From: Peptoanaerobacter stomatis
GTDB taxonomy: Bacteria; Bacillota; Clostridia; Peptostreptococcales; Filifactoraceae
NCBI RefSeq assembly: GCF_000238095.2
Contig: NZ_JH815225.1
Coordinates: 62,001 to 126,000, forward strand
Direction: 5' to 3'
Length of the DNA: 64,000 nt
Shown here: piece after piece, positions 1-64,000 of the stretch
Layout of the letters: each line of letters starts with the position of its first letter
How positions within the stretch are numbered: position 1 is the first letter of the stretch
Program-made: the position numbers and the translations under genes
Notes under the pieces: generated by a model
Told to the model about the DNA's origin: nothing
Seen by the model: only the letters and a program-made list of their open reading frames with translations
The model's database searches: none

Positions 1-1
1 T

Positions 2-184
2 GAGATACTGCAAGAAAAAAATAATATAAACCAAGATATGATTGTATTCGTTTTAGAGCAGATAGAGATAGCCAATAATCTTATAAGAGGAGATAGAGTA
101 CCAAATACTTATAAAAATACAAAATTTAATAAAAAAACATATAGCAATACTGAACAAGATTCATATTTTGACATAAAGTATTAA
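2..184 (+). CDS. FlgN-like flagellar chaperone, 3' end only
   Basis: The first 60 complete codons are an open frame ending in TAA; the start lies left of the window. The visible tail includes LEQIEIANNLIRGDRVPNTY, an amphipathic helix followed by a short polar end. In flagellar clusters the gene directly before flgK is commonly flgN, the cytoplasmic chaperone that keeps FlgK and FlgL export-competent, and the tail is compatible with that. The name rests mainly on position 26 bases before flgK, since only about a third of a typical FlgN is visible. No unusual composition. Confidence 0.55.
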   Translation, partial: EILQEKNNINQDMIVFVLEQIEIANNLIRGDRVPNTYKNTKFNKKTYSNTEQDSYFDIKY

Positions 185-210
185 AATATTAAAAATAAAG
201 GGAGTTTATT

Positions 211-1779
211 ATGAGATCAACTTTTTCCGGTTTCGGTACAGCAATCTCAGGATTGTTTGCAGCACAACGAGCATTAGATGTAATAGGTCATAATATAGCT
301 AATGAAAATACACCGGGATATACGAGACAAAGAGCTACACAAGTTACGTCAAATCCTACTAAAGTTGATAACGGGAAATGGCTTGGCACAGGTGTAACAA
401 TGCAGCATATACAACAAATAAGAGATGAGTTGTTAGATATAAAATATCGTTCCGAAATGACTAAAAAAGGTTATTGGTCAGAAAAGAATATATCGTTAAA
501 GCAAGTTGAAGATATATTTGGAGAACCTAACGGCAATGGGGTTACAAAGGCATTAAATGACCTGTTCAAATCCATGGATGACGTTATAAAACATTCAGAT
601 GACCCTACTGCAAAAGCCAATTTCATACAGACGGCTCTTACATTTACAAGATATGTAAATAGAGCTATACACAGTTTTGAGCAGTTGATATCAGATACGG
701 ATGAAGAGGTAAATTCATTAGTAACACAAATAAATACAAAGACAAAACAAATAGCTGCACTTAATAAAAACATATTGGAAGCTGAATCTGAAGGTGGAAA
801 AGCCAATGACCTCAGAGATAAAAGAAATATACTTTTAGATGAACTTTCAGAAATGGCTAATGTAAGAATTAACAAATCAGTTTTTACAAATAAAGCAGGG
901 CAAAAGATAGAAAAACTTCAACTCGAAATGGACGGTACATTGTTGGTAGATCATGATAAATCAGTGGATATAAAGACTACGTCCAATCAACATCATCCTT
1001 TATATGAAACTTCTCAAAAAAATAATATACCTCCAAGTGAAGATTTAAAAAATGTTAAAGTTACTAAACTTACATGGCCTGATCATAGAAAGTTGGATAT
1101 GAATACAGTTGGAGGAAGATTAGGTTCATTGTTGCAACAAAGAGACAGCTTCGGGGATCCTTCTATGGGGAACACTATAAAAGGTATACCATATTATGTA
1201 AGAGCATTAAATGAGTTTGTAAAATCATTTGCAGGAGAAGCTAACAGAATACACAAACAAGGTGTTGATTCTAACGGAGATAAGGGACTTGATCTGTTCA
1301 CAATATCAGGAACATCAGATCAAATAGATGCAAGAAATATAACAGTAAATCCGGATATAGTAAATGCTATAAATAAGCTTGCCATAGGTGCAGGCAAATC
1401 AGAAAGTGATACTAAAAACTTTCAGGATTTATATGATATCAGAAACGGCGAGTTAAGATTAACTATAAAACAAAACGTAAACGGTAAATTTAAGACATTG
1501 GATCTTGGAAAAGGAAATCCGGAAGATATAATAAAATCCATGATAACTTCAGTGTTAGGAGTAGATGCAAAAGAGGCGAAGGACACATATTCAAGCCAGA
1601 CTACTTTGGCTTTACAAGCTGATATGAATAGAATGTCAGTATCAGGAGTAAGTGAAAATGAAGAACTTACAAATATGGTTAAATATCAGCACGCTTATAA
1701 TGCGTCAGCAAGGATGATAACAACAATAGATGAAATGATAGATGTAATAATAAACAGAATGGGTAGAGTAGGATTATAG
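211..1779 (+). CDS. flgK: Flagellar hook-associated protein 1 (FlgK)
   Basis: FlgK is the first junction protein between hook and filament, exported through the flagellar type III apparatus. The 522 residues have the family's conserved ends: an N-terminal rod/hook helix with GLFAAQRALDVIGHNIANENTPGYTRQR-type sequence (about residues 14-41, broken here only for description) and a C-terminal helix containing MVKYQHAYNASARMITTIDE (about residues 487-506) ending in a hydrophobic NRMGRVGL. The variable middle is ordinary in length. The ATG follows a GGGAG site 6 bases upstream. It lies between the flgN-like end and flgL, 19 bases before flgL, so the three are likely co-transcribed. Confidence 0.97.
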   Translation: MRSTFSGFGTAISGLFAAQRALDVIGHNIANENTPGYTRQRATQVTSNPTKVDNGKWLGTGVTMQHIQQIRDELLDIKYRSEMTKKGYWSEKNISLKQVEDIFGEPNGNGVTKALNDLFKSMDDVIKHSDDPTAKANFIQTALTFTRYVNRAIHSFEQLISDTDEEVNSLVTQINTKTKQIAALNKNILEAESEGGKANDLRDKRNILLDELSEMANVRINKSVFTNKAGQKIEKLQLEMDGTLLVDHDKSVDIKTTSNQHHPLYETSQKNNIPPSEDLKNVKVTKLTWPDHRKLDMNTVGGRLGSLLQQRDSFGDPSMGNTIKGIPYYVRALNEFVKSFAGEANRIHKQGVDSNGDKGLDLFTISGTSDQIDARNITVNPDIVNAINKLAIGAGKSESDTKNFQDLYDIRNGELRLTIKQNVNGKFKTLDLGKGNPEDIIKSMITSVLGVDAKEAKDTYSSQTTLALQADMNRMSVSGVSENEELTNMVKYQHAYNASARMITTIDEMIDVIINRMGRVGL

Positions 1780-1798
1780 ATGTAGAAAGGATAGGCAT

Positions 1799-4705
1799 AT
1801 GATAAGAATAACACAGTCGATGCAAATAGCCAGAACATTATTGGACCAAAATCTTAATTTGCAGAGAATGAATGATTACAGCAATGATATGTCCTCAAGA
1901 ACAAATCTTCACAGACCGTCGGACGATCCTTTAAGAGTGGCGAGAACGATGCGTCTTACGACAGAGTTACGAGTAAATGAAACATATAAACAGGATTTGC
2001 AAGCAGCACATTCGTGGACATCAAAAACAGATGTTACATTAAATACATTGTCCGACATAATAAAAAGAGTTAGAGAACTTACTGTACAGGCTGCATCAGG
2101 AGAGAAAACTCAAGAAGACAAGCAAAAAATAATGCAAGAAATAAAACAATTAAAAAAAGCAGCAACAGAATTGGCTAATGATGATTATATGGGAAGATAT
2201 CAGTTTTCAGGATATAAAACTAATCATAAGTTTGTGGATGAAAAAGGGAAATATAATCAAGAGCTTGATTTAGCAGGTCTTAAATACGAAAAAATAAACT
2301 ACAATATAGGTGTAGGACAAAAGACAGATATCAATTTTACAGGAGTGGAAGTTTTCGGTAATGAGAATTTCACTACTAAAACAAGAGCTGTAGAAGCCAT
2401 ACCTTTTACTGATGAACCGCAGTCAGTATTAGGCGCTAAAATGAAAGTGAAATTACAAAAATATAAAAAACCTAAAGATTATTATGATAAAAATACTGCA
2501 AATTTGAACACTCAAGCAGGTGCGGAAGCAGAAGACAAAGAAAATGACAAAGTAGAAGAAAAATACGAAAAAACAACAAAACTTACTGATTTAGATGGAA
2601 ATGAAATAGATTTAGGAGAAGTAAGCTTTTACGGAAGTTACAAAAAAGGCGATATAAATGCAATTGTTGAAGATTTAAATAAATCACTCAGAGCACAAAT
2701 AGCAAAAAAAGCAAAAGAAATGTATCCGTCTAATCCTACTAAAGAAGCAGAAATTAGAAAAGAGCTTGAACAATCAGTACAATTTGTAAATGATGACGGA
2801 AAAATCTCTATGGTTACAGATAAAGATTATGCCGGAAAAATAGAAGCTGATAAATTAGCTTTAAAAGAGATACAAAAAACAAAAGAAACTTCTACACAGC
2901 CTACAATAAATAAAAATTCTGAACTTGGAGTTACATCAGGTCAATTAGTTTACACAGGTAATACTGTAAGGGCATATTTTAATTTTGATATGGAATTGAC
3001 AGAATATAATAAGGATGCCAATGGAGATATCATAAATACAAGTCCTAAGACACCGACAATAAAACTTAAAGACATAACACTGTCAAAAGAATATGATAAA
3101 ACAGGAAAAACCGATGAAGAAGTTGCAAAATTGATAGCAGCTGATTTACAAACTCAAATAAATGCTCAGCTTATGAAGAACGGTTTACCAACAGATACTG
3201 TAAAAGTTACTGTTGATCCTGCGACAAAACAACCAAGACTTATAGTAGATAGAGAATATGGAGTAAAACTTACCAATACATCAGGTGCTGCAAGTATAAC
3301 ATCAGCGACATCACCTGCAACACAAACATATAATCCTAATGCAAATCCGAGCAGTAATCCTGTCATTAATGAAACTGATTTTAATGTAACTACACCGACT
3401 GCAGGAGCAAGCTCTCTTGTAAATTTCAATTTTGGTTTAAAACTTACAGAATATAAACGTTATGGTCAAGCAGGCGGAGATGTTCTTATATCGAATCCTG
3501 GAGTAAATCCTGCAACACCGCCAACATCCGGAACACCGGGACATTTGGCGATAGGTGATACTAATTATCCGCCACAGATATTTGACCTTGGCAATATATC
3601 TCTTGTTAAGACTTATTCAGGTAAAAATGATGACGGTACAAATAAAACACCGAATGATATACTAAAAGAGATAGCTAAAGATTTACAAGCTAATATAAGT
3701 GAAAAAGCGGCATCTCATAAACCTCCGCTTGATACGAGCAAGATAAAAGTGGAAGTAAAAAATGGAAAACTGATGTTGCTTACAGACGGCAATATGAAAA
3801 TGGAGATAACAAATACTGCGGGAACATTGACTCAAACCACATTTGACGATTCTCCAAAAACACCGAATCCGGATACAAAACCTGCAATGGATATAGATAT
3901 ACCGAATCCGGATCCGATGTCTGCAGGAACAGATCCGGCAGAATACTCAAAATATGATACTCACGTATATATGAATCTTAAAATGAATATACAGAGATAT
4001 CAAAAAGATGAGAACGGAAATGCTACTACTAATAAAATATTGCCTAATATAGAAATAAATGACCTCACTATAAATAAGACATATAAAAGAGAAAAACCTG
4101 ACGGTAGCGGAGTTTATACAGATGCAGAGATAAAAGAGCAAATAGCTAATGATATAAAAGCTAAAATAGAAGAAAAATTATCACAGATAAATCCTCCGCT
4201 TGATAAAAAGATGATAAATATATCATATGACGGAGCAGGAAAAGTAAAAATTGCTGTAAATCAAGATGTTTCTGTAACAGTGGAATCTGATAATCAAAAA
4301 CCGTCTTCTATAGATTCAAGTGTAGGATATATGCCTCATAAAACTGCATATGAAGAGCCAACTCGTGAAATGATGCCGTTTTTTGAAATGATGGACAGAC
4401 TTATGCAATTTATGGATGAAGGTAATTCAAAAGGCTTGTCAAGGATGTTGGATGTAGTCGATTATCATGCCAAAAATACTCAAAAGATTCAAGGTATTGG
4501 TGGCGGAAGAACTAATATGTATAATCTCATGTTGGAGAGAACTGAAGATGTGAAATTGAATTATAGTGAGTTATTGTCAGATACAAGAGATACAGATTAT
4601 AATGAAACTTCTATGAAGATGATGGTGGCTCAATATGTATATAGAGCATCTCTGTCAGTTACAGCTAAGATAATACAACCGTCTCTTGTAGATTTTTTGA
4701 GATAA
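1799..4705 (+). CDS. flgL: Giant flagellar hook-associated protein 3 (FlgL) with four-repeat insertion
   Basis: FlgL is the second hook-filament junction protein. The N-terminal region (residues 1-150, with RMNDYSNDMSSRTNLHRPSD and YMGRYQFSGYKT) and the C-terminal helix (about 860-968, ending SVTAKIIQPSLVDFLR) are clearly FlgL. Usual family length is about 300 residues; this protein has 968. The extra roughly 650 residues form four related blocks starting near residues 208, 389, 540 and 722. Each has a strand pattern like MELTEY or LKLTEY, then an I-L-K-DI-L-K-Y segment, a helix like IAKDLQANI, a PLDTSKIKV-type strand and a closing strand such as MKMEITNTAG. The insertion sits where FlgL and flagellin carry surface-exposed variable domains, so the repeats probably project outward from the junction. 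Function of the repeats is unknown. Confidence 0.95.
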   Translation: MIRITQSMQIARTLLDQNLNLQRMNDYSNDMSSRTNLHRPSDDPLRVARTMRLTTELRVNETYKQDLQAAHSWTSKTDVTLNTLSDIIKRVRELTVQAASGEKTQEDKQKIMQEIKQLKKAATELANDDYMGRYQFSGYKTNHKFVDEKGKYNQELDLAGLKYEKINYNIGVGQKTDINFTGVEVFGNENFTTKTRAVEAIPFTDEPQSVLGAKMKVKLQKYKKPKDYYDKNTANLNTQAGAEAEDKENDKVEEKYEKTTKLTDLDGNEIDLGEVSFYGSYKKGDINAIVEDLNKSLRAQIAKKAKEMYPSNPTKEAEIRKELEQSVQFVNDDGKISMVTDKDYAGKIEADKLALKEIQKTKETSTQPTINKNSELGVTSGQLVYTGNTVRAYFNFDMELTEYNKDANGDIINTSPKTPTIKLKDITLSKEYDKTGKTDEEVAKLIAADLQTQINAQLMKNGLPTDTVKVTVDPATKQPRLIVDREYGVKLTNTSGAASITSATSPATQTYNPNANPSSNPVINETDFNVTTPTAGASSLVNFNFGLKLTEYKRYGQAGGDVLISNPGVNPATPPTSGTPGHLAIGDTNYPPQIFDLGNISLVKTYSGKNDDGTNKTPNDILKEIAKDLQANISEKAASHKPPLDTSKIKVEVKNGKLMLLTDGNMKMEITNTAGTLTQTTFDDSPKTPNPDTKPAMDIDIPNPDPMSAGTDPAEYSKYDTHVYMNLKMNIQRYQKDENGNATTNKILPNIEINDLTINKTYKREKPDGSGVYTDAEIKEQIANDIKAKIEEKLSQINPPLDKKMINISYDGAGKVKIAVNQDVSVTVESDNQKPSSIDSSVGYMPHKTAYEEPTREMMPFFEMMDRLMQFMDEGNSKGLSRMLDVVDYHAKNTQKIQGIGGGRTNMYNLMLERTEDVKLNYSELLSDTRDTDYNETSMKMMVAQYVYRASLSVTAKIIQPSLVDFLR

Positions 4706-4788
4706 TGCTAACAGTTTTTGTTTGAAATTTCTGAAAGTTTATAATATAATTAATATAAATTAAATTTATATTTTAGGAGGCTGTACAA

Positions 4789-4989
4789 ATGCTTATAAAA
4801 GAAGTATTACAAAGAAGAGATCAACTTAAAGGTTATCTACATTCTTTATCAATAGCACAAAATTATTGTGAAAAACATATTGGTGATATAGTTATGATAG
4901 AAGACTTAAAAAGTATGTATAAAGAATTAGAAGTGGAATTCAAGCAAATAGATGAAAGTCTTAAACCTTTTGAGAATATGGATATGTAA
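4789..4989 (+). CDS. Small helical protein of unknown function between flgL and fliW
   Basis: This 66-residue protein is not one I recognise. It is charged, predicted largely helical and has heptad-like spacing (LIKEVLQRRDQLKGYLHSLS, then a helix containing MYKELEVEFKQIDESLKPF), so a small coiled-coil protein is likely. No signal peptide, membrane segment or cysteine pair is seen; there is one Cys near residue 27. The start has a good TAGGAGG site 8 bases upstream. It follows flgL by 83 bases and precedes fliW by 29 bases on the same strand, which suggests a flagellar role such as a chaperone or adaptor, but that is inference from position. Confidence 0.8.
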   Translation: MLIKEVLQRRDQLKGYLHSLSIAQNYCEKHIGDIVMIEDLKSMYKELEVEFKQIDESLKPFENMDM

Positions 4990-5018
4990 TATACTTCTAA
5001 CTTTGATGAGGGGGAGTT

Positions 5019-5444
5019 ATGAAAATAAACACAAATTATTATGGAGAGCTTGAAGTAAAAGATGAAGATATACTGACATTAAAAGACGGTATGCTCGGAT
5101 ATGAAGACCTTAACAGATTTATTTTAATAAAAGAAGACGATATATTTGTAGAATATTTACAGGCAATAGATGAATTAGTAGCATTTGCGGTAATGGATCC
5201 TTTTTTAGTAAACTCTGATTATAGCTTTGATGTGCCTGATAATGTTTTGAAGGCTTTGGATATAAAATCTGAAGAAGATGTAGTTATAAAGACGGTAGTA
5301 GTTATACCCGAAGATATAACTAAAATCAGAACGAATCTTCAAGCTCCGATAGTATTTAACAAGTCAAATAACAAAGGAATGCAAATAATCCTTGATGATT
5401 CATATCCTATAAGATATGAGTTCTTTGGCAAGGAGGAGAAATAA
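5019..5444 (+). CDS. fliW: Flagellar assembly factor FliW
   Basis: FliW is a small cytoplasmic protein that binds flagellin and, when free, binds CsrA and relieves CsrA repression of flagellin mRNA translation. The 141 residues match the family: KINTNYYGELEVKDEDIL at the start, GYEDLNRFILI, a MDPF motif near residue 60, and the closing LDDSYPIRYEFF. Length is normal. The ATG follows a GGGGGAG site. Its TAA overlaps the csrA start codon by one base, so the two partner proteins are probably translationally coupled, the usual arrangement in flagellated Firmicutes. Confidence 0.96.
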   Translation: MKINTNYYGELEVKDEDILTLKDGMLGYEDLNRFILIKEDDIFVEYLQAIDELVAFAVMDPFLVNSDYSFDVPDNVLKALDIKSEEDVVIKTVVVIPEDITKIRTNLQAPIVFNKSNNKGMQIILDDSYPIRYEFFGKEEK

Positions 5445-5686
5445 TGCTTGTCTTAAAAAGAAAAGTAGGGGAGGCAATTCTCATAAATACTGATAGCGGA
5501 GATAAAATAGAGATAAAAATATCAGAAATATCAGATGGAAGAGTAAAATTAGGACTTGATGCCCCGAAGACAGTGTCTATACTTAGAAAAGAGGTAGTTG
5601 AAGAGGCAACACTTGAAAACAAGATGGCTACCCAAAATATATCTATTGACAAAGATAAACTTAAAGATTTATTAAATAATAAATAA
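5444..5686 (+). CDS. csrA: Translational regulator CsrA
   Basis: CsrA is a homodimeric RNA-binding protein that blocks ribosome access at GGA-containing hairpins; in Gram-positive bacteria its main known target is flagellin mRNA and its antagonist is FliW, encoded immediately upstream. The opening MLVLKRKVGEAILI and central SDGRVKLGLDAPK are diagnostic. At 80 residues it has a short charged tail (KDKLKDLLNNK) beyond the core. An AAGGAGGAG site inside the end of fliW serves the ATG. A strong hairpin terminator follows directly, closing the flagellar unit. Confidence 0.97.
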   Translation: MLVLKRKVGEAILINTDSGDKIEIKISEISDGRVKLGLDAPKTVSILRKEVVEEATLENKMATQNISIDKDKLKDLLNNK

Positions 5687-5690
5687 AATT

Positions 5691-5730
5691 ACGGCTATTA
5701 TCAAAACTTTATTGATAATAGCCGTTTTTG
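5691..5730 (+). terminator. Intrinsic terminator after csrA
   Basis: A perfect 13-base-pair stem (ACGGCTATTATCA at 5691-5703 with its complement at 5713-5725) is followed by TTTTTGGTTTTTT. It lies between csrA and the convergent reductase gene. On the minus strand the stem is followed only by AATTTTATT, so it may act weakly in that direction too. Confidence 0.9.
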
Positions 5731-5735
5731 GTTTT

Positions 5736-8264
5736 TTATGCACTGCAACTGTCGCAATCTTCTACTTCAAGTGATTTGCTTCTCACATAATACAGTGTTT
5801 TTACTTCTTCTTCATACGCTTTTATATACAAGTTTAAAATCATACTCATACTGTAATCGGTTGTTATATATAGGTTTACAGACTGTGATTGATCTATATG
5901 CCTTTGTCTTATGCCTGCAGATTTTATTACCCAGTTTTGATTTATTTCGTGTGCGTTTTCATATAGCCAAAAAGTTTTTGGTGTTAGAGATGGGGCTACT
6001 CTTGGAACAATCTGACCTTTTTTCTCCTCAAGATAATATCTTTTCATAACAGGATCTACAGCTGCTGTTGTTCCGGCTATTATTGATGTGGAGCCTGTAG
6101 GTGCTATAGCCATTATATATCCGTTTCTTAGTCCGTTTTCAGCTACTTGTTTTTTCAGCTCAAGCCATCTTGTGGAATTATAATTTCTTTTTTCAAAATA
6201 GTTTCCATTTTGCCAGTCGGAACCTTCAAAGAAAGAATATTTACCCTTTTCAATAGCAAGCTCGTTGCTGGCTTTTATTGCAAAATAGTTTATATTTTCA
6301 TACAGTTCATCTACAAATTTCAGATGCTCATCGCTTTGAAAACTTATATCATTTTTCACAAGTGTGTGATGGTATCCGCTTGTACCCAATCCTATCGCAC
6401 GATATTTTTTGTTTGTTATTTGTGTGTAAGAAAGCGGATAGTAGTTTAAATCTATTACATTATCAAGTGCTCGTATAACTGTTTTTATTACATCTTGCAG
6501 TTCATCTTTGTCATTTACGTCAATATTGCCTAATACGAGAGATGCCAAATTGCAAACAACAAAATCTCCGGGTTTTGTTGTTTCTACGACTATTTCTTCA
6601 CCGTCAATAATTTGTATTGTCGTATCTATGCTTTCTATAGGACTCATATTTTGTGCAATTTCAGTACATAGATTGGAACAATAAATATTGCCTTTGTGGG
6701 AGTTAGGGTTGTATTTATTTACTATATCTCTGTTGAATATGAATGGAGTGCCTGTTTCTACAGAAGATTTTATTATTAGTCTTACCATATCTTTTACAGA
6801 TATTACTCTTTTTTCTATTCTGCTGTCATCTATACATTCAAGATATTTTTTTGTCCATTCATCTCCAAAATAATCTTCAAGATCATAGCCTTTTGCATCT
6901 CTTATTTCATGAGGGCACATCATATACCAATTTGAATTTATATTTTCTTTGGCTTGTTTCCAAAAATAATTTGGAACGCATATTCCCGGAAATACATCAT
7001 GAGCTTTCATTCTGTCATCGCCATTATTTGTTTTTAATTGTAAAAATTCAGGTATATCCTTATGCCATATATCAAGATATACACTGCAAGCACCTTGTCT
7101 TACGCCTAATTGGTCCACTGCTACGGCTGTATCGTTAGCTAATTTTATCCATCTTGAAACACCGCCTGCTATTCCTTTAAAGCCTCTTATATCTGAACCC
7201 ATAGCACGCACTTTGCCGAAATATAATCCCATTCCTCCACCATGTTTTGAGACTTGTGCAAAATTCGTTATAGAACGATAAATTCCGTCTAAACTGTCAG
7301 GCACAGTATCTATAAAGCATGAAGATAATTGATGAAACGGCTTGCGAGCATTTGATATGGTAGGTGTAGCCATTGTAACTTTAAGCTTGCTCAGCATATC
7401 ATATATTTTTTTAGCCCAGTAAATTTTATTTTCTTTTTCAGGTATAGCAAGATGCATAGCTATTCCCATAAACATCTCCTGCATATTTTCAAGGAGAACT
7501 CCGTCTGTATTTTTTATAAGATATCTTTTTGATAAAAGCTCTAAACCGCTGTAGTTAAAGAGATTGTTTCTATCATAATCAAGATATTTTTCAAGTGTGT
7601 CAATATCACTATCCGTGTAATTTTCTAAAATATATGAACCGTATAGATTTTTGCTTGACAGATATTTAATTTTGTCTTTAAAGCTGTAAATTTCGAGTTT
7701 TTCTGTTTCTCTTTTTATGGATGTATTTATTTGTAAAGCTAAAAATCTGCCGGCTATAAATTCCCATTTTGGGGCTTCTTTAGATGTCAGTTCACTTGAG
7801 GCTTTTATAAGTATGGATAAGTAGTCATCTTCATTCATATTATTTTTTGCAAATGATGAGAATTTTCCATATAGAAATGATAGATTATAATAATCTTCTT
7901 TGAAATCTTCCTGTATTTTTTTCATGGTTTTCAATATATCTTTATCTTTAAAATAAATTGAGAAGTCTTCAATTGTTTTTCGCATCGTATGATGAGATGC
8001 TCTATATAATATATACGATTTCACTACGGCATAATAACCTTTTTCTATGAGAGTTATTTCTACCAAATCTTGTACTTCTTCTACTGTTACAATGTGGTCT
8101 TTTGGAAATGTATTTATTATTTTACTTTCAACTATTGCAGCGATATTTGAAAGTTCTTCGTAATCTATCTCAATTCCTACGCTTATAAATGCTTTTTTTA
8201 TTGCAATTTCGATTTTTTTTATATCGAAATCTACTTGTTCGCTACTGCGTTTAATTATTTTCAA
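5736..8264 (-). CDS. nrdA: Class I ribonucleoside-diphosphate reductase, large (alpha) subunit
   Basis: The catalytic subunit reduces ribonucleoside diphosphates to deoxyribonucleotides using a radical passed from a small subunit. Visible are an N-terminal ATP-cone (about residues 1-95, opening MKIIKRSSEQVDFD), the substrate-disulfide cysteines in QLSSCFID and VVCNLASLVL, the active-site Asn-Cys-Glu in CSNLCTEI, the radical-transfer tyrosine pair in LYYVRSKS, and a C-terminal redox pair CDSC. At 842 residues it is normal for a full-length NrdA with ATP-cone. The start is TTG, chosen because AGGAGA lies 6 bases upstream. No small-subunit gene is adjacent. Two NrdR-box-like sites upstream indicate NrdR control. 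Confidence 0.93.
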   Translation of the reverse strand: MKIIKRSSEQVDFDIKKIEIAIKKAFISVGIEIDYEELSNIAAIVESKIINTFPKDHIVTVEEVQDLVEITLIEKGYYAVVKSYILYRASHHTMRKTIEDFSIYFKDKDILKTMKKIQEDFKEDYYNLSFLYGKFSSFAKNNMNEDDYLSILIKASSELTSKEAPKWEFIAGRFLALQINTSIKRETEKLEIYSFKDKIKYLSSKNLYGSYILENYTDSDIDTLEKYLDYDRNNLFNYSGLELLSKRYLIKNTDGVLLENMQEMFMGIAMHLAIPEKENKIYWAKKIYDMLSKLKVTMATPTISNARKPFHQLSSCFIDTVPDSLDGIYRSITNFAQVSKHGGGMGLYFGKVRAMGSDIRGFKGIAGGVSRWIKLANDTAVAVDQLGVRQGACSVYLDIWHKDIPEFLQLKTNNGDDRMKAHDVFPGICVPNYFWKQAKENINSNWYMMCPHEIRDAKGYDLEDYFGDEWTKKYLECIDDSRIEKRVISVKDMVRLIIKSSVETGTPFIFNRDIVNKYNPNSHKGNIYCSNLCTEIAQNMSPIESIDTTIQIIDGEEIVVETTKPGDFVVCNLASLVLGNIDVNDKDELQDVIKTVIRALDNVIDLNYYPLSYTQITNKKYRAIGLGTSGYHHTLVKNDISFQSDEHLKFVDELYENINYFAIKASNELAIEKGKYSFFEGSDWQNGNYFEKRNYNSTRWLELKKQVAENGLRNGYIMAIAPTGSTSIIAGTTAAVDPVMKRYYLEEKKGQIVPRVAPSLTPKTFWLYENAHEINQNWVIKSAGIRQRHIDQSQSVNLYITTDYSMSMILNLYIKAYEEEVKTLYYVRSKSLEVEDCDSCSA

Positions 8265-8278
8265 AATTATTCTCCTAA

Positions 8279-8294
8279 AATCTATATATTGTAT
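8279..8294 (-). promoter_or_regulatory. Proximal NrdR-box-like site
   Basis: Read on the minus strand the 16 bases are ATACAATATATAGATT. Against the remembered NrdR-box consensus ACACWATATATWGTGT, 13 of 16 positions agree. It lies 3 bases upstream of the reductase ribosome-binding site and pairs with a second site 41 bases farther up (centre to centre). Confidence 0.6.
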
Positions 8295-8299
8295 AAAAA

Positions 8300-8355
8300 T
8301 AAAAAAATTCTCTATTACTATACCACATATAGTGTATAAAATAAAGAGAATTTTT
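8300..8355 (-). terminator. Weak terminator-like hairpin after csoR
   Basis: An 11-base-pair AT-rich stem (8303-8313 with 8345-8355) surrounds a 31-base loop and on the minus strand runs into a T-rich stretch. It would separate csoR transcription from the reductase gene. The long loop makes it a weak call. Confidence 0.4.
8320..8335 (-). promoter_or_regulatory. Distal NrdR-box-like site
   Basis: Read on the minus strand the 16 bases are ACACTATATGTGGTAT, agreeing with 13 of 16 positions of ACACWATATATWGTGT. The 41-base centre spacing from the proximal site is about four helical turns, so both would face the same side of the DNA, as required for paired NrdR binding. It also lies in the loop of the csoR terminator-like hairpin. 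Confidence 0.6.
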
Positions 8356-8373
8356 GTATAAATTTAAATATAT

Positions 8374-8643
8374 TTATTGAAGACCGCTTATTATTTTTAC
8401 AATTTCACCTAATTTTTCGTCTATGTTTTCTTTGTTGCCTGTCTCTATGGCATTTGTTACACAGCCATTTAAATGTGCTTGTAATATATCTTTGTTTATA
8501 GATTTTAGGGCTGATGTCACTGCCATTAACTGTATTGATATATCAATACAGTATCTGTCTTTATCTACCATTCTTGAAACACCTTCTAATTGTCCCATAG
8601 CTATATTTAGTTTTTTTCGTATTTTTTTATAGTCGGCTTGCAT
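8374..8643 (-). CDS. csoR: CsoR-family copper-sensing repressor
   Basis: CsoR proteins are all-helical DNA-binding repressors released by Cu(I). The 89 residues show the family helix bundle and the three copper ligands in their usual context: Cys in DRYCIDIS, then His and Cys in LQAHLNGC. The ATG follows a GGTGA site. The gene starts 14 bases after copA ends on the same strand, so the repressor is probably co-transcribed with the copper exporter it controls. The preserved C-H-C set favours copper over the formaldehyde or nickel branches of the family. Confidence 0.93.
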   Translation of the reverse strand: MQADYKKIRKKLNIAMGQLEGVSRMVDKDRYCIDISIQLMAVTSALKSINKDILQAHLNGCVTNAIETGNKENIDEKLGEIVKIISGLQ

Positions 8644-8657
8644 TTTATCACCACATA

Positions 8658-8864
8658 CTATTCAATATTTTTGACGTCATATCCGGCATCTTCAACTGTA
8701 TTTTTTAGGATGTCATTGTCTATATTATCTTCCATTTCCAACACTGCTGTCTTTTCCTCAAGATTTACGGTGGCAGTTACTCCGTTTAATTCGTTTAATA
8801 CTTTTTCAACTCTTGCTTTACAGTGCTTACAAGTCATACCTTCAATATACATTATTTTTTTCAT
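8658..8864 (-). CDS. Possible internally initiated CopZ-like copper chaperone
   Basis: Inside copA, the Met that opens MKKIMYIEGMTCKHCKARVE is preceded on the minus strand by GCGAGGTAAACAAA, a GAGGT site 7 bases before the ATG. Initiation there would give a 68-residue protein with the exact size and GMTCxxC motif of the copper chaperone CopZ. It shares frame and stop with copA. E. coli makes a chaperone from copA by frameshifting; here internal initiation would do the same job. This is a prediction, not established. Confidence 0.4.
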   Translation of the reverse strand: MKKIMYIEGMTCKHCKARVEKVLNELNGVTATVNLEEKTAVLEMEDNIDNDILKNTVEDAGYDVKNIE

Positions 8865-11288
8865 TTTGTTTACCTCGCTTTTTGATGTATTAATTATATT
8901 TTCAGCTGAATTATCAGCATTATTTATTTTTTCTGTTCCTTTTACAGTATATCTTTCTGAAATTTTATTATTATTAATCAATATTACATTTACATCTAAA
9001 GAAATCTGTTCTTTTACATACTCCACTTTTTTATCTGCTTTGAAGTTTCTTAATCTAAGTGCATTAGATACGACAAATACAGATGAAAAACTCATAGCTA
9101 ATGAGCCTATCATAGGGTTTAAGCTCAACTTGAATGCCGGATAAAATATTCCCATAGCTAAAGGTATACAAAGTATGTTATAGAAAAATGCCCAAAATAG
9201 ATTTTCTTTTATGTTTTTAAGTGTTTGTTTGCTTAGTTTAATCGCTGTAACAACATCTTGCAGATCGCTTTTCATAAGCACAACATCGGCTGATTCTATT
9301 GCTATATCTGTACCTGCACCTACTGCGATACCTACATCGGCTCTTGCAAGTGCAGGAGAGTCATTTATTCCATCACCGACCATCCCTACAGTTTTTCCTT
9401 GATTTTTAAGATTTGTTATTATCTCATCTTTTTGATTAGGCATTACTTCACTGTAGCATTCATCAATACCTAAATTTTCTGCTATATAATTTGCAGTTTT
9501 TTTATTATCGCCTGTGAGCATAACAGTTTTTATGTTTAACGATTTTAATTCATCTATTGCTGATTTGCTCGTGTTTTTTATTATGTCTGCAATTGCTATT
9601 ATACTTGCAGGTTTATTATCTATTGCAAAAAATACAGGTGTTTTTCCTTGCTCTTGTAACTGAGCGGAATATTTTGTGAAGAAATCCGTATCTATATTAT
9701 TTTCATTCATAAATTGAATATTGCCGGCTATTATTGATTTTTCATCTATGATTCCTTTTACACCTCTGCCGGAAATTTCTTCAAAGGATGATACTTTTTT
9801 ATTTGATGAAAAATTTTTACTATAATTAACTATTGCTTGAGCAAGAGGTTGTTGTGAATTACTTTCCAATGATAAGGCAAGAGTTAAAAACTCTTTTTCA
9901 TCAAAATCTTGTAAAAGTATAATATCAGTAACAGCCGGATTACCTTGAGTAAGTGTACCTGTTTTGTCAAAAACTATTGTGTCAAGACCTTGCATCAGTT
10001 CAAGTGATTCGGCATTTTTAAACAACAGACCGTTTTGAGCGCCTTTACCGCTACCTACCATTATTGCAACAGGAGTTGCAAGTCCGAGAGCACAAGGGCA
10101 GGATATAACGAGTACAGATATTGCGAGATTAAGAGCAAATTCAAAATCGTATCCTAAAGCTTTCCATACTATAAAAGTTAAAACAGCAAGTAACATCACA
10201 ATTGGAACGAATACTCCTGCTATTTTATCAGCCATGGATTCAATAGGCGCTTTTGTAGCGTTAGCATCTTTTACGAGTTCAATTATTTTGGACAGTACAG
10301 TATCAGAACCTGTACTTATCACTTTTATTTCAAATGCACCTGATTTATTTATTGTTGCACCTATTACTTTATCGCCTATACTTTTTTCAACAGGTATGCT
10401 TTCACCTGTTATAGCCGATTCATCTATATTTGCATTACCTGATATTATTATTCCGTCAACAGGTATGCTTTCACCTGATTTTATTTGTAAAATATTACCA
10501 ACAACTACATCATCTACTGACACATCCTTTATTGTATCATCACTTACTAAATGTGCAAATTGCGGTCTTAAATCTAATAGAGAAGTTATAGCTTCGTTAG
10601 TTTTACGCTTGGATTTAGTTTCAAAATATTTTCCGAGAGTAATAAGCGTAAGTATCATAACAGCAGACTCAAAATAAAGATTGTGATGATAATGATGTAA
10701 AGTATTTAAATCTCCTATTCCGAGAGAGTAGGACATCTTATATATTGCAAATATACCGTAAATCATGGAAGAAGATGAGCCTACGGCTATCAAAGAGTCC
10801 ATATTAGGAGAACGCTTAATTAAAGTTTTAAAGCCTTTTGTAAAATATGAACCGTTTATAATCACTACAGGTAGAGCTATTAAAAATTGCGTAAATGCAA
10901 AATTTACAGCTCCTTTTGTATCTGTTAAAAAATCAGGTAACGGCATATTTATCATATGTCCCATAGAAATATACATAAGAAGTATTGTAAGAGGAATGCT
11001 TATTTTTAACCTTAATTTCATAGATTTTAACTGTTCTTCCCATACATCAGATGTAGAGTTTTTGGTTTCTGCTTTTGCGTTTTGTAAAGAAGCGTCATAT
11101 CCGGCATTTTTAACAACTTGTATTATATCGTTGTCATTTAATTTAGTTTCATCATATACTACACTCATAGTATTAGTCATAAGGTTTACATTTACATCTG
11201 ATACAGAATCAATTTTTGATACTGCTCTATAAACTGCACTTTGACAAGCACTGCAAGTCATTCCTTTTACATCATATTTTTGTTTCAT
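8658..11288 (-). CDS. copA: Copper-exporting P1B-type ATPase with N- and C-terminal metal-binding domains
   Basis: CopA pumps Cu(I) out of the cytoplasm. Order of domains: N-terminal heavy-metal-associated domain with GMTCSAC (residues 9-15); eight membrane helices with the transport motif CPCALG (about 400); phosphorylation site DKTGTLT; the HP motif region replaced by a QQPLAQAI segment; GDGINDSPAL hinge; then an unusual hydrophilic linker and a second metal-binding domain with GMTCKHC at the very C-terminus (last 68 residues). Most CopA proteins carry such domains only at the N-terminus. The C-terminal domain has its own in-frame ATG with a ribosome-binding site (see separate entry). Start ATG follows AGGAG. 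csoR lies immediately downstream. Confidence 0.96.
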   Translation of the reverse strand: MKQKYDVKGMTCSACQSAVYRAVSKIDSVSDVNVNLMTNTMSVVYDETKLNDNDIIQVVKNAGYDASLQNAKAETKNSTSDVWEEQLKSMKLRLKISIPLTILLMYISMGHMINMPLPDFLTDTKGAVNFAFTQFLIALPVVIINGSYFTKGFKTLIKRSPNMDSLIAVGSSSSMIYGIFAIYKMSYSLGIGDLNTLHHYHHNLYFESAVMILTLITLGKYFETKSKRKTNEAITSLLDLRPQFAHLVSDDTIKDVSVDDVVVGNILQIKSGESIPVDGIIISGNANIDESAITGESIPVEKSIGDKVIGATINKSGAFEIKVISTGSDTVLSKIIELVKDANATKAPIESMADKIAGVFVPIVMLLAVLTFIVWKALGYDFEFALNLAISVLVISCPCALGLATPVAIMVGSGKGAQNGLLFKNAESLELMQGLDTIVFDKTGTLTQGNPAVTDIILLQDFDEKEFLTLALSLESNSQQPLAQAIVNYSKNFSSNKKVSSFEEISGRGVKGIIDEKSIIAGNIQFMNENNIDTDFFTKYSAQLQEQGKTPVFFAIDNKPASIIAIADIIKNTSKSAIDELKSLNIKTVMLTGDNKKTANYIAENLGIDECYSEVMPNQKDEIITNLKNQGKTVGMVGDGINDSPALARADVGIAVGAGTDIAIESADVVLMKSDLQDVVTAIKLSKQTLKNIKENLFWAFFYNILCIPLAMGIFYPAFKLSLNPMIGSLAMSFSSVFVVSNALRLRNFKADKKVEYVKEQISLDVNVILINNNKISERYTVKGTEKINNADNSAENIINTSKSEVNKMKKIMYIEGMTCKHCKARVEKVLNELNGVTATVNLEEKTAVLEMEDNIDNDILKNTVEDAGYDVKNIE

Positions 11289-11883
11289 AGTGATTGCTCC
11301 TGTTTTTAAAAACTATTATGATAAATTTTTTAGTCAGTTAATGCTATAAAAAACACATATAATTTTATAATATAAATAGTATAATTATTCTGTTTTAAGA
11401 TAATCATTAAGAAACATTTTAATTTTACAAATACAGCTTTTTATTAGCAAATTTGATTTAGAATATGTATAAACAGATTATCTTTTTTAAATGAGAATAA
11501 ATTTATATAATTTACCACTTGTTATAAATAATTGAATATGTAGTTTATTGATTTAAGTATAAATAATTATTGAAAATAAAAAAATAACAATATATGAAAA
11601 CTTGTTATTTAAAAACTGACTATAAAAAATAAAAATATAAGTGATGATAAGAAAAATACTTATATGAAGATTGAATATTAAAACAAAAGTTGAAGGCACT
11701 TGAAGCAATTCAATCAATGTATTATATTCATATCATCACCTATTTCTATAATACCCATATACGGTATTTTAAAACTAAAATTTTAGTATTATTTTATTGC
11801 ATAAATTATAAAAATATATTATACTTGTAAACTAAGGCATAATATATAATGTCATCAATTAATATTGAAAGCAGGTGTAATAT
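11289..11883. other. 595-base AT-rich gene-free stretch
   Basis: It must contain the copA promoter (minus strand) and that of the membrane protein at 11884 (plus strand). No open frame with a credible ribosome-binding site is seen. The only structure noticed is an inverted repeat, GTGATGATA at 11641-11649 with TATCATCAC at 11731-11739, enclosing a GC-richer 80 bases. Confidence 0.5.
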
Positions 11884-12312
11884 TTGAACGATTTAAGAAA
11901 AAAAGCTATTATAAGAATAGGTATTATGGTCGCTATAATGCTGCTTAGTATATTTTTAGCATTTTATATAAAAAATATATTTTTAAAAATACCTTTTATA
12001 ATTATTGCCGGAGGAGTTGCAGCTTTACTTATAAGGTTGTATATCTCTTATAAAAGAAAAAAATTATATTTTGATGGAAAAGTGTTGACAATAACTCCGC
12101 CTAAGAGGAAAATAGGAAAATATTCTATAATAATTAAAAACGGAAAAGTATCGAAAAAATTCTATTCATTCCAAAAACCGGAGATGAAGTTAGGTGCAAA
12201 CTATGTTGTCGTATATGAAGAAAAATCTTTTAATATATTAGAATTCCAAGAAGCTAAATTCCAAATGATGAATGCGAAAGCAGTAAGTAAAAACCCTAAA
12301 TTCAGAATGTAG
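11884..12312 (+). CDS. Small membrane protein of unknown function
   Basis: I do not recognise this 142-residue protein. Two hydrophobic helices (about residues 10-27 and 32-50, the second containing IPFIIIAGGVAALLIRLYI) form a hairpin, followed by a basic stretch and a soluble beta-rich domain of about 85 residues facing the cytoplasm. The architecture resembles many small YcxB- or PH-like membrane proteins, without a motif that decides. The start is TTG with AGGTG 6 bases upstream; no ATG is better placed. A terminator follows, so it is probably transcribed alone. Confidence 0.75.
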   Translation: MNDLRKKAIIRIGIMVAIMLLSIFLAFYIKNIFLKIPFIIIAGGVAALLIRLYISYKRKKLYFDGKVLTITPPKRKIGKYSIIIKNGKVSKKFYSFQKPEMKLGANYVVVYEEKSFNILEFQEAKFQMMNAKAVSKNPKFRM

Positions 12313-12358
12313 TTTCATATAAAATTTAAAATAGAAATATATTATCATATATTTATTG

Positions 12359-12390
12359 CTACGGGTTTATTTATGCTCGTAGTTTTTTTG
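12359..12390 (+). terminator. Intrinsic terminator
   Basis: CTACGGG (12359-12365) pairs with CTCGTAG with one G-U pair, followed by a run of seven T. It ends the transcript of the small membrane protein at 11884. Confidence 0.8.
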
Positions 12391-12567
12391 TAAATTTATT
12401 TTAAAAAATTTTACAATATATTTTATTGTAATTTTAATGCTGAAAAAATATAATATATAATAAAATAATTTTAAGCATAATTAACTTAAAACAGAGCAGT
12501 TTGTAATATAAAAATAATTTGTTTGAATGTATAAAACAAAATCATATTTAGTAAAGGAGAAATTAAT

Positions 12568-13566
12568 ATGTCAAAGGCTTTAAATATAGCTGTTGTAGGT
12601 GCAACAGGTAGAGTTGGGAGTACTTTTATAGAAGTTTTACAGGAAAGAAAGTTTCCTATAAATAATATATATTTCTTTGCTTCTGCAAAATCAGCAGGCA
12701 AAAAGATAGAATTCGGTGGCAAAGAGTATGAGGTTGAAGAACTTAGAGAAAATTCTTTTGATAGAGATTTGGACTTGGCACTTTTTTCTGCAGGAGGTTC
12801 TACAAGTAAAAAATTTGCACCAATAGCTGCAAGTAAAGGTATAATTGTTGTGGATAATTCAAGTCAATGGAGAATGGATAAAAATGTTCCGCTTATAGTA
12901 CCGGAAGTAAATTTTGAAGATATAAAAAAATACGATTCTAAAATAATAGCAAATCCGAATTGCTCAACAATACAATCGGTTATGCCTTTAAAAGTATTGG
13001 ATGAAAGATTTAAGATAAAAAGAATAGTATATTCAACATATCAGGCGGTATCAGGTTCAGGATTTAAAGGAATAAAAGATTTGGAAGAAGGAATGAAAGG
13101 AAATCCTCCTACAAATTATCCTCATCCAATTTTTAACAACTGTCTGCCTCATATAGATGAATTTTTGGATAACGGATATACAAGAGAAGAAGAAAAAATG
13201 ATCAATGAAACAAGAAAAATACTTGACAGAGATGATTTGAAAATAACTGCTACAACAGTAAGAGTGCCTGTAATGAATTCACATAGTGTCAGCATAAACA
13301 TAGAGTTTGAAAAGCCGTTTGAGATGAAAGATATATATGATGAGTTGTCAAAGGTAGAGAACTTAGTAATAGTGGATGATGTGAAAAATAACCAATATCC
13401 TATGGCTATAAACGCAACAGGTACAGATGAAGTGTATATAGGCAGAATAAGAAGAGATTTTTCTACAGAAAACGGAATAAATTTGTGGGATGTAGCAGAT
13501 AATATAAGAAAAGGTGCCGCATCAAATGCGATACAAATAGCTGAAAAAATATTTGAAATAAAATAA
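12568..13566 (+). CDS. asd: Aspartate-semialdehyde dehydrogenase
   Basis: The enzyme reduces aspartyl phosphate to aspartate semialdehyde, the branch point toward lysine, diaminopimelate, threonine and methionine. The 332 residues include the NADP-binding VVGATGRVGSTFIEVL (about residues 7-22), the catalytic Cys in ANPNCSTIQ (about 133), the substrate loop YQAVSGSGFKG and the catalytic His in NSHSVSINIEF. Length is normal. ATG is preceded by AAGGAG 8 bases upstream. It stands alone, with a terminator behind the preceding gene and repeats downstream. Confidence 0.97.
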   Translation: MSKALNIAVVGATGRVGSTFIEVLQERKFPINNIYFFASAKSAGKKIEFGGKEYEVEELRENSFDRDLDLALFSAGGSTSKKFAPIAASKGIIVVDNSSQWRMDKNVPLIVPEVNFEDIKKYDSKIIANPNCSTIQSVMPLKVLDERFKIKRIVYSTYQAVSGSGFKGIKDLEEGMKGNPPTNYPHPIFNNCLPHIDEFLDNGYTREEEKMINETRKILDRDDLKITATTVRVPVMNSHSVSINIEFEKPFEMKDIYDELSKVENLVIVDDVKNNQYPMAINATGTDEVYIGRIRRDFSTENGINLWDVADNIRKGAASNAIQIAEKIFEIK

Positions 13567-13572
13567 TTATAT

Positions 13573-13736
13573 CATTTTTGTAAAATCTTTAATAGACTTG
13601 TTCGATTACTTATAGTATATAGTTGTAAATAACTTTGTTTGAAGAAAAAAATAAAAAATTCTTTTATTATTAAAATAGCAATATATTTTATCAACTTTTT
13701 ATAATGTTATCGAATAAGTCTAATTTACAAAAAATA
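13573..13736. repeat. Inverted-repeat element, family B
   Basis: About 160 bases with imperfect terminal inverted repeats. The left arm has TTTTTGTAAA followed by AATAGACTTGTTCGAT (13591-13606). The right arm has ATCGAATAAGTCTAAT (13709-13724) followed by TTACAAAAAA. The 16-base inner arms match with two mismatches. No coding capacity. It resembles a miniature transposable element; I found no second copy in the window. Confidence 0.5.
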
Positions 13737-13739
13737 TCT

Positions 13740-13857
13740 TATACTAAAATTCAATAGAATTATAGAAAAATAGCATTGTGTAAATTTAATAAAAATATAA
13801 CACTATTTATAGATTTCTCACATAAACCATCTATATATTCTATTATGGATTAGTATT
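13740..13857. repeat. MITE-like repeat, family A copy 1
   Basis: Begins TATACTAAAATTCAATAGAA and ends with the inverted TTAGTAT. Its interior aligns along its length with the copy at 16028 (shared blocks such as TAAATTTAATA, ACACTATTT, CATCTAT/TTATCTAT). Together with the family B element beside it, it fills most of the 421-base gap between asd and rqcP. Confidence 0.65.
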
Positions 13858-13987
13858 AAAATTTATAGAAATATACATTTTATCATTAATACTTCATTTA
13901 ACTTTGATTATGATGAAGAGTAAAATTATAAAAAATATAAATATAATATAAAAATACTGCTATTTGTAATAAAAAATCGAGGTTGCT

Positions 13988-14233
13988 ATGAGATTGGATA
14001 AATATTTAAAGCTTACAAGAATTATAAAACGAAGAACAGTTGCTAAAGATGCGTCAAGTAACGGAATAGTCAGTGTAAACGGAAAAGTGGCAAAACCGTC
14101 AACTCAGATAAAAATAGGCGATATAATACAGGTACAGTTTCCTCAGAGCTCATATAAAGTTAAAGTTGTAGATATAAAAGAACATTTGAAAAAAGAAGAA
14201 GCATCTTTGATGTACGAGGTAATAGAGGGATGA
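13988..14233 (+). CDS. rqcP: S4-domain RNA-binding protein RqcP (YabO/Hsp15 type)
   Basis: RqcP works with RqcH on stalled 50S subunits to add C-terminal alanine tails during ribosome rescue. The 81 residues are nearly all S4 domain: MRLDKYLKLTRIIKRRTVAK at the start, then GIVSVNGKVAKPSTQIKIGD. Length is typical. A CGAGG site lies 6 bases upstream of ATG. Its TGA overlaps the divIC start by four bases (ATGA), so the pair is translationally coupled, matching the conserved yabO-divIC neighbourhood of Firmicutes. Confidence 0.93.
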   Translation: MRLDKYLKLTRIIKRRTVAKDASSNGIVSVNGKVAKPSTQIKIGDIIQVQFPQSSYKVKVVDIKEHLKKEEASLMYEVIEG

Positions 14234-14610
14234 AAACGCCAAGTTACAAAAATGATGTAAAAAGTATGAGCAAAAATTCAGATGAAAAAAAAGAGAGAAA
14301 TGATAAGAAACCTGATAAAGATTATTCGATGTTGCTTGTAAAAGGGATAATAGCTGTTTGTATTTTTTCGTTGTTGATTACCATATATAATCAGAAACGT
14401 GAGATTTCGGCATTGAACTCAATATATAAAGATGTAGAGTACGAGTATAAAGAAAAAGAAGAAGAGCTTAAAGAGTTAAAAAAAGAGCTAAAAATGGTGG
14501 ACAGTCATGAATTTATAGAAAAACAAGCCAGAGAGAAACTGAAAATGGTAAAACCTAACGAAAAAGTATATGTGGATACAAGTAAAAGTAACAAAGAAAA
14601 AACTAATTAA
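14230..14610 (+). CDS. divIC: Septum-formation protein DivIC/FtsB family
   Basis: DivIC is a bitopic divisome protein that pairs with FtsL and DivIB. The 126 residues show a charged cytoplasmic N-terminus, one membrane helix (about 36-56, GIIAVCIFSLLITIYNQ), and an extracellular coiled coil (KEKEEELKELKKELKMV) ending in the family's EKQAREKLKMVKPNEKVY box. It overlaps rqcP by four bases and is 11 bases before ppx. In spore formers yabP and yabQ normally sit between yabO and divIC; they are absent here. Confidence 0.93.
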   Translation: MKTPSYKNDVKSMSKNSDEKKERNDKKPDKDYSMLLVKGIIAVCIFSLLITIYNQKREISALNSIYKDVEYEYKEKEEELKELKKELKMVDSHEFIEKQAREKLKMVKPNEKVYVDTSKSNKEKTN

Positions 14611-14621
14611 AAGGGGGTTTT

Positions 14622-15530
14622 ATGAAAGTAGCTACTGTTGACATAGGTACAAATTCTATGAGATTACTGATTGCAGATTACGATAAAAATATTATAAGCA
14701 ATAGAGAAAAGTATGTGCAAATAACAAAAATGGGCAAAGATGTAGATGCAAACAAAAGAATATCAGCAGAATCTATAAGCAGAAATACAAGTGCCTTAGA
14801 GAATTTTGTAAATATGGCAAAAGAACAAAATTGTGAAAAGATAAAAGTTATAGGTACATCAGCCCTTAGAGACTCCATAAACAGAGAAGAATTTATAAAT
14901 GAAGCTATGAAAAAAACCGGTATTGAAGTGGAGATTATAAGCGGAGAAATGGAGGCTAATTTAGGTTTTTTAGGTGTTAAAAATCTGCTTGATAAAAAAG
15001 ATTATACGCTTACAATAGACATAGGTGGAGGTTCTACAGAATTTATACTTGCTAACAATTTGGGAGAGTTGATTTTTTCAAAAAGTGAAGATATAGGTTC
15101 TGTTAGGATGACAGAAAAATTTTTAAAAACGGATCCTCCTACAGAATTTGAAATTTTAAACTTACACGATTATATAGATATGACGATAAATAAGACAATA
15201 GATATATTAAAAACATATAAGATAGGAAAATTTATCGGAATAGGTGGAACAGCTACTTCTATTTCATCTATGTTGCAAGAATTATCGCCATATTCAAGCG
15301 AAAGAGTGCATAATTCTAAAATATATTATGATGATTTGCTTAGAGTTTTTTGTGATTTGAGCAAGAAAACTTTAAGGGAAAAACAGATGATAACAGGTTT
15401 GCAACCACAAAGAGCGGATGTGATATTTGCAGGAGTTTGCATATTAAAGGAGATAATGTGCAGACTAAACGCATCATACTTGGTAGTTAGTGAATATGAT
15501 AATTTAGAAGGGCTTGTATACACTATGTGA
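14622..15530 (+). CDS. ppx: Exopolyphosphatase / pppGpp phosphohydrolase family protein (Ppx/GppA)
   Basis: Members hydrolyse polyphosphate or the gamma-phosphate of pppGpp. The actin-like fold motifs are present: ATVDIGTNSMRLLIAD (phosphate loop 1), IGTSALRDSINREEF, TLTIDIGGGSTEFIL (loop 2) and IGIGGTATSIS (adenosine motif). At 302 residues it is the short single-module form common in Firmicutes, so substrate preference cannot be told from sequence. AAGGGGG lies upstream of ATG. It follows divIC by 11 bases, as in many Clostridia. Confidence 0.92.
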   Translation: MKVATVDIGTNSMRLLIADYDKNIISNREKYVQITKMGKDVDANKRISAESISRNTSALENFVNMAKEQNCEKIKVIGTSALRDSINREEFINEAMKKTGIEVEIISGEMEANLGFLGVKNLLDKKDYTLTIDIGGGSTEFILANNLGELIFSKSEDIGSVRMTEKFLKTDPPTEFEILNLHDYIDMTINKTIDILKTYKIGKFIGIGGTATSISSMLQELSPYSSERVHNSKIYYDDLLRVFCDLSKKTLREKQMITGLQPQRADVIFAGVCILKEIMCRLNASYLVVSEYDNLEGLVYTM

Positions 15531-15597
15531 TATTGACCTATTAATCAATTATGATGTAGTGATTAAATTATTTATTCTTATAAAAGGAGGTGTAAGA

Positions 15598-15855
15598 ATG
15601 GATAGGCTTATAAATTACAGAGATAAAATAAATGAAATAGATTTAAAAATAGTAGAATTATTGGAACAAAGATGTGAATTATCAACACTCATAGGTAATT
15701 ATAAAAGGGAGCGTAATTTGCCGGTCCAAGACATAAAAAGAGAGCAAGTCATTATTCAGAATGTAAAAGATAATATAAAAAATCCTAAACATAAAGAAGC
15801 ATTGGAAAAAATATTTGCGGTTATAATAAATGTATCCAAGATGTTTCAATATTAG
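15598..15855 (+). CDS. Chorismate mutase (AroQ-type, monofunctional)
   Basis: The enzyme converts chorismate to prephenate for phenylalanine and tyrosine synthesis. The 85 residues form the short helical AroQ domain, with RDKINEIDLKIVELLEQR giving the catalytic Arg and helix 1, then the conserved IGNYKRERNLPVQDIKRE. The ATG at 15598 was chosen because AAAGGAGGTG precedes it by 6 bases; an upstream ATG overlapping ppx has no site. Low sequence length means a CM-like domain of other role cannot be excluded. A terminator follows. Confidence 0.85.
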   Translation: MDRLINYRDKINEIDLKIVELLEQRCELSTLIGNYKRERNLPVQDIKREQVIIQNVKDNIKNPKHKEALEKIFAVIINVSKMFQY

Positions 15856-15895
15856 TGTTATATTTTATAGATATAAATTTTAACAATTACATAAC

Positions 15896-15935
15896 AAAAA
15901 GCAGATTGTATTATATAGTTGCAATCTGCTTTTTT
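15896..15935 (+). terminator. Intrinsic terminator after chorismate mutase
   Basis: AAAAAGCAGATTG (15896-15908) pairs with CAATCTGC (15922-15929) plus following T residues, and runs into TTTTTT. It closes the rqcP-divIC-ppx-chorismate mutase unit. Confidence 0.9.
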
Positions 15936-16027
15936 ATTTGATAAAATGTTAACTGTAGCTATAGTGGAAATTATTAGTTTAATAAGAATTAATACTATAC
16001 TATAATATAATTAAAAATATATTAATT

Positions 16028-16142
16028 TATACTAAAATTCAATAGAATGATATAAAAATATTTTGTATAAATTTAATAGAATATGACACTATTTGTATGT
16101 TTTTTATATAAATTATCTATTATTTTATTTGTAATTAGTATA
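16028..16142. repeat. MITE-like repeat, family A copy 2
   Basis: 115 bases beginning TATACTAAAATTCAATAGAA and ending TTAGTATA, so the outer eight bases form a perfect inverted repeat. The first 21 bases are identical to copy 1. Its right edge is directly against the ATG at 16143 that begins uvrC, so it has replaced the native upstream region of that gene. Confidence 0.7.
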
Positions 16143-17996
16143 ATGTTGAATAAAGTTGAATTAAAATTTGGGGATGATAGTATAACAGATAAACTTAAAG
16201 CATTAATATCAAAACTTCCTTCATCAAGTGGAGTTTATTTGATGAAGAATAAAGAAGGTAAGATAATATATGTAGGAAAAGCTGTATCACTTAAAAATAG
16301 AGTCAGACAATATTTTCAAAGTCAAACAAATATGCAAGCTAAAGTAAGAGCTATGGTGTCGCATATAGATGAGTTTGAATATATAGTTACAGATTCTGAA
16401 ATGGAAGCCTTGATATTAGAAAATAATCTGATAAAAGAATATAAACCGCCTTATAATATACTTTTAAGAGATGATAAAACCTATCCATATATAAAAATTA
16501 CAATATCGGAAGATTATCCAAGAGTTATAAAAACGAGAAGAATAGAAAAAGACGGAGCAAAGTATTTCGGTCCATATTCAAATGCGTTTATTGTAAATGA
16601 TATAATAGAGATTATACACTCAACCTTTCCTATAAGAAATTGCAAAAGAAATATACAAAAATCCATAGAAAAAAAGGAAAGAGCCTGTCTCAATTATTAT
16701 ATCAAAACCTGCTTAGCTCCATGCCTTGGAACCGTTGATAAAGATGAATATATGGAAATGATATATGAAATAATAGAATTTTTGGAGTCAAAAAACGACA
16801 GACTTGTAGAAACACTTAAAGATAAAATGTATCAAGCATCTATGAAGCAAGATTATGAAAAAGCTATGATATATAGAGACAAGATACAAGGAATAAAAGA
16901 GATGCTTGAAAAACAAAAAATAGTTTCAACCTCAAACACTACTGACAAAGACTTTTTGGCAATAGAAAAAAATGAAGAAATGTCCTGTATATTTATGTTT
17001 TTTGTCAGAGGGGGAAAGGTAGTCGGTACAGAAAATTTTATCTTTGATAAAGACAATAACGGAGAAAAAGATGATATAATGCAATCTTTTTTGAAACAAT
17101 ATTATATAAATACTGGCTATATACCTAAGGAAATATATATAAATCAGCAATTTGAAGATATGGAATTACTTAGCAAGGTGCTCACGAATAAAAAAGAGCA
17201 AAACGTTACAATAAAAGTACCGCAAAAAGGCGACAAAAAAGATATGATAGACTTGGTATGTCAAAATGCACAAGAAACTATCAAAAGACGAGAAGCAGTT
17301 AAAAAAAGCGAACAGCAAAAAACAAAAGATATATCATATGAGCTTAAAGTGTTGTTGGATATAGATAAGGATATACACAAAATAGAATCATACGACATAT
17401 CAAACATACAAGGAGTGGATAGTGTAGGCGGACAAGTAGTATTTATAGATGGCAAAAAAAGTCCCAAACTGTACAGACGATACAAGATAAAAACTGTACA
17501 AGGAGCAAATGACTATGCATCTATGGAAGAAATATTGTCAAGGAGAATAAAACATGAAGATTTGCCGGACTTGATACTGCTTGACGGTGGAAAAGGTCAG
17601 GTGAATGTAGTTCGAAGACTTTTTGAAAGAGAAAATATAAATATACCTGTCTTTGGGATGTATAAAGATGACAATCACAAAACTATGGGGCTTTGTAGCG
17701 ATAAAGAATTATTTGAATTGAAAAAACACACAAAACTATATACATTTATAGCATCAATACAGGAAGAAGTTCACAGATTTGCAATAGATTACCACAAAAG
17801 TCTCAGAGATAAAAAAGTAAGCTATTCTCAATTAGATAATATAAAAGGAATAGGAAACAAGCGAAAAATGTCATTATTAAAACATTTTGATAATATAGAG
17901 CAAATAAAAAAAGCAACACTCGAAGAATTATTGCAAGTTGGAAGTATGGATAAAAAAAGTGCAACTGCAGTATATGATTATTTTAAGAAAAATTGA
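16143..17996 (+). CDS. uvrC: Excinuclease ABC subunit C
   Basis: UvrC makes both incisions in nucleotide excision repair. Domains: N-terminal GIY-YIG nuclease (GVYLMKNKEGKIIYVGKA, about residues 31-48), Cys-rich RNCKRN...CLNYYIKTCLAPC region, UVR motif binding UvrB (KAMIYRDKIQGIKE, about 240), RNase H-like nuclease (ESYDISNIQGVDSVGG and LILLDGGKGQVN), and C-terminal helix-hairpin-helix repeats (IKGIGNKRKMSLL). The start is uncertain: the frame opens at 16083 inside the repeat element, and ATG 16143 is the first codon outside it, but neither has a clear ribosome-binding site. hprK follows by 25 bases, a common Firmicute order. Confidence 0.95.
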   Translation: MLNKVELKFGDDSITDKLKALISKLPSSSGVYLMKNKEGKIIYVGKAVSLKNRVRQYFQSQTNMQAKVRAMVSHIDEFEYIVTDSEMEALILENNLIKEYKPPYNILLRDDKTYPYIKITISEDYPRVIKTRRIEKDGAKYFGPYSNAFIVNDIIEIIHSTFPIRNCKRNIQKSIEKKERACLNYYIKTCLAPCLGTVDKDEYMEMIYEIIEFLESKNDRLVETLKDKMYQASMKQDYEKAMIYRDKIQGIKEMLEKQKIVSTSNTTDKDFLAIEKNEEMSCIFMFFVRGGKVVGTENFIFDKDNNGEKDDIMQSFLKQYYINTGYIPKEIYINQQFEDMELLSKVLTNKKEQNVTIKVPQKGDKKDMIDLVCQNAQETIKRREAVKKSEQQKTKDISYELKVLLDIDKDIHKIESYDISNIQGVDSVGGQVVFIDGKKSPKLYRRYKIKTVQGANDYASMEEILSRRIKHEDLPDLILLDGGKGQVNVVRRLFERENINIPVFGMYKDDNHKTMGLCSDKELFELKKHTKLYTFIASIQEEVHRFAIDYHKSLRDKKVSYSQLDNIKGIGNKRKMSLLKHFDNIEQIKKATLEELLQVGSMDKKSATAVYDYFKKN

Positions 17997-18021
17997 TTTT
18001 ATAAAAAAGGAAAGATAATAT

Positions 18022-18975
18022 ATGGAGTCTAAGAAAAAATTTGTCTTTGCATCGGAACTTATAAAAGATTTAAGATTAAGTACGATATTTAGACCTGATA
18101 ATTTTGATACAAAAATAGATTCAAGTGATATAAACAGACCAGGCTTACAACTCTCCGGTTTTTTAGATAATTTTCAGTATAAAAGAGTGCAGATAATGGG
18201 GCAGACAGAATATCTGTACTTTGAATCCCTAAGCATAGAACAAAGAAAAAATGCTATGGATAAACTGATGTCATTTGATATTCCTATACTTGTAATTTCA
18301 ACGAAACAAGATGTTTTGCCGGAAATATTGGACTCTGCAAAAGCGAATTCGAGGATAGTTGCAGGCAGTAGAGAAAGCTCTACTAAGACATTGTCAAGAA
18401 TATCGTATTATCTTAATGAGCGTCTTGCACCTGAAGTCACAATACATGGAGTCCTTGTAGATGTAGATGGAGTGGGAATGTTAATAACAGGAGAAAGTGG
18501 AGTAGGTAAAAGTGAAGCAGCATTGGAACTCATAAAGAAAAATCATAGATTGGTTGCAGATGATGCTGTAAGAATAATAAAATTAGATGAAGAAACTTTG
18601 CAAGGGAAATCTCTTGAAACTATAGAACATTTTATGGAGATAAGAGGTCTTGGTATCATAGATATAAAAACTCTCTATGGAATAGGTGCAGTGAAAAATT
18701 CGAAGAAAATAGATATGGTAGTAGAGCTTGAAACATGGCAACAAGGAAAGTATTATGACAGATTAGGATTGGATCAAGATTTTACCGAGATACTCAATAC
18801 AAAAGTAGAAAAATTGACAATACCTGTAAGACCGGGAAGAAATATAGGGATAATATTGGAACTTGCTGCAAGAAATCACAGATTAAAAGCTATGGGATAC
18901 AACTCTGCCGTAGAATTTAATGAAAAATTGCTTAATTCATTAGAGAAAAAAAGAAATGAAAATAAGTCAAAATAA
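18022..18975 (+). CDS. hprK: HPr kinase/phosphorylase
   Basis: HprK phosphorylates Ser46 of the sugar-transport protein HPr in response to glycolytic intermediates and reverses it, controlling carbon catabolite repression. The 317 residues contain the catalytic P-loop GESGVGKSEAALELI (about residue 155), the KNHRLVADDAV segment and the family signature EIRGLGIIDIKTLYGIGAV. Length is normal. AAAGGA lies 9 bases before ATG. It sits 25 bases after uvrC and upstream of a sugar kinase, which fits carbon regulation. Confidence 0.97.
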   Translation: MESKKKFVFASELIKDLRLSTIFRPDNFDTKIDSSDINRPGLQLSGFLDNFQYKRVQIMGQTEYLYFESLSIEQRKNAMDKLMSFDIPILVISTKQDVLPEILDSAKANSRIVAGSRESSTKTLSRISYYLNERLAPEVTIHGVLVDVDGVGMLITGESGVGKSEAALELIKKNHRLVADDAVRIIKLDEETLQGKSLETIEHFMEIRGLGIIDIKTLYGIGAVKNSKKIDMVVELETWQQGKYYDRLGLDQDFTEILNTKVEKLTIPVRPGRNIGIILELAARNHRLKAMGYNSAVEFNEKLLNSLEKKRNENKSK

Positions 18976-19132
18976 TTAATTTATAATTTTAAATGTATAT
19001 CTTAATTTAAAAATATGATTTAGTATAAAAAAATTTTGAATATTTTTTATAAATATAATTGGTTGTTTAAGATAAAAGATAAAGTATTATATCATTTTTA
19101 TTAATTTTAAAAGAAAGGATATTTGAATTTTT

Positions 19133-20074
19133 ATGATGAATATAGGTATAGATGTAGGCGGAATGACTATAAAATCTGGTATAGTAGATGAAAATTGCAA
19201 TATAATAGAAACTCTTATAATATCTACAGAAGTTGAAAAAGGTTTTGAAAAAATTGCTCAAAATATGGTAGATATGATAAATAACCTTGTAAAAAAAGCA
19301 AAATTAACCTTAAATGATATAGATACAATAGGTGTAGGCATACCTGGAGTTGCAGATGAGAAGGGTAAAATATATTTTGCTACAAATCTTTATTGGGTAG
19401 ATGTAGATTTAGGTAAGATATTAAGAGATAATTTTCCTTCACAAAAAATATATGTAGAAAATGATGCTACAGTCGCTTGTGTGGCAGAACACAGTTTTGG
19501 CAGTATAAAAGGTGTTAAAAATGCCATAATGCTCACATTAGGTACAGGTGTAGGCGGAGGAATAATAATAAATGGAGAAAAATATTCCGGAAGTAATGGA
19601 ATAGGCTCAGAAATAGGTCATATGGTTATAAACAGAGGTGATAATTTTTATGAATGTTCTTGTGGAAACAACGGTTGTTTTGAAACTTATTGTTCAGCGC
19701 TTGCTATAATCAAATACGCTCAAAAATTAGTAGAAGACGAAGAATATTCAGGAAAATTAAAAGGTATAAAAAAAGAAGATATAACAGCAAAGCTAATATT
19801 TGAAGGATATGAAGAAAAAGATGATTTATGTGTAAAAGTTATAGACAGATTTATAGATAATTTATCTACAGGTATTGCGAACTTGATAAATATATTTGCG
19901 CCTGAATTTATAACTCTTGGTGGAGGAGTTTCAAACTCATATAATTTATATATAGATGAGTTGTATAAAAAAGTTCAAGAAAAAATAATATTTAAAAAAC
20001 TGCCTTTTGCAAGGATAGTCAAAGCTCAATTAGGTAATGATGCAGGAATAATAGGGGCAGCAATGCTTAAATAA
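19133..20074 (+). CDS. glcK: ROK-family glucokinase
   Basis: ROK kinases phosphorylate glucose or related sugars with ATP. The 313 residues show the ATP loop IGIDVGGMTIKSGIVDE at the start, the catalytic Asp in YVENDATVACVAE, the ROK signature around GTGVGGGIIINGE, and the zinc site CSCGNNGCFETYCS. Length is normal for glucokinase. Two ATGs are adjacent (19133, 19136); AAAGGA is 13 bases before the first, rather far, and an in-frame ATT lies at better spacing (19127). It could instead act on another hexose such as N-acetylmannosamine. Confidence 0.9.
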   Translation: MMNIGIDVGGMTIKSGIVDENCNIIETLIISTEVEKGFEKIAQNMVDMINNLVKKAKLTLNDIDTIGVGIPGVADEKGKIYFATNLYWVDVDLGKILRDNFPSQKIYVENDATVACVAEHSFGSIKGVKNAIMLTLGTGVGGGIIINGEKYSGSNGIGSEIGHMVINRGDNFYECSCGNNGCFETYCSALAIIKYAQKLVEDEEYSGKLKGIKKEDITAKLIFEGYEEKDDLCVKVIDRFIDNLSTGIANLINIFAPEFITLGGGVSNSYNLYIDELYKKVQEKIIFKKLPFARIVKAQLGNDAGIIGAAMLK

Positions 20075-20344
20075 TTGTTTGGTTTTCAATTTACGAAAAT
20101 AAAAATAGTAAAAAAATACTATATAACAAGACAAAATATGTTATAAAAATGGAAAAAATGCACATAATTTGTAAAAAAATAGAATAAAATGTAAATTTAT
20201 AAACGTAAAATATCTGATTTGTCGTCAATATTATGGGATTAAATGTTATAAAATAAAAAATAAATAGTAAAAAAGACTTGTAAATTTAATTTATATATTT
20301 TATAATATACAAAATCGATATTATATTGACAGGAGGTGTTTTTA

Positions 20345-22042
20345 ATTTTAAAGAAAATTAACACTTTTTTTAAGCCTCAAATAAAAAATAAAATCAGAAA
20401 ATCTTTGTTACTGCTTTATAAAATTATAATTTTTACTGCTTTTATGATGATAATATCTCTTTTATTTGTATCAAATAAAAACGAATATAAATACAACAAC
20501 ATGTATAATCTTGACTATATTGCAAGTTCCGCTGAAATTGAATACCATGATAATATTCAAAAGATTAGTCTTCCATATAAAGTTAAAACTGCAAATCCTT
20601 TTAACATTTATATAGATGTGGGCAAATATATAAATAGAACACATCAAAATATTGCTATGTTTACAAGATTTTTAGAATTTGAGTGTTATATTGATGGTAA
20701 TAAAATATACGAATATAAAGTATCAGATAATTCTATTCCGAGAAGCGGAGGACGTGTTTATCACGTTATAAATTTACCGGATAATTTTAAAGATGAAAAT
20801 GTATTAATAAAATTTAAACCTAAAACTGATCAGATAAAATCATTTAAGATAAATAAAATATATATTACAAACAGTGAGTATTTTTTTATCGGTGTGTTAT
20901 TAAGCAAAGATATACTTGGTGTGATTTTAGTAGCTACACTGATAATAGTGTCGATTATGATAGTAATGTTCTATTTTATGGATAGAGGTTCAGGGTTTAG
21001 GAATAAAAGAATATTTGATATAGGGATATTATGCTTGATAATAGCGATTTATTATGCTACACAGCTTGAGATTTTCAATTATTTATTCAGAAAATACTAT
21101 AAAGCTATATATTTTTTGGATTTTTTGTCATTTTCACATTATTCAATACCTATGCTGATATTGGTTAGAGGAAGATTGGATAGAAGATTCGACAAGTTTT
21201 TAACTGCATCAATATATATGTGTATTTTTAACTTCTCAATACAATTTATCTTAACCTTATTGGGTATAAGTGAATTTCATAATATGGTAAAATATACACA
21301 TATTGTGTTATTCATATCATATTTTGTGATATTAATGGCGCTTATTTTTTCATCAAGCAAAGATTATCCGGAAAAGATGAGTATGCTTTTATCAAGTGTG
21401 CCTATATTTCTTTCGCTTGCATCTTCGCTTTTTGAATATTGGACAGGAAATTATGATTCTTTATCACCTATATTGCTTATAAGTTTATTTGTATTTGTGA
21501 TTATTCAGGTGTATTTTGCCATAAACGCATTTATGTATATGCAAAAAGAAAGTTTAAATACAAGAACATATGAAAGATTAATGCTTACTGATGCACTTAC
21601 AAAATTAGGGAATAGATATTCATTTGAACAGAAATTGGAAGAAATAAAAAAAGGAAGAGATGATGTTACCATAATATCATCAGACTTGAATGATTTAAAA
21701 GAAATTAACGATACCTATGGACATTCATATGGAGATGCTGCAATAATATCTGCAGCTCGATATTTAAAAGAAAATTTTGCGAAAGATTCTATATACAGAC
21801 TTGGCGGAGATGAGTTTGTGATAATATCTTATAACGATATAGATGATGAATACTTAGAAGAAATTAAAAATAAAGAGTATTTTGTAAAAGGGATAAACAA
21901 ACAAATCAAAATAAGCTTTGCTTTCGGCAAGAGCATATATAAGCATAATTCAAATTATGAACTTGATGACATATTGGAAGATGCAGATAAAAATATGTAT
22001 ATAGATAAGAAAAATATTAAAAATGCCAAAAAGAATACTTGA
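20345..22042 (+). CDS. Membrane-bound diguanylate cyclase with 7TMR-DISM-type sensor region
   Basis: The protein should make cyclic di-GMP. Visible: one N-terminal membrane helix (about residues 20-45), an extracellular beta-rich region (about 50-185), seven hydrophobic helices (about 190-395), and a C-terminal GGDEF domain with DALTKLGNRYSFE, LNDLKEINDTYGHSYGD and the catalytic YRLGGDEF. The Arg of the product-inhibition RxxD site is not present (FAKD). Start: no ATG or TTG is near; AGGAGG at 20331-20336 points to an ATT at 20345 eight bases downstream, while the GTG at 20336 overlaps the site itself. A terminator overlaps the stop. Confidence 0.9.
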   Translation: MLKKINTFFKPQIKNKIRKSLLLLYKIIIFTAFMMIISLLFVSNKNEYKYNNMYNLDYIASSAEIEYHDNIQKISLPYKVKTANPFNIYIDVGKYINRTHQNIAMFTRFLEFECYIDGNKIYEYKVSDNSIPRSGGRVYHVINLPDNFKDENVLIKFKPKTDQIKSFKINKIYITNSEYFFIGVLLSKDILGVILVATLIIVSIMIVMFYFMDRGSGFRNKRIFDIGILCLIIAIYYATQLEIFNYLFRKYYKAIYFLDFLSFSHYSIPMLILVRGRLDRRFDKFLTASIYMCIFNFSIQFILTLLGISEFHNMVKYTHIVLFISYFVILMALIFSSSKDYPEKMSMLLSSVPIFLSLASSLFEYWTGNYDSLSPILLISLFVFVIIQVYFAINAFMYMQKESLNTRTYERLMLTDALTKLGNRYSFEQKLEEIKKGRDDVTIISSDLNDLKEINDTYGHSYGDAAIISAARYLKENFAKDSIYRLGGDEFVIISYNDIDDEYLEEIKNKEYFVKGINKQIKISFAFGKSIYKHNSNYELDDILEDADKNMYIDKKNIKNAKKNT

Positions 22043-22060
22043 AATACAGTATTCTTTTTT
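22028..22060 (+). terminator. Intrinsic terminator of the diguanylate cyclase gene
   Basis: AAAAGAATACT (22029-22039) pairs with AGTATTCTTTT (22048-22058), ending in TTTTTT. The left arm contains the last codons and the stop of the gene. Confidence 0.85.
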
Positions 22061-22097
22061 ATGTAATAAAAATTTTTCACATTCTCAAGTATAGTTT

Positions 22098-22228
22098 TAT
22101 ACTAAAAATCAATAGAAATATTGAAGGATGTAGTAGATAGCACCATAAATTTATTAACTAAAGATATTGTAAAAAATGTCACTCATAGAGAATGGATTAT
22201 CTCTACTATTTAATTTGTTATTAGTATT
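22098..22228. repeat. MITE-like repeat, family A copy 3
   Basis: 131 bases beginning TATACTAAAAATCAATAGAA and ending ATTAGTATT. Internal blocks such as AATGTCACT and TATCTCTACTATTTAATTTG match copies 1 and 2 more loosely. It has a GC-richer centre. Lies in the 675-base gap before opuCA. Confidence 0.55.
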
Positions 22229-22288
22229 AGCATAAACATAAAAAGGAATCGCTGTACAAAAAAGTGTGTACACTCCAAAATTTGATTT

Positions 22289-22414
22289 TATACTAATATC
22301 TTTTTAATTTATATACGCTTATTCATTTTAATTATACTTAATATTACTTAGCTATTAAATTAATATTAGTAAAATATATTTTTTTATAGCTTTCTATATA
22401 GGATATTAGTATTA
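22289..22414. repeat. MITE-like repeat, family A-related copy 4
   Basis: 126 bases with the same outer motif: TATACTAATATC at the left and the inverted GATATTAGTATTA at the right, an 11-base perfect inverted repeat. The interior is AT-rich and does not align well with copies 1-3, so it may be a diverged or separate element using similar ends. The rest of the gap to opuCA (22415-22717) shows nothing recognisable. Confidence 0.45.
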
Positions 22415-22717
22415 TACGAATTGTAAAAAAATGGCATTAAGTATATTTTAAGAAAGAAATGTTAATATATTATCGTAAAACAGCTTTAGCTTAAATAACC
22501 ATATGATGAGTAATTTACATAAGAGTATATGATTAATTATTCAATAAATAGGGTATATATAAATTTAATATCTGTGCTTAAAAACAGATAACATATAAAA
22601 TTATTTTTTTAATATAATCTCAATTACATATATTATGCAAACGTTAAACCGAAATTATATAATTATAATTGCATTAAAATCATTTTTGTTTATATTTTTG
22701 AACAAGGAGTTGACGAT

Positions 22718-23890
22718 ATGATAGAATTCAAATCTGTATCTAAGGTATATTTGGGGGGTAAGGTTGCTGTTCATAATGTTAATCTTAAGATAGAAGAGGG
22801 GCAGTTCATAGTTTTTATAGGCACCAGTGGAAGTGGAAAGACTACTTGTATGAGAATGATAAATAAGATGATAGAGCCAAGTAGTGGAAATATACTGATA
22901 GATGGTAAAGATATTAAAAATATGAATGATGTTGCACTTAGAAGAAGTATAGGTTATGTTATACAGCAAATCGGTCTTATGCCACATATGAATATATTTG
23001 AAAATATAGTTATGGTTCCCAGACTTTTGAAAATGCCGGAAAATAAATTAAGAGAGATAGCGGAAAATCTCATAAAAAAAGTAGATTTACCGGTAGAGTA
23101 TCTTGACAGATACCCTAAAGAGTTATCAGGAGGACAGCAACAAAGAATAGGGGTAATAAGAGCATTATCTGCAAATCAGAATATTATATTGATGGATGAA
23201 CCGTTTGGGGCATTAGATCCTATAACAAGAGAAAATTTGCAAACACTTGTGAAAAATCTTCAAGTAGAGCTTGGAAAAACTTTTATATTTGTAACTCATG
23301 ATATGGATGAGGCACTTTTGCTTGCTGATAAAATTGCAATAATGGATAACGGACAAGTTATACAGTATGATACACCTCAAAATATATTAAAATCACCTGC
23401 AAATGATTTTGTAAAAAATTTGCTTGGAGAAAAAAGGCTTGATCACGCAAAATTTGATTATCTGCCTGTGGAAGAAGTTATGATAAGAAATCCTAAGAGC
23501 ATAAATTACAAAAAAACTACTCATGAAGCTATGGAGATAATGCACAATTCAAGAGTAGACAGTTTATTTTTAGTAGATGATGAAAATGTATTGATAGGTA
23601 TGGCAGACGTATTTGATATACGCTCATCTAACAGGGAAAGCAGTAAGATTGAAGATTATAAATTGCCGGCGAATGCAATAAACAGAAAAACACCGCTTAG
23701 GGACGCTATATTTTATATAAATAAATTAGGTTATAGAAACTTACCTATTGTAGATGAGGAAATGCATCTCATAGGGCTTGTAACAAGAGCATCTGTTATG
23801 GATATAATATATAAAGGCTTTTTAGGAGATTATACTCCTGAAAAAAATGATAATGATATAATAGTTACATCTGATATGAAAGAGGTGTAG
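22718..23890 (+). CDS. opuCA: Compatible-solute ABC transporter ATPase with CBS domains (OpuCA type)
   Basis: This ATPase powers uptake of glycine betaine, carnitine or choline. The 390 residues include Walker A GTSGSGKTTC, signature LSGGQQQRIG, Walker B ILMDEPFGALDP, and two C-terminal CBS domains (about 255-375, VEEVMIRNPKSIN and LGYRNLPIVDEE), which in the family sense ionic strength. AAGGAG precedes ATG. It is followed at 2-base gaps by permease and binding protein genes, forming an opuCABCD operon. Confidence 0.95.
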   Translation: MIEFKSVSKVYLGGKVAVHNVNLKIEEGQFIVFIGTSGSGKTTCMRMINKMIEPSSGNILIDGKDIKNMNDVALRRSIGYVIQQIGLMPHMNIFENIVMVPRLLKMPENKLREIAENLIKKVDLPVEYLDRYPKELSGGQQQRIGVIRALSANQNIILMDEPFGALDPITRENLQTLVKNLQVELGKTFIFVTHDMDEALLLADKIAIMDNGQVIQYDTPQNILKSPANDFVKNLLGEKRLDHAKFDYLPVEEVMIRNPKSINYKKTTHEAMEIMHNSRVDSLFLVDDENVLIGMADVFDIRSSNRESSKIEDYKLPANAINRKTPLRDAIFYINKLGYRNLPIVDEEMHLIGLVTRASVMDIIYKGFLGDYTPEKNDNDIIVTSDMKEV

Positions 23891-23892
23891 TT

Positions 23893-24531
23893 ATGTTTAT
23901 TTTTTTAAAAGAAAATTTTAATCAGCTCTTTATTAAAATAGGAGAACATATTTTTATATCTTCTGTTGCATTGATACTGGGTATTATAGTTGCAGTACCG
24001 CTTGGAATAGTAATTACAAAAAATAAAAAAATATCCAACGTATTTATAGCTGTAGCATCAATATTTCAAACCATACCCTCATTGGCTTTATTATCTATAA
24101 TGGTTCCTTTTATAGGAATAGGAACTCTCCCGGCAATAATTGCACTTTTTATATATTCTTTACTTCCTATACTCAGAAATACTACCATAGGTATGAACAG
24201 CGTGGATTTGTCATTGATAGATGCAGGTAAAGGTATGGGAATGACAAGGAATGAAATAATTATGAAAATACAACTTCCTCTCAGTGCACCTGTGATAATG
24301 GCAGGTATAAGACTGTCAGCAATATATGTAGTATCATGGACTACCATAGCATCTTATATAGGAGCCGGAGGGCTTGGAGATTTTATATTTTCAGGGCTTA
24401 ACACATTCGATACAAATTCTATTTTACTTGGGACTATACCTGTGACTCTAATTGCTTTATTAAGCGATTATTTACTCGGAAAAATAGAGAAAAAAGTTAT
24501 GCCTAAAACATCATCTTTGCAGGAGGGGTAA
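23893..24531 (+). CDS. opuCB: Compatible-solute ABC transporter permease (OpuCB type)
   Basis: One of two membrane subunits of the betaine/choline-type importer. The 212 residues have about five or six hydrophobic helices and the permease EAA-like loop in IDAGKGMGMTRNEIIMKIQLP, which docks on the ATPase, followed by the conserved ASYIGAGGLGDFIFSG. It starts two bases after opuCA, with AGGTG inside the end of that gene. Confidence 0.94.
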   Translation: MFIFLKENFNQLFIKIGEHIFISSVALILGIIVAVPLGIVITKNKKISNVFIAVASIFQTIPSLALLSIMVPFIGIGTLPAIIALFIYSLLPILRNTTIGMNSVDLSLIDAGKGMGMTRNEIIMKIQLPLSAPVIMAGIRLSAIYVVSWTTIASYIGAGGLGDFIFSGLNTFDTNSILLGTIPVTLIALLSDYLLGKIEKKVMPKTSSLQEG

Positions 24532-24533
24532 AT

Positions 24534-25451
24534 ATGGTGAAAAAAATAGTAAAAATAATTTTCAGCATTACACTTATTGTATTATTTACAGGTTGTTCGT
24601 TACCGTTTTTGGGAAAATCCGGCTCAGGTGGAGGTATAGTTATAGCAGGAGGTAATACATCAGAAAGACAAATTTTGTCAGAGATACAAAAACAGATGAT
24701 AAAACATTATATGCCTAAAGAAGATGTGCAGATAATAAATAATTTGGGTTCAACTGTACTTATAGTTCAGACATTTACAAGAAATATATGCAATGTGTCC
24801 GGAGCTATGTATACAGGAACATCACTTACAGGAGAACTTGGCTTAGAACCTCAAACCGACACAAAAAAAGCCTTGGAGTTGGTACAAAAAGGATATAAAG
24901 AAAAATATAATATGAAGTGGTACGATTCGTACGGATTTGAAAATACATATGCCTTTATGGTAAGAAAAGATTTTGCTGAAAAGAATAATTTAAAAAAAAT
25001 ATCAGATTTAAAAAATTTGGCTCCTAATTTGAGAGCAGGGGTTGATACATCTTGGATAAGAAGAAAAGGTGATGGATATGAAGCTTTCAAAGAAAAATAC
25101 GGTTTTGACTTCAAAAAGGTATATCCTATGGAAATAGGACTGGTATATGATGCAGTGAAAAATTCAGAAATGGATATAGTTTTGGGATATTCTACGGATG
25201 GTAGGATAAATTCGTATGATTTGATAATATTGGAAGATGATTTAAAAGTATTTCCTGCATACGATGCTTGTCCGGTAGCATCATATGATATATTGGAGAG
25301 ATATCCTGTTTTAGACGAAGTGTTGTCAAAATTGGTTGGTAAAATAAGCAGTGAAGATATGCAAAGATTGAATAAAATGTCAGATGAAGATTTAATTGAA
25401 CCTCAAAATGTCGCAAAGATGTTTTTAGAAGAAAATAATTATTTTGAATAG
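24534..25451 (+). CDS. opuCC: Compatible-solute-binding lipoprotein (OpuCC type)
   Basis: This extracellular lipoprotein captures the osmoprotectant. The N-terminus has a signal peptide and lipobox (LIVLFTGCSLP, Cys about residue 21) followed by a Gly/Ser-rich linker. The mature domain resembles OpuAC/OsmX-type binding proteins: VIAGGNTSERQILSEI, GTSLTGELG, and aromatic/arginine-rich DTSWIRRKGDGYEAF. Length 305 is normal. GGAGGGG overlaps the end of the permease gene. The exact substrate cannot be read off. Confidence 0.93.
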   Translation: MVKKIVKIIFSITLIVLFTGCSLPFLGKSGSGGGIVIAGGNTSERQILSEIQKQMIKHYMPKEDVQIINNLGSTVLIVQTFTRNICNVSGAMYTGTSLTGELGLEPQTDTKKALELVQKGYKEKYNMKWYDSYGFENTYAFMVRKDFAEKNNLKKISDLKNLAPNLRAGVDTSWIRRKGDGYEAFKEKYGFDFKKVYPMEIGLVYDAVKNSEMDIVLGYSTDGRINSYDLIILEDDLKVFPAYDACPVASYDILERYPVLDEVLSKLVGKISSEDMQRLNKMSDEDLIEPQNVAKMFLEENNYFE

Positions 25452-25625
25452 AAAGTATTTGCATAAAATATTTTAAATTTATTAATACTGTTATTTAATA
25501 AAACGGTGGACAATTATTATATATTTTTATAGATAATAACCATATCGATTTTTCAAATAAATATCAGTATAATGTATTTATATAAATTGAACGTGGGTAT
25601 ATTTATGTAGAAATGGAGGATAGGC

Positions 25626-26261
25626 ATGATTAATCAATTCATTTCATATTTTGCAACTAATGGAGATTATGTATTCGGTCAATTTGTAAGGCATTTTTTA
25701 ATATCGGTATATGGTGTATTATTTGCAAGTATAGTAGCAATACCTATAGGTTTTTTTATATCGAGAAGATATAAAATGGCGGATATAGTAATATCATTAG
25801 CCAATATACTTCAAACCATTCCTTCTCTTGCAATGGTGAGTATACTTATGATAGTTATGGGATTGGGTGTGAATACGGTTATAATGGCGGTGTTTTTATA
25901 TTCATTACTTCCTATAATAAAAAACACATATACAGGAGTAAAAAATGTTGACGATAATCTGATAGATGTGGCAAAAGCTATGGGAATGACGAAAAAACAG
26001 ATAATATTTAAAATAGAATTACCTTTGTCCATATCCATAATTATGGCTGGTGTAAGAAATGCGCTTGTAATGGCGATAGGTATAACTGCAATAGGAACTT
26101 TTATAGGTGCAGGAGGCTTGGGAGATATAATAACGAGAGGCATAAATGTTACAGACGGTTCGGCAATAATATTAGCTGGTGCTATACCTACAGCATTTAT
26201 GGCAGTTATTAGTGATTTTGTATTACAAAAAATTGAGAAAGTTTTAGATCCTGTAAAATAA
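25626..26261 (+). CDS. opuCD: Compatible-solute ABC transporter permease (OpuCD type)
   Basis: The second permease, 211 residues, parallels the one at 23893: a loop IDVAKAMGMTKKQIIFKIELP and the motif GTFIGAGGLGDIITRGI, with five or six membrane helices. It is separated from the binding-protein gene by 174 AT-rich bases but on the same strand; GGAGG is 6 bases before ATG. The order ATPase, permease, binding protein, permease is that of Listeria and Bacillus opuC. Confidence 0.94.
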   Translation: MINQFISYFATNGDYVFGQFVRHFLISVYGVLFASIVAIPIGFFISRRYKMADIVISLANILQTIPSLAMVSILMIVMGLGVNTVIMAVFLYSLLPIIKNTYTGVKNVDDNLIDVAKAMGMTKKQIIFKIELPLSISIIMAGVRNALVMAIGITAIGTFIGAGGLGDIITRGINVTDGSAIILAGAIPTAFMAVISDFVLQKIEKVLDPVK

Positions 26262-26557
26262 AGTTTTTATTTGCAATTAATATATTAAGGTTATATTATA
26301 AATCATGGTTTTATAAAATTGCATTATTAAAATCAAAAATATAGTTAACACTAATTAAAGTTTATTAATAATTAATTAAAAAATTATATTTACTCAAATA
26401 ATAGGTGTATAATAAAGTAGAAATTTTATATTCTGTAATAATGTTTAGTATAAAAAATTAATTTTTTATAAGATTTATTATATATTTTTTAAAACATATG
26501 ATTTAGCTTTTTAAATGTTAATTATATAAATAAAAAAATTAAAATTAGGAGAAGAAA

Positions 26558-27073
26558 ATGGATAAGGAAGTTTTGTTAACATTTTTAGTGATATTTTCAT
26601 TAAGAATAGTTGATACTACACTAAGTACACTTACTACTATGTTTATGAGTCAAGGAAACAAAAAATTGGCTCCGATTATGGGATTTGCTCAAACTGCTAC
26701 TTGGGTTACTTGCCTTAATATAGTTATGAGCAAGTTAAGCAATCCTATGAACCTTCTTATATATGCAATTGCCTATGGTTGCGGTGTATGTGTAGGTATA
26801 TTGCTTGAAGAAAAAATAGCTTCAGGAAATGTTATTATACAAGGCGTTATAGATGAAAAAGACAAGCATATTATAACTGAACTTAGAAATATGAACATAA
26901 TGGTTACGTCTATGGAAGGACAAGGTAGAGAAAATTCAAAGAGATTGGTGCTTTTTATAGCACTTCAACGTAAAAAATTGAATGCTGTGAGAAAATATTT
27001 AAGAGATAATCATGTCTTTATTACGGTATCAAAAGGAGATATGTACTTGAACATAAACCCTAATTCAAAATAG
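26558..27073 (+). CDS. UPF0316-family membrane protein (DUF5698/DUF2179)
   Basis: The 171 residues have three hydrophobic helices (about 5-24, 35-55 with GFAQTATWVTCLNIVMS, and 60-82), then a soluble DUF2179-type domain with NVIIQGVIDEKDKHIITELR and a closing FITVSKGDMYLNINP. The family is widespread in Firmicutes and has no established function. TTAGGAG lies 6 bases before ATG. It stands alone in an AT-rich setting. Confidence 0.88.
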   Translation: MDKEVLLTFLVIFSLRIVDTTLSTLTTMFMSQGNKKLAPIMGFAQTATWVTCLNIVMSKLSNPMNLLIYAIAYGCGVCVGILLEEKIASGNVIIQGVIDEKDKHIITELRNMNIMVTSMEGQGRENSKRLVLFIALQRKKLNAVRKYLRDNHVFITVSKGDMYLNINPNSK

Positions 27074-27264
27074 TGTTATAATAAACTTTTAATAACTGTT
27101 TTGTTATGAGAGATAATTATGCTTGAATTGATACCGCTTAATGTGTGAATGTAAAGCATGACAAGTTTTATAATAAGTGTGATTATAATTTATTTTAACT
27201 GCACATGGCAGTATAAAAATATATTTAAATTTTATTTACTATATCTCTAATGAGAGGGGTTTTT

Positions 27265-27741
27265 ATGAAAAAATTTTATATATATTATTTTAATGATATA
27301 AACAGATATGTTACGATTGTAGATGAAGATTCTTATATAGTAAGTATAGAGTTTGATAAAATAAATTATGATTTTAACTATGAAGAAAGCGAAGCTATAT
27401 GCGTACTGAAAAAAGAACTTGATAAATATTTTGCTGGAGAATTAAAAGAGTTTAAAACAAAATATAAATTAAAAAATCTTACAGAATTTCAAATGAAAGT
27501 CTTAAAAGAAGTAGAGAAAGTTAAATATGGAGAGCATATAAGCTACAATGACATAGCTAAAGCAATAGGAAATCCTAAATCTGACAGGGCTATAGGAAAT
27601 GCAGTAGGAAAAAACCCTCTTCCTATAATAGTACCATGCCACAGGATAATAAGAAAAGATAAAAAACTTGGCGGATATACAGGAGGAACAGACATAAAAA
27701 TAAAACTCGTAGAGATAGAAGATATACTTATATCAAATTAA
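27265..27741 (+). CDS. ogt: Methylated-DNA-[protein]-cysteine S-methyltransferase
   Basis: A suicide DNA-repair protein that takes the methyl group from O6-methylguanine onto its active-site Cys. The 158 residues show the small N-terminal domain, helix-turn-helix segment (YGEHISYNDIAKAIGNPKSD), Asn hinge AIGNAVGKNP and active site IIVPCHRII followed by LGGYTGG. The start at 27265 was preferred to an upstream in-frame ATG at 27250 because GAGAGGGG lies 7 bases before it and the shorter N-terminus fits the family. Confidence 0.95.
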   Translation: MKKFYIYYFNDINRYVTIVDEDSYIVSIEFDKINYDFNYEESEAICVLKKELDKYFAGELKEFKTKYKLKNLTEFQMKVLKEVEKVKYGEHISYNDIAKAIGNPKSDRAIGNAVGKNPLPIIVPCHRIIRKDKKLGGYTGGTDIKIKLVEIEDILISN

Positions 27742-27852
27742 AAAGAGATATTTTTTATATATTTAAGTAAGTCTGAATTTAAATGTATTTTAGTACAAGT
27801 GTTATATTTTTATAAATTGTAAAATAAAGTGTAGTATTTTTTAAAATTTTTG

Positions 27853-27881
27853 TTGACAAAAAAATTATGACGGTATATAAT
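27853..27881 (+). promoter_or_regulatory. Strong sigma-A-type promoter for the leucine operon leader
   Basis: Perfect -35 TTGACA (27853-27858) and -10 TATAAT (27876-27881) with 17-base spacing. Transcription would begin near 27888, giving a leader of over 130 bases before the leader peptide and about 660 before leuA. Confidence 0.85.
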
Positions 27882-28020
27882 TAGCGAAATTAAAAAGACA
27901 ATGTTGTATGTGAATAAAGTACATTTTTTGATTTTAATTTTAAATTTATTGTTTTGTTATTATTGAATGTAGCTGATATTTTGTTGGATGTAAAGTCAGG
28001 TACAAGAAAGGAATTATAAA

Positions 28021-28074
28021 ATGAATTGGTCAATTTCTAACTCAAGACAATTGAATATACTCTTACTTAGTTGA
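28021..28074 (+). CDS. Leucine operon leader peptide
   Basis: A 17-codon frame, MNWSISNSRQLNILLLS, then TGA. An AAGGA site lies 7 bases upstream of ATG. Four of the 17 residues are Leu, three of them consecutive just before the end (CTC TTA CTT), with Ile in front. It sits 139 bases after the promoter and immediately before alternative hairpins and a terminator, ahead of leuA. This is the arrangement of a ribosome-mediated attenuator in which slow translation of Leu codons signals low charged tRNA-Leu. The peptide itself probably has no other role. Confidence 0.8.
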   Translation: MNWSISNSRQLNILLLS

Positions 28075-28083
28075 GGGACTGTG

Positions 28084-28197
28084 CCAAATCATTTTTTGAT
28101 AATTGGTATAGGCCCTGTTTGTGATAGGGCTTATACCAAGTGGAGTATCTAAACCGTTTGATATAGGCTTAAAAGCTTAAATCAGACGGTTTTTTTA
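28084..28197 (+). promoter_or_regulatory. Leucine attenuator: alternative hairpins and terminator
   Basis: Three structures are visible. Hairpin A: CCAAATCA (28084-28091) with TGATAATTGG (28097-28106). Hairpin B: TTGGTATA and GCCCT (28103-28116) with AGGGC and TATACCAA (28126-28139), sharing TTGG with A. Hairpin C: AAACCGT-TGAT (28151-28162) with ATCA-ACGGTTT (28181-28192) then a T run, a terminator. In addition 28127-28139 can pair with 28158-28170 (one mismatch), an antiterminator excluding both B and C. Formation of A would free that pairing. Confidence 0.75.
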
Positions 28198-28545
28198 TTT
28201 TAGTGCTGCTTTAAATTAATTATACTGATATTTATTTAATTGACTGGAAAATTTTTAGTTTTTATTTTATATTAATCAACATTTATGATGACATACCTTG
28301 AAAATTTTTTCAATTTATATTGTTATGAGTAATTATGATGTATTTTAATTACTATTTAACAGATTTTTAATATTGATTGTCGGATGAATGATTAAAAACA
28401 ATAATATTTATAATTTTATCTGATATCGCTATAAAACTTAATGCTGAAAATCATTAAAAATTCATATTATTTTTAAATCTTGTATTTATTTTGAAAAAAA
28501 ATTTTAAAATGAAAATTTACAAAATATAAAGGATAGGAGAAAATT

Positions 28546-30051
28546 ATGGAAAAAGTTAAGATTTTTGACACTACACTTAGGGATGGAGAGCAGACTCCAA
28601 GAGTTAATTTGAATAAAGAAGATAAGATTATGATTGCAAAACAATTAGAAAAATTGGGTGTAGACATTATAGAGGCAGGATTTCCGGCATCAAGCGTGGG
28701 AGATTTTGAAGGTGTGCGTGCAGTGGCTCAAGTTGTGGAAAAACCTATAGTGTGTGCCTTGTCAAGATTGGTAAAGGAAGACATACAAAGAGCGGCAGAA
28801 GCTTTAAAGTATGCGAAACATCCGAGGATACACGTATTTTTGGCTACAAGTGATATACATCTTAAGCATAAACTCAAGATGACAAGACAGCAAGTAATAG
28901 ACAGAACGAGAGAATTGGTATCTTATGCTAAAACATTCGTCGATGACATTCAATTTTCAGCGGAAGATGCTACAAGAACAGACAAAGATTATCTTTGCCA
29001 AGTATATAAGGTGGCGATAAGTTCAGGAGCTACTACTATCAACGTACCTGATACTGTAGGATTTATTCAGCCGATGGAATATTATGAATTTATCTCATAC
29101 ATCAAGAAAAATACCAAGGGTGTCGAAAATGTGACAATATCGGCACATTGCCATGATGATTTGGGACTTGCTACAGCAAATGCACTTTCAGGAGTAATGG
29201 CAGGGGTAAGACAGATAGAATGTACGATTAACGGACTTGGCGAAAGAGCCGGAAATACAGCGCTTGAAGAGGCTGTAATGGCGATAGATACCAGAAGCGA
29301 TATGTATGGTATAAGCACAAATATCAACACAAGACAGATATACAAGACATCAAAACTTGTAACGTCGCTTACAGGTGTGGAAATAGCACCTACAAAATCT
29401 GTGATAGGCGAAAATTGTTTCTTGCATGAATCCGGCATACATCAAGATGGTATCATCAAGAACAGATCAACTTATGAAATAATGGATTCATCAAAGATAG
29501 GCATACCGAAAAATGACGGTCTTGTTCTTGGAAAACATTCGGGTAGACATGCTTTTAAGGTATTTTTGGAACATAACGGATTTCACTTTGAAGATGAAAA
29601 GATAAATGAGGCTTTTGCGGAGTTCAAAAAATTGACGGATACAAAAAAATACGTAACTGTAGAAGACATTACATCTTTACTTACAAACGGCGAAGTGGAA
29701 AAAGAAAACTATTCATTTGTAAGCTACCACTCAGCTACTCTTGAAGATAAGGTTACACAAGTAAGTGTATTATTGCAAAAAGACGGACAGATTATACAGC
29801 AGACAGCAGTGGGCAATGGACAGGTGGATGCGTCTTACAAGGCAATAAATAAGATAGTCAATCAACCTATCGAGATAATAAACTATGAAATCAATGCAGT
29901 ATCTTCGCAAAGCGACGCTCTCGGTGAGGCAAGAGTAAGACTCAAACTTGGTAATAGAGAGATAAATACATCCGGACTTGATGTTGACATCATCAAGGCG
30001 TCGATCTTGGCATATATTCAAGGTATTAATAAATTGGGATTGGAGTTTTAG
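28546..30051 (+). CDS. leuA: 2-isopropylmalate synthase
   Basis: First committed step of leucine synthesis: acetyl-CoA plus 2-oxoisovalerate to 2-isopropylmalate. The 501 residues comprise a TIM-barrel catalytic domain (FDTTLRDGEQTPRVNLN near residue 7, metal ligands in ISAHCHDDLGLATANAL, NGLGERAGNTALEE) and a C-terminal regulatory domain (about 380-501) that normally binds leucine. Length is that of the long LeuA type. GGATAGGAG precedes ATG. leuB starts two bases after its stop. Base composition is richer in G+C than the flanking regions. Confidence 0.97.
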   Translation: MEKVKIFDTTLRDGEQTPRVNLNKEDKIMIAKQLEKLGVDIIEAGFPASSVGDFEGVRAVAQVVEKPIVCALSRLVKEDIQRAAEALKYAKHPRIHVFLATSDIHLKHKLKMTRQQVIDRTRELVSYAKTFVDDIQFSAEDATRTDKDYLCQVYKVAISSGATTINVPDTVGFIQPMEYYEFISYIKKNTKGVENVTISAHCHDDLGLATANALSGVMAGVRQIECTINGLGERAGNTALEEAVMAIDTRSDMYGISTNINTRQIYKTSKLVTSLTGVEIAPTKSVIGENCFLHESGIHQDGIIKNRSTYEIMDSSKIGIPKNDGLVLGKHSGRHAFKVFLEHNGFHFEDEKINEAFAEFKKLTDTKKYVTVEDITSLLTNGEVEKENYSFVSYHSATLEDKVTQVSVLLQKDGQIIQQTAVGNGQVDASYKAINKIVNQPIEIINYEINAVSSQSDALGEARVRLKLGNREINTSGLDVDIIKASILAYIQGINKLGLEF

Positions 30052-30053
30052 TT

Positions 30054-31100
30054 ATGAAAAATATTCTTTGTATTGCAGGTGACGGCATAGGACCTGAGAT
30101 AATGAATTCCGCTCTTGAAATTTTGGAAGTCGTATCAAAAAAATATGCTTTTAAATATAAAATAGAAGAAGAATTTTTCGGTGGAGCGTCTATTGATGCC
30201 TATGGCGAGCCTTTTTCAGATAAGCTGAAAGAAAAAATAGAAAATTGTGATGCCATATTGATGGGCTCAGTAGGAGGACCAAAGTGGGATAACGCAAAGA
30301 TAAGACCTGAAGCCGGATTACTCGCACTTAGAAAACATCTAAAAGTTTATGCAAATGTAAGACCGCTCAAAGTAGAGGACTCTCTTTGTTATTTATCACC
30401 GCTCAAAGAAGAGATTGTCAAAGGCACTGATTTGATGATAGTAAGAGAATTGACAGGCGGAGCATATTTTGGAGAGCCGAGAAGACTTGAAGAAAAAGAG
30501 GCGCTTGACTCTATCACCTACACATACGAAGAGATTGAGCAGATAGTAAGATATGCTTTTGAAACAGCAAGAAAAAGAAGAAAAAAACTTACTTCTGTAG
30601 ACAAAGCTAATGTACTTGCCACAAGCAAACTATGGCGAAAAGTTGTGGAAGATGTAGCAAAAGACTATACCGATGTGGAACTTGAGCATATGTATGTGGA
30701 TGCTATGGCTATGGCGCTTATAACCAATCCCACTAAATATGACGTGATAGTGACGGAAAATCTCTTCGGAGACATATTGTCCGACGAAGTCAGCGTACTT
30801 GGTGGTTCACTTGGACTACTTTCATCGGCAAGCTACAGCAAGAGTAAAATTGCACTTTACGAGCCTGCACACGGATCCGCTCCTGATATTGCAGGTATGG
30901 ATATCGCCAATCCAATAGCGATGATATACTCTCTTACTATGATGCTGAGATATTCATTTTCACAAGATAAGATGGCAGAAGATATAGAAAATGCGGTGAA
31001 GTTGGTTTTGGATGAAGGATGTATGACCAAGGATTTAAATAGTCAATATTATGTAAGCACAAGTGAATTTACAAAAAAAGTAATTCAAAGACTTGGATAA
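30054..31100 (+). CDS. leuB: 3-isopropylmalate dehydrogenase
   Basis: NAD-dependent oxidation and decarboxylation of 3-isopropylmalate in leucine synthesis. The 348 residues begin ILCIAGDGIGPEIMNSALEI, contain ILMGSVGGPKWDN, the substrate Arg segment LLALRKHLKVYANVRP, and the signature NLFGDILSDEVSVLGGSLGLL, which follows the usual family layout. GGAG lies inside the end of leuA, two bases upstream gene-to-gene, so translation is probably coupled. G+C in the line I counted (30781-30840) is 31 of 60. Confidence 0.97.
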   Translation: MKNILCIAGDGIGPEIMNSALEILEVVSKKYAFKYKIEEEFFGGASIDAYGEPFSDKLKEKIENCDAILMGSVGGPKWDNAKIRPEAGLLALRKHLKVYANVRPLKVEDSLCYLSPLKEEIVKGTDLMIVRELTGGAYFGEPRRLEEKEALDSITYTYEEIEQIVRYAFETARKRRKKLTSVDKANVLATSKLWRKVVEDVAKDYTDVELEHMYVDAMAMALITNPTKYDVIVTENLFGDILSDEVSVLGGSLGLLSSASYSKSKIALYEPAHGSAPDIAGMDIANPIAMIYSLTMMLRYSFSQDKMAEDIENAVKLVLDEGCMTKDLNSQYYVSTSEFTKKVIQRLG

Positions 31101-31297
31101 GATGAAATTGCAGACTTTAATTCAGGTTAAAATCGCTTATAATATTTTAAAATTTATAAAAGTATAAATATTAAAGCAAAGTTAAAATGTATATTAAATA
31201 AAGTGTATACAAAAAGTGAGAAACCGGATTATAAAGTTATAGTTATATTTGTAGATTAGTAATTTTAAATTTGAATATGGGAAAAGGTGTAGAAAAA

Positions 31298-32674
31298 ATG
31301 AAGACGTTATATGATAAGGTATGGGATGAACACGTGATTGCAATGGATTCCGACTTGTCACTTATCTACGTAGATATGCACTACATCCATGAGGTTACGT
31401 CTCCGCAGGCATTTGAAGGATTGGAGCTATCTGGTAGAAAGATAAGAAGACCGGACAAAACATTTGCAACCATGGATCACAACACACCTACAAAAATTGA
31501 AGAAAGAGCAAATATCACAGACGAGTTGGCAAAGCTGCAACTTGAAACACTAAAGCAAAACTGTATCAAAAATAATATCAAACTTGAAGATATGGACAGT
31601 GACTATAACGGCATAGTCCACATAATAGGACCTGAGAGTGGATATACAAGACCTGGAATGACGATAGTATGCGGAGATAGTCATACTGCTACTCATGGGG
31701 CGTTCGGAGCAGTAGCTTTCGGCATAGGAACTTCAGAGGTTGAACACGTATTTGCCACTCAGAGTATATGGCAGAGAAAACTAAAAAATCTTGGAGTGAA
31801 AATCATGGGTAAACTACCAAAAGGTGTATATGCAAAGGATATAATCCTTGCGTTTTTAAAAGAAAACGGCGTATCGGTAGGAGTATCATCAGCGATAGAG
31901 TTTTACGGTGACACTGTCAAGGATATGGACATGGAAGAGAGGATGACACTTTGCAATATGGCGATTGAGGGCGGTGCAAAGGTGGGGATGATTGCACCGG
32001 ATGAAAAGACTTTTGAATATATAAAAAATACAAAATACGGAGAAAATGAAAACCTTAAAAGTGATATAGAAAAATGGAAAAGTTATTTTACTGATGATGA
32101 AAGCTGTTTCGACAGAATAATAACCATGGACGTGAGCAATCTAAAACCACAGATAACATGGGGTACTAATCCGTCTATGACTGTGAATGTAGATGAAAAG
32201 TTTCCTATGATAACGGATGCATCTGATGAAAAAGCATACGCATATATGGATCTTGCGCCTAATCAGACATCTGCTGATATACCTGTTACAGAAGTGTTTA
32301 TAGGCTCATGTACCAACGGAAGATATTCTGATTTGGAAGAGGGAGCAAAGTATATTCAAGGTAAAAATGTCAACAAAAATATCAGAGCGGTAGTAGTACC
32401 CGGCTCCATGCAGGTAAAGCTCAAAGCTGAAAAAACAGGGCTTGCACAAAAATATATAGATGCCGGATTTGAGTGGAGGTTGCCGGGATGTTCTAGTTGC
32501 TTGGGTATGAATCCTGATATAATAGATCCGTACAAACACTGTATATCCACATCAAACAGAAATTTTGAAGGCAGACAAGGTAAAAATGCAAGGACACATT
32601 TGGTATCTCCGGCGATGGCCGTAGCATGTGCTGTAAACGGCAAGGTAGTTGATATCAGTAAAATAGATGTATGA
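31298..32674 (+). CDS. leuC: 3-isopropylmalate dehydratase, large subunit
   Basis: With LeuD it isomerises 2- to 3-isopropylmalate using a [4Fe-4S] cluster. Features: GDSHTATHGAFGAVAFGIGT near residue 125, the three cluster cysteines in FIGSCTNGR and PGCSSCLGMNPD, and NRNFEGRQG near the C-terminus. It is the long bacterial-type LeuC (458 residues). The ATG at 31298 was chosen for its AAGGTG site 7 bases upstream; TTG 31271 and ATG 31277 upstream are less well placed. A 197-base gap separates it from leuB; leuD follows by 13 bases. Confidence 0.96.
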   Translation: MKTLYDKVWDEHVIAMDSDLSLIYVDMHYIHEVTSPQAFEGLELSGRKIRRPDKTFATMDHNTPTKIEERANITDELAKLQLETLKQNCIKNNIKLEDMDSDYNGIVHIIGPESGYTRPGMTIVCGDSHTATHGAFGAVAFGIGTSEVEHVFATQSIWQRKLKNLGVKIMGKLPKGVYAKDIILAFLKENGVSVGVSSAIEFYGDTVKDMDMEERMTLCNMAIEGGAKVGMIAPDEKTFEYIKNTKYGENENLKSDIEKWKSYFTDDESCFDRIITMDVSNLKPQITWGTNPSMTVNVDEKFPMITDASDEKAYAYMDLAPNQTSADIPVTEVFIGSCTNGRYSDLEEGAKYIQGKNVNKNIRAVVVPGSMQVKLKAEKTGLAQKYIDAGFEWRLPGCSSCLGMNPDIIDPYKHCISTSNRNFEGRQGKNARTHLVSPAMAVACAVNGKVVDISKIDV

Positions 32675-32687
32675 AAAGGAGGAGAAA

Positions 32688-33260
32688 ATGAAATCATTTA
32701 CTGTATATAAGAGTAAGGTTGTCTGTATTTTAAATGACAATATAGATACCGATATATTGATACCCAAAAATTATCTCAAATCGGTAAAACGTACAGGGTT
32801 TGGAGATTTTGTATTTGCTCCTTGGAGATACGACAAGGATGGCAATAAGATAAAAGATTTTGTATTAAATCAGGAAAAGTATGCAGATGCATCGATACTG
32901 ATAACAGGCGAAAACTTCGGCTGTGGTTCCAGTAGGGAGCATGCAGCATGGGCACTTCAAGATTTCGGTATAAGAGTCGTCATAGCAGGCGGATACTCAG
33001 ATATATTTTATAACAACTGGCTGAACAACGGTAACGTGGCTATAAAACTGGACAGTGAAAAAAGGAAAATGCTTAGTGAGATAGCGGATGGCAAGGAGAT
33101 CGAAATTGATCTTATAAATCAAAAAATCTTATCGGGAGATTTGAGTATAGATTTTGAATTTCCTGAAATATATAAACAAAGGTTAATTGAAGGTAAGGAT
33201 GCAATAGATATAACTCTCGATTTGGAAGAAAAAATAAAAGAGTATGAAAATAGAGTGTAA
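32688..33260 (+). CDS. leuD: 3-isopropylmalate dehydratase, small subunit
   Basis: The swivel subunit partnering LeuC. The 190 residues contain LNDNIDTDILIPKNYL, the conserved ILITGENFGCGSSREHAAWAL-type substrate loop (about residues 64-84), and NNWLNNGN. Length is close to that of the LeuCD type paired with long LeuC. The start at 32688 has AAAGGAGGAG 4-8 bases upstream; an ATG at 32667 overlapping leuC is less likely. Confidence 0.96.
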   Translation: MKSFTVYKSKVVCILNDNIDTDILIPKNYLKSVKRTGFGDFVFAPWRYDKDGNKIKDFVLNQEKYADASILITGENFGCGSSREHAAWALQDFGIRVVIAGGYSDIFYNNWLNNGNVAIKLDSEKRKMLSEIADGKEIEIDLINQKILSGDLSIDFEFPEIYKQRLIEGKDAIDITLDLEEKIKEYENRV

Positions 33261-33380
33261 AATTCTGTATTATTATTTAGAAATTATTTTAAAAATCGGA
33301 TAAATACCAAAATAAAAATTAAGCGTTTATTGGTATAAAAGTGGTTTATGATTTATAAAAATGTTATGGGGTGATAAGTT

Positions 33381-35042
33381 TTGAAAATGAATGGATCTCA
33401 TATCTTGGTAAATACTTTGTTGGAGCTTGGAGTAGATACTGTTTTCGGCTATCCGGGCGGTAGTGTCTTGAATATCTATGACGCAATGTATGACTATCAG
33501 GATAGGATAAAAAATATAATTACAAGTACGGAGCAGGGAGCGGCACATGCAGCCGACGGATATGCAAGAAGTACAGGCAAGGTGGGAGTAGCTCTTGCTA
33601 CTAGCGGTCCCGGAGCAACCAATCTCATTACAGGAATAGCCACAGCATTTATGGATAGCGTACCTGTGGTGTACATCACAGGCAATGTTGCACAAAATCT
33701 GATAGGCAAAGATTCATTTCAGGAGGTATATACTACCGGAATCACTATGGCTATAACAAAACACAACTTCGTTGTAAGAGAAGTAGGTAAGATTGCGGAT
33801 ACGATAAGGGAGGCTTTTCGTATAGCGGACAGTGGAAGAAAAGGTCCTGTCCTTGTCGATTTTCCAAAAGATGTTACAATAGCAGAGGGTGATTATGAAG
33901 TAAAAAAAGCGGAAACTAAAATTAAAAAAGAGTTTGATGATGAAAAACTGCTTGAAAAGATAGCCGACTTGATAAATAAATCAAAAAAACCTGTCATATA
34001 TTCAGGGGGAGGAGTAATAGCAAGTAATGCATATCAGGAGCTGAGAGATTTGATAGAAAAATCTTGCATACCGGCTTGTAACTCCATAATGGGAATAGGA
34101 AACCTTGATTATAACAGATATTTTTTAGGCATGGTGGGAATGCATGGCAGAGTAAGTACGAATTACGCCATAGACAACAGTGATTTGATAATAGCAATTG
34201 GTACGAGATTTTCAGACAGAACGGTTACAAATACGGATAAATTCGCACCGAGGGCAAAGATAATTCACATAGACATAGACGCCAGTGAGATAAGAAAAAA
34301 TGTTGATATAGACTATTATGTAATAGGAGATGTTAAAGATATTTTAGCAAAACTGCTACCGAAGATACAAAAGCAAGAGAGAGATAAATGGCTCGGAGAA
34401 ATTGAAAATTGGAAAAAATTGGACTATTTACAAGGAAGTTCTCCAAATTCTATAAATCCGAAAGAGTTATTCGAAAAACTCTCTGATATGGTGGGAGATG
34501 ATTCGATATTAGTGACTGATGTAGGGCAACATCAGATGTGGGCATGCCAATATTGCAAGGTGACAAAACCAAGACAATTTCTCACAAGTGCGGGGCTGGG
34601 AACTATGGGATATGGATATGGTGCAGCAATTGGAGCTAAGATTGCCAATCCTGAAAAGACAGTGGTTCATATAACAGGAGACGGCTCCTTTCATATGAAC
34701 TTAAACGAGGTGGCAACAGCAGTTAGATATGATGTCAAGATTATAACAGTAATTTTGAACAACGGTAATCTGGGAATGGTAAAACAGTTGCAACACTATT
34801 TGCACAACAAGAGATATGCCTACTCAAATTTTGAAAGGAGTACAGACTATGTAAAATTAGCCGACTCATTCGGAGCTGATGGATATAGATGTTATAATAT
34901 GTTGCAGTTTGAAGAATCTTTTGCAAATGCTATAAAAAATTACAAGTCCGCAATAATTGAATGCAAGATATCCGGCGATGAACAGGTATTACCGATGATA
35001 CCGGCTAACGGTACTATTGATGATTTGATAGTTTCTCATTGA
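33381..35042 (+). CDS. ilvB: Acetolactate synthase, catalytic subunit
   Basis: Thiamine-diphosphate enzyme making acetolactate or acetohydroxybutyrate for valine, leucine and isoleucine. The 553 residues contain the ThDP-activating Glu in TSTEQGAAHAADGYARS, FAD-domain sequence GIGNLDYNRYFLGMVGMHG, and the ThDP/Mg motif GDGSFHMNLNEVATAVRY...NN. TTG at 33381 is preferred because GGGGTGA lies 7 bases upstream; the ATG six bases later would be spaced 13. The regulatory subunit gene follows after 281 bases. Confidence 0.96.
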   Translation: MKMNGSHILVNTLLELGVDTVFGYPGGSVLNIYDAMYDYQDRIKNIITSTEQGAAHAADGYARSTGKVGVALATSGPGATNLITGIATAFMDSVPVVYITGNVAQNLIGKDSFQEVYTTGITMAITKHNFVVREVGKIADTIREAFRIADSGRKGPVLVDFPKDVTIAEGDYEVKKAETKIKKEFDDEKLLEKIADLINKSKKPVIYSGGGVIASNAYQELRDLIEKSCIPACNSIMGIGNLDYNRYFLGMVGMHGRVSTNYAIDNSDLIIAIGTRFSDRTVTNTDKFAPRAKIIHIDIDASEIRKNVDIDYYVIGDVKDILAKLLPKIQKQERDKWLGEIENWKKLDYLQGSSPNSINPKELFEKLSDMVGDDSILVTDVGQHQMWACQYCKVTKPRQFLTSAGLGTMGYGYGAAIGAKIANPEKTVVHITGDGSFHMNLNEVATAVRYDVKIITVILNNGNLGMVKQLQHYLHNKRYAYSNFERSTDYVKLADSFGADGYRCYNMLQFEESFANAIKNYKSAIIECKISGDEQVLPMIPANGTIDDLIVSH

Positions 35043-35323
35043 TGATTAGCTTATTTTATAAGTGTAGCTTAATATGTTGATAATTTCCATTTAAGTATTT
35101 ACCTCAATAGTGTAAATTTCAATTAATAACTAAACATTTTAAAATCAATATATCCATATTTTTATTGAAACTTAGTATGAAATAAAGGAATAATATTATA
35201 AATCAACATAAGTAATTATACGGAATTATTTTAATAAAATTGAAGATATAATTTATTTACACAATTAAAGCAATAAGGCTTTATTTGGTGAATAAATATT
35301 ATGTAATTTGAAAGGAGGCAGAT

Positions 35324-35836
35324 ATGGAAAGTCAAAAACTGGAAGTGCTTAGCATAGTAGTACAAAATAATTACGGAGTTCTTGCAAGGATATCGAGCTT
35401 ATTTGGAAGAAGAGGCTACAATATTGACACTCTCACAGTGTCAAACACCGATGATCCAAACATATCAAGGATAACATTGACTGTACAGGGATTTGAAAAT
35501 GAGATAAATCAAATTGTACTACAGACTTCAAAGTTGGAAGAGGTAATAAAGGTAGATGTTTTGGATCAAAACAAGTCTGTAATGAGAGAAATAGTGCTTG
35601 CCAAAATAAAGGCTACTCCTGACATAAGGAGTAAGATGGTAGAAGTAGTTTCAATATACAAGGGTTCTATTATAGATCTTTCACCTACGAGTATGATAGT
35701 GGAAGTAACAGGAAAACCTACAAAGATAAACGCATTTATAAAAGTATTGGAAGATTTTGAAATATTGGAAGTCTGTCGTACCGGCATCACAGCTATGTCA
35801 AGAGACAGTGACGAGATGATAATACGCAAAAAATAA
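35324..35836 (+). CDS. ilvN: Acetolactate synthase, regulatory (small) subunit
   Basis: This subunit binds valine and stimulates the catalytic subunit. The 170 residues carry an N-terminal ACT domain (LSIVVQNNYGVLARISSLFG, then RGYNIDTLTVS) and a C-terminal domain (VVSIYKGSIIDLSPTSMIVE). Length fits the IlvH/IlvN group; the symbol ilvH would be equally valid. AAAGGAGG lies 6 bases before ATG. The 281-base gap before it shows no recognisable feature. Confidence 0.95.
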   Translation: MESQKLEVLSIVVQNNYGVLARISSLFGRRGYNIDTLTVSNTDDPNISRITLTVQGFENEINQIVLQTSKLEEVIKVDVLDQNKSVMREIVLAKIKATPDIRSKMVEVVSIYKGSIIDLSPTSMIVEVTGKPTKINAFIKVLEDFEILEVCRTGITAMSRDSDEMIIRKK

Positions 35837-35929
35837 TTTTTAATTAATTCTCAAGAATTGATACTGATTTTTTTTCATTAGTTATTTATTTAAGGATATT
35901 AATTGTAAAAAACGAAAAGGATGATTAAA

Positions 35930-36925
35930 ATGATTAAAAAATATTATGATAAAGATTGTAATTTGGATTTATTGAAAGATAAAAAAGTAGCTATAATAGG
36001 ATATGGCAGTCAAGGGCATGCTCACGCTTTGAACTTAAAAGAAAGTGGAGTAAATGTGATAGTAGGACTTAAAGAAGGTAGCAAATCTGTAGAAATTGCA
36101 AAATCTCAAGGTCTTACAGTTATGAATGTACATGACGCTGCAAAAGCAGCGGATATAGTAATGATGCTCGTGCCTGATGAAATATCTGCAGACATCTATA
36201 ACGAACAGGTAGCACCTCATATGAAAAAAGGTGATGTACTTATGTATGCACACGGTTTTAACATCTATTATAATCTTGTAATACCAAGCGAAGACATAGA
36301 TGTAATAATGGTAGCTCCGAAAGGACCGGGACATACTGTAAGAAGTCAATATCAAATAGGACAAGGAGTACCGTCACTTATAGCCATATATCAGGATAAA
36401 TCAGGTAAAGCAAAAGACTATGCACTTGCGTATGCGTCAGGAATAGGAGCAGGAAGAGCCGGTATACTTGAAACTACATTCAGACAGGAAACTGAAACTG
36501 ACTTGTTCGGTGAACAGGCTGTGCTTTGTGGAGGAGTAACAGAGCTTATGAAAGCGGGATTTGAAACTCTTGTAGAAGCGGGATATGAACCGGAGATGGC
36601 ATATTTTGAGTGTATACATGAGATGAAACTGATAGTGGATTTGATAGTGGAAGGTGGATTCTCTAATATGAGAAATTCAATATCAAATACTGCTGAATAT
36701 GGTGACTACACTGCCGGAAAGAGAATAATCGGAGATCAAACGAGAAAAGCTATGAAGGAAATATTGTCAGACATACAAGATGGTACATTTGCAAGCAACT
36801 TTATGACTGAATTCTCATCAGGAAGAAAGACAAGATTCCTTTCAACAAGGAGAAAAGAAGCTGAGCATAAATTAGAAGAAGTAGGTAAGGAACTTCGTTC
36901 AATGATGAATTGGTTGAAAAAATAA
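35930..36925 (+). CDS. ilvC: Ketol-acid reductoisomerase (class I)
   Basis: NADPH- and Mg-dependent second step of branched-chain amino-acid synthesis. The 331 residues include the nucleotide loop [34 protein letters not shown], and the acidic metal site [16 protein letters not shown]. Length marks class I. The ATG at 35930 was chosen over 35921 because AAAAGGA is then 8 bases upstream and the N-terminus matches the usual [10 protein letters not shown] start. An aminotransferase follows 63 bases later. Confidence 0.97.
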
Positions 36926-36988
36926 AATGATGCTCAGAGACAATCCTGTACGCTGATATAATATTAGTATTGTAAAAAAGAGGATGTT

Positions 36989-38134
36989 ATGAAAAATTTT
37001 ATTGCGAAAAAATATCAAAAAATAAGAGATAACGCATTTTCAACAAATGAACAGATAAATTACGACGATATCATAGATTTTTCCATAGGAGATATTGACT
37101 TTACTACAGATATGGAGATTATAAACAGTGCATTTGAAGATGCAAAAAAAGGTTATACTAGCTATACAGAGTCATCAGGCTTAGTAGAGCTTAGAGATGA
37201 AATATGTAAGTATCAAAAAGAGGAATACGGTCTTGACATAACAAACGATGAAGTATTTGTCAGCACCTCAGCCTGTCATGCTATGTATCTTGCCATGAGT
37301 TGTATAATAGACGAGGGAGATGAGGTAATCATACCTACACCACATTTTTCTATCTATGATTTTTGTATAGAGTCCAAGGGAGGCAAGGTAGTGTATCTGC
37401 CGACTTATGAAGAAGAGGACTTTGGCATAGATGTACAGAGATTGGAAGATTTGATAAATCCAAAGACAAAGGCACTCATCATAAACACGCCGAATAACCC
37501 TACAGGTACCTGCCTTAGTAAAGAAAATCTTGAAGACATAGCAAAGATAGTGCAAAAATACGATATTTTGGTAGTTGCTGATGATATATACACGCTTTTA
37601 AGTTTTCAGAACCCTTTTATTCCGATAGCTTCTGTCAAAAATATGAAGGATAGAGTAATAACTATTAGAAGTTTTTCTAAAGACTTTGCAATGACAGGTT
37701 GGAGGATAGGATATATAATAGCTTCTAAGGAATATATAAGAGTGGTAAAAGCGATAAATGACAATATAATATATTCAGCTCCTTCAATATCACAAAGAGC
37801 TGCACTGCATGCACTGAGAAGCAGAAAGAAAATACAGGAGTTTATAAAAAAAGAATTTGAAGATAGGTTGAATCTGGCATATGAAAAAATATCTCGAATA
37901 CCTAAACTCAAGGTCTTGCCTGTAAAAGGTACTTTTTATATGTTTGTAAATATCAAGTCGACAGGGATGAGCTGTGAAGAGTTTTGCGAGGAAGCGAAAG
38001 AAAAATATCACATACTTATGATACCTGGAACTGCATTCGGAGAATATGGGCAAGGTTATGTAAGACTTGCGATGACGCTTCCTAAAGATAAGATACAAGA
38101 GGCGTTTGACAGGATAGAAAAATGGCTTAAATGA
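36989..38134 (+). CDS. Class I/II PLP-dependent aminotransferase
   Basis: The 381 residues show the fold-type I features: TPNNPTGTCLSKENL, the Asp-x-x-Tyr of ADDIYTLL, the PLP lysine in RSFSKDFAMTGWRIGY, and a C-terminal YVRLAMTLP. It resembles aspartate/aromatic aminotransferases. Its position right after ilvC, on the same strand with GAGG before ATG, suggests use in transaminating branched-chain keto acids or in supplying glutamate, but substrate cannot be decided from sequence. Confidence 0.88.
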   Translation: MKNFIAKKYQKIRDNAFSTNEQINYDDIIDFSIGDIDFTTDMEIINSAFEDAKKGYTSYTESSGLVELRDEICKYQKEEYGLDITNDEVFVSTSACHAMYLAMSCIIDEGDEVIIPTPHFSIYDFCIESKGGKVVYLPTYEEEDFGIDVQRLEDLINPKTKALIINTPNNPTGTCLSKENLEDIAKIVQKYDILVVADDIYTLLSFQNPFIPIASVKNMKDRVITIRSFSKDFAMTGWRIGYIIASKEYIRVVKAINDNIIYSAPSISQRAALHALRSRKKIQEFIKKEFEDRLNLAYEKISRIPKLKVLPVKGTFYMFVNIKSTGMSCEEFCEEAKEKYHILMIPGTAFGEYGQGYVRLAMTLPKDKIQEAFDRIEKWLK

Positions 38135-38330
38135 TTTCAAAATAAAGTCAGTCCATATAGATTTTTGACTAATTATCAAAAAAACTAATAAATCCAAGAA
38201 AATAAATCCCGGAAAAATATAAATTTTTATCATATAATTTACAAATGCTTATATAATATTGTAAGCAAAAATAAATTTAAGACAAGCTTCCATTTTACAA
38301 TTTAACAAGTGGAGTTAAGTTTTTAACTTT

Positions 38331-38355
38331 ACAAAATAGAAAATATGAAATTTTA
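38331..38355 (+). repeat. 25-base direct repeat, left copy
   Basis: Begins ACAAAATAGAAAATATG and ends AAATTTTA; identical over 25 bases to 39525-39549 across the insertion sequence. The preceding stretch 38135-38330 is AT-rich and shows nothing recognisable. Confidence 0.8.
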
Positions 38356-38456
38356 TGTTATGCTACAATAGATTTGTGACAAAAAAGTATAAAAAAAGAA
38401 AGCCAACTGATATAATAAGATTTGGAAAAAATAAAAATCAGTAAAGAGGCTTTCTT

Positions 38457-39407
38457 ATGAATAAAAGTATAACAGAAGGAATGAAAAGACGCAAGCAAAT
38501 AATAGAATATGCAATAAAAGAAAAAAATAATGCAAAAGCAGCAAGAAAATACCATGTAACAAGACAGTATGTACATTATTGGATGAAAAGATATGATGGA
38601 ACAATAGAATCATTAAGAAAAGAGTCAACAAAACCAAAAAGCCATCCAAAAGAGCACACAGCAGAAGAACAAGAAAAGATAAAACATTGCTATAGATATC
38701 ATAAGCATGAAGGGTTAGCACAAGTATACAGAAAGTTACAAGAAAAAGGATATACAAGATGCTATGATTCAATGACAAGACAGATAAAAAAATTAAAATT
38801 AAAAACTATACAAGAAAAAAAAGAAATTAGAAAAAAGAAGAAAGAAAAGAAAGTAAGCAAAGTAACAAGACCAGGAGAGCAAGTACAAGTAGATATAAAA
38901 TATGTACCGTTAGAATGCATAGGATTTAAAAGTGAAGTAGACAGATATTATCAAATAACAGGTATAGATGTATATACAAGAAAAAGAATATTGAAGCTTG
39001 TAAAAGAAAAAAGCACATACGAAACAAGTAATTACTTAAATACATTAGAAAAAGAAATGGGATTTAAAATAGAGCAAATACAAACAGATAATGGATTAGA
39101 ATTTACAAATGAGCAAGACAGAACAAATAAAAAAAGTAGATTTCAAAAAACATTAGAAGAATTAGGTATAGAGCATAAACTAACAGCCGCATACAGTCCG
39201 TGGCAAAATGGGTATGTAGAAAGAAGTCATAGAGAAGATAGTGAGAAATTTTATGCAAATAGAAGATTCAAGAGCGAAGAAGAGATGTATAAGAGTTTTG
39301 AAAGATATGCAAAAAGGCAAAACAATATAGCGAAGAAAGTTTTGAAATTCAAAACTGCAAATGAAATGTTAGAAGATTATATAGAAAAAGAAAAAGCGAG
39401 AGTGTGA
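38457..39407 (+). CDS. DDE transposase with integrase core
   Basis: The 316 residues start with a helix-turn-helix (KAARKYHVTRQYVHYWMKRY), continue with a second DNA-binding segment and a Lys-rich linker, then an rve integrase core. The catalytic triad is visible: Asp in VQVDIKYVP, Asp in QTDNGLEF, Glu in NGYVERSHREDSE. Single-frame length and arrangement fit IS481-like elements. The gene appears intact. A GAGG site lies upstream of the ATG. Confidence 0.9.
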   Translation: MNKSITEGMKRRKQIIEYAIKEKNNAKAARKYHVTRQYVHYWMKRYDGTIESLRKESTKPKSHPKEHTAEEQEKIKHCYRYHKHEGLAQVYRKLQEKGYTRCYDSMTRQIKKLKLKTIQEKKEIRKKKKEKKVSKVTRPGEQVQVDIKYVPLECIGFKSEVDRYYQITGIDVYTRKRILKLVKEKSTYETSNYLNTLEKEMGFKIEQIQTDNGLEFTNEQDRTNKKSRFQKTLEELGIEHKLTAAYSPWQNGYVERSHREDSEKFYANRRFKSEEEMYKSFERYAKRQNNIAKKVLKFKTANEMLEDYIEKEKARV

Positions 39408-39416
39408 TTTAGAAAA

Positions 39417-39457
39417 TTTTTAACAATATATGGGGTTACCCGCATATATTGTTAAAA
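39417..39457 (+). terminator. Palindromic hairpin after the transposase
   Basis: TTTTTAACAATATATG (39417-39432) pairs with CATATATTGTTAAAAA, with an inner GGG-TTA-CCC. It would stop transcription on either strand or fold mRNA reading in or out of the element. Confidence 0.6.
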
Positions 39458-39524
39458 AAATATGATATACAATAATCAAAATTATATTATAGGCTTTGTG
39501 TCAAAAATGTTTGACTTTTTTACA

Positions 39525-39549
39525 ACAAAATAGAAAATATGAAATTTTA
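39525..39549 (+). repeat. 25-base direct repeat, right copy
   Basis: Identical to 38331-38355. It directly abuts the proposed right end of the insertion sequence and ends four bases before the -35 box of rplS. Confidence 0.8.
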
Positions 39550-39553
39550 GATA

Positions 39554-39582
39554 TTGACAAAATAACTATTTTACTATATAAT
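39554..39582 (+). promoter_or_regulatory. Promoter of rplS
   Basis: TTGACA (39554-39559) and TATAAT (39577-39582) with 17-base spacing, just downstream of the insertion sequence. It allows rplS to be expressed independently of anything upstream. Confidence 0.85.
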
Positions 39583-39589
39583 GTCGTAG

Positions 39590-39652
39590 TTAATTGTAAT
39601 TCGTATGTTCCGCTGATAGCAACATTTATTAAGAACATATTTGTTAGGGAGG
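39590..39652 (+). promoter_or_regulatory. Candidate ribosomal protein L19 leader
   Basis: Between promoter and rplS lies ATTCGTATGTTCCGCTGATA followed by GAACAT, so ATGTTC (39604-39609) can pair with GAACAT (39634-39639). This recalls the L19 leader of Firmicutes, in which ATGTTCCGCTGA is a remembered conserved segment. Likely autoregulatory RNA; identification is from memory. Confidence 0.5.
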
Positions 39653-39658
39653 AAAACC

Positions 39659-40009
39659 ATGGAAAAAATAAGAGAAATCGAAAAAAGGCAACTTAAAGCC
39701 GACCTACCTTCTTTTGGTGCAGGAGATACTGTAAAAGTACACATAAGAGTAAAAGAAGGAAAAAGAGAAAGAATACAGATATTTGAAGGCGTTGTAATCA
39801 AAAGACAAAATGGAGGAATAAGAGAAACTTTCACTGTAAGAAAAATATCTTTCGGTGTAGGAGTAGAAAAAATATTCCCAGTACACTCTCCTTCAGTAGA
39901 AAAAATTGAAGTTACAAGAAAAGGTAAAGTAAGAAGAGCTAAGATTAACTACTTAAGACAAAGAACAGGTAAGGCTGCAAAAGTTAAAGAAGCAATAACA
40001 AAAAGATAG
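39659..40009 (+). CDS. rplS: 50S ribosomal protein L19
   Basis: L19 lies at the 30S-50S interface. The 116 residues include [34 protein letters not shown] and [18 protein letters not shown], all standard. ATG 39659 is chosen for the GGGAGG site 7 bases upstream; an in-frame ATG/TTG farther up is not credible. In most bacteria rplS follows trmD; here an insertion sequence and its own promoter precede it instead. Confidence 0.97.
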
Positions 40010-40018
40010 TAAAATGAT

Positions 40019-40047
40019 AAGGCTACCGTATTATTCGGTAGCTTTTT
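40019..40047 (+). terminator. Intrinsic terminator after rplS
   Basis: GCTACCG (40022-40028) pairs with CGGTAGC (40036-40042), preceded by AAG and followed by TTTTT. Confidence 0.88.
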
Positions 40048-40093
40048 AAAATTATCCATATAAATTGGATTATTATTAAATAGGGATAGAGAA

Positions 40094-40951
40094 ATGGAAG
40101 AAAAAAATAGTATTAATTGGTATCCTGGACATATGAAAAAAACAAGAGAAGAGATAATAAAAAATATCAAACTTGTAAATCTTGTAGTGGAAATTGTTGA
40201 TGCCAGAGCACCGATAAGCAGTAAAAATCCGGATATAGACAGCATGATAAACGGTAAGAGCAAATTAGTTGTACTTACAAAAAAAGACCTTGCAGACGAA
40301 GAAGATATGGGGAAATTCATATCATATTATAAAGAAAAAGGAATAAAAAGCGTTGCTATAAATTCTACAAAAAAGACGGGAATTTCACCGCTTATTAATA
40401 TCTTAGAGCAGATAAAGGAAGAAAATTATCAAAAAAACAAAGCAAAAGGTATAATAAAAAAGCCACTCAGAATAATGATAGTAGGTATACCTAATGTAGG
40501 AAAATCAACTCTTATAAATCAGATAATAGGTAAGAAAAGTGCCAAGACTGGAAATACACCTGGTATTACAAAATCACAACAATGGTTGAAAATAAAAGGT
40601 GATATAGAATTACTTGACACTCCGGGAATATTATGGCCAAAGATAGAAGACAAAATTACAGCACAAAAATTGGCTTTTTTAGGAAGTATAAGAGATCAAG
40701 TAATAGAAATAGAAGACATATACTATGAATTTATAAAATTTTTGATAGAAAACAAAAAACAAAAAAACTTGTTTGAAGAATTCGAGATAAATTTTGATGA
40801 AACTGATTTTGAAAAAATATCTGAAATTATAGCAAAAAAAAGAGGCGTTTTACTAAAAAATAATGAAGTGGATTATTTCATATTGGCAAACATTGTGCTA
40901 AATGAGTTTAGAAATGGAAAATACGGAAAAATACAATTAGATGAGATATAA
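40094..40951 (+). CDS. rbgA: Ribosome biogenesis GTPase RbgA (YlqF)
   Basis: RbgA is a circularly permuted GTPase needed for late 50S assembly. The 285 residues begin INWYPGHMKKTREE, then show the permuted G motifs: G4 LTKKDLAD, G1 GIPNVGKSTLIN, G2 around TPGITKSQQ, G3 LDTPGIL. The C-terminal helical domain is present. Length is normal. It lies next to rplS, as in Bacillus. TAGGGA precedes ATG. Confidence 0.96.
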   Translation: MEEKNSINWYPGHMKKTREEIIKNIKLVNLVVEIVDARAPISSKNPDIDSMINGKSKLVVLTKKDLADEEDMGKFISYYKEKGIKSVAINSTKKTGISPLINILEQIKEENYQKNKAKGIIKKPLRIMIVGIPNVGKSTLINQIIGKKSAKTGNTPGITKSQQWLKIKGDIELLDTPGILWPKIEDKITAQKLAFLGSIRDQVIEIEDIYYEFIKFLIENKKQKNLFEEFEINFDETDFEKISEIIAKKRGVLLKNNEVDYFILANIVLNEFRNGKYGKIQLDEI

Positions 40952-41034
40952 AATTCTTAATAAAAGTATAATGTAGATTATAAGAGAAATTTTAATAAAA
41001 TATAAAATCTGATAAAAATATAAAGATTTTTTGC

Positions 41035-41063
41035 TTGACACTTTGATATTATTGTTGTAAAAT
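41035..41063 (+). promoter_or_regulatory. Promoter of the rpmG-secE-nusG-rplK operon
   Basis: TTGACA (41035-41040) and TAAAAT (41058-41063) spaced 17 bases, 84 bases upstream of rpmG. Confidence 0.75.
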
Positions 41064-41147
41064 CTATTGGTAATGTTTATACACCAAACCAATCTATTTT
41101 ATATTAATGCTCCTTCTGATTTAGGAATTTTAGGAGGTGGATGAATA

Positions 41148-41297
41148 ATGAGAGTAAGAGTAACATTAGCTTGTCAAGAATGCAAAAACAGAAATTACAA
41201 TACAACTAAAAATAAAAAAAATGATCCGGATAGGATAGAACTTGAAAAATATTGTAAATTCTGCAAGAAACACACTGTTCACAAAGAAACTAAATAA
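41148..41297 (+). CDS. rpmG: 50S ribosomal protein L33
   Basis: A 49-residue zinc-type L33: [18 protein letters not shown], then [15 protein letters not shown]. The two CxxC pairs that bind zinc are intact. Sequence and length fit the family, and position before secE-nusG is the usual one. TTAGGAGGTGG lies upstream of ATG. Too short for many gene finders. Confidence 0.96.
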
Positions 41298-41315
41298 TGA
41301 AAAGGGTGTGATGAA

Positions 41316-41567
41316 TTGGCAGAGCAAAATAAACAAAATTCTGGCAAAGGCACAAACCAAGCTGCAAGCCATGAACAAAAAAGAAAAACTTTAGGTCAAG
41401 CAATAAATGATACAAGAGTAGAACTTAGAAAAGTTCATTGGCCTAAAAAAACTGAACTTCAAAAATATACCGTAGTAGTAATCGCCACAGTTGCATTTTT
41501 TAGTGTAGCGATATATGCTATTGATTCAGGACTCGGTTTTGTAATATCAAAACTTGTTGTTAGGTAA
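41316..41567 (+). CDS. secE: Protein translocase subunit SecE
   Basis: SecE is the small essential clamp of the SecYEG channel. The 83 residues have an extended polar N-terminus, the conserved amphipathic VELRKVHWPKKTELQKYT, and a single C-terminal membrane helix. The start is TTG with AAAGGGTG upstream; an ATG five bases earlier is in another frame. nusG follows by 15 bases. Confidence 0.95.
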   Translation: MAEQNKQNSGKGTNQAASHEQKRKTLGQAINDTRVELRKVHWPKKTELQKYTVVVIATVAFFSVAIYAIDSGLGFVISKLVVR

Positions 41568-41582
41568 GAGAGGATTTTATCT

Positions 41583-42119
41583 ATGTTGGAAAAAGAAGAA
41601 ATGCTTTGGTATGTAGTGCATACATACTCAGGCTATGAAAACAAAGTTAAGACTTCACTCGAAAAAACAATAGAAAATTTGGGAATGCACGAGTATATAC
41701 AAAAAGTAGTTATACCTGAAGAAAGCGTAGTGGAAAATAAAAATGGTGTAGAAAAAGTCAGAAAAAGAAAAATATTTCCGGGATATGTACTAATAAAAAT
41801 GGTAGTAACTGATGATTCTTGGTATTTGGTTAGAAATACTAAGGGAGTTACAGGATTTGTCGGTACTAATTCAAAACCTATACCTCTAACACCTGATGAA
41901 GTTATCAAGATGAGACTTGAAGATGAACAGACGGTTATAGAGGAAGTTGATTTAGAAGTAGGCGATAAAATTACTATAATAGGTGGACCATTTGCAGATA
42001 GAGAAGCAGTTATAACACATATTTTTATGGACAAGAGATTAGTCAAAGCTCAAATAATGATGTTTGGCAAAGAAACTGTTATGGAACTTGAATTTTCTCA
42101 AATAAAGAAACTATCTTAA
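41583..42119 (+). CDS. nusG: Transcription termination/antitermination protein NusG
   Basis: NusG binds RNA polymerase and links it to the ribosome. The 178 residues show the NGN domain (WYVVHTYSGYENKVKTSLE, then RKRKIFPGYVLIKM and NTKGVTGFVG) and the KOW domain (VGDKITIIGGPFADREAVI). Length is normal. GAGAGGA precedes ATG. It is 28 bases before rplK in the universal order. Confidence 0.97.
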   Translation: MLEKEEMLWYVVHTYSGYENKVKTSLEKTIENLGMHEYIQKVVIPEESVVENKNGVEKVRKRKIFPGYVLIKMVVTDDSWYLVRNTKGVTGFVGTNSKPIPLTPDEVIKMRLEDEQTVIEEVDLEVGDKITIIGGPFADREAVITHIFMDKRLVKAQIMMFGKETVMELEFSQIKKLS

Positions 42120-42147
42120 AGGAAATGTTGAATAAGGAGGTGTAGAT

Positions 42148-42573
42148 ATGGCAAAAAAAGTTATAGGACAAATAAAATTGCAGATACCTGCAGGAAAGGC
42201 TACTCCTGCGCCACCGGTTGGTCCAGCTTTAGGACAACATGGTGTTAATATAATGGGATTTTGTAAAGAATTCAATGCTAAGACAGCTGATCAAGCAGGA
42301 TTAATAATACCTGTTGTTATTTCAGTTTATCAAGACAGGTCTTTCAGCTTCATTACAAAGACTCCTCCGGCAGCAGTTTTAATAAAAAAAGCTTGTAAAA
42401 TAGAATCAGGTTCAGGAGAACCTAACAGAAAAAAAGTTGCAAAATTGACAAAAGCACAATTAAAAGAAATCGCTGAGTTGAAATTGCCTGATTTGAATGC
42501 TGCAAGTGTTGAAGCTGCAATGAGTATGATAGCCGGAACAGCAAGAAGTATGGGTGTAACAGTAGAAGACTAG
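42148..42573 (+). CDS. rplK: 50S ribosomal protein L11
   Basis: L11 forms the GTPase-associated centre with L10 and L12. The 141 residues include [20 protein letters not shown], the flexible proline-rich N-domain, and the RNA-binding C-domain ending in [14 protein letters not shown]. Length is exactly typical. AAGGAGGTG lies upstream of ATG. Confidence 0.98.
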
Positions 42574-42635
42574 TATTATTTATATAGATTGGTGGGAGGC
42601 ATTAAATTACCGTTAAAACCACAAGGAGGAAACCA

Positions 42636-43334
42636 ATGGCTAAAAAAGGCAAAAAGTATCAAGACGCTTTGAAAAAATATGATGTAAAAAACTTTTATGA
42701 CGCATCTGAAGCCTTAGGTATAGTGTGTGACGTTGCAACTGCAAAATTTGATGAATCAGTAGAAGTTCATATAAAACTTGGAGTTGATTCAAGACACGCT
42801 GACCAACAGGTTAGAGGAGCGGTTGTATTACCACATGGAACTGGAAAAACTAAAAGAGTTTTAGTTTTTGCAAAAGGAGAAAAAGCAAAAGAGGCTGAAA
42901 CAGCAGGAGCGGATTTTGTAGGTGCAGAAGAATTAGTTCAAAAAATTCAAGGAGAGAATTGGTTTGACTTTGATATAGTAGTTGCAACACCTGATATGAT
43001 GGGTGTAGTAGGTAGATTAGGTAGAGTTCTTGGACCTAAAGGACTTATGCCGAATCCAAAATCAGGAACAGTAACATTTGACATAGAAAAAGCTATATCA
43101 GAAATCAAAGCCGGTAAAGTTGAATATAGATTAGATAAGACTAATATAATGCACGTTTCAATAGGAAAAGTTTCATTTGGAAAAGAAAAGCTGTTTGATA
43201 ACTTTAAAACTCTACTTGATGCAGTAGTAAAAGCAAAACCGGCATCATCAAAAGGACAATATTTAAAGAGTGTAACAACTGCAAGTACAATGGGTCCTGG
43301 AGTTAAAATAAATTCTTTAAGAATAAATGATTAG
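42636..43334 (+). CDS. rplA: 50S ribosomal protein L1
   Basis: L1 forms the stalk at the tRNA exit side and often represses its own operon. The 232 residues contain [20 protein letters not shown], the signature [20 protein letters not shown] and the closing [11 protein letters not shown]. Length is normal. CAAGGAGGAAACC precedes ATG. It follows rplK by 62 bases and is separated from rplJ by an L10 leader. Confidence 0.98.
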
Positions 43335-43350
43335 TAAGTTACAATTAAAT

Positions 43351-43480
43351 ATCGTACCATAGACAGTAGGAGCGTATGCTTAAAAAATAATCCTACTTAG
43401 GTAATATAAAAATTTTTTAGCCTATTTTTGTCTATGTTATGATAATAATAGGTTTTTTATTTTATAAAAAGCCTATTTCT
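43351..43480 (+). promoter_or_regulatory. L10 leader with attenuator
   Basis: The classic ribosomal L10(L12)4-binding leader. CATAGACA (43358-43365) pairs with TGTCTATG (43429-43436); inside, GTAGGA (43366-43371) pairs with TCCTAC (43391-43396). Downstream, AATAGG (43447-43452) can pair either with the preceding CCTATT (antiterminator) or with CCTATT at 43472-43477 to form a terminator-like stem. Excess L10-L12 would reduce rplJL expression. Confidence 0.85.
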
Positions 43481-43508
43481 TGAGATATATTATAAGGAGG
43501 TGCAATTA

Positions 43509-44021
43509 ATGGGAAAAAAAGCTATAGTGCTAAAAGAGCAGATAGTTGAAAGCATAGCTGAAAAGATTAAAAATTCTCAATCATGTGTAGTTATAGATTA
43601 CAAAGGATTGACTGTAGAAGAAGATACAGAACTAAGAAAAAAATTCAGAGAAGCTAATGTTGAATACAAAGTGTATAAAAACACAATGGTGAGAAGAGCT
43701 GCTGAAAAAGTAGGCAATATGGAAAAATTTGACGATGTTAATTTAGTCGGACCGAATGCATTTGCATTTGGAGTAGATGATGCTATAATGCCTGCTAAAA
43801 TAGCAAAAGATTTTGCAAAAACTCATCCTAAATTAGAGTTAAAAATGGCATATATAGAAGGTGAATTCTATGATGCACAAAGTCTTGACAAGGTTGCCAA
43901 TATACCTTCAAGAGAAGTTCTTATTGCAAAATTGCTTGGAAGCTTCAAAGCTCCAGTTTCAAACTTTGTATATATGCTTGATGCTTTATCAAAGAAAAAA
44001 GCAGAAGAAGAACAAGAATAA
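43509..44021 (+). CDS. rplJ: 50S ribosomal protein L10
   Basis: L10 anchors L7/L12 dimers on the ribosome. The 170 residues include VIDYKGLTVEEDTELRKKFR, VEYKVYKNTMVRRA and a C-terminal helix for L12 binding ending SKKKAEEEQE. ATG 43509 is taken because AAGGAGG lies 8 bases upstream; an upstream GTG overlaps that site. Preceded by its autoregulatory leader, followed by rplL after 120 bases. Confidence 0.97.
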   Translation: MGKKAIVLKEQIVESIAEKIKNSQSCVVIDYKGLTVEEDTELRKKFREANVEYKVYKNTMVRRAAEKVGNMEKFDDVNLVGPNAFAFGVDDAIMPAKIAKDFAKTHPKLELKMAYIEGEFYDAQSLDKVANIPSREVLIAKLLGSFKAPVSNFVYMLDALSKKKAEEEQE

Positions 44022-44141
44022 TATAATAAATGCATAGCTTAATAAATTGGCGTGTATTATTGTATAATGAGTTTAACAACTTAGTATTAAATTGAATGAT
44101 AGATTTATAAAAATAGAATATTAAACAATGGAGGAATAAAA

Positions 44142-44507
44142 ATGAACATAGAACAAATATTAGAAGCTATTGAAAATATGAAAGTTCTTGAATTAAATGA
44201 ACTTGTTAAAGCAGCAGAAGAAAAATTCGGAGTATCTGCATCAGCACCTGTAGTAGTTGGAGCAGTTGCAGGTGGAGCAGAAGCAGCAGAAGAAAAAACT
44301 GAATTTGATGTAATATTAGCAGATGCTGGAGCATCAAAAGTAGGAGTTATAAAAGTAGTTAGAGAAATAACAGGTCTTGGATTAAAAGATGCTAAAGATT
44401 TAGTTGATGGAGCACCAAAACCACTTAAAGAAGGAGTTTCTAAAGAAGAAGCTGACGATATAAAAGCTAAACTTGAAGCTGCAGGAGCAAAAGTAGAAGT
44501 TAAATAG
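44142..44507 (+). CDS. rplL: 50S ribosomal protein L7/L12
   Basis: The stalk protein that recruits translation factors. The 121 residues comprise an N-terminal dimerisation domain, an Ala-rich hinge and the C-domain with [20 protein letters not shown]. Length is normal. TGGAGG lies before ATG. It is followed by a strong terminator and a convergent gene rather than by rpoB. Confidence 0.98.
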
Positions 44508-44514
44508 TTTATAT

Positions 44515-44550
44515 AAAAAAATACCGCTTTTTTAAAGCGGTATTTTTTTA
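44515..44550 (+). terminator. Intrinsic terminator after rplL
   Basis: AAAAAAATACCGCTTT (44515-44530) pairs with AAAGCGGTATTTTTTT (44534-44549). Very strong, ends the ribosomal operon. Confidence 0.95.
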
Positions 44551-44558
44551 TATAACTA

Positions 44559-44588
44559 AAACTCCCTCGCTATGATGCGAGGGAGTTT
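44559..44588 (-). terminator. Intrinsic terminator of the minus-strand secreted-protein gene
   Basis: A perfect 12-base-pair GC-rich stem (AAACTCCCTCGC with GCGAGGGAGTTT) and a six-base loop. On the minus strand it follows the gene at 44622 and continues TTTTAGTT. Confidence 0.85.
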
Positions 44589-44621
44589 AAAAAAGACTGA
44601 ACTGACGAATGCTTATATTTG

Positions 44622-45449
44622 TTATCTTGAAAGGTTTCCTCTAAGTCTGTCATCTTTGTAATCAAAAGAACCTAATTGTTTGCTGTTGTTTGATTCATCA
44701 TATATTGTGAAGTAAACATTTACATTTTTGAACGGCTCTTTTTTTGTTATTTCTCTACCTACATCTTCAAGAAGACGTGTTAATTGTCTGTCGTTATCTT
44801 TTAATGCAGTTACATCATCATTGGAAAGTCCTTTGATATATACTTCTGCTTCAAAATCTCTTTTATATCTGAAACTGTAGCTTACTGTAAAGTCTTTTCT
44901 GTTTATGGTAATTCTGTCGTAGTCTCTGTCTCTGCTTATATCAGATTGTAAATCATATACTTTGTTTTTTATATCTCTGTCATCTGAAGACGGAGTTGAT
45001 CTGCTGTCAGATTTTTTCTTCAAATCGCTGTTTTCATCTGTAAGTTTTTTTACATTTTCTTCAAGCTCTTTTATTTTTACATCTTTTTGAGCTATTTGAG
45101 TAGCAAGCTCATTTAATTTTTGCTCATAATAAGCACTCTTATCTTCCGCAGCTTGTGCAGGCATAACTCTAAGTTCAGCCGGCATACCTGCATTTTGTGG
45201 TATCCATTGTACATTAGCTATACCAAGATCGCTCAAAGTAGATATAGGTACATATACTCTTGAGTTAGCTATAAAAGGTTTTTTAGTTATATCGCTTATA
45301 TATTGAACTATGTTGTTAACCTTAAAAGTAAAAGTATCATAATATGCTTGTTGAGCTACAGGTATGCTTGCAGCGTATGAAGAGCTGAAAGAAGCTAAAC
45401 CTATTAACAATCCGCAAAGAGCGACGTTTTTTAAAAATTTAAATTTCAT
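44622..45449 (-). CDS. Secreted protein with stalk domain and coiled coil
   Basis: I recognise the type, not the exact function. A signal peptide covers about residues 1-26 (cleavage near SYAAS). Residues about 40-95 (FKVNNIVQYISD..., PFIANSRVYVPISTLSDLG) resemble the copper-amine-oxidase N-terminal-like stalk domain found in Firmicute exported proteins. A coiled coil (about 105-150, KLNELATQIAQKDVKIKELE) and a C-terminal beta-rich domain follow. No lipobox, SLH or sortase motif. CGGAGG lies before ATG. Divergent from the IPT/TIG gene, so it may share regulation with that surface locus. Confidence 0.8.
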   Translation of the reverse strand: MKFKFLKNVALCGLLIGLASFSSSYAASIPVAQQAYYDTFTFKVNNIVQYISDITKKPFIANSRVYVPISTLSDLGIANVQWIPQNAGMPAELRVMPAQAAEDKSAYYEQKLNELATQIAQKDVKIKELEENVKKLTDENSDLKKKSDSRSTPSSDDRDIKNKVYDLQSDISRDRDYDRITINRKDFTVSYSFRYKRDFEAEVYIKGLSNDDVTALKDNDRQLTRLLEDVGREITKKEPFKNVNVYFTIYDESNNSKQLGSFDYKDDRLRGNLSR

Positions 45450-45817
45450 AAATTACCTCCGATGTATGATATAGTTTTGCAAATTATTATCTTTAAATAT
45501 CAATTTTATATTTTTTATAAAAATAACAATTTGAATTTATTCTAATAGTCATTATACTATGTTTTTGTTGCATTTGAATTACAAAGATATTACAATAGAT
45601 TAAAAAGAATATTATTTTCTTCATAATTGATGGAAATTTACGATAAAAATTAAGTAAAACATATAAATTATTTTTCTTATTTATGATATAATAATTGATA
45701 TAGTTTTTCTGATTTTCAGCATATTTTGTCATATTATTTGACGAATAATATTAATTAAGCATTCAATAAATTAAGCCACAGTATCTTGCAAAATATAGAT
45801 TTTAAGGGGGAAAAATT
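45450..45817. other. 368-base divergent promoter region
   Basis: AT-rich spacer between the minus-strand secreted protein and the plus-strand giant gene. A TTGACG at 45738-45743 with a TTCAAT 18 bases later is a possible plus-strand promoter. No credible open frame or structure is seen. Confidence 0.4.
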
Positions 45818-48800
45818 TTGAGTAAATTTAAAAGATGTATAGCGTTTATACTATCATTTATATTGATTTTTACGCTTATACCAAAAGAAGTTTTTGAAGT
45901 TTTTGCAGCACCTGTGAACATAACAATTACAAATTTTGACTATATTCAGACTAATAATTCCGGGAATACCAGCGTTAGAGTGGTAATAAAAGGAACTAAT
46001 TTTCTACAAATGCTAAGTGGAACAAAAGAAGAAAGTGTAATCAAAGATATACTTGTGAAATCAGGTGCAGAGCCTAAATCATTGATGCAAGGAGATGCTG
46101 TAACTCAAGGAGTGAAAGTAAATGTTACAGATTCTCTAATAACTATAGTTGCACCTAAGGACGGAGATTTTGCAACTTTAAATATAAATACGAATGCAAA
46201 AAACACTATAACAATAAATACAAAATCATTGCCTACGAATTCTTATGATTTTGATGTACAAATAAACAATTTACCTTCAATGTCAGGTAGTTTAGATAAT
46301 AAAAGAAACTATGTTGGACAAAAGCTTACTATAAAAGGTGCCAATTTTAATGGAGTATCTGATACTGTAATCGCAGGTGCATCACATCAGGCAGCAACAG
46401 GTGAAATGCAAGTAGATGCGTCAGGAAATACAATAACTATACCGAAATTGATAAAGGGTACTTTGAATAAAGACGAGAAAATACAATTTATAAAAGTCGA
46501 TACAACATCTAATACAACAGGAACTATAAGACCGGCTATACAATTTACGGCAGAATATCTTAATAAAATACTTGTCTTTGAAAAATTGGTTGGTATGGAC
46601 AATCTTGAGGTATTGCCTTCAGAAGGTCCTCACTCTACACCAAGCAAGATAACTGTAAGAGCGAGAGATATGTCAGGCAATTTGCTTAAAAGGATATTTA
46701 ATTCAAATAATGAATTATATTTGAGAAGAGAAGTTAACGGAAAAGAAGAAAACTTAAAATTAACAGATGTAAAGCTTGTATATGAAGATCCTGATAATAC
46801 ATCAAGTGATGTGGTAGCAATAGAAGGTTGGACACCAACAGGTACAAGACCTGCCCCATCTGTATGGGATTTGGTTGTAAAAGATAAAGGAAATGTATCA
46901 TCAGAAGGTGTTAAACAAAGAGCGTTCACATTTAGTACATCTAACCCTGCACCTCAGATAACAGGTATATCTCCTGCAGAAGGACCTGATACCGGTGGTA
47001 CAGATGTTTTGATAACAGGTAAAAACCTCATCAATGTAAATACACCGGGAATAAAAATACCCAATAATTTTAGATTATTGCCAAGTGGAAATGCTACTGT
47101 TGAAGATAATGATACGCTTGTAGTAGAATATTCAGTGCCAGGCGGAACTAATCTTAAATACGGAGACAAAGTAGTATCAGGTGTAAAAAGAAAAATAAAG
47201 GTAAGAATAGCATCAATGACAAATGCCAACTCCGGACAGATATTCACGCCTACACAAACGCCTGGACCTGGAGTTACTCAAGGTGGTATAGAATACGGAA
47301 AATATCACTTTTTGGCAGGAAATGGAACAGACGGTTTGGTAGTTACTACTACAAATGCATCTACCGGAGGACCTCAAGATGTGATATTGGAAATGGATAC
47401 AATATTTACATTTAATGACAGTAGTGAAATAACAATACCGGAAGCGGCAAAGTATAAATCATTCACATATAATGAGAAAAATCCTACACCGGTAGTAGAT
47501 AAAGTCGAACTTGAATATGGATATTTCAACGACAGTGCTGAGGAAGGCGAACCTCCTGTTGGTGGAACAGACGGAGTTAAACCGTTGATGTTAAGGATAA
47601 CAGGGGATAAATTAGAAGCATATAAAGGTGCAGACGGAAAGATGAAATTTCCTACAGTACAATTTGTTTTGCCTGATAATACAGTGCTTCCTGTTGTATC
47701 TTCTACAGCAGATGATGACACAAAAGTTCTTGATGAAAAAGGCAATCCGATAGACGGTATATATAATAAAGTTGGTAAGACATTAGTTGTATCAATAATA
47801 CCGCCTACAAACGGAAAATATGATTTAAGACAATTAATTGGAAGTTCACAAGAACAACCTGGAGGGTATAAAAATTTAGAAGGTATAATACAAGTGACAA
47901 ACCCTTCAGGAAATCATAATACTACAAATGCGACAGGTTCAAAATTTCAATTCAGAAGACCTGTTGAGACTTCATATACAGATGTAAACAGTAAACAGCC
48001 TGTTATAACACAGATAACATCAAATGGAGCTCCACTTAAAAAACTTCCATCAGATGCAGAAACAACAATAGAAATAAGAGTAAAAGCTGTTGCAGGTATA
48101 TCAGATGCAAAAAAACTAATAGTTACTGTAGATGGTCTTGATATATCTAAAAATATAAAATCAACCAAGTTGGATGGAGAAGAAACAGTAATATCTTTAA
48201 CTGTTCCAAAAGGTTTTGTAGGAAAATCAAGATTGCAAGTGATAATTCCGGAAGGTCTTATGGATTCTTATCAAATAATTTTTGATAATGTTAGAGGACC
48301 GGAGATAAAAGAACTTATACCGGAAGAAGGAGATAAGGGCACTATAGTAGTAATAAAAAGAGATGATCAAGCTAATGAGGTCAGCTTTAAACCTCCAGTA
48401 GAAACTTCTTCCAACGAAGCGGAAAGAATAGGTTCAAAAGTATTATGGAACGGTATTGATATAAATGAAATCTTCAACGGATATACTAAAGACGGTGCTG
48501 GAAAAGTAGTATATCAGCAAAGTGATACCTTTAAAAATTTTAAACAATCAGATAAAGATGTGCCGGCAGAATTGGTAAACTTACCGGGTAAATATGTGTA
48601 TGTTGTAGATGCGAATACCATATATTTAAAAATACCGCAAGATGATGCTTTAAAAGAGGGAGAATATAATATACAGATAAAAAATCCCGATGGTAGTGAA
48701 AGCAGTATAGCAAAAGTATTTAAAATAGTAGATACAATAGATAAGACAAAAATAGGTACGATAAGTCCGAATGTAGATGATATAAAAGGTGGAATAATCA

Positions 48801-51800
48801 CCACTATAACAGCAGGAATAAAAGATGGAATACAAACTAACTTTAAAGGTGGAGTAGATGTATATATAGGCTCACAAAAAGCTGAAGTTATAGGTTATGA
48901 TATAGACAACAAAGAAGTTTATGTTAAAGTCCCACCATTAAAAGATTTTGAATTTCCAAAATCATTATCTGATAAGGTAGGTTCATATACAGTACCTGTT
49001 ACAATACAAAACAAAGTAAATAAATCAACAGATACAATAAATGATGGATTTATATACTTAAACCCAAATTACAAAGTGGAAATAACACAAGTGTATAATG
49101 AAAAATATTCTACAGATCCTAAAAATGCAAATGCCAATAAAGGTGTAGAAGGCGAATTTATAATAATAAGAGGTAGCAACTTCAGATTAGAAACTGATGC
49201 AAATGGAAATTTTGTATTGCCTAAAGTGATGTTTGGATATAAGCTGTCAGAAACTCCTGTAGCTTTCGGTGCAAAAAACTTAAAACCGGACGGTTCACCA
49301 CAAACAGATTCACAAGGTAGAGCTGAGCTTGAATGGATAAAAGTAAAAGTACCAAAACAGCCTACAATAGGTATAAACGCTGACGGTTCAGTAAATCTGT
49401 TAGTACAAAACCCTGACGGAGCAAAAGCAATAAAAGAAAAAGGCTTTATATATAACAAAAATAATCCAAGCATAAATGAAAAAGCTTCAATATTGCAAGC
49501 ATCAAGATTCCACGATACTATAACAGTTGTAGCAAAAGAAATTAATAAAGATGGGCTTGTTATAGCATTTGGAAATAAAAAATATGAAAAAGAGCTAAGC
49601 TCTACTGAAATGCAAATAGAAACCACTAAAGAAGTAGAAAAAATCGTAGTAAAATATATACCTAATACAAGTCAAAATATAGAAATATATTACAAAAAAC
49701 CTGACGGTACGTTGGTGCTTATGACAGATACACAAGGTACAACAGGCGGTAAAGCCAGATTAGGGGCAATAGGTGATAAAATCATAGTAGGTCTTAATTG
49801 GAAAAACCCTGCATATCATTCAACTGAAATAACTAAAAATCCGGAGCTTATATCTCAGCTTAATACGGAATATATGGAAATATATGCAGAAAATAAAGCA
49901 CCTAATATAAATACTTTAATAGTCAGAAGAGGACTTGGAAAATTAGTAGATTTTAAACAGGATTCTACAAGTGGAGATGCACAGCTTACAATAGAGACAC
50001 CATATAATGACAAGTCAGAAAAAACTACTATAACACTTATCAATTCTGACGGTTCATCAGCAACAGCACCATTTATTTTCCATGGAGGTCTTAACGGTCC
50101 TGAAATTACAGATATAGACGGAAGTAAGGATAGGGACATCACAATAGAAGGAAAAACTGTAAAAGCAAAAGTATATACGAGTGATTATACATCAGATACA
50201 GAAATAACTGTAATAGGTAAAAATTTTAAAGATATAGAAAAAGTGCTTGTAGGGGATAAAGAAGCGGAAGTCGTAAGTGTATCATCAGATTATACGAAAT
50301 TAAAGATAAAAGTGCCTAAAGGTAACAAAGATGATGTAGGAAAACCACTGCCAATCACAGTAGTTACAAAAGAAGGTACAGGATACTCAGACAAAGCGAA
50401 TCCTCCTGCTTACTTTATGTATATACAGGCAGGCTCTAAACCTGTAATAGAAAGCGTAACTCCAAAAAAAGGACCTCAAACTGGTGGAACAAAAGTTACT
50501 ATAACAGGTACTAACTTCAAAGATATAGATGAATTCGGTACAAAGGGAGATATAGAGGTATTTTTTGCAGGAGTAAAAGGAAAAGTATCAAAAATATTAA
50601 AAAATGAGAAAGGCGAAATAGTAGGTTTAGAAGCAATTACACCGGCAGTTGATATGATAGATGACAAATCAACGGTTGTTGTAAAAAATGCAGATGAAGG
50701 TAAATCTGAAGGTAGCGAATTTAAGTATATTTCACAACCTATTATTGAAAAAATGGAAGGCAATTTTAAATTTTTTGCCGAAAAAGGTGAAGAAGATGAT
50801 GATGTAAAAGTAACCATAATAGGTAAAAACTTTTATAATCCTTCAAAAGTAATGATAGGCAGTAAGACAATAAAGGTAGATAAAAATAAAGATAACAAAG
50901 AAAATGAATTGATGCTCGGAGTAAAATCAGACGGCTCAAACCAATATGTTGAGCTTGAAAAAGATAAGGACGGTAAAGTAAAGGGTTTGGAAATATCTGT
51001 TGGCAAAGACAATTCAAATTCATCAAATAACAGCAATGCAAATGCCAATAAAAATAAAAATAATACAACATCATTTACAATAACTGTTCCACAGATAACA
51101 TTTGAACAAATGGAAAGCATGGTATCAAAAAATATAGTAGTGATAAATGAAGATGGCGGTATATCTCCTGAAGTTCCGGCGGATATTAAACTTCCTGTTC
51201 CGCAAGCACCTGTAGTTATAGCCACTCCTGGATACGGAAATACAGTAGGCTTATCTTGGGATTTGAAAAAGGATGACAGAAACAAAGCTACAAGATTTGA
51301 GATATATGCAAAAGAATACGGAAGTTCAAATGACTATGCTCATGTTGGAGATTTACCGGCAAATGCAGACACATCAGACTTGAAATATACTTTTACAGTA
51401 AAAGATTTGAAACCGGATACCAATTATCAATTCAAAGTCAGAGTTATGAACAAATTCGGTGAGGCTGAAGACTTTGGATATGCAACAGTAAGAACACTTA
51501 AAAAAGAAGATGATTATAAAAACAAAGAAAAAGAAAAAGAACTTGAAAGAGCAAATACAAAAGTAAGACAAGAAGGTACAAAAACTGTAGTAGGAGACAC
51601 TCTCAAATATACAGTAGGAACAAAAGAAAATGTAATAGATTTGAGCAATTATCAAAATGTTGCAAAAAAAGAAATAAGAATACCAGCATCGCAGATAAAA
51701 TTAGCTCCAAATGCAAACATACAGATAGTTGATAAGAATATGAGATTATCAGTACCGTTTAGAGCTTTTTCATTAAATCAGGTTTCTTCATCAAGTGATA

Positions 51801-52105
51801 ATGCTGTAGTTGTAATAAAATTGCAAAATAATGACAACAAGCTAAACACATATGTAAGCAAAGCTATACCGAAAAATAAAAAGAGAATAACACAAGTCCA
51901 CAAGATAGATTTTCAATTGGAAGAACCTAAAAAAACAGTTCCGATTAAATTTACAAATGCACCATTAAATATGACACTCATACCAAACAAACAAGTAGGT
52001 GCGAGCATACTTGCAAAATATAATGAAAAATCAAACTCATTAGAGCAATATGCAGATTCCGGTGTAACACAAGGAGGATATTATGTACTACTTGGAAATA
52101 AATAG
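45818..52105 (+). CDS. Giant secreted IPT/TIG-repeat protein with FnIII domain
   Basis: A 2095-residue exported protein. A signal peptide spans about residues 1-30 (cleavage near VFAA). The bulk is about a dozen Ig-like IPT/TIG modules; clearest are PQITGISPAEGPDTGGTDVL (about 385), ITGKNL, PVIESVTPKKGPQTGGTKVT (about 1545) and TVIGKNF/TIIGKNF repeats. An FnIII domain lies at about 1793-1895 (NTVGLSWDLKK, LKPDTNYQFKVRVMN), then a 200-residue beta-rich tail. There is no SLH, LPXTG or membrane anchor. An Asn-rich linker lies near 1735. The start is TTG with AAGGGGG upstream. It overlaps the next gene by 23 bases. Likely a long surface fibre or adhesin; anchoring by the neighbouring SLH proteins is inference. 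Confidence 0.93.
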   Translation: MSKFKRCIAFILSFILIFTLIPKEVFEVFAAPVNITITNFDYIQTNNSGNTSVRVVIKGTNFLQMLSGTKEESVIKDILVKSGAEPKSLMQGDAVTQGVKVNVTDSLITIVAPKDGDFATLNINTNAKNTITINTKSLPTNSYDFDVQINNLPSMSGSLDNKRNYVGQKLTIKGANFNGVSDTVIAGASHQAATGEMQVDASGNTITIPKLIKGTLNKDEKIQFIKVDTTSNTTGTIRPAIQFTAEYLNKILVFEKLVGMDNLEVLPSEGPHSTPSKITVRARDMSGNLLKRIFNSNNELYLRREVNGKEENLKLTDVKLVYEDPDNTSSDVVAIEGWTPTGTRPAPSVWDLVVKDKGNVSSEGVKQRAFTFSTSNPAPQITGISPAEGPDTGGTDVLITGKNLINVNTPGIKIPNNFRLLPSGNATVEDNDTLVVEYSVPGGTNLKYGDKVVSGVKRKIKVRIASMTNANSGQIFTPTQTPGPGVTQGGIEYGKYHFLAGNGTDGLVVTTTNASTGGPQDVILEMDTIFTFNDSSEITIPEAAKYKSFTYNEKNPTPVVDKVELEYGYFNDSAEEGEPPVGGTDGVKPLMLRITGDKLEAYKGADGKMKFPTVQFVLPDNTVLPVVSSTADDDTKVLDEKGNPIDGIYNKVGKTLVVSIIPPTNGKYDLRQLIGSSQEQPGGYKNLEGIIQVTNPSGNHNTTNATGSKFQFRRPVETSYTDVNSKQPVITQITSNGAPLKKLPSDAETTIEIRVKAVAGISDAKKLIVTVDGLDISKNIKSTKLDGEETVISLTVPKGFVGKSRLQVIIPEGLMDSYQIIFDNVRGPEIKELIPEEGDKGTIVVIKRDDQANEVSFKPPVETSSNEAERIGSKVLWNGIDINEIFNGYTKDGAGKVVYQQSDTFKNFKQSDKDVPAELVNLPGKYVYVVDANTIYLKIPQDDALKEGEYNIQIKNPDGSESSIAKVFKIVDTIDKTKIGTISPNVDDIKGGIITTITAGIKDGIQTNFKGGVDVYIGSQKAEVIGYDIDNKEVYVKVPPLKDFEFPKSLSDKVGSYTVPVTIQNKVNKSTDTINDGFIYLNPNYKVEITQVYNEKYSTDPKNANANKGVEGEFIIIRGSNFRLETDANGNFVLPKVMFGYKLSETPVAFGAKNLKPDGSPQTDSQGRAELEWIKVKVPKQPTIGINADGSVNLLVQNPDGAKAIKEKGFIYNKNNPSINEKASILQASRFHDTITVVAKEINKDGLVIAFGNKKYEKELSSTEMQIETTKEVEKIVVKYIPNTSQNIEIYYKKPDGTLVLMTDTQGTTGGKARLGAIGDKIIVGLNWKNPAYHSTEITKNPELISQLNTEYMEIYAENKAPNINTLIVRRGLGKLVDFKQDSTSGDAQLTIETPYNDKSEKTTITLINSDGSSATAPFIFHGGLNGPEITDIDGSKDRDITIEGKTVKAKVYTSDYTSDTEITVIGKNFKDIEKVLVGDKEAEVVSVSSDYTKLKIKVPKGNKDDVGKPLPITVVTKEGTGYSDKANPPAYFMYIQAGSKPVIESVTPKKGPQTGGTKVTITGTNFKDIDEFGTKGDIEVFFAGVKGKVSKILKNEKGEIVGLEAITPAVDMIDDKSTVVVKNADEGKSEGSEFKYISQPIIEKMEGNFKFFAEKGEEDDDVKVTIIGKNFYNPSKVMIGSKTIKVDKNKDNKENELMLGVKSDGSNQYVELEKDKDGKVKGLEISVGKDNSNSSNNSNANANKNKNNTTSFTITVPQITFEQMESMVSKNIVVINEDGGISPEVPADIKLPVPQAPVVIATPGYGNTVGLSWDLKKDDRNKATRFEIYAKEYGSSNDYAHVGDLPANADTSDLKYTFTVKDLKPDTNYQFKVRVMNKFGEAEDFGYATVRTLKKEDDYKNKEKEKELERANTKVRQEGTKTVVGDTLKYTVGTKENVIDLSNYQNVAKKEIRIPASQIKLAPNANIQIVDKNMRLSVPFRAFSLNQVSSSSDNAVVVIKLQNNDNKLNTYVSKAIPKNKKRITQVHKIDFQLEEPKKTVPIKFTNAPLNMTLIPNKQVGASILAKYNEKSNSLEQYADSGVTQGGYYVLLGNK

Positions 52106-54926
52106 AGCAAAGACCTTAAAAGGTCTTTGCCTTTTCCTAACAGCATTTATTATAATTACAACTTCAATACTGAATATCTATGCAGAACAGCCGATTTCAT
52201 ACGGTAATTATCCTGTATTAAGAGGTACTACAAATCCACAAGAAATACAAGAGGATAATAAGATAACGGATGCGGGCAAAGATTTAAGACAAATGGTATT
52301 GTCATCAAGATTAAAAGCATTTAAAGTGCAAAACAATAAAATATATCCAAGCAGACAATTGACTAATCTTGATACAATAATTGCACTTACTGCGCTTTCA
52401 GGAAATGATAAAGATATAACCAACACTGATAATTTGCAAGAAACGTATAAAGCAAAAGCGATAGAGCAAGGATTTATAACGGAAGAAGAATTAAATAAAA
52501 AAGAAAATGAAAAATTTTTTGAAAATAAGACAACTATGCGACAACTCAACAACTATTTTTCAAAAATTATGAACAAAGAGATAAAATATACTTCGCCTAC
52601 AAATAAAATTGCAACAAGATTAGATTTGGCGAATATGATTTATGAGAATAAACAAGATTTATTAAATAAAGAAGATATATCAATATATTCAGGTCAAGTT
52701 ATAAGCAAATCACAGATAGTAGAAGACGGAAAGAATAAATCATTGATAACGGTTAAGCTTGACAAAAATATAGTAATAAAAAAAGACTCTCAAGATACAA
52801 AAAGAAACACTAATAATAAAAATAATTCTAATACTGCTGAAAAGCCTGAATACTCGGAAAATCAAGTTGATAAGATTGTAGATGACAACAGTTATGATTC
52901 CACAGTTGTATCATATCTGAATATAGTAAGCCAAAAGGATGTGCCTATACTCACACCGTCAGGCTTTACAACAGATGTAAATAATATATGGGAACAAAGC
53001 CAGATAAACATTTATACCAAAAACAACAATATAATCTATGTTGAACAGTTTACTGTGCCGACATCTGAAGTTGTGGGAGTATTTGAAAGCATAATGAAAG
53101 AGGATAAACAGCTTTTATCTAATGACTCATCAGAAAAAGGAGATAAATCAGCAGATAACACAACCAATATAATAAAAATAAAAGATTATAATAACAAAGC
53201 TCATTTATATAAATTACATCCGGATGTAAAGATTTTACAAGTAAATGGAGAGATAGGCGATAATATAAGTGTAGAAAAACCAGTAGATAAAGACCAACTC
53301 AGCTATGGTCAAGATGTAAGTCTTACAGTTAGAAACGGAGTAGTTACTTCTATCAAAGGTTATGTTCCTGTAGAAGAAGAACTCAATTCATATGTACCTC
53401 CTGAATCACAACTAAGCAGCGGAATTGTTTTAGATGTGAATGACAGCAGTATAACACTTACAAATAATAAGACATACAGCATAAGCTCAGATACACTTAT
53501 AATGAAAAATGGAGAAATAACTGATTATAGACAAATAAAAGATGGAGACAGATTAAAGTTCTTTTTTGATGACATATATTCAAATATACCTTCAAAAATA
53601 GAAATAGAAGGCAGTCAAAGGCAGGCGGACAGAATAATAAAAGCAAAAGTTGGTCCATATTCAATAGCCTCAAAATCAATCACATTGAAAGATACAAAAG
53701 AATTACAAAACGGACAATGGGTAGATACAAAAGAAGATGCAAAAGCATATGAAAATGTGAAAATAAGAGGAGATATATATGCCAATTCAGCAAAAGTAAA
53801 TAATAAACTGAAAAATTACAACAATCAGGAGATATATGCAGTTTTAGCAAAAAATCAAGGCATACCTACAATAGAGCAAGGAAAAATAAGATTAGGAGAT
53901 TCTCTAAAATTTGACAGCAGTATTACTAATATAGATTATTCACAAAATACTTTACAGATAGACGGAAATCTTGTAAAATTTGATGATTCAACAATAATAA
54001 TAAAAGACGGAAATATTGTAAAAAGTGGAAATTTAGAAAAGAATATAAACAGCAATATAGAAACCAATCTTTTGAAAACTGCTCAGATAATAGTGCAAAC
54101 AGGTGCAAGTCTTAATATAGATAAATCAGAGAACTATCCATACAAAATATACAGAGGAACTTTAAGAGATGTGTTCGATTATTCAGTATTATTAGGAAAT
54201 GACATAGAAAACGGACGAAAAGTTAATCACTACTTTATGTGGCAAGGCGGAGTTTGGAACAGATTATCAGAAGGAAAGACTACGCCGAGGATAAACTTTA
54301 CAGAGCAAACTCAAGTATATGACTTTGACAACAACAAAGCACTTACAATAGATGAAATAAGACAAAAACAATACGCTCTTAACGCATTCGGAATAAGACC
54401 TGATTATTTTAACAGACAAGTCTATATTGTAACAAAAGATGATGTAGCAGTATCCATAAATTTCATAAAAGCACAAGGTTATGTTCAAGTCAATTCACAA
54501 AACTTGATAGTGGCAAAAGGAGTTGGAGAGTACACATCATCAGATAACAACAATAACAATGGAAATAATAATAACAACAATAGTAATAATAATGCCAACA
54601 ATAACAATAATAATCAGAAAAAAGAGTCTATAAAACCTGTGCTTATTAAAAATATATATGAATACAATTCAAATACAAACAGATTACAGCCGGTAGCTCC
54701 AATAACGACTACAGACACTGCAACACAGCAAATAAAGAAAACTCCTGTAAGAAAATTGATAAACGTTCAAAAAGCGGTTGTAATTTATAACGGAAAAGCA
54801 ATAATGAAGACATCTCCTGATACATTAAAAGATAAAAATTTGACAATAATATTTAAGCAAAATAGGGATAAAAAAATAACAGACAATATTGAAGAACTGG
54901 ACGCAATAGTAGTTATAGCGGAATAA
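52083..54926 (+). CDS. Large exported protein with degenerate SLH-like N-terminus
   Basis: A 947-residue protein with a signal peptide (about residues 10-37, GLCLFLTAFIIITTSILNIYA). Residues about 60-180 look like weakened SLH motifs (LKAFKVQNNKIYPSRQLTNL, KIATRLDLANMIYEN). The rest repeats small beta domains, for example SGIVLDVNDSSITLTNNKTY and TNIDYSQNTLQIDGNLVKFD, like those in clostridial S-layer proteins. An Asn/Ser-rich linker lies at about 824-840. The ATG has AGGAGG 5 bases upstream, inside the end of the IPT/TIG gene, so translation is coupled. I do not know its function. Confidence 0.88.
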   Translation: MYYLEINRAKTLKGLCLFLTAFIIITTSILNIYAEQPISYGNYPVLRGTTNPQEIQEDNKITDAGKDLRQMVLSSRLKAFKVQNNKIYPSRQLTNLDTIIALTALSGNDKDITNTDNLQETYKAKAIEQGFITEEELNKKENEKFFENKTTMRQLNNYFSKIMNKEIKYTSPTNKIATRLDLANMIYENKQDLLNKEDISIYSGQVISKSQIVEDGKNKSLITVKLDKNIVIKKDSQDTKRNTNNKNNSNTAEKPEYSENQVDKIVDDNSYDSTVVSYLNIVSQKDVPILTPSGFTTDVNNIWEQSQINIYTKNNNIIYVEQFTVPTSEVVGVFESIMKEDKQLLSNDSSEKGDKSADNTTNIIKIKDYNNKAHLYKLHPDVKILQVNGEIGDNISVEKPVDKDQLSYGQDVSLTVRNGVVTSIKGYVPVEEELNSYVPPESQLSSGIVLDVNDSSITLTNNKTYSISSDTLIMKNGEITDYRQIKDGDRLKFFFDDIYSNIPSKIEIEGSQRQADRIIKAKVGPYSIASKSITLKDTKELQNGQWVDTKEDAKAYENVKIRGDIYANSAKVNNKLKNYNNQEIYAVLAKNQGIPTIEQGKIRLGDSLKFDSSITNIDYSQNTLQIDGNLVKFDDSTIIIKDGNIVKSGNLEKNINSNIETNLLKTAQIIVQTGASLNIDKSENYPYKIYRGTLRDVFDYSVLLGNDIENGRKVNHYFMWQGGVWNRLSEGKTTPRINFTEQTQVYDFDNNKALTIDEIRQKQYALNAFGIRPDYFNRQVYIVTKDDVAVSINFIKAQGYVQVNSQNLIVAKGVGEYTSSDNNNNNGNNNNNNSNNNANNNNNNQKKESIKPVLIKNIYEYNSNTNRLQPVAPITTTDTATQQIKKTPVRKLINVQKAVVIYNGKAIMKTSPDTLKDKNLTIIFKQNRDKKITDNIEELDAIVVIAE

Positions 54927-54939
54927 TTAAAGTGTTAAA

Positions 54940-54975
54940 TAGACAATATGATAATTTATTTTACCATATTGTCTA
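54940..54975 (+). other. Hairpin between the second and third surface genes
   Basis: TAGACAATATG (54940-54950) pairs perfectly with CATATTGTCTA (54965-54975). No T run follows, so it may protect mRNA ends or give partial termination within the surface operon. Confidence 0.5.
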
Positions 54976-55010
54976 TCATAAAAACAGGAATATAAAAAGA
55001 GGAATATATA

Positions 55011-56660
55011 ATGAAAAAATCAAAAATATTTTTATTGTATAGTATTTCATTTTTTATTATGAGTACCAATATATCAAACGCAATAGGTATATATGATGCC
55101 GGTATTTATAAAAAGACAAATAATGAAGCCAAGACATATCAATATGAAGAAGTAACTTTTGTCACAGGGAAACCGGTAATTTTAAAAGGTACACTCACAA
55201 GGACAAAAATAGATAAAGAAAAAGAAAATGATACATTAAAAAAAGAGATAGAAAAAGCTAAAAAAACAACCAATAAAAATAATAAACAAAAAGAAACATC
55301 AAAAAGCGACCCTATTCCACAAGTAACAAATGAAGTTCCCATAACCTACAAAGGCACGAAAATAAATGAGAAATATACACTTTCAGGTGGAGGCATAACC
55401 TTGACAAGAGATTTAACAATATCCCCTGTAAATGAATATTATAGAGGTCAGATAGTCCAAACAGAAGAAATAAGTAAAATAAAAGAAACAATAACAACAA
55501 GCGGACAAACATATAATTTAGATTCAAATTTATCGGAAATTTCAGAATCCATAGTTATAGATAAAAAACCGGCAATAGATTATTATGCAGGTAATTCCAA
55601 CTTCTATAAAGTATATACTACAGGTACTGGAAATACCAATACAGGTAAAAAACTAATAATACAGATGGACGGAAAATCATCAGGTTATGACGAGTTTTGG
55701 GGTTCAACAGAAACAAAAATAATGAACTATACTATTACAACAGAGCAAGAAGCTGCAACGAATAATACAAGTAATAATAACAACGATAACAACAATAACA
55801 ATAATGGAAATAACAATACAAATAATAACAATAATACAAACGCAGTAGTAAACGGAACATATACAGTAAAAACATCACAAAATACAATAAAAGACCTTAT
55901 ATACTCAGAAAATGATCCTAAAAAAATATCATTTAGAGGAGGATATATAATAACATCTCAAAATAATGCCGCTATGGAATACACCTACGACATAAACGGC
56001 ATAACAGGTAAAGGTCAAAGTGAAAATGAAAATCTTCCGGAAATACAAAGACTTTTTGCACCGGTTTTAACAGATGTACAAGGGCATTATGCAGAAGAGG
56101 CGATAAAAATAATTACATCTATGAACGGATTTGAAATGGCAAAAAAAACATTTTTGCCAAATGCACCAATATCGAGAGATGAATTTGCAAGAGCAGTTGT
56201 AGTTACATCAGGAATATACAATCCAAATGCAAAAAAGACAACATCGGTGCTTAAAGAAGAATTATTTTCAGATATGAAAAAATCGGATTCAAATTATAAT
56301 TATGTAAAAAAAGCTGTGGACAGCAAAATAATGATAGGAAGAGATGATAATAAATTTGAACCTAAAAGTCCACTTACAAGAGCAGAGGCTGTAAGAATAC
56401 TTACAAACTCTTTAGGATTGGAATCTTTAATACCTAATGGCAAATATAACACAGGCTTTGAAGATGAAAGTCAGATACCGCCTTGGGCATTCGAATCTGC
56501 ATATATAGCTCAAGATATAGGGTTGATAGAAAAAGGTGGAGCATTCAGACCTAATGAGTCGCTTACAAAAGCAGACGCAAGCGAATTACTGTTAAGATAT
56601 ATTAATTATATGACAGGCGATTTAAAAGAAGATTATATGCAAAGAATACTTAATTATTAA
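55011..56660 (+). CDS. Exported protein with three C-terminal SLH domains
   Basis: 549 residues. A signal peptide (about 1-25) leads into a charged region, a beta-rich domain (about 100-240), a long Asn-rich linker (about 250-280), another short beta segment and three SLH domains at the C-terminus: DVQGHYAEEAIKII (about 365), SDMKKSDSNYNYVKKAVDSK, and DESQIPPWAFESAYIAQDIG. SLH domains bind secondary cell-wall polymers, so this protein is probably fixed on the wall. AGAGG lies before ATG. It follows the 947-residue gene by 84 bases and is a plausible anchor for it and for the IPT/TIG protein. Confidence 0.92.
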   Translation: MKKSKIFLLYSISFFIMSTNISNAIGIYDAGIYKKTNNEAKTYQYEEVTFVTGKPVILKGTLTRTKIDKEKENDTLKKEIEKAKKTTNKNNKQKETSKSDPIPQVTNEVPITYKGTKINEKYTLSGGGITLTRDLTISPVNEYYRGQIVQTEEISKIKETITTSGQTYNLDSNLSEISESIVIDKKPAIDYYAGNSNFYKVYTTGTGNTNTGKKLIIQMDGKSSGYDEFWGSTETKIMNYTITTEQEAATNNTSNNNNDNNNNNNGNNNTNNNNNTNAVVNGTYTVKTSQNTIKDLIYSENDPKKISFRGGYIITSQNNAAMEYTYDINGITGKGQSENENLPEIQRLFAPVLTDVQGHYAEEAIKIITSMNGFEMAKKTFLPNAPISRDEFARAVVVTSGIYNPNAKKTTSVLKEELFSDMKKSDSNYNYVKKAVDSKIMIGRDDNKFEPKSPLTRAEAVRILTNSLGLESLIPNGKYNTGFEDESQIPPWAFESAYIAQDIGLIEKGGAFRPNESLTKADASELLLRYINYMTGDLKEDYMQRILNY

Positions 56661-56663
56661 ATT

Positions 56664-56700
56664 AAATACCCTCACAATTATATCTTGTGGGGGTATTTTG
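56664..56700 (+). terminator. Intrinsic terminator of the surface operon
   Basis: AAATACCCTCACAA (56664-56677) pairs with TTGTGGGGGTATTT (56685-56698), one T-G pair included, and continues TTG. Confidence 0.8.
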
Positions 56701-56703
56701 CAT

Positions 56704-56751
56704 AAAAAAATATTAACAAATTAATATATTTTCTATTTTAATTTGTTAATA
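56704..56751 (-). terminator. Terminator of the minus-strand SLH gene
   Basis: TATTAACAAATTAA (56711-56724) pairs perfectly with its complement at 56738-56751. On the minus strand the stem is followed by TTTTTTTATG. Confidence 0.75.
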
Positions 56752-56775
56752 TTGAAGTTTAAAATTAATTATTTT

Positions 56776-57762
56776 TTACTTTGAAACAGTAAACCACGGA
56801 CTGTATTCTTTTTCCGGTTCTATCTTTGATTTGTTATTATCAGTGTAGACTTTGACCATAAATACACGCTGGTCCAATTTTCCGTTTATAGTTTTCTTGA
56901 TTTCTATGCCTATTATATAGGATGAATTGCCGTCGTCAAATATCAAATTTGGAGATACCAATATCTCATTATTTGAAAAAGGTACGAATTTTTTGAAATC
57001 ATTGTATATTTTCTGTCTTTTTTCAATATCGGTTAAAAATATACTATGTTTTACAGTATCTATCTTATATTTCGACATAGGTATATTTGAAAGTGCAAAA
57101 TCATATTGTACTTTACTCATATATTCATCATTTTTGGAAATATTAAAAGCGTCTATCAAATTGTTAGATTTGTTATTTTTCAGTAATTTATCAACTAAAA
57201 CAATAGCTTCCTGCCTGCTTATATTTTTTGAGGGCATAAAATTCCTGTTAGGATATCCACTCATAGCTCCTATTGCAACCATTGAACCTACACCTTTTTC
57301 AGCCCAGTTAGGAATAAATTTATAATCCTTAAAATTATTTATTGTACCATTTTTGGAAGTTCCAAGAAGTATTTCAACGTTGTTTGCTATGACGGCTGCT
57401 TCACTCCTTGTTATATTCATATTAGGCTTAAATGTACCGTCTGTATAACCTGTAGTTATGTTCAAATTGGATGCAAGGTTTACAAAAGTATCATTTACAT
57501 CGGAATATTCTTTTTTTGAAGAAATAAGATTATAGTTTTTATTTGACAGCAGATAAGTTATTATAAGATGAGTAAATTCAAGTCTTGTTATACTATCTTT
57601 CAGATTTTTTTCTCCCATCAACACATCAGGTAATATTTTTTTATCAATTAAATTTTTGTATGCAGGCCTTGCCCATTCGTCCATAACCTGAGCATAAGAA
57701 AAAATGTTGCCGGATGAAAAAAATATTAAAATACATAGTAACAAGCATAATATTTTTTTCAA
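56776..57762 (-). CDS. Exported protein with three SLH domains
   Basis: 328 residues. A signal peptide (LCLLLCILIFFSSGNIFSYA, about 5-24) is followed directly by three SLH domains: EWARPAYKNLIDKKILPD, SDVNDTFVNLASNLNITTGY with DGTFKPNMNITRSEA, and FIPNWAEKGVGSMVAIGAMSG with NFMPSKNISRQEA. The last 110 residues form a beta-rich domain of unknown role (SKYKIDTVKHSIFLTDIEKR). The start is TTG with AAGGGG upstream. It is convergent with the surface operon. Likely a wall-bound component of the same locus. Confidence 0.9.
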   Translation of the reverse strand: MKKILCLLLCILIFFSSGNIFSYAQVMDEWARPAYKNLIDKKILPDVLMGEKNLKDSITRLEFTHLIITYLLSNKNYNLISSKKEYSDVNDTFVNLASNLNITTGYTDGTFKPNMNITRSEAAVIANNVEILLGTSKNGTINNFKDYKFIPNWAEKGVGSMVAIGAMSGYPNRNFMPSKNISRQEAIVLVDKLLKNNKSNNLIDAFNISKNDEYMSKVQYDFALSNIPMSKYKIDTVKHSIFLTDIEKRQKIYNDFKKFVPFSNNEILVSPNLIFDDGNSSYIIGIEIKKTINGKLDQRVFMVKVYTDNNKSKIEPEKEYSPWFTVSK

Positions 57763-58211
57763 AATAAACTACCCCTTTTATATACATAATACTTATATTC
57801 TATAGATTTGTAAGTATAATATACATTTTAAATTGTATTGGTATATACTTTTTATTCAGAATTTCAGTGAAAACAGTGAAATTTAATTTTATATATTATA
57901 ATATATTTTACTAAAAAATAGAATGATTATATTTACTTTGTAATAAAAACAAAATATATGAATTTTATAAAATATTCATTAAAAATCATAACAATATGCA
58001 AACACAATTAAATATTTAGAAAAATATTGTATTTTTTTTGTAAGTATAATCTGTTGTTATTTTGCATATAATATGATATTCTTAAAAGATAGAGTAGTTA
58101 TGAATGTTTATAAAATATGTAAATTTTTATAATTACACATAAAAAATATGAGTTAAAAATTTTTATAGCTTATAAAAATTGTAAATGATAAAGAAAATTA
58201 GGAGATATTTA
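57763..58211. other. 449-base AT-rich gene-free stretch
   Basis: Between the minus-strand SLH gene and the CobQ-like gene; both promoters must lie here. No repeat, structured element or credible open frame is seen. An ATG at 58185 opens a short extension of the CobQ frame but lacks a ribosome-binding site. Confidence 0.4.
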
Positions 58212-59702
58212 ATGGCAAAAAATATAATGTTTGTGGGAACAAATTCGTCAGCAGGCAAGAGTTTTTTCGTTACTGCTATGTGCAGAGTGCTTTCTGATTT
58301 AAAATATAAAGTATCGCCATTCAAATCCCAAAATATGGCTCTCAACTCATATGTGGATGAAAACAATTTGGAGTTTGGACGAGCACAAGCATTGCAAGCT
58401 TTTGCAGGTAGAATTATTCCTGATGCAAGAATGAATCCTATACTTTTAAAACCAAGAACGGATAAAAAATCAGACGTTATATTATTAGGTAAAAAAACGG
58501 ATACTTATGATGCAAAACAGTATTATAAAATAAAGTCAAAATATTTACCATATATAAAAAAAGCATATCAAGAATTATCTAATATTTCAGATATAATTGT
58601 TTTGGAGGGTGCAGGTTCTCCGGCTGAAATCAATCTTTTGGACGGAGATTTTGTAAATATGGGAATGGCTGAAATGGTGGACGCACCTGTAATATTAGTA
58701 GCAGATATAGACAAAGGTGGAGTATTTGCGTCGATATATGGAACAATAATGCTTACACCTGAAAAATGGCGTAAATATTATAAGGGAGTAATAATAAATA
58801 AATTCAGAGGACAAAAAGAAATATTAAAAAGCGGAATACAAGAAATAGAAAAGCTTACAAAAGTTCCTGTTATATCCGTAATGCCTTATATAGACGTAGA
58901 AATAGAAGAAGAGGACTCATTAACAAACAAATTGAAATTGTATTCATATGACAAAGACAAAATAAATATAACCATAATAAAATTACCTAATCTTTCAAAT
59001 TTTACCGAGTTTTCACCGCTTACACTTTTTCAAGATGTAAATGTGAATTATATTACAATAAGAGATGATATTCCGACAAATACAGATATTTTAATCATAC
59101 CTTCGAGTAAAAATATATTTAAAGATTTGGAAGAAATAGTAAAAGTCGGATTTGATGAAAAGTTAAAAAGCTATGCTGAATATAAGAATGTATTGGCAAT
59201 AGGCAACGCAGTAGAATTACTTGCAAAAAATATATATGATATTCAAGGTATATACTCTGATAAAAAAGATAAAAAAGCACTCGGATTACTTGATATAGAT
59301 ATAAGCACAGTTCAATCCTTTTCAGAAAAAATAAATGTCAAAATTATAAATAAGAAAGGCTTATTGGAAAATTCACAAGATGAGATAAATCTGTACAGAA
59401 TTAAAACAGGAGAAATAAATAAATTTTCTGATAATACTAAAATTATAATGGAGTTTGAAAACGAAATAATATCCGTTCAAAAGCGAAACATACTCGGGAT
59501 ATATGCCTTTGGAGTATTTGAAAACACAGAATTTATCAATAATATTTTAAATGGTTTAAGAATGAAAAAAGGTATAAAAAAAATAGATGTACATTTAGAT
59601 TACAACGCTTACAGAGAAAAACAAATATGTAAGCTGGCAGACGAATTCAATAAATATATAGATATAAAAAAGTTAATGGATATAATAGAAAGCGGAGTGT
59701 GA
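58212..59702 (+). CDS. cobQ: CobQ-like cobyric acid synthase with inactive glutaminase domain
   Basis: CobQ amidates four carboxylates of adenosylcobyrinic diamide using glutamine. The N-terminal ATPase domain is intact and CobQ-specific: FVGTNSSAGKSFFVTAMCRV, FKSQNMALNSYV, DEFGRAQALQA-type sequence, VLEGAGSPAEINL, DIDKGGVFASIYGT. The C-terminal domain aligns with the glutaminase (LIIPSSKNIFKDL, GLLDIDI) but the nucleophile segment normally GICGGYQ reads AIGNAVE (Gly331 in place of Cys), and the normal YVHGIFDN reads YAFGVFEN (Phe433 in place of His). So glutamine hydrolysis should be impossible. Length 496 is normal. ATG 58212 has TTAGGAGA upstream. No other cobalamin gene is near; the helicase gene starts one base after the stop. 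Confidence 0.88.
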   Translation: MAKNIMFVGTNSSAGKSFFVTAMCRVLSDLKYKVSPFKSQNMALNSYVDENNLEFGRAQALQAFAGRIIPDARMNPILLKPRTDKKSDVILLGKKTDTYDAKQYYKIKSKYLPYIKKAYQELSNISDIIVLEGAGSPAEINLLDGDFVNMGMAEMVDAPVILVADIDKGGVFASIYGTIMLTPEKWRKYYKGVIINKFRGQKEILKSGIQEIEKLTKVPVISVMPYIDVEIEEEDSLTNKLKLYSYDKDKINITIIKLPNLSNFTEFSPLTLFQDVNVNYITIRDDIPTNTDILIIPSSKNIFKDLEEIVKVGFDEKLKSYAEYKNVLAIGNAVELLAKNIYDIQGIYSDKKDKKALGLLDIDISTVQSFSEKINVKIINKKGLLENSQDEINLYRIKTGEINKFSDNTKIIMEFENEIISVQKRNILGIYAFGVFENTEFINNILNGLRMKKGIKKIDVHLDYNAYREKQICKLADEFNKYIDIKKLMDIIESGV

Positions 59703-59703
59703 A

Positions 59704-60855
59704 ATGAGCAGTTTTAAAGATTTAAAAATAAAAGCAGAATTTTTGCAGGCATTAAAAAATATGAGGATAAGTGAACCAACACCAATTCAGCAAGAAGTAA
59801 TACCGATAATGTTGAAAAAAAGAAGTATAATTGCAAAAGCGCAGACAGGAACAGGCAAAACCTTAGCGTTTTTATTGCCTATAATGACAATGGCAGACGA
59901 AGCGCTTAAATTACCGCAGGCATTGGTTTTAAGCCCTACAAGAGAACTATCCAATCAGACCAAAAAAGTGTTTGATGAAGTGAATATAAATAGTAATTTA
60001 AGTTGCAATAATATAGTGGGCGGTCATGATTTAAAAAAACAAGAAAATAAATTTGCACAAAATTCACAATTAATAGTAGCCACACCTGGAAGATTGTTGG
60101 AGCATATAAGAGCAGGCAACATCAATATGAAATATATAAGACAACTCATTATAGATGAGGCGGATCAGATGTTGGAATATGGATTTTTGGAAGATATAGT
60201 TCTGTTGAAAGATAAGTTGCCTGATAATTTACAGATAGTTTTATTATCAGCAACTATGCCTAATCCTATAATAGACTTAGCGAAAAAACTCATAAAAAAT
60301 CCTGTAAAAATAGATATTACGCAGGAAAATACAGTAACAGACAACATAGAACAATTAATATTTAAAACGAGTGAAAAAAATAAATTAAGTACATTAAAAT
60401 TTGTAATAGAGCAATACAATCCATTTATGGCTATAATATTTTGCAATTCTAAAAAAAATGCCGAAAAATTATATGAGTTGATGGGAGTTGACGGATACGA
60501 CTGTGATATTTTGCATGGAGATTTTTCTCAGAAAAAAAGAGAATTTATCTTGGAGCAATTCAGAAAGATGAAATTCAGATTTTTGGTATCAACAGATTTG
60601 TCCGCAAGAGGATTTGACATAGACGGAGTAACACATGTCATAAACTATGAAATACCGGCAGATCACAAATATTATATACACAGGATAGGAAGAACAGGCA
60701 GAGCCGATAAAAACGGTATAGCAATAAGCCTTATAGACGAAAAAGATGAAAAGAGAATAGAAAAAATAAATCAAAAATTCAAAATAAAAACTAAAACATT
60801 TTATGACAGAAATGAAAATGAAAGAAAACAACTGATTAAAAAGTTGAATATTTAG
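59704..60855 (+). CDS. DEAD-box ATP-dependent RNA helicase
   Basis: 383 residues with all core motifs: Q motif EPTPIQQEVIP, I AQTGTGKT, Ia PTRELS, Ib TPGRLL, II DEAD, III SAT, V STDLSARGFDID, VI HRIGRTGR. The C-terminal extension is very short, so it is a minimal helicase without a special RNA-binding tail. Such enzymes help ribosome assembly or mRNA decay at low temperature. It begins one base after the CobQ-like gene ends (TGAAATG), suggesting co-transcription without an obvious functional link. Confidence 0.94.
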   Translation: MSSFKDLKIKAEFLQALKNMRISEPTPIQQEVIPIMLKKRSIIAKAQTGTGKTLAFLLPIMTMADEALKLPQALVLSPTRELSNQTKKVFDEVNINSNLSCNNIVGGHDLKKQENKFAQNSQLIVATPGRLLEHIRAGNINMKYIRQLIIDEADQMLEYGFLEDIVLLKDKLPDNLQIVLLSATMPNPIIDLAKKLIKNPVKIDITQENTVTDNIEQLIFKTSEKNKLSTLKFVIEQYNPFMAIIFCNSKKNAEKLYELMGVDGYDCDILHGDFSQKKREFILEQFRKMKFRFLVSTDLSARGFDIDGVTHVINYEIPADHKYYIHRIGRTGRADKNGIAISLIDEKDEKRIEKINQKFKIKTKTFYDRNENERKQLIKKLNI

Positions 60856-61069
60856 GTATAAAGTAGTTATAGCAACTGTTATTTTTATATTAAATATGAT
60901 ATAATAAACCAAACAGATTTTTATATTAATTTTGCTTAAAAATAATTTTAAATAAAATGATAAAAAGTGATATTTACTGAATTTTTAAACTATTATTATA
61001 ATAATTATGTATTTAATTATTTTTAGTTAAGTATAGTTTACAGTATTTTGAAAGGGTAATATAATTAGT

Positions 61070-62815
61070 ATGGATGTATTTTATGAACTATGTAAAAACA
61101 GTGAGTTACAAACGGTAAAAATAGAATATGAACAAAATGGAGAAGTTATAAAAAAATATCTCCATAGCAAATATGACCCTATAAAAGAAGCTAAACAATG
61201 GGCAAGTTCAGTATATGATGAAGAAGATAAGGTTTATATAGTCTATGGTGGAGGCCTATTATATCATATAATGGCATTACATGATATAATAGATAATGAA
61301 GAAGACAAGATAATAGTTTTTGAGCCTATACAAGAATTATATGAAAAAAATAAAGATATAGATTTTTTAAAAGAAAATACAAATGTAGTTTATACAAATG
61401 AATTTAATGAAAACTTAGTTGTAGCATTATTTTCAAAAAATATACGCTCTATGCATTATAATAAGAGCAATATTCATATATTTACATCATATGATACTTT
61501 TGACTGTTCTAAACAGCTTACTATTTATAATGCTTTAAAAATATTTAAATCAGATGTATATTTATCATATAATACAACACATGTAAGAAAAGAATGGGTT
61601 ATTGAGAATTTTATAAAAAATTACAGATTTATAAAAAGTAACAGTATAATAAATGATTTTAAAGATGTATTTGAAGGTATGACAGCAGTTATAGTTTCAG
61701 CAGGACCTTCTCTTGATAAAAATATAAATGATCTTATAGGACATGAAAATGATGTAGTAATATTTACAGGAGGTAGACCTTTAAAGGCTCTTTTAAATGC
61801 AGGAATAAAACCTCATTTTAATTTATCTGTTGATATGATGCCGGAAAATTATGAGTTGTATAAAAGATACGATATATTAAATGCAGATGTTCCGCTCATA
61901 TCTTCAGTAGAAAATCAATATCTAATAACACAAAATTATAAAGGTAAAAAAATATTTGCAGATTTAAGTGGATTAGAAAAAAATTTGGCGCAAGAGTGGT
62001 ATGAAGAAGATATAGACAGTGTTTTTACTAAAGGAAGTGTAGCCACATTGCAATTATCAACAGCTATATATATGGGTTGTAAAAAGATAATATTCATAGG
62101 ACAAGATTTGGCATATTCAGATGATAAAAAACACAGCTCTTTAGCCTCAGATGTAGATAATACTGTTGAAGAGAGCGATAATAAATTATATGTAAAAGGC
62201 AATTATCAAGATAAAATATTATCCAGAGCAGATTTGAATTATTTTAGAATTGCAATACAAGACTATATAAGAGAATATGCGCCTGGCGATTGTGAATTCA
62301 TAAATGCAACTGAAGGTGGAGCTTTTATAGAGGGAACTAAAATATGTACATTAAAAGAGTCATTGAAAAATACAGATACAAAAGGTATTGATATAAGAAA
62401 AAAAATTAATTACCTATTGTTAAAAGAACAAAATATTTCAGACTATAAGAAAATAGATGAAAAGCTTTCATCACTTTTGGAAGATATGGAAGCCATATTA
62501 AAGCTTTCAAAAAAAGGATTGAGTGTATCTAATAAGTTAAGAGCTATTGAAGGGTATTACGGCAATAATAAGTATTTGGAACAATTAGACAAAATAGATG
62601 AAAAACTAAAAAAATATAAAATTGCTTATAATTTTGTCATAAGATATACAGCATCTTTATCTATAAGTGTTGAAGGAAAAAAATCCAAGTCAATAAAAGA
62701 TATATTAAACAATACAAAAAAAATGTATGAAGATATAAATGATATTACACAAATGTATATAAAATATTTAAAAGAAGAGTTAGAAATTATAAAAAAATTG
62801 AAATTAAATCATTAA
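61070..62815 (+). CDS. Maf-type motility-associated glycosyltransferase (DUF115)
   Basis: 581 residues. The central region contains the DUF115/MAF_flag10 hallmark AVIVSAGPSLDKNINDL (about residues 206-222), GGRPLKALLNAGIKPHFNLS and KGSVATLQLSTAIYMGCKKI. Maf proteins add nonulosonic (pseudaminic or legionaminic) acids to flagellin and are often encoded beside flagellar filament genes; fliD follows here by 81 bases. The C-terminal 150 residues are helical. ATG 61070 is 13 bases from AAAGGG; an in-frame ATT at 61064 is better spaced, so the true start is uncertain. No sugar-synthesis genes are in view. Confidence 0.85.
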   Translation: MDVFYELCKNSELQTVKIEYEQNGEVIKKYLHSKYDPIKEAKQWASSVYDEEDKVYIVYGGGLLYHIMALHDIIDNEEDKIIVFEPIQELYEKNKDIDFLKENTNVVYTNEFNENLVVALFSKNIRSMHYNKSNIHIFTSYDTFDCSKQLTIYNALKIFKSDVYLSYNTTHVRKEWVIENFIKNYRFIKSNSIINDFKDVFEGMTAVIVSAGPSLDKNINDLIGHENDVVIFTGGRPLKALLNAGIKPHFNLSVDMMPENYELYKRYDILNADVPLISSVENQYLITQNYKGKKIFADLSGLEKNLAQEWYEEDIDSVFTKGSVATLQLSTAIYMGCKKIIFIGQDLAYSDDKKHSSLASDVDNTVEESDNKLYVKGNYQDKILSRADLNYFRIAIQDYIREYAPGDCEFINATEGGAFIEGTKICTLKESLKNTDTKGIDIRKKINYLLLKEQNISDYKKIDEKLSSLLEDMEAILKLSKKGLSVSNKLRAIEGYYGNNKYLEQLDKIDEKLKKYKIAYNFVIRYTASLSISVEGKKSKSIKDILNNTKKMYEDINDITQMYIKYLKEELEIIKKLKLNH

Positions 62816-62896
62816 AAAATTAATATTATACAAAAATTTGACGATAAACATTAAAAGGCATGATGTCTTTGAATTATTTTAGGAGGGATGATAAAG

Positions 62897-64000
62897 ATGA
62901 GCAGTAACCTTACAAGAATAAGCGGTCTTGCATCAGGTATGGATACCGAAAGTATGATAAAACAGCTCGTTCAGGCAAAAAGAAGCAGGGTAGATGGATA
63001 TGGACAAAGAAAAACAAAAGCTGAATGGCGTCAAGAAGCTTATTTAGGTTTGAATAAAAATATGGCAAATTTCATATTGGATGCCAGAAAAAAATTAAAC
63101 CTTACATCTTATACTTATTTTGGACAATTAAAATCAGGAAGTATTGATAAAGTTGACTGGGCAAAAAAGGCAACAGTACAAAATGAAGAATATTTTACAG
63201 CAAAGGCTACAGCAACAGCATCAGGAGATTATGATGTGCAAGTTAAACAATTAGCACAAAATGCTACTTTTACAGGAAATGCAACTTCAACTGTAAAAGC
63301 ATCAGATACTGTAGGACAAGACCAAACATTATCACTTAATGTAAACGGAGAAGCAAAAACTGTACAACTTAATGCAGATGATACTATATCAACAGCTATT
63401 AAGAAAATAAGAGAAGCAACCGGACTTAACGTAAGTTTCGGTAAGGTAGGTCAAGTAGGAAGTAATGAGACATCTATGCTTTTTGTATCCAGTAAAAAAA
63501 CAGGAGCTAATGAAACAATACAATCCTCAGATCAAACTACATTGAATTTCTTTAATAGATTGGGCGCTGATACTACAGCTTTAAGTTCAGCGGATGGAAT
63601 TAAAGGGAAAAATTCTATAGTAAATGTAAATGGCAGTGATATAGAAAATAGTTCCAATGATGTGGATATTAATGGAGTACAACTATCACTTAAAAAAGTT
63701 TCTACAACAGCGCAAAAAGTATCAGTTACTACAAATGTGGATGGTATAGTCAGTAAAATAAAAGAATTTGTAGAAGGATACAATAAAGTAGTTGATGAGT
63801 TACAGAATAAATTAAAAGAAAAAACATATAGAGATTATAAGCCTCTTACAAAAGAACAAAAAGAGGCTATGAAAGAAAATGAAGTTAAATTATGGGAAGA
63901 AAAATCAAAATCAGGTCTGTTAGCTGATGATTCTACCATAAAATCTATGTTATCAAAGATGAGATCCGGCATGTACCAAAAAGTAGAGGGTGCAGGATCA
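62897..64000 (+). CDS. fliD: Flagellar filament cap protein FliD, 5' part
   Basis: The open frame runs 368 codons to the window edge without a stop. FliD caps the filament and directs flagellin folding. The start SSNLTRISGLASGMDTESMI and following MIKQLVQAKRSR are the conserved FliD N-terminus, and AKATATASGDYDVQVKQLAQ matches its second conserved segment. ATG 62897 lies 10 bases after AGGAGG; an in-frame ATG at 62888 is too close to that site. It follows the Maf gene on the same strand. Confidence 0.97.
   Translation, partial: MSSNLTRISGLASGMDTESMIKQLVQAKRSRVDGYGQRKTKAEWRQEAYLGLNKNMANFILDARKKLNLTSYTYFGQLKSGSIDKVDWAKKATVQNEEYFTAKATATASGDYDVQVKQLAQNATFTGNATSTVKASDTVGQDQTLSLNVNGEAKTVQLNADDTISTAIKKIREATGLNVSFGKVGQVGSNETSMLFVSSKKTGANETIQSSDQTTLNFFNRLGADTTALSSADGIKGKNSIVNVNGSDIENSSNDVDINGVQLSLKKVSTTAQKVSVTTNVDGIVSKIKEFVEGYNKVVDELQNKLKEKTYRDYKPLTKEQKEAMKENEVKLWEEKSKSGLLADDSTIKSMLSKMRSGMYQKVEGAGS

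Follow-up and report, generated by a model that had tools for sequence, protein, structure and literature searches.

Ribosome-mediated transcription attenuation is known from the leu and his operons of Escherichia coli and Salmonella, where the position of the ribosome on control codons selects between a terminator and an antiterminator, and it is taught as a mainly proteobacterial strategy that the Firmicutes replace by T-boxes. In Staphylococcus aureus, the leucine-rich attenuator peptide of ilvD has experimental support (Kaiser et al. 2018, PMC5794164); like the leader described here, it is a peptide with Leu/Ile codons that controls ilv-leu genes in a Firmicute, at a place where no T-box is found, while it differs in having three Ile and five Leu codons within 26 aa, in its arms, and in an antiterminator that lies on the U-tail. 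His-codon leaders have been published for Peptostreptococcaceae, Lutispora and Erysipelotrichales (Ashniev et al. 2022, PMC9413887), and hisS*/hisZ leaders for Bacillus (PMC2965389). The former are similar to the present leader in that a His-codon peptide, an attenuator, an antiterminator and a terminator stand before the his operons of Clostridioides and its relatives, and several of the His loci found in this study are probably the same elements; however, that work concerns histidine only, in separate lineages, and its text does not relate these leaders to any for leucine or tyrosine, nor to a shared core. Two further elements are relevant, namely the trpB motif (RF04312), presented in 2024 as a strong riboswitch candidate of unknown ligand, with a classic attenuator left open and an antiterminator noted in the right shoulder of its P1 stem (PMC11109978), and sRNA_2410 (RF02863) of Enterococcus faecium, treated as a small RNA with no mention of a leader peptide or attenuation (PMC5593968). 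While the His leaders of Peptostreptococcaceae are thus already published, neither a joint family nor a leucine member was found in the literature searched, which included few subscription papers.

The window (the whole stretch of 64,000 nucleotides that was analysed) derives from the oral bacterium Peptoanaerobacter stomatis, in which a short RNA leader precedes the leucine biosynthesis genes. The LeuA protein encoded there shares 95% identity with its counterpart in [Eubacterium] yurii ATCC 43714, which belongs to the genus Peptoanaerobacter (Filifactoraceae), and the E. yurii leader aligns throughout, with the same promoter, Shine-Dalgarno sequence (SD), open reading frame (ORF) and all arms. 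The leader comprises the following features, in window coordinates:

27853-27881, plus strand: sigma-70 type promoter TTGACA-17-TATAAT, 12/12 consensus positions, kept in E. yurii (locus L002)
28008-28012, plus strand: Shine-Dalgarno AAGGA, placed 8 nt ahead of the leader peptide's ATG, from the sequence
28021-28074, plus strand: leader peptide ORF MNWSISNSRQLNILLLS followed by a stop, 17 codons from ATG 28021; the E. yurii counterpart is MTCSVSNSRQLNTLILILR followed by a stop
28051-28068, plus strand: Leu control codons TTG 28051, CTC 28060, TTA 28063 and CTT 28066, from the sequence
28074-28085, plus strand: arm 1 AGGGACTGTGCC, predicted to be covered by the ribosome; mask folds and 1:2 covariation in relatives
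28105-28116, plus strand: arm 2 GGTATAGGCCCT, partner of arm 1 or arm 3; folds and covariation
28126-28137, plus strand: arm 3 AGGGCTTATACC, partner of arm 2 or arm 4; folds, covariation and compensatory changes between leu and his leaders
28157-28170, plus strand: arm 4, antiterminator partner of 28127-28140; 3:4 covariation in relatives
28151-28196, plus strand: intrinsic terminator with stem 28151-28162/28181-28192, an inner stem and a U-run to 28196; folding

The promoter and the 17-codon frame with CTC, TTA, CTT, Ser and stop, both claimed in an earlier note made from the sequence, were confirmed, with TTG 28051 bringing the Leu codons to four in all; the last of these is followed by Ser and the stop codon (28072-28074). 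Hairpin A of that note exists, but merely as the apical part of a longer hairpin (28074-28116) in which arms 1 and 2 form 11 of 12 pairs (28074-28085 with 28105-28116), with one A.G mismatch, plus AUCA/UGAU. Hairpin B (28103-28139, which contains arm 3) and the terminator (noted as 28151-28192) both appear in the computed fold, and the antiterminator pairing is as the note described it, with 13 of 14 pairs between 28127-28140 and 28157-28170. Arms 1 and 3 are near direct repeats of each other, and arm 4 is part of the 5' side of the terminator. The fold of the leader is more stable than that of its shuffles (z = -6.2). Between the terminator and leuA lie about 350 nt (28200-28545) of AT-rich, unconserved and untranslated sequence; the gap measures 348 nt in the window and, by the same count, 386 nt in E. 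yurii, and 1-231 nt in more distant relatives. Directly upstream of the leader is an ogt-type methylated-DNA cysteine methyltransferase gene (27250-27741). The controlled block consists of the following genes, the last of which is probably its end:

28546-30051, plus strand: leuA, 2-isopropylmalate synthase (NCBIfam), first gene of the block
30054-31100, plus strand: leuB (TIGR00169)
31271-32674, plus strand: leuC (TIGR00170)
32667-33260, plus strand: leuD (TIGR00171)
33381-35042, plus strand: ilvB (TIGR00118)
35324-35836, plus strand: ilvN (TIGR00119)
35921-36925, plus strand: ilvC (TIGR00465)
36989-38134, plus strand: class I/II aminotransferase (PF00155)

Elsewhere in the window, a second 12/12 promoter (39554-39582) precedes the gene for ribosomal protein L19 (39641-40009), and a ribosomal protein L10 leader (RF00557) was found at 43339-43467.

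Three properties by which an attenuator can be recognised were found at this locus: an ORF that follows an SD and in which codons for the amino acid made by the operon recur (four Leu codons), an intrinsic terminator between this ORF and the first gene (28151-28196) and, by computation from folds and covariation, a mutually exclusive antiterminator chosen by ribosome position. The arrangement differs from that of E. coli and Salmonella in that arm 1 overlaps the stop codon and extends past it, and in that the exclusive sets are 1:2 plus 3:4 as against 2:3 plus the terminator; none of the Rfam leader families matched the window leader. Because of this position of arm 1, a stalled ribosome would leave it free, while a ribosome that finishes the peptide would cover it. 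As RNA polymerase makes the leader, a ribosome would translate the 17-codon ORF. With little charged Leu-tRNA, it would stall on the Leu codons (the first CTC at 28060) and leave arm 1 (28074-28085) available to take up arm 2, so that arm 3 would be free for the 3:4 pairing, no terminator would form and transcription would continue into leuA and onward. With enough Leu-tRNA, the ribosome would reach the stop codon (28072-28074) with its footprint over arm 1, arm 2 would pair with arm 3, and arm 4 would be left to the terminator; untranslated leader RNA would likewise form 2:3 and then terminate. Stalling, read-through and the response to leucine are what we infer from the anatomy, conservation, covariation, folding and agreement of codons with downstream genes that were observed.

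These states were modelled by masking the RNA to 12 nt past the first base of the A-site codon and folding it, at the length reached once arm 4 is complete, with no ribosome, with a stalled ribosome and with a ribosome at the stop codon. In the window leader the antiterminator had a probability of 0.48 with the ribosome stalled on the Leu codons, as against 0.00 both without translation and with the ribosome at the stop codon; in E. yurii it was 0.84 for the stalled state, 0.01 without translation and 0.00 with the ribosome at the stop codon. The regulatory logic put forward in the earlier note (stalling allows A and the antiterminator, a ribosome at the stop codon allows B and the terminator) agrees with these modelled values; the segment that it took to be covered by the ribosome at the stop codon, 28084-28091, had to be replaced by arm 1, approximately 28074-28085. 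Since the terminator state was always preferred in equilibrium folding of the full-length leader RNA, the decision must be kinetic. Furthermore, with strict masking, 1:2 ceased to be favoured when the ribosome stalled at the second or the third of the consecutive Leu codons, and hence it is on the first ones that the switch must depend. In some untranslated folds, although not consistently, the segment with the Leu codons (28057-28068) paired with the linker (28138-28148).

Conservation of the peptide and of the paired arms in relatives had been named as a decisive point, and E. yurii indeed retains the leader ORF, four Leu codons and the arms, with 89% identity over 28020-28200 and with AAGAAAGGAATT around the SD intact. 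Its ORF has two additional codons, and with one Leu codon changed to Ile and a new one gained, the total remains four at shifted positions. The leucine subtype was found in these two close species only. The element is absent from the other genomes of the family and has no second copy in its own genome, the nearest other LeuA (65%, locus L105) has no such leader upstream, and no similar leucine leader was found upstream of leuA in about 40 other Clostridia and members of other phyla, where T-box-like strings or nothing were seen.

A wider family became apparent through covariance models. The first model, built from the two leu leaders only, gave few and weak matches when searched in 394 genomes of the order, among them a histidine leader, MKNSQITIKLNIQLHHHHHRTKGL followed by a stop (locus L136), with the same arms and located before an amino-acid binding protein. 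A second model, to which this leader was added, found about 20 further leaders within one bacterial family, and a third model returned about 95 places in 68 of the 394 genomes and matches in 18 of 381 genomes of the class; as the third model includes the leu sequences, its scores for the leu leaders are by construction. On inspection, nine matches were rejected as chance terminators or coding sequence (L134, L135, L138 and L139 from the first model, L151 and L158 from the second, L168, L169 and L212 from the third). Across Clostridia, about 100 relatives thus have the same arms. Their ORFs are preceded by an SD and contain runs such as HHHH, YYYYY, YYYFSYFS and FFFSFF at the place where the window leader and E. 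yurii have four Leu codons, and are followed in order by arm 1 GGGTTTGTATTTATGAT, arm 2 ATCATAGATACAAAC, arm 3 GTTTGTATCTATGATGG and the terminator GCCACATAGAT...CTATGTGGC. Throughout the family arm 1 almost repeats arm 3 in direct orientation, arm 2 is contested by both, and the 5' side of the terminator has its complement in the tail of arm 3. The window leader conforms to the definition of the family, having arms 1-4 in register, an arm 1 that repeats arm 3, and an ORF that ends in or just before arm 1. In some members a second, near-identical terminator hairpin (CACATAGT..ACTATGTGGC TTTTTT) follows a few bases after the first (L152 after 1580, L228 near 3030).

The first downstream genes were clustered, and Pfam and NCBIfam supplied the names of representatives. 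Wherever a member has a gene downstream, its control codons match that gene, with no exception. The His leaders precede 61 his-type genes (53 hisZ/hisS-like, seven SBP_bac_3, which is the his transporter class, and one histidinol dehydrogenase, hisD), the Tyr/Phe(/Trp) leaders precede 38 transporters (19 Branch_AA_trans, 11 SNF/NSS, seven BPD_transp_2 of the ABC type and one of the NhaC type), and the Leu leaders precede two leuA genes. As BrnQ-type transporters (LIVCS, PF05525) stand behind Tyr/Phe-codon leaders (L222, L188, L205, L227, L244 and 14 others), the codons suggest that these 'branched-chain' carriers import aromatic amino acids.

Covariation was assessed in 68 non-redundant members (<90% identity), as the earlier note had proposed for relatives, and all four alternative helices were supported. 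Standard pairs occupied 83% of cells in 1:2 (81 double changes, against a maximum of 35 in 200 shuffles), 96% in 2:3 (93 against 38), 89% in 3:4 (31 against 22) and 96% in the terminator (131 against 50); shared ancestry inflates these double-change counts, which are therefore strong evidence yet not formal probabilities. The 2:3 and terminator columns were fitted to the alignment model, while 1:2 and 3:4 lie outside it, and sliding one side of a helix by 1-3 columns reduced pairing from 83-96% to 21-57%. In 62 of the 68 members 1:2 was kept with a stall at the first control codon and lost with the ribosome at the stop codon. The median antiterminator probability was 0.04 without a ribosome, 0.82 stalled and 0.16 at the stop codon for Tyr/Phe members (n=26), and 0.02, 0.48 and 0.24, respectively, for His members (n=36).

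Taken with the codon-gene match, these observations make it very probable that the leader is a ribosome-mediated transcription attenuator that reads the charging of leucyl-tRNA and is the leucine version of a family that extends across Clostridia, with one RNA core and exchangeable control codons. The leu attenuator of the earlier note is thereby upheld, while its portrayal as a single case is not, the leader being very likely one of many with interchangeable control codons.

The alternative that survives best, although it is itself improbable, is that the leu attenuator arose independently and that its likeness to the His and Tyr/Phe family reflects convergence on an architecture. In keeping with this, the sequence likeness is modest: a sequence HMM of the His members alone had its best window match at 28073-28143 with E = 0.02, an HMM of the Tyr/Phe members failed to find the leu leader, and the terminator sequence of the leu leader differs. 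Conversely, the covariance model built from the leu leaders alone found His members, reaching E-values down to 6.5e-9 against the family loci collected by the third model (below 0.05 at 18 of 63 loci, mostly in register), as compared with a best E of 0.21 against 40 control leuA loci. Furthermore, leu and his leaders align by sequence alone, with no help from structure, and this alignment reveals three compensatory pairs in hairpin B. The leu leaders and the Peptostreptococcaceae-type His set also have in common the position of the A.G mismatch in 1:2 and the sequence GTGGARTAT after arm 3, and leu and his leaders share (K/Q)LN before the control codons, all of which argues against independent origin. 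On these grounds, the leu leader likely shares descent with the his/tyr family. Among all 94 distinct leader peptides, (K/Q)LN is located directly before or near the control codons in 34, both leu peptides included.

A second alternative, that the 2:3 core is a riboswitch or protein-bound RNA that binds a small molecule (an amino acid) or a protein, with the ORF incidental, bears on the two Rfam entries. The P1 stem and terminator of the trpB motif equal arm 2:arm 3 and the terminator of the family, and family members score 42-57 bits against RF04312 in register, just below its gathering score of 59 (for example, L141 1530-1639 and L219 2958-3066), while there was no match to the window leader at E up to 1 or in 28 related genomes at E 0.01. 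This correspondence, the standing of the trpB motif as a strong riboswitch candidate (PMC11109978) and a core kept in sequence as well as in structure would fit such a reading. It is nevertheless very unlikely, as repeated codons that fit the downstream gene occur, in every well-placed member, within an ORF that follows an SD, and a single core serves His, Tyr/Phe and Leu genes. The constancy of arm sequence is explained by each arm having two partners, and RF04312 begins at arm 2, such that arm 1 and the ORF, just upstream, fall outside the model. sRNA_2410 covers the whole core of the Tyr/Phe-type members, and four of these (L228 3005-3200, L222, L253 and L237) attain the gathering score of RF02863, 61 bits; it has no match in the window. 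Since both entries match the family core, the trpB motif and sRNA_2410 are, judged by sequence, probably ribosome-read attenuators, and the Enterococcus sRNA, given the Tyr/Phe leaders at the gathering score, is probably an attenuated leader transcript.

That a leucine T-box or other known Rfam leader was overlooked is scarcely credible, for even though this genome has nine T-box matches (seven over the cut-off), the leader gave no match to the T-box (RF00230) or to any other Rfam family, even with E-values up to 1 admitted, in line with the statement of the earlier note that no T-box is present. An ordinary constitutive terminator next to a chance short ORF, with no regulation, is just as hard to credit: on the plus strand of the window no other short ORF has both an SD and a Leu-Leu-Leu ending, and while such an ORF appears by chance in roughly 1% of cases (30 of 3000 first-order Markov shuffles of 27841-28545), the conservation, the fold z-score, the mutual exclusion of the arms and the matching codons in about 100 relatives speak against this reading.

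It is fairly likely that one ancestral RNA module, which has spread in Clostridia and probably in other Firmicutes and in Fusobacteria, is a general sensor of ribosome position re-targeted by codon swaps, and that it includes the trpB motif and sRNA_2410. Where T-boxes change their specifier, this proposed module would change the codons of its leader peptide in much the same way; the trpB motif would then not be a riboswitch, nor sRNA_2410 a trans-acting sRNA. These results point to a widespread Clostridial family whose members combine one conserved RNA core with differing control codons. They suggest a likely and testable function for an orphan riboswitch candidate (the trpB motif) and for a listed sRNA, and they allow control codons to predict the substrates of uncharacterised transporters (BrnQ-like, NSS and ABC).
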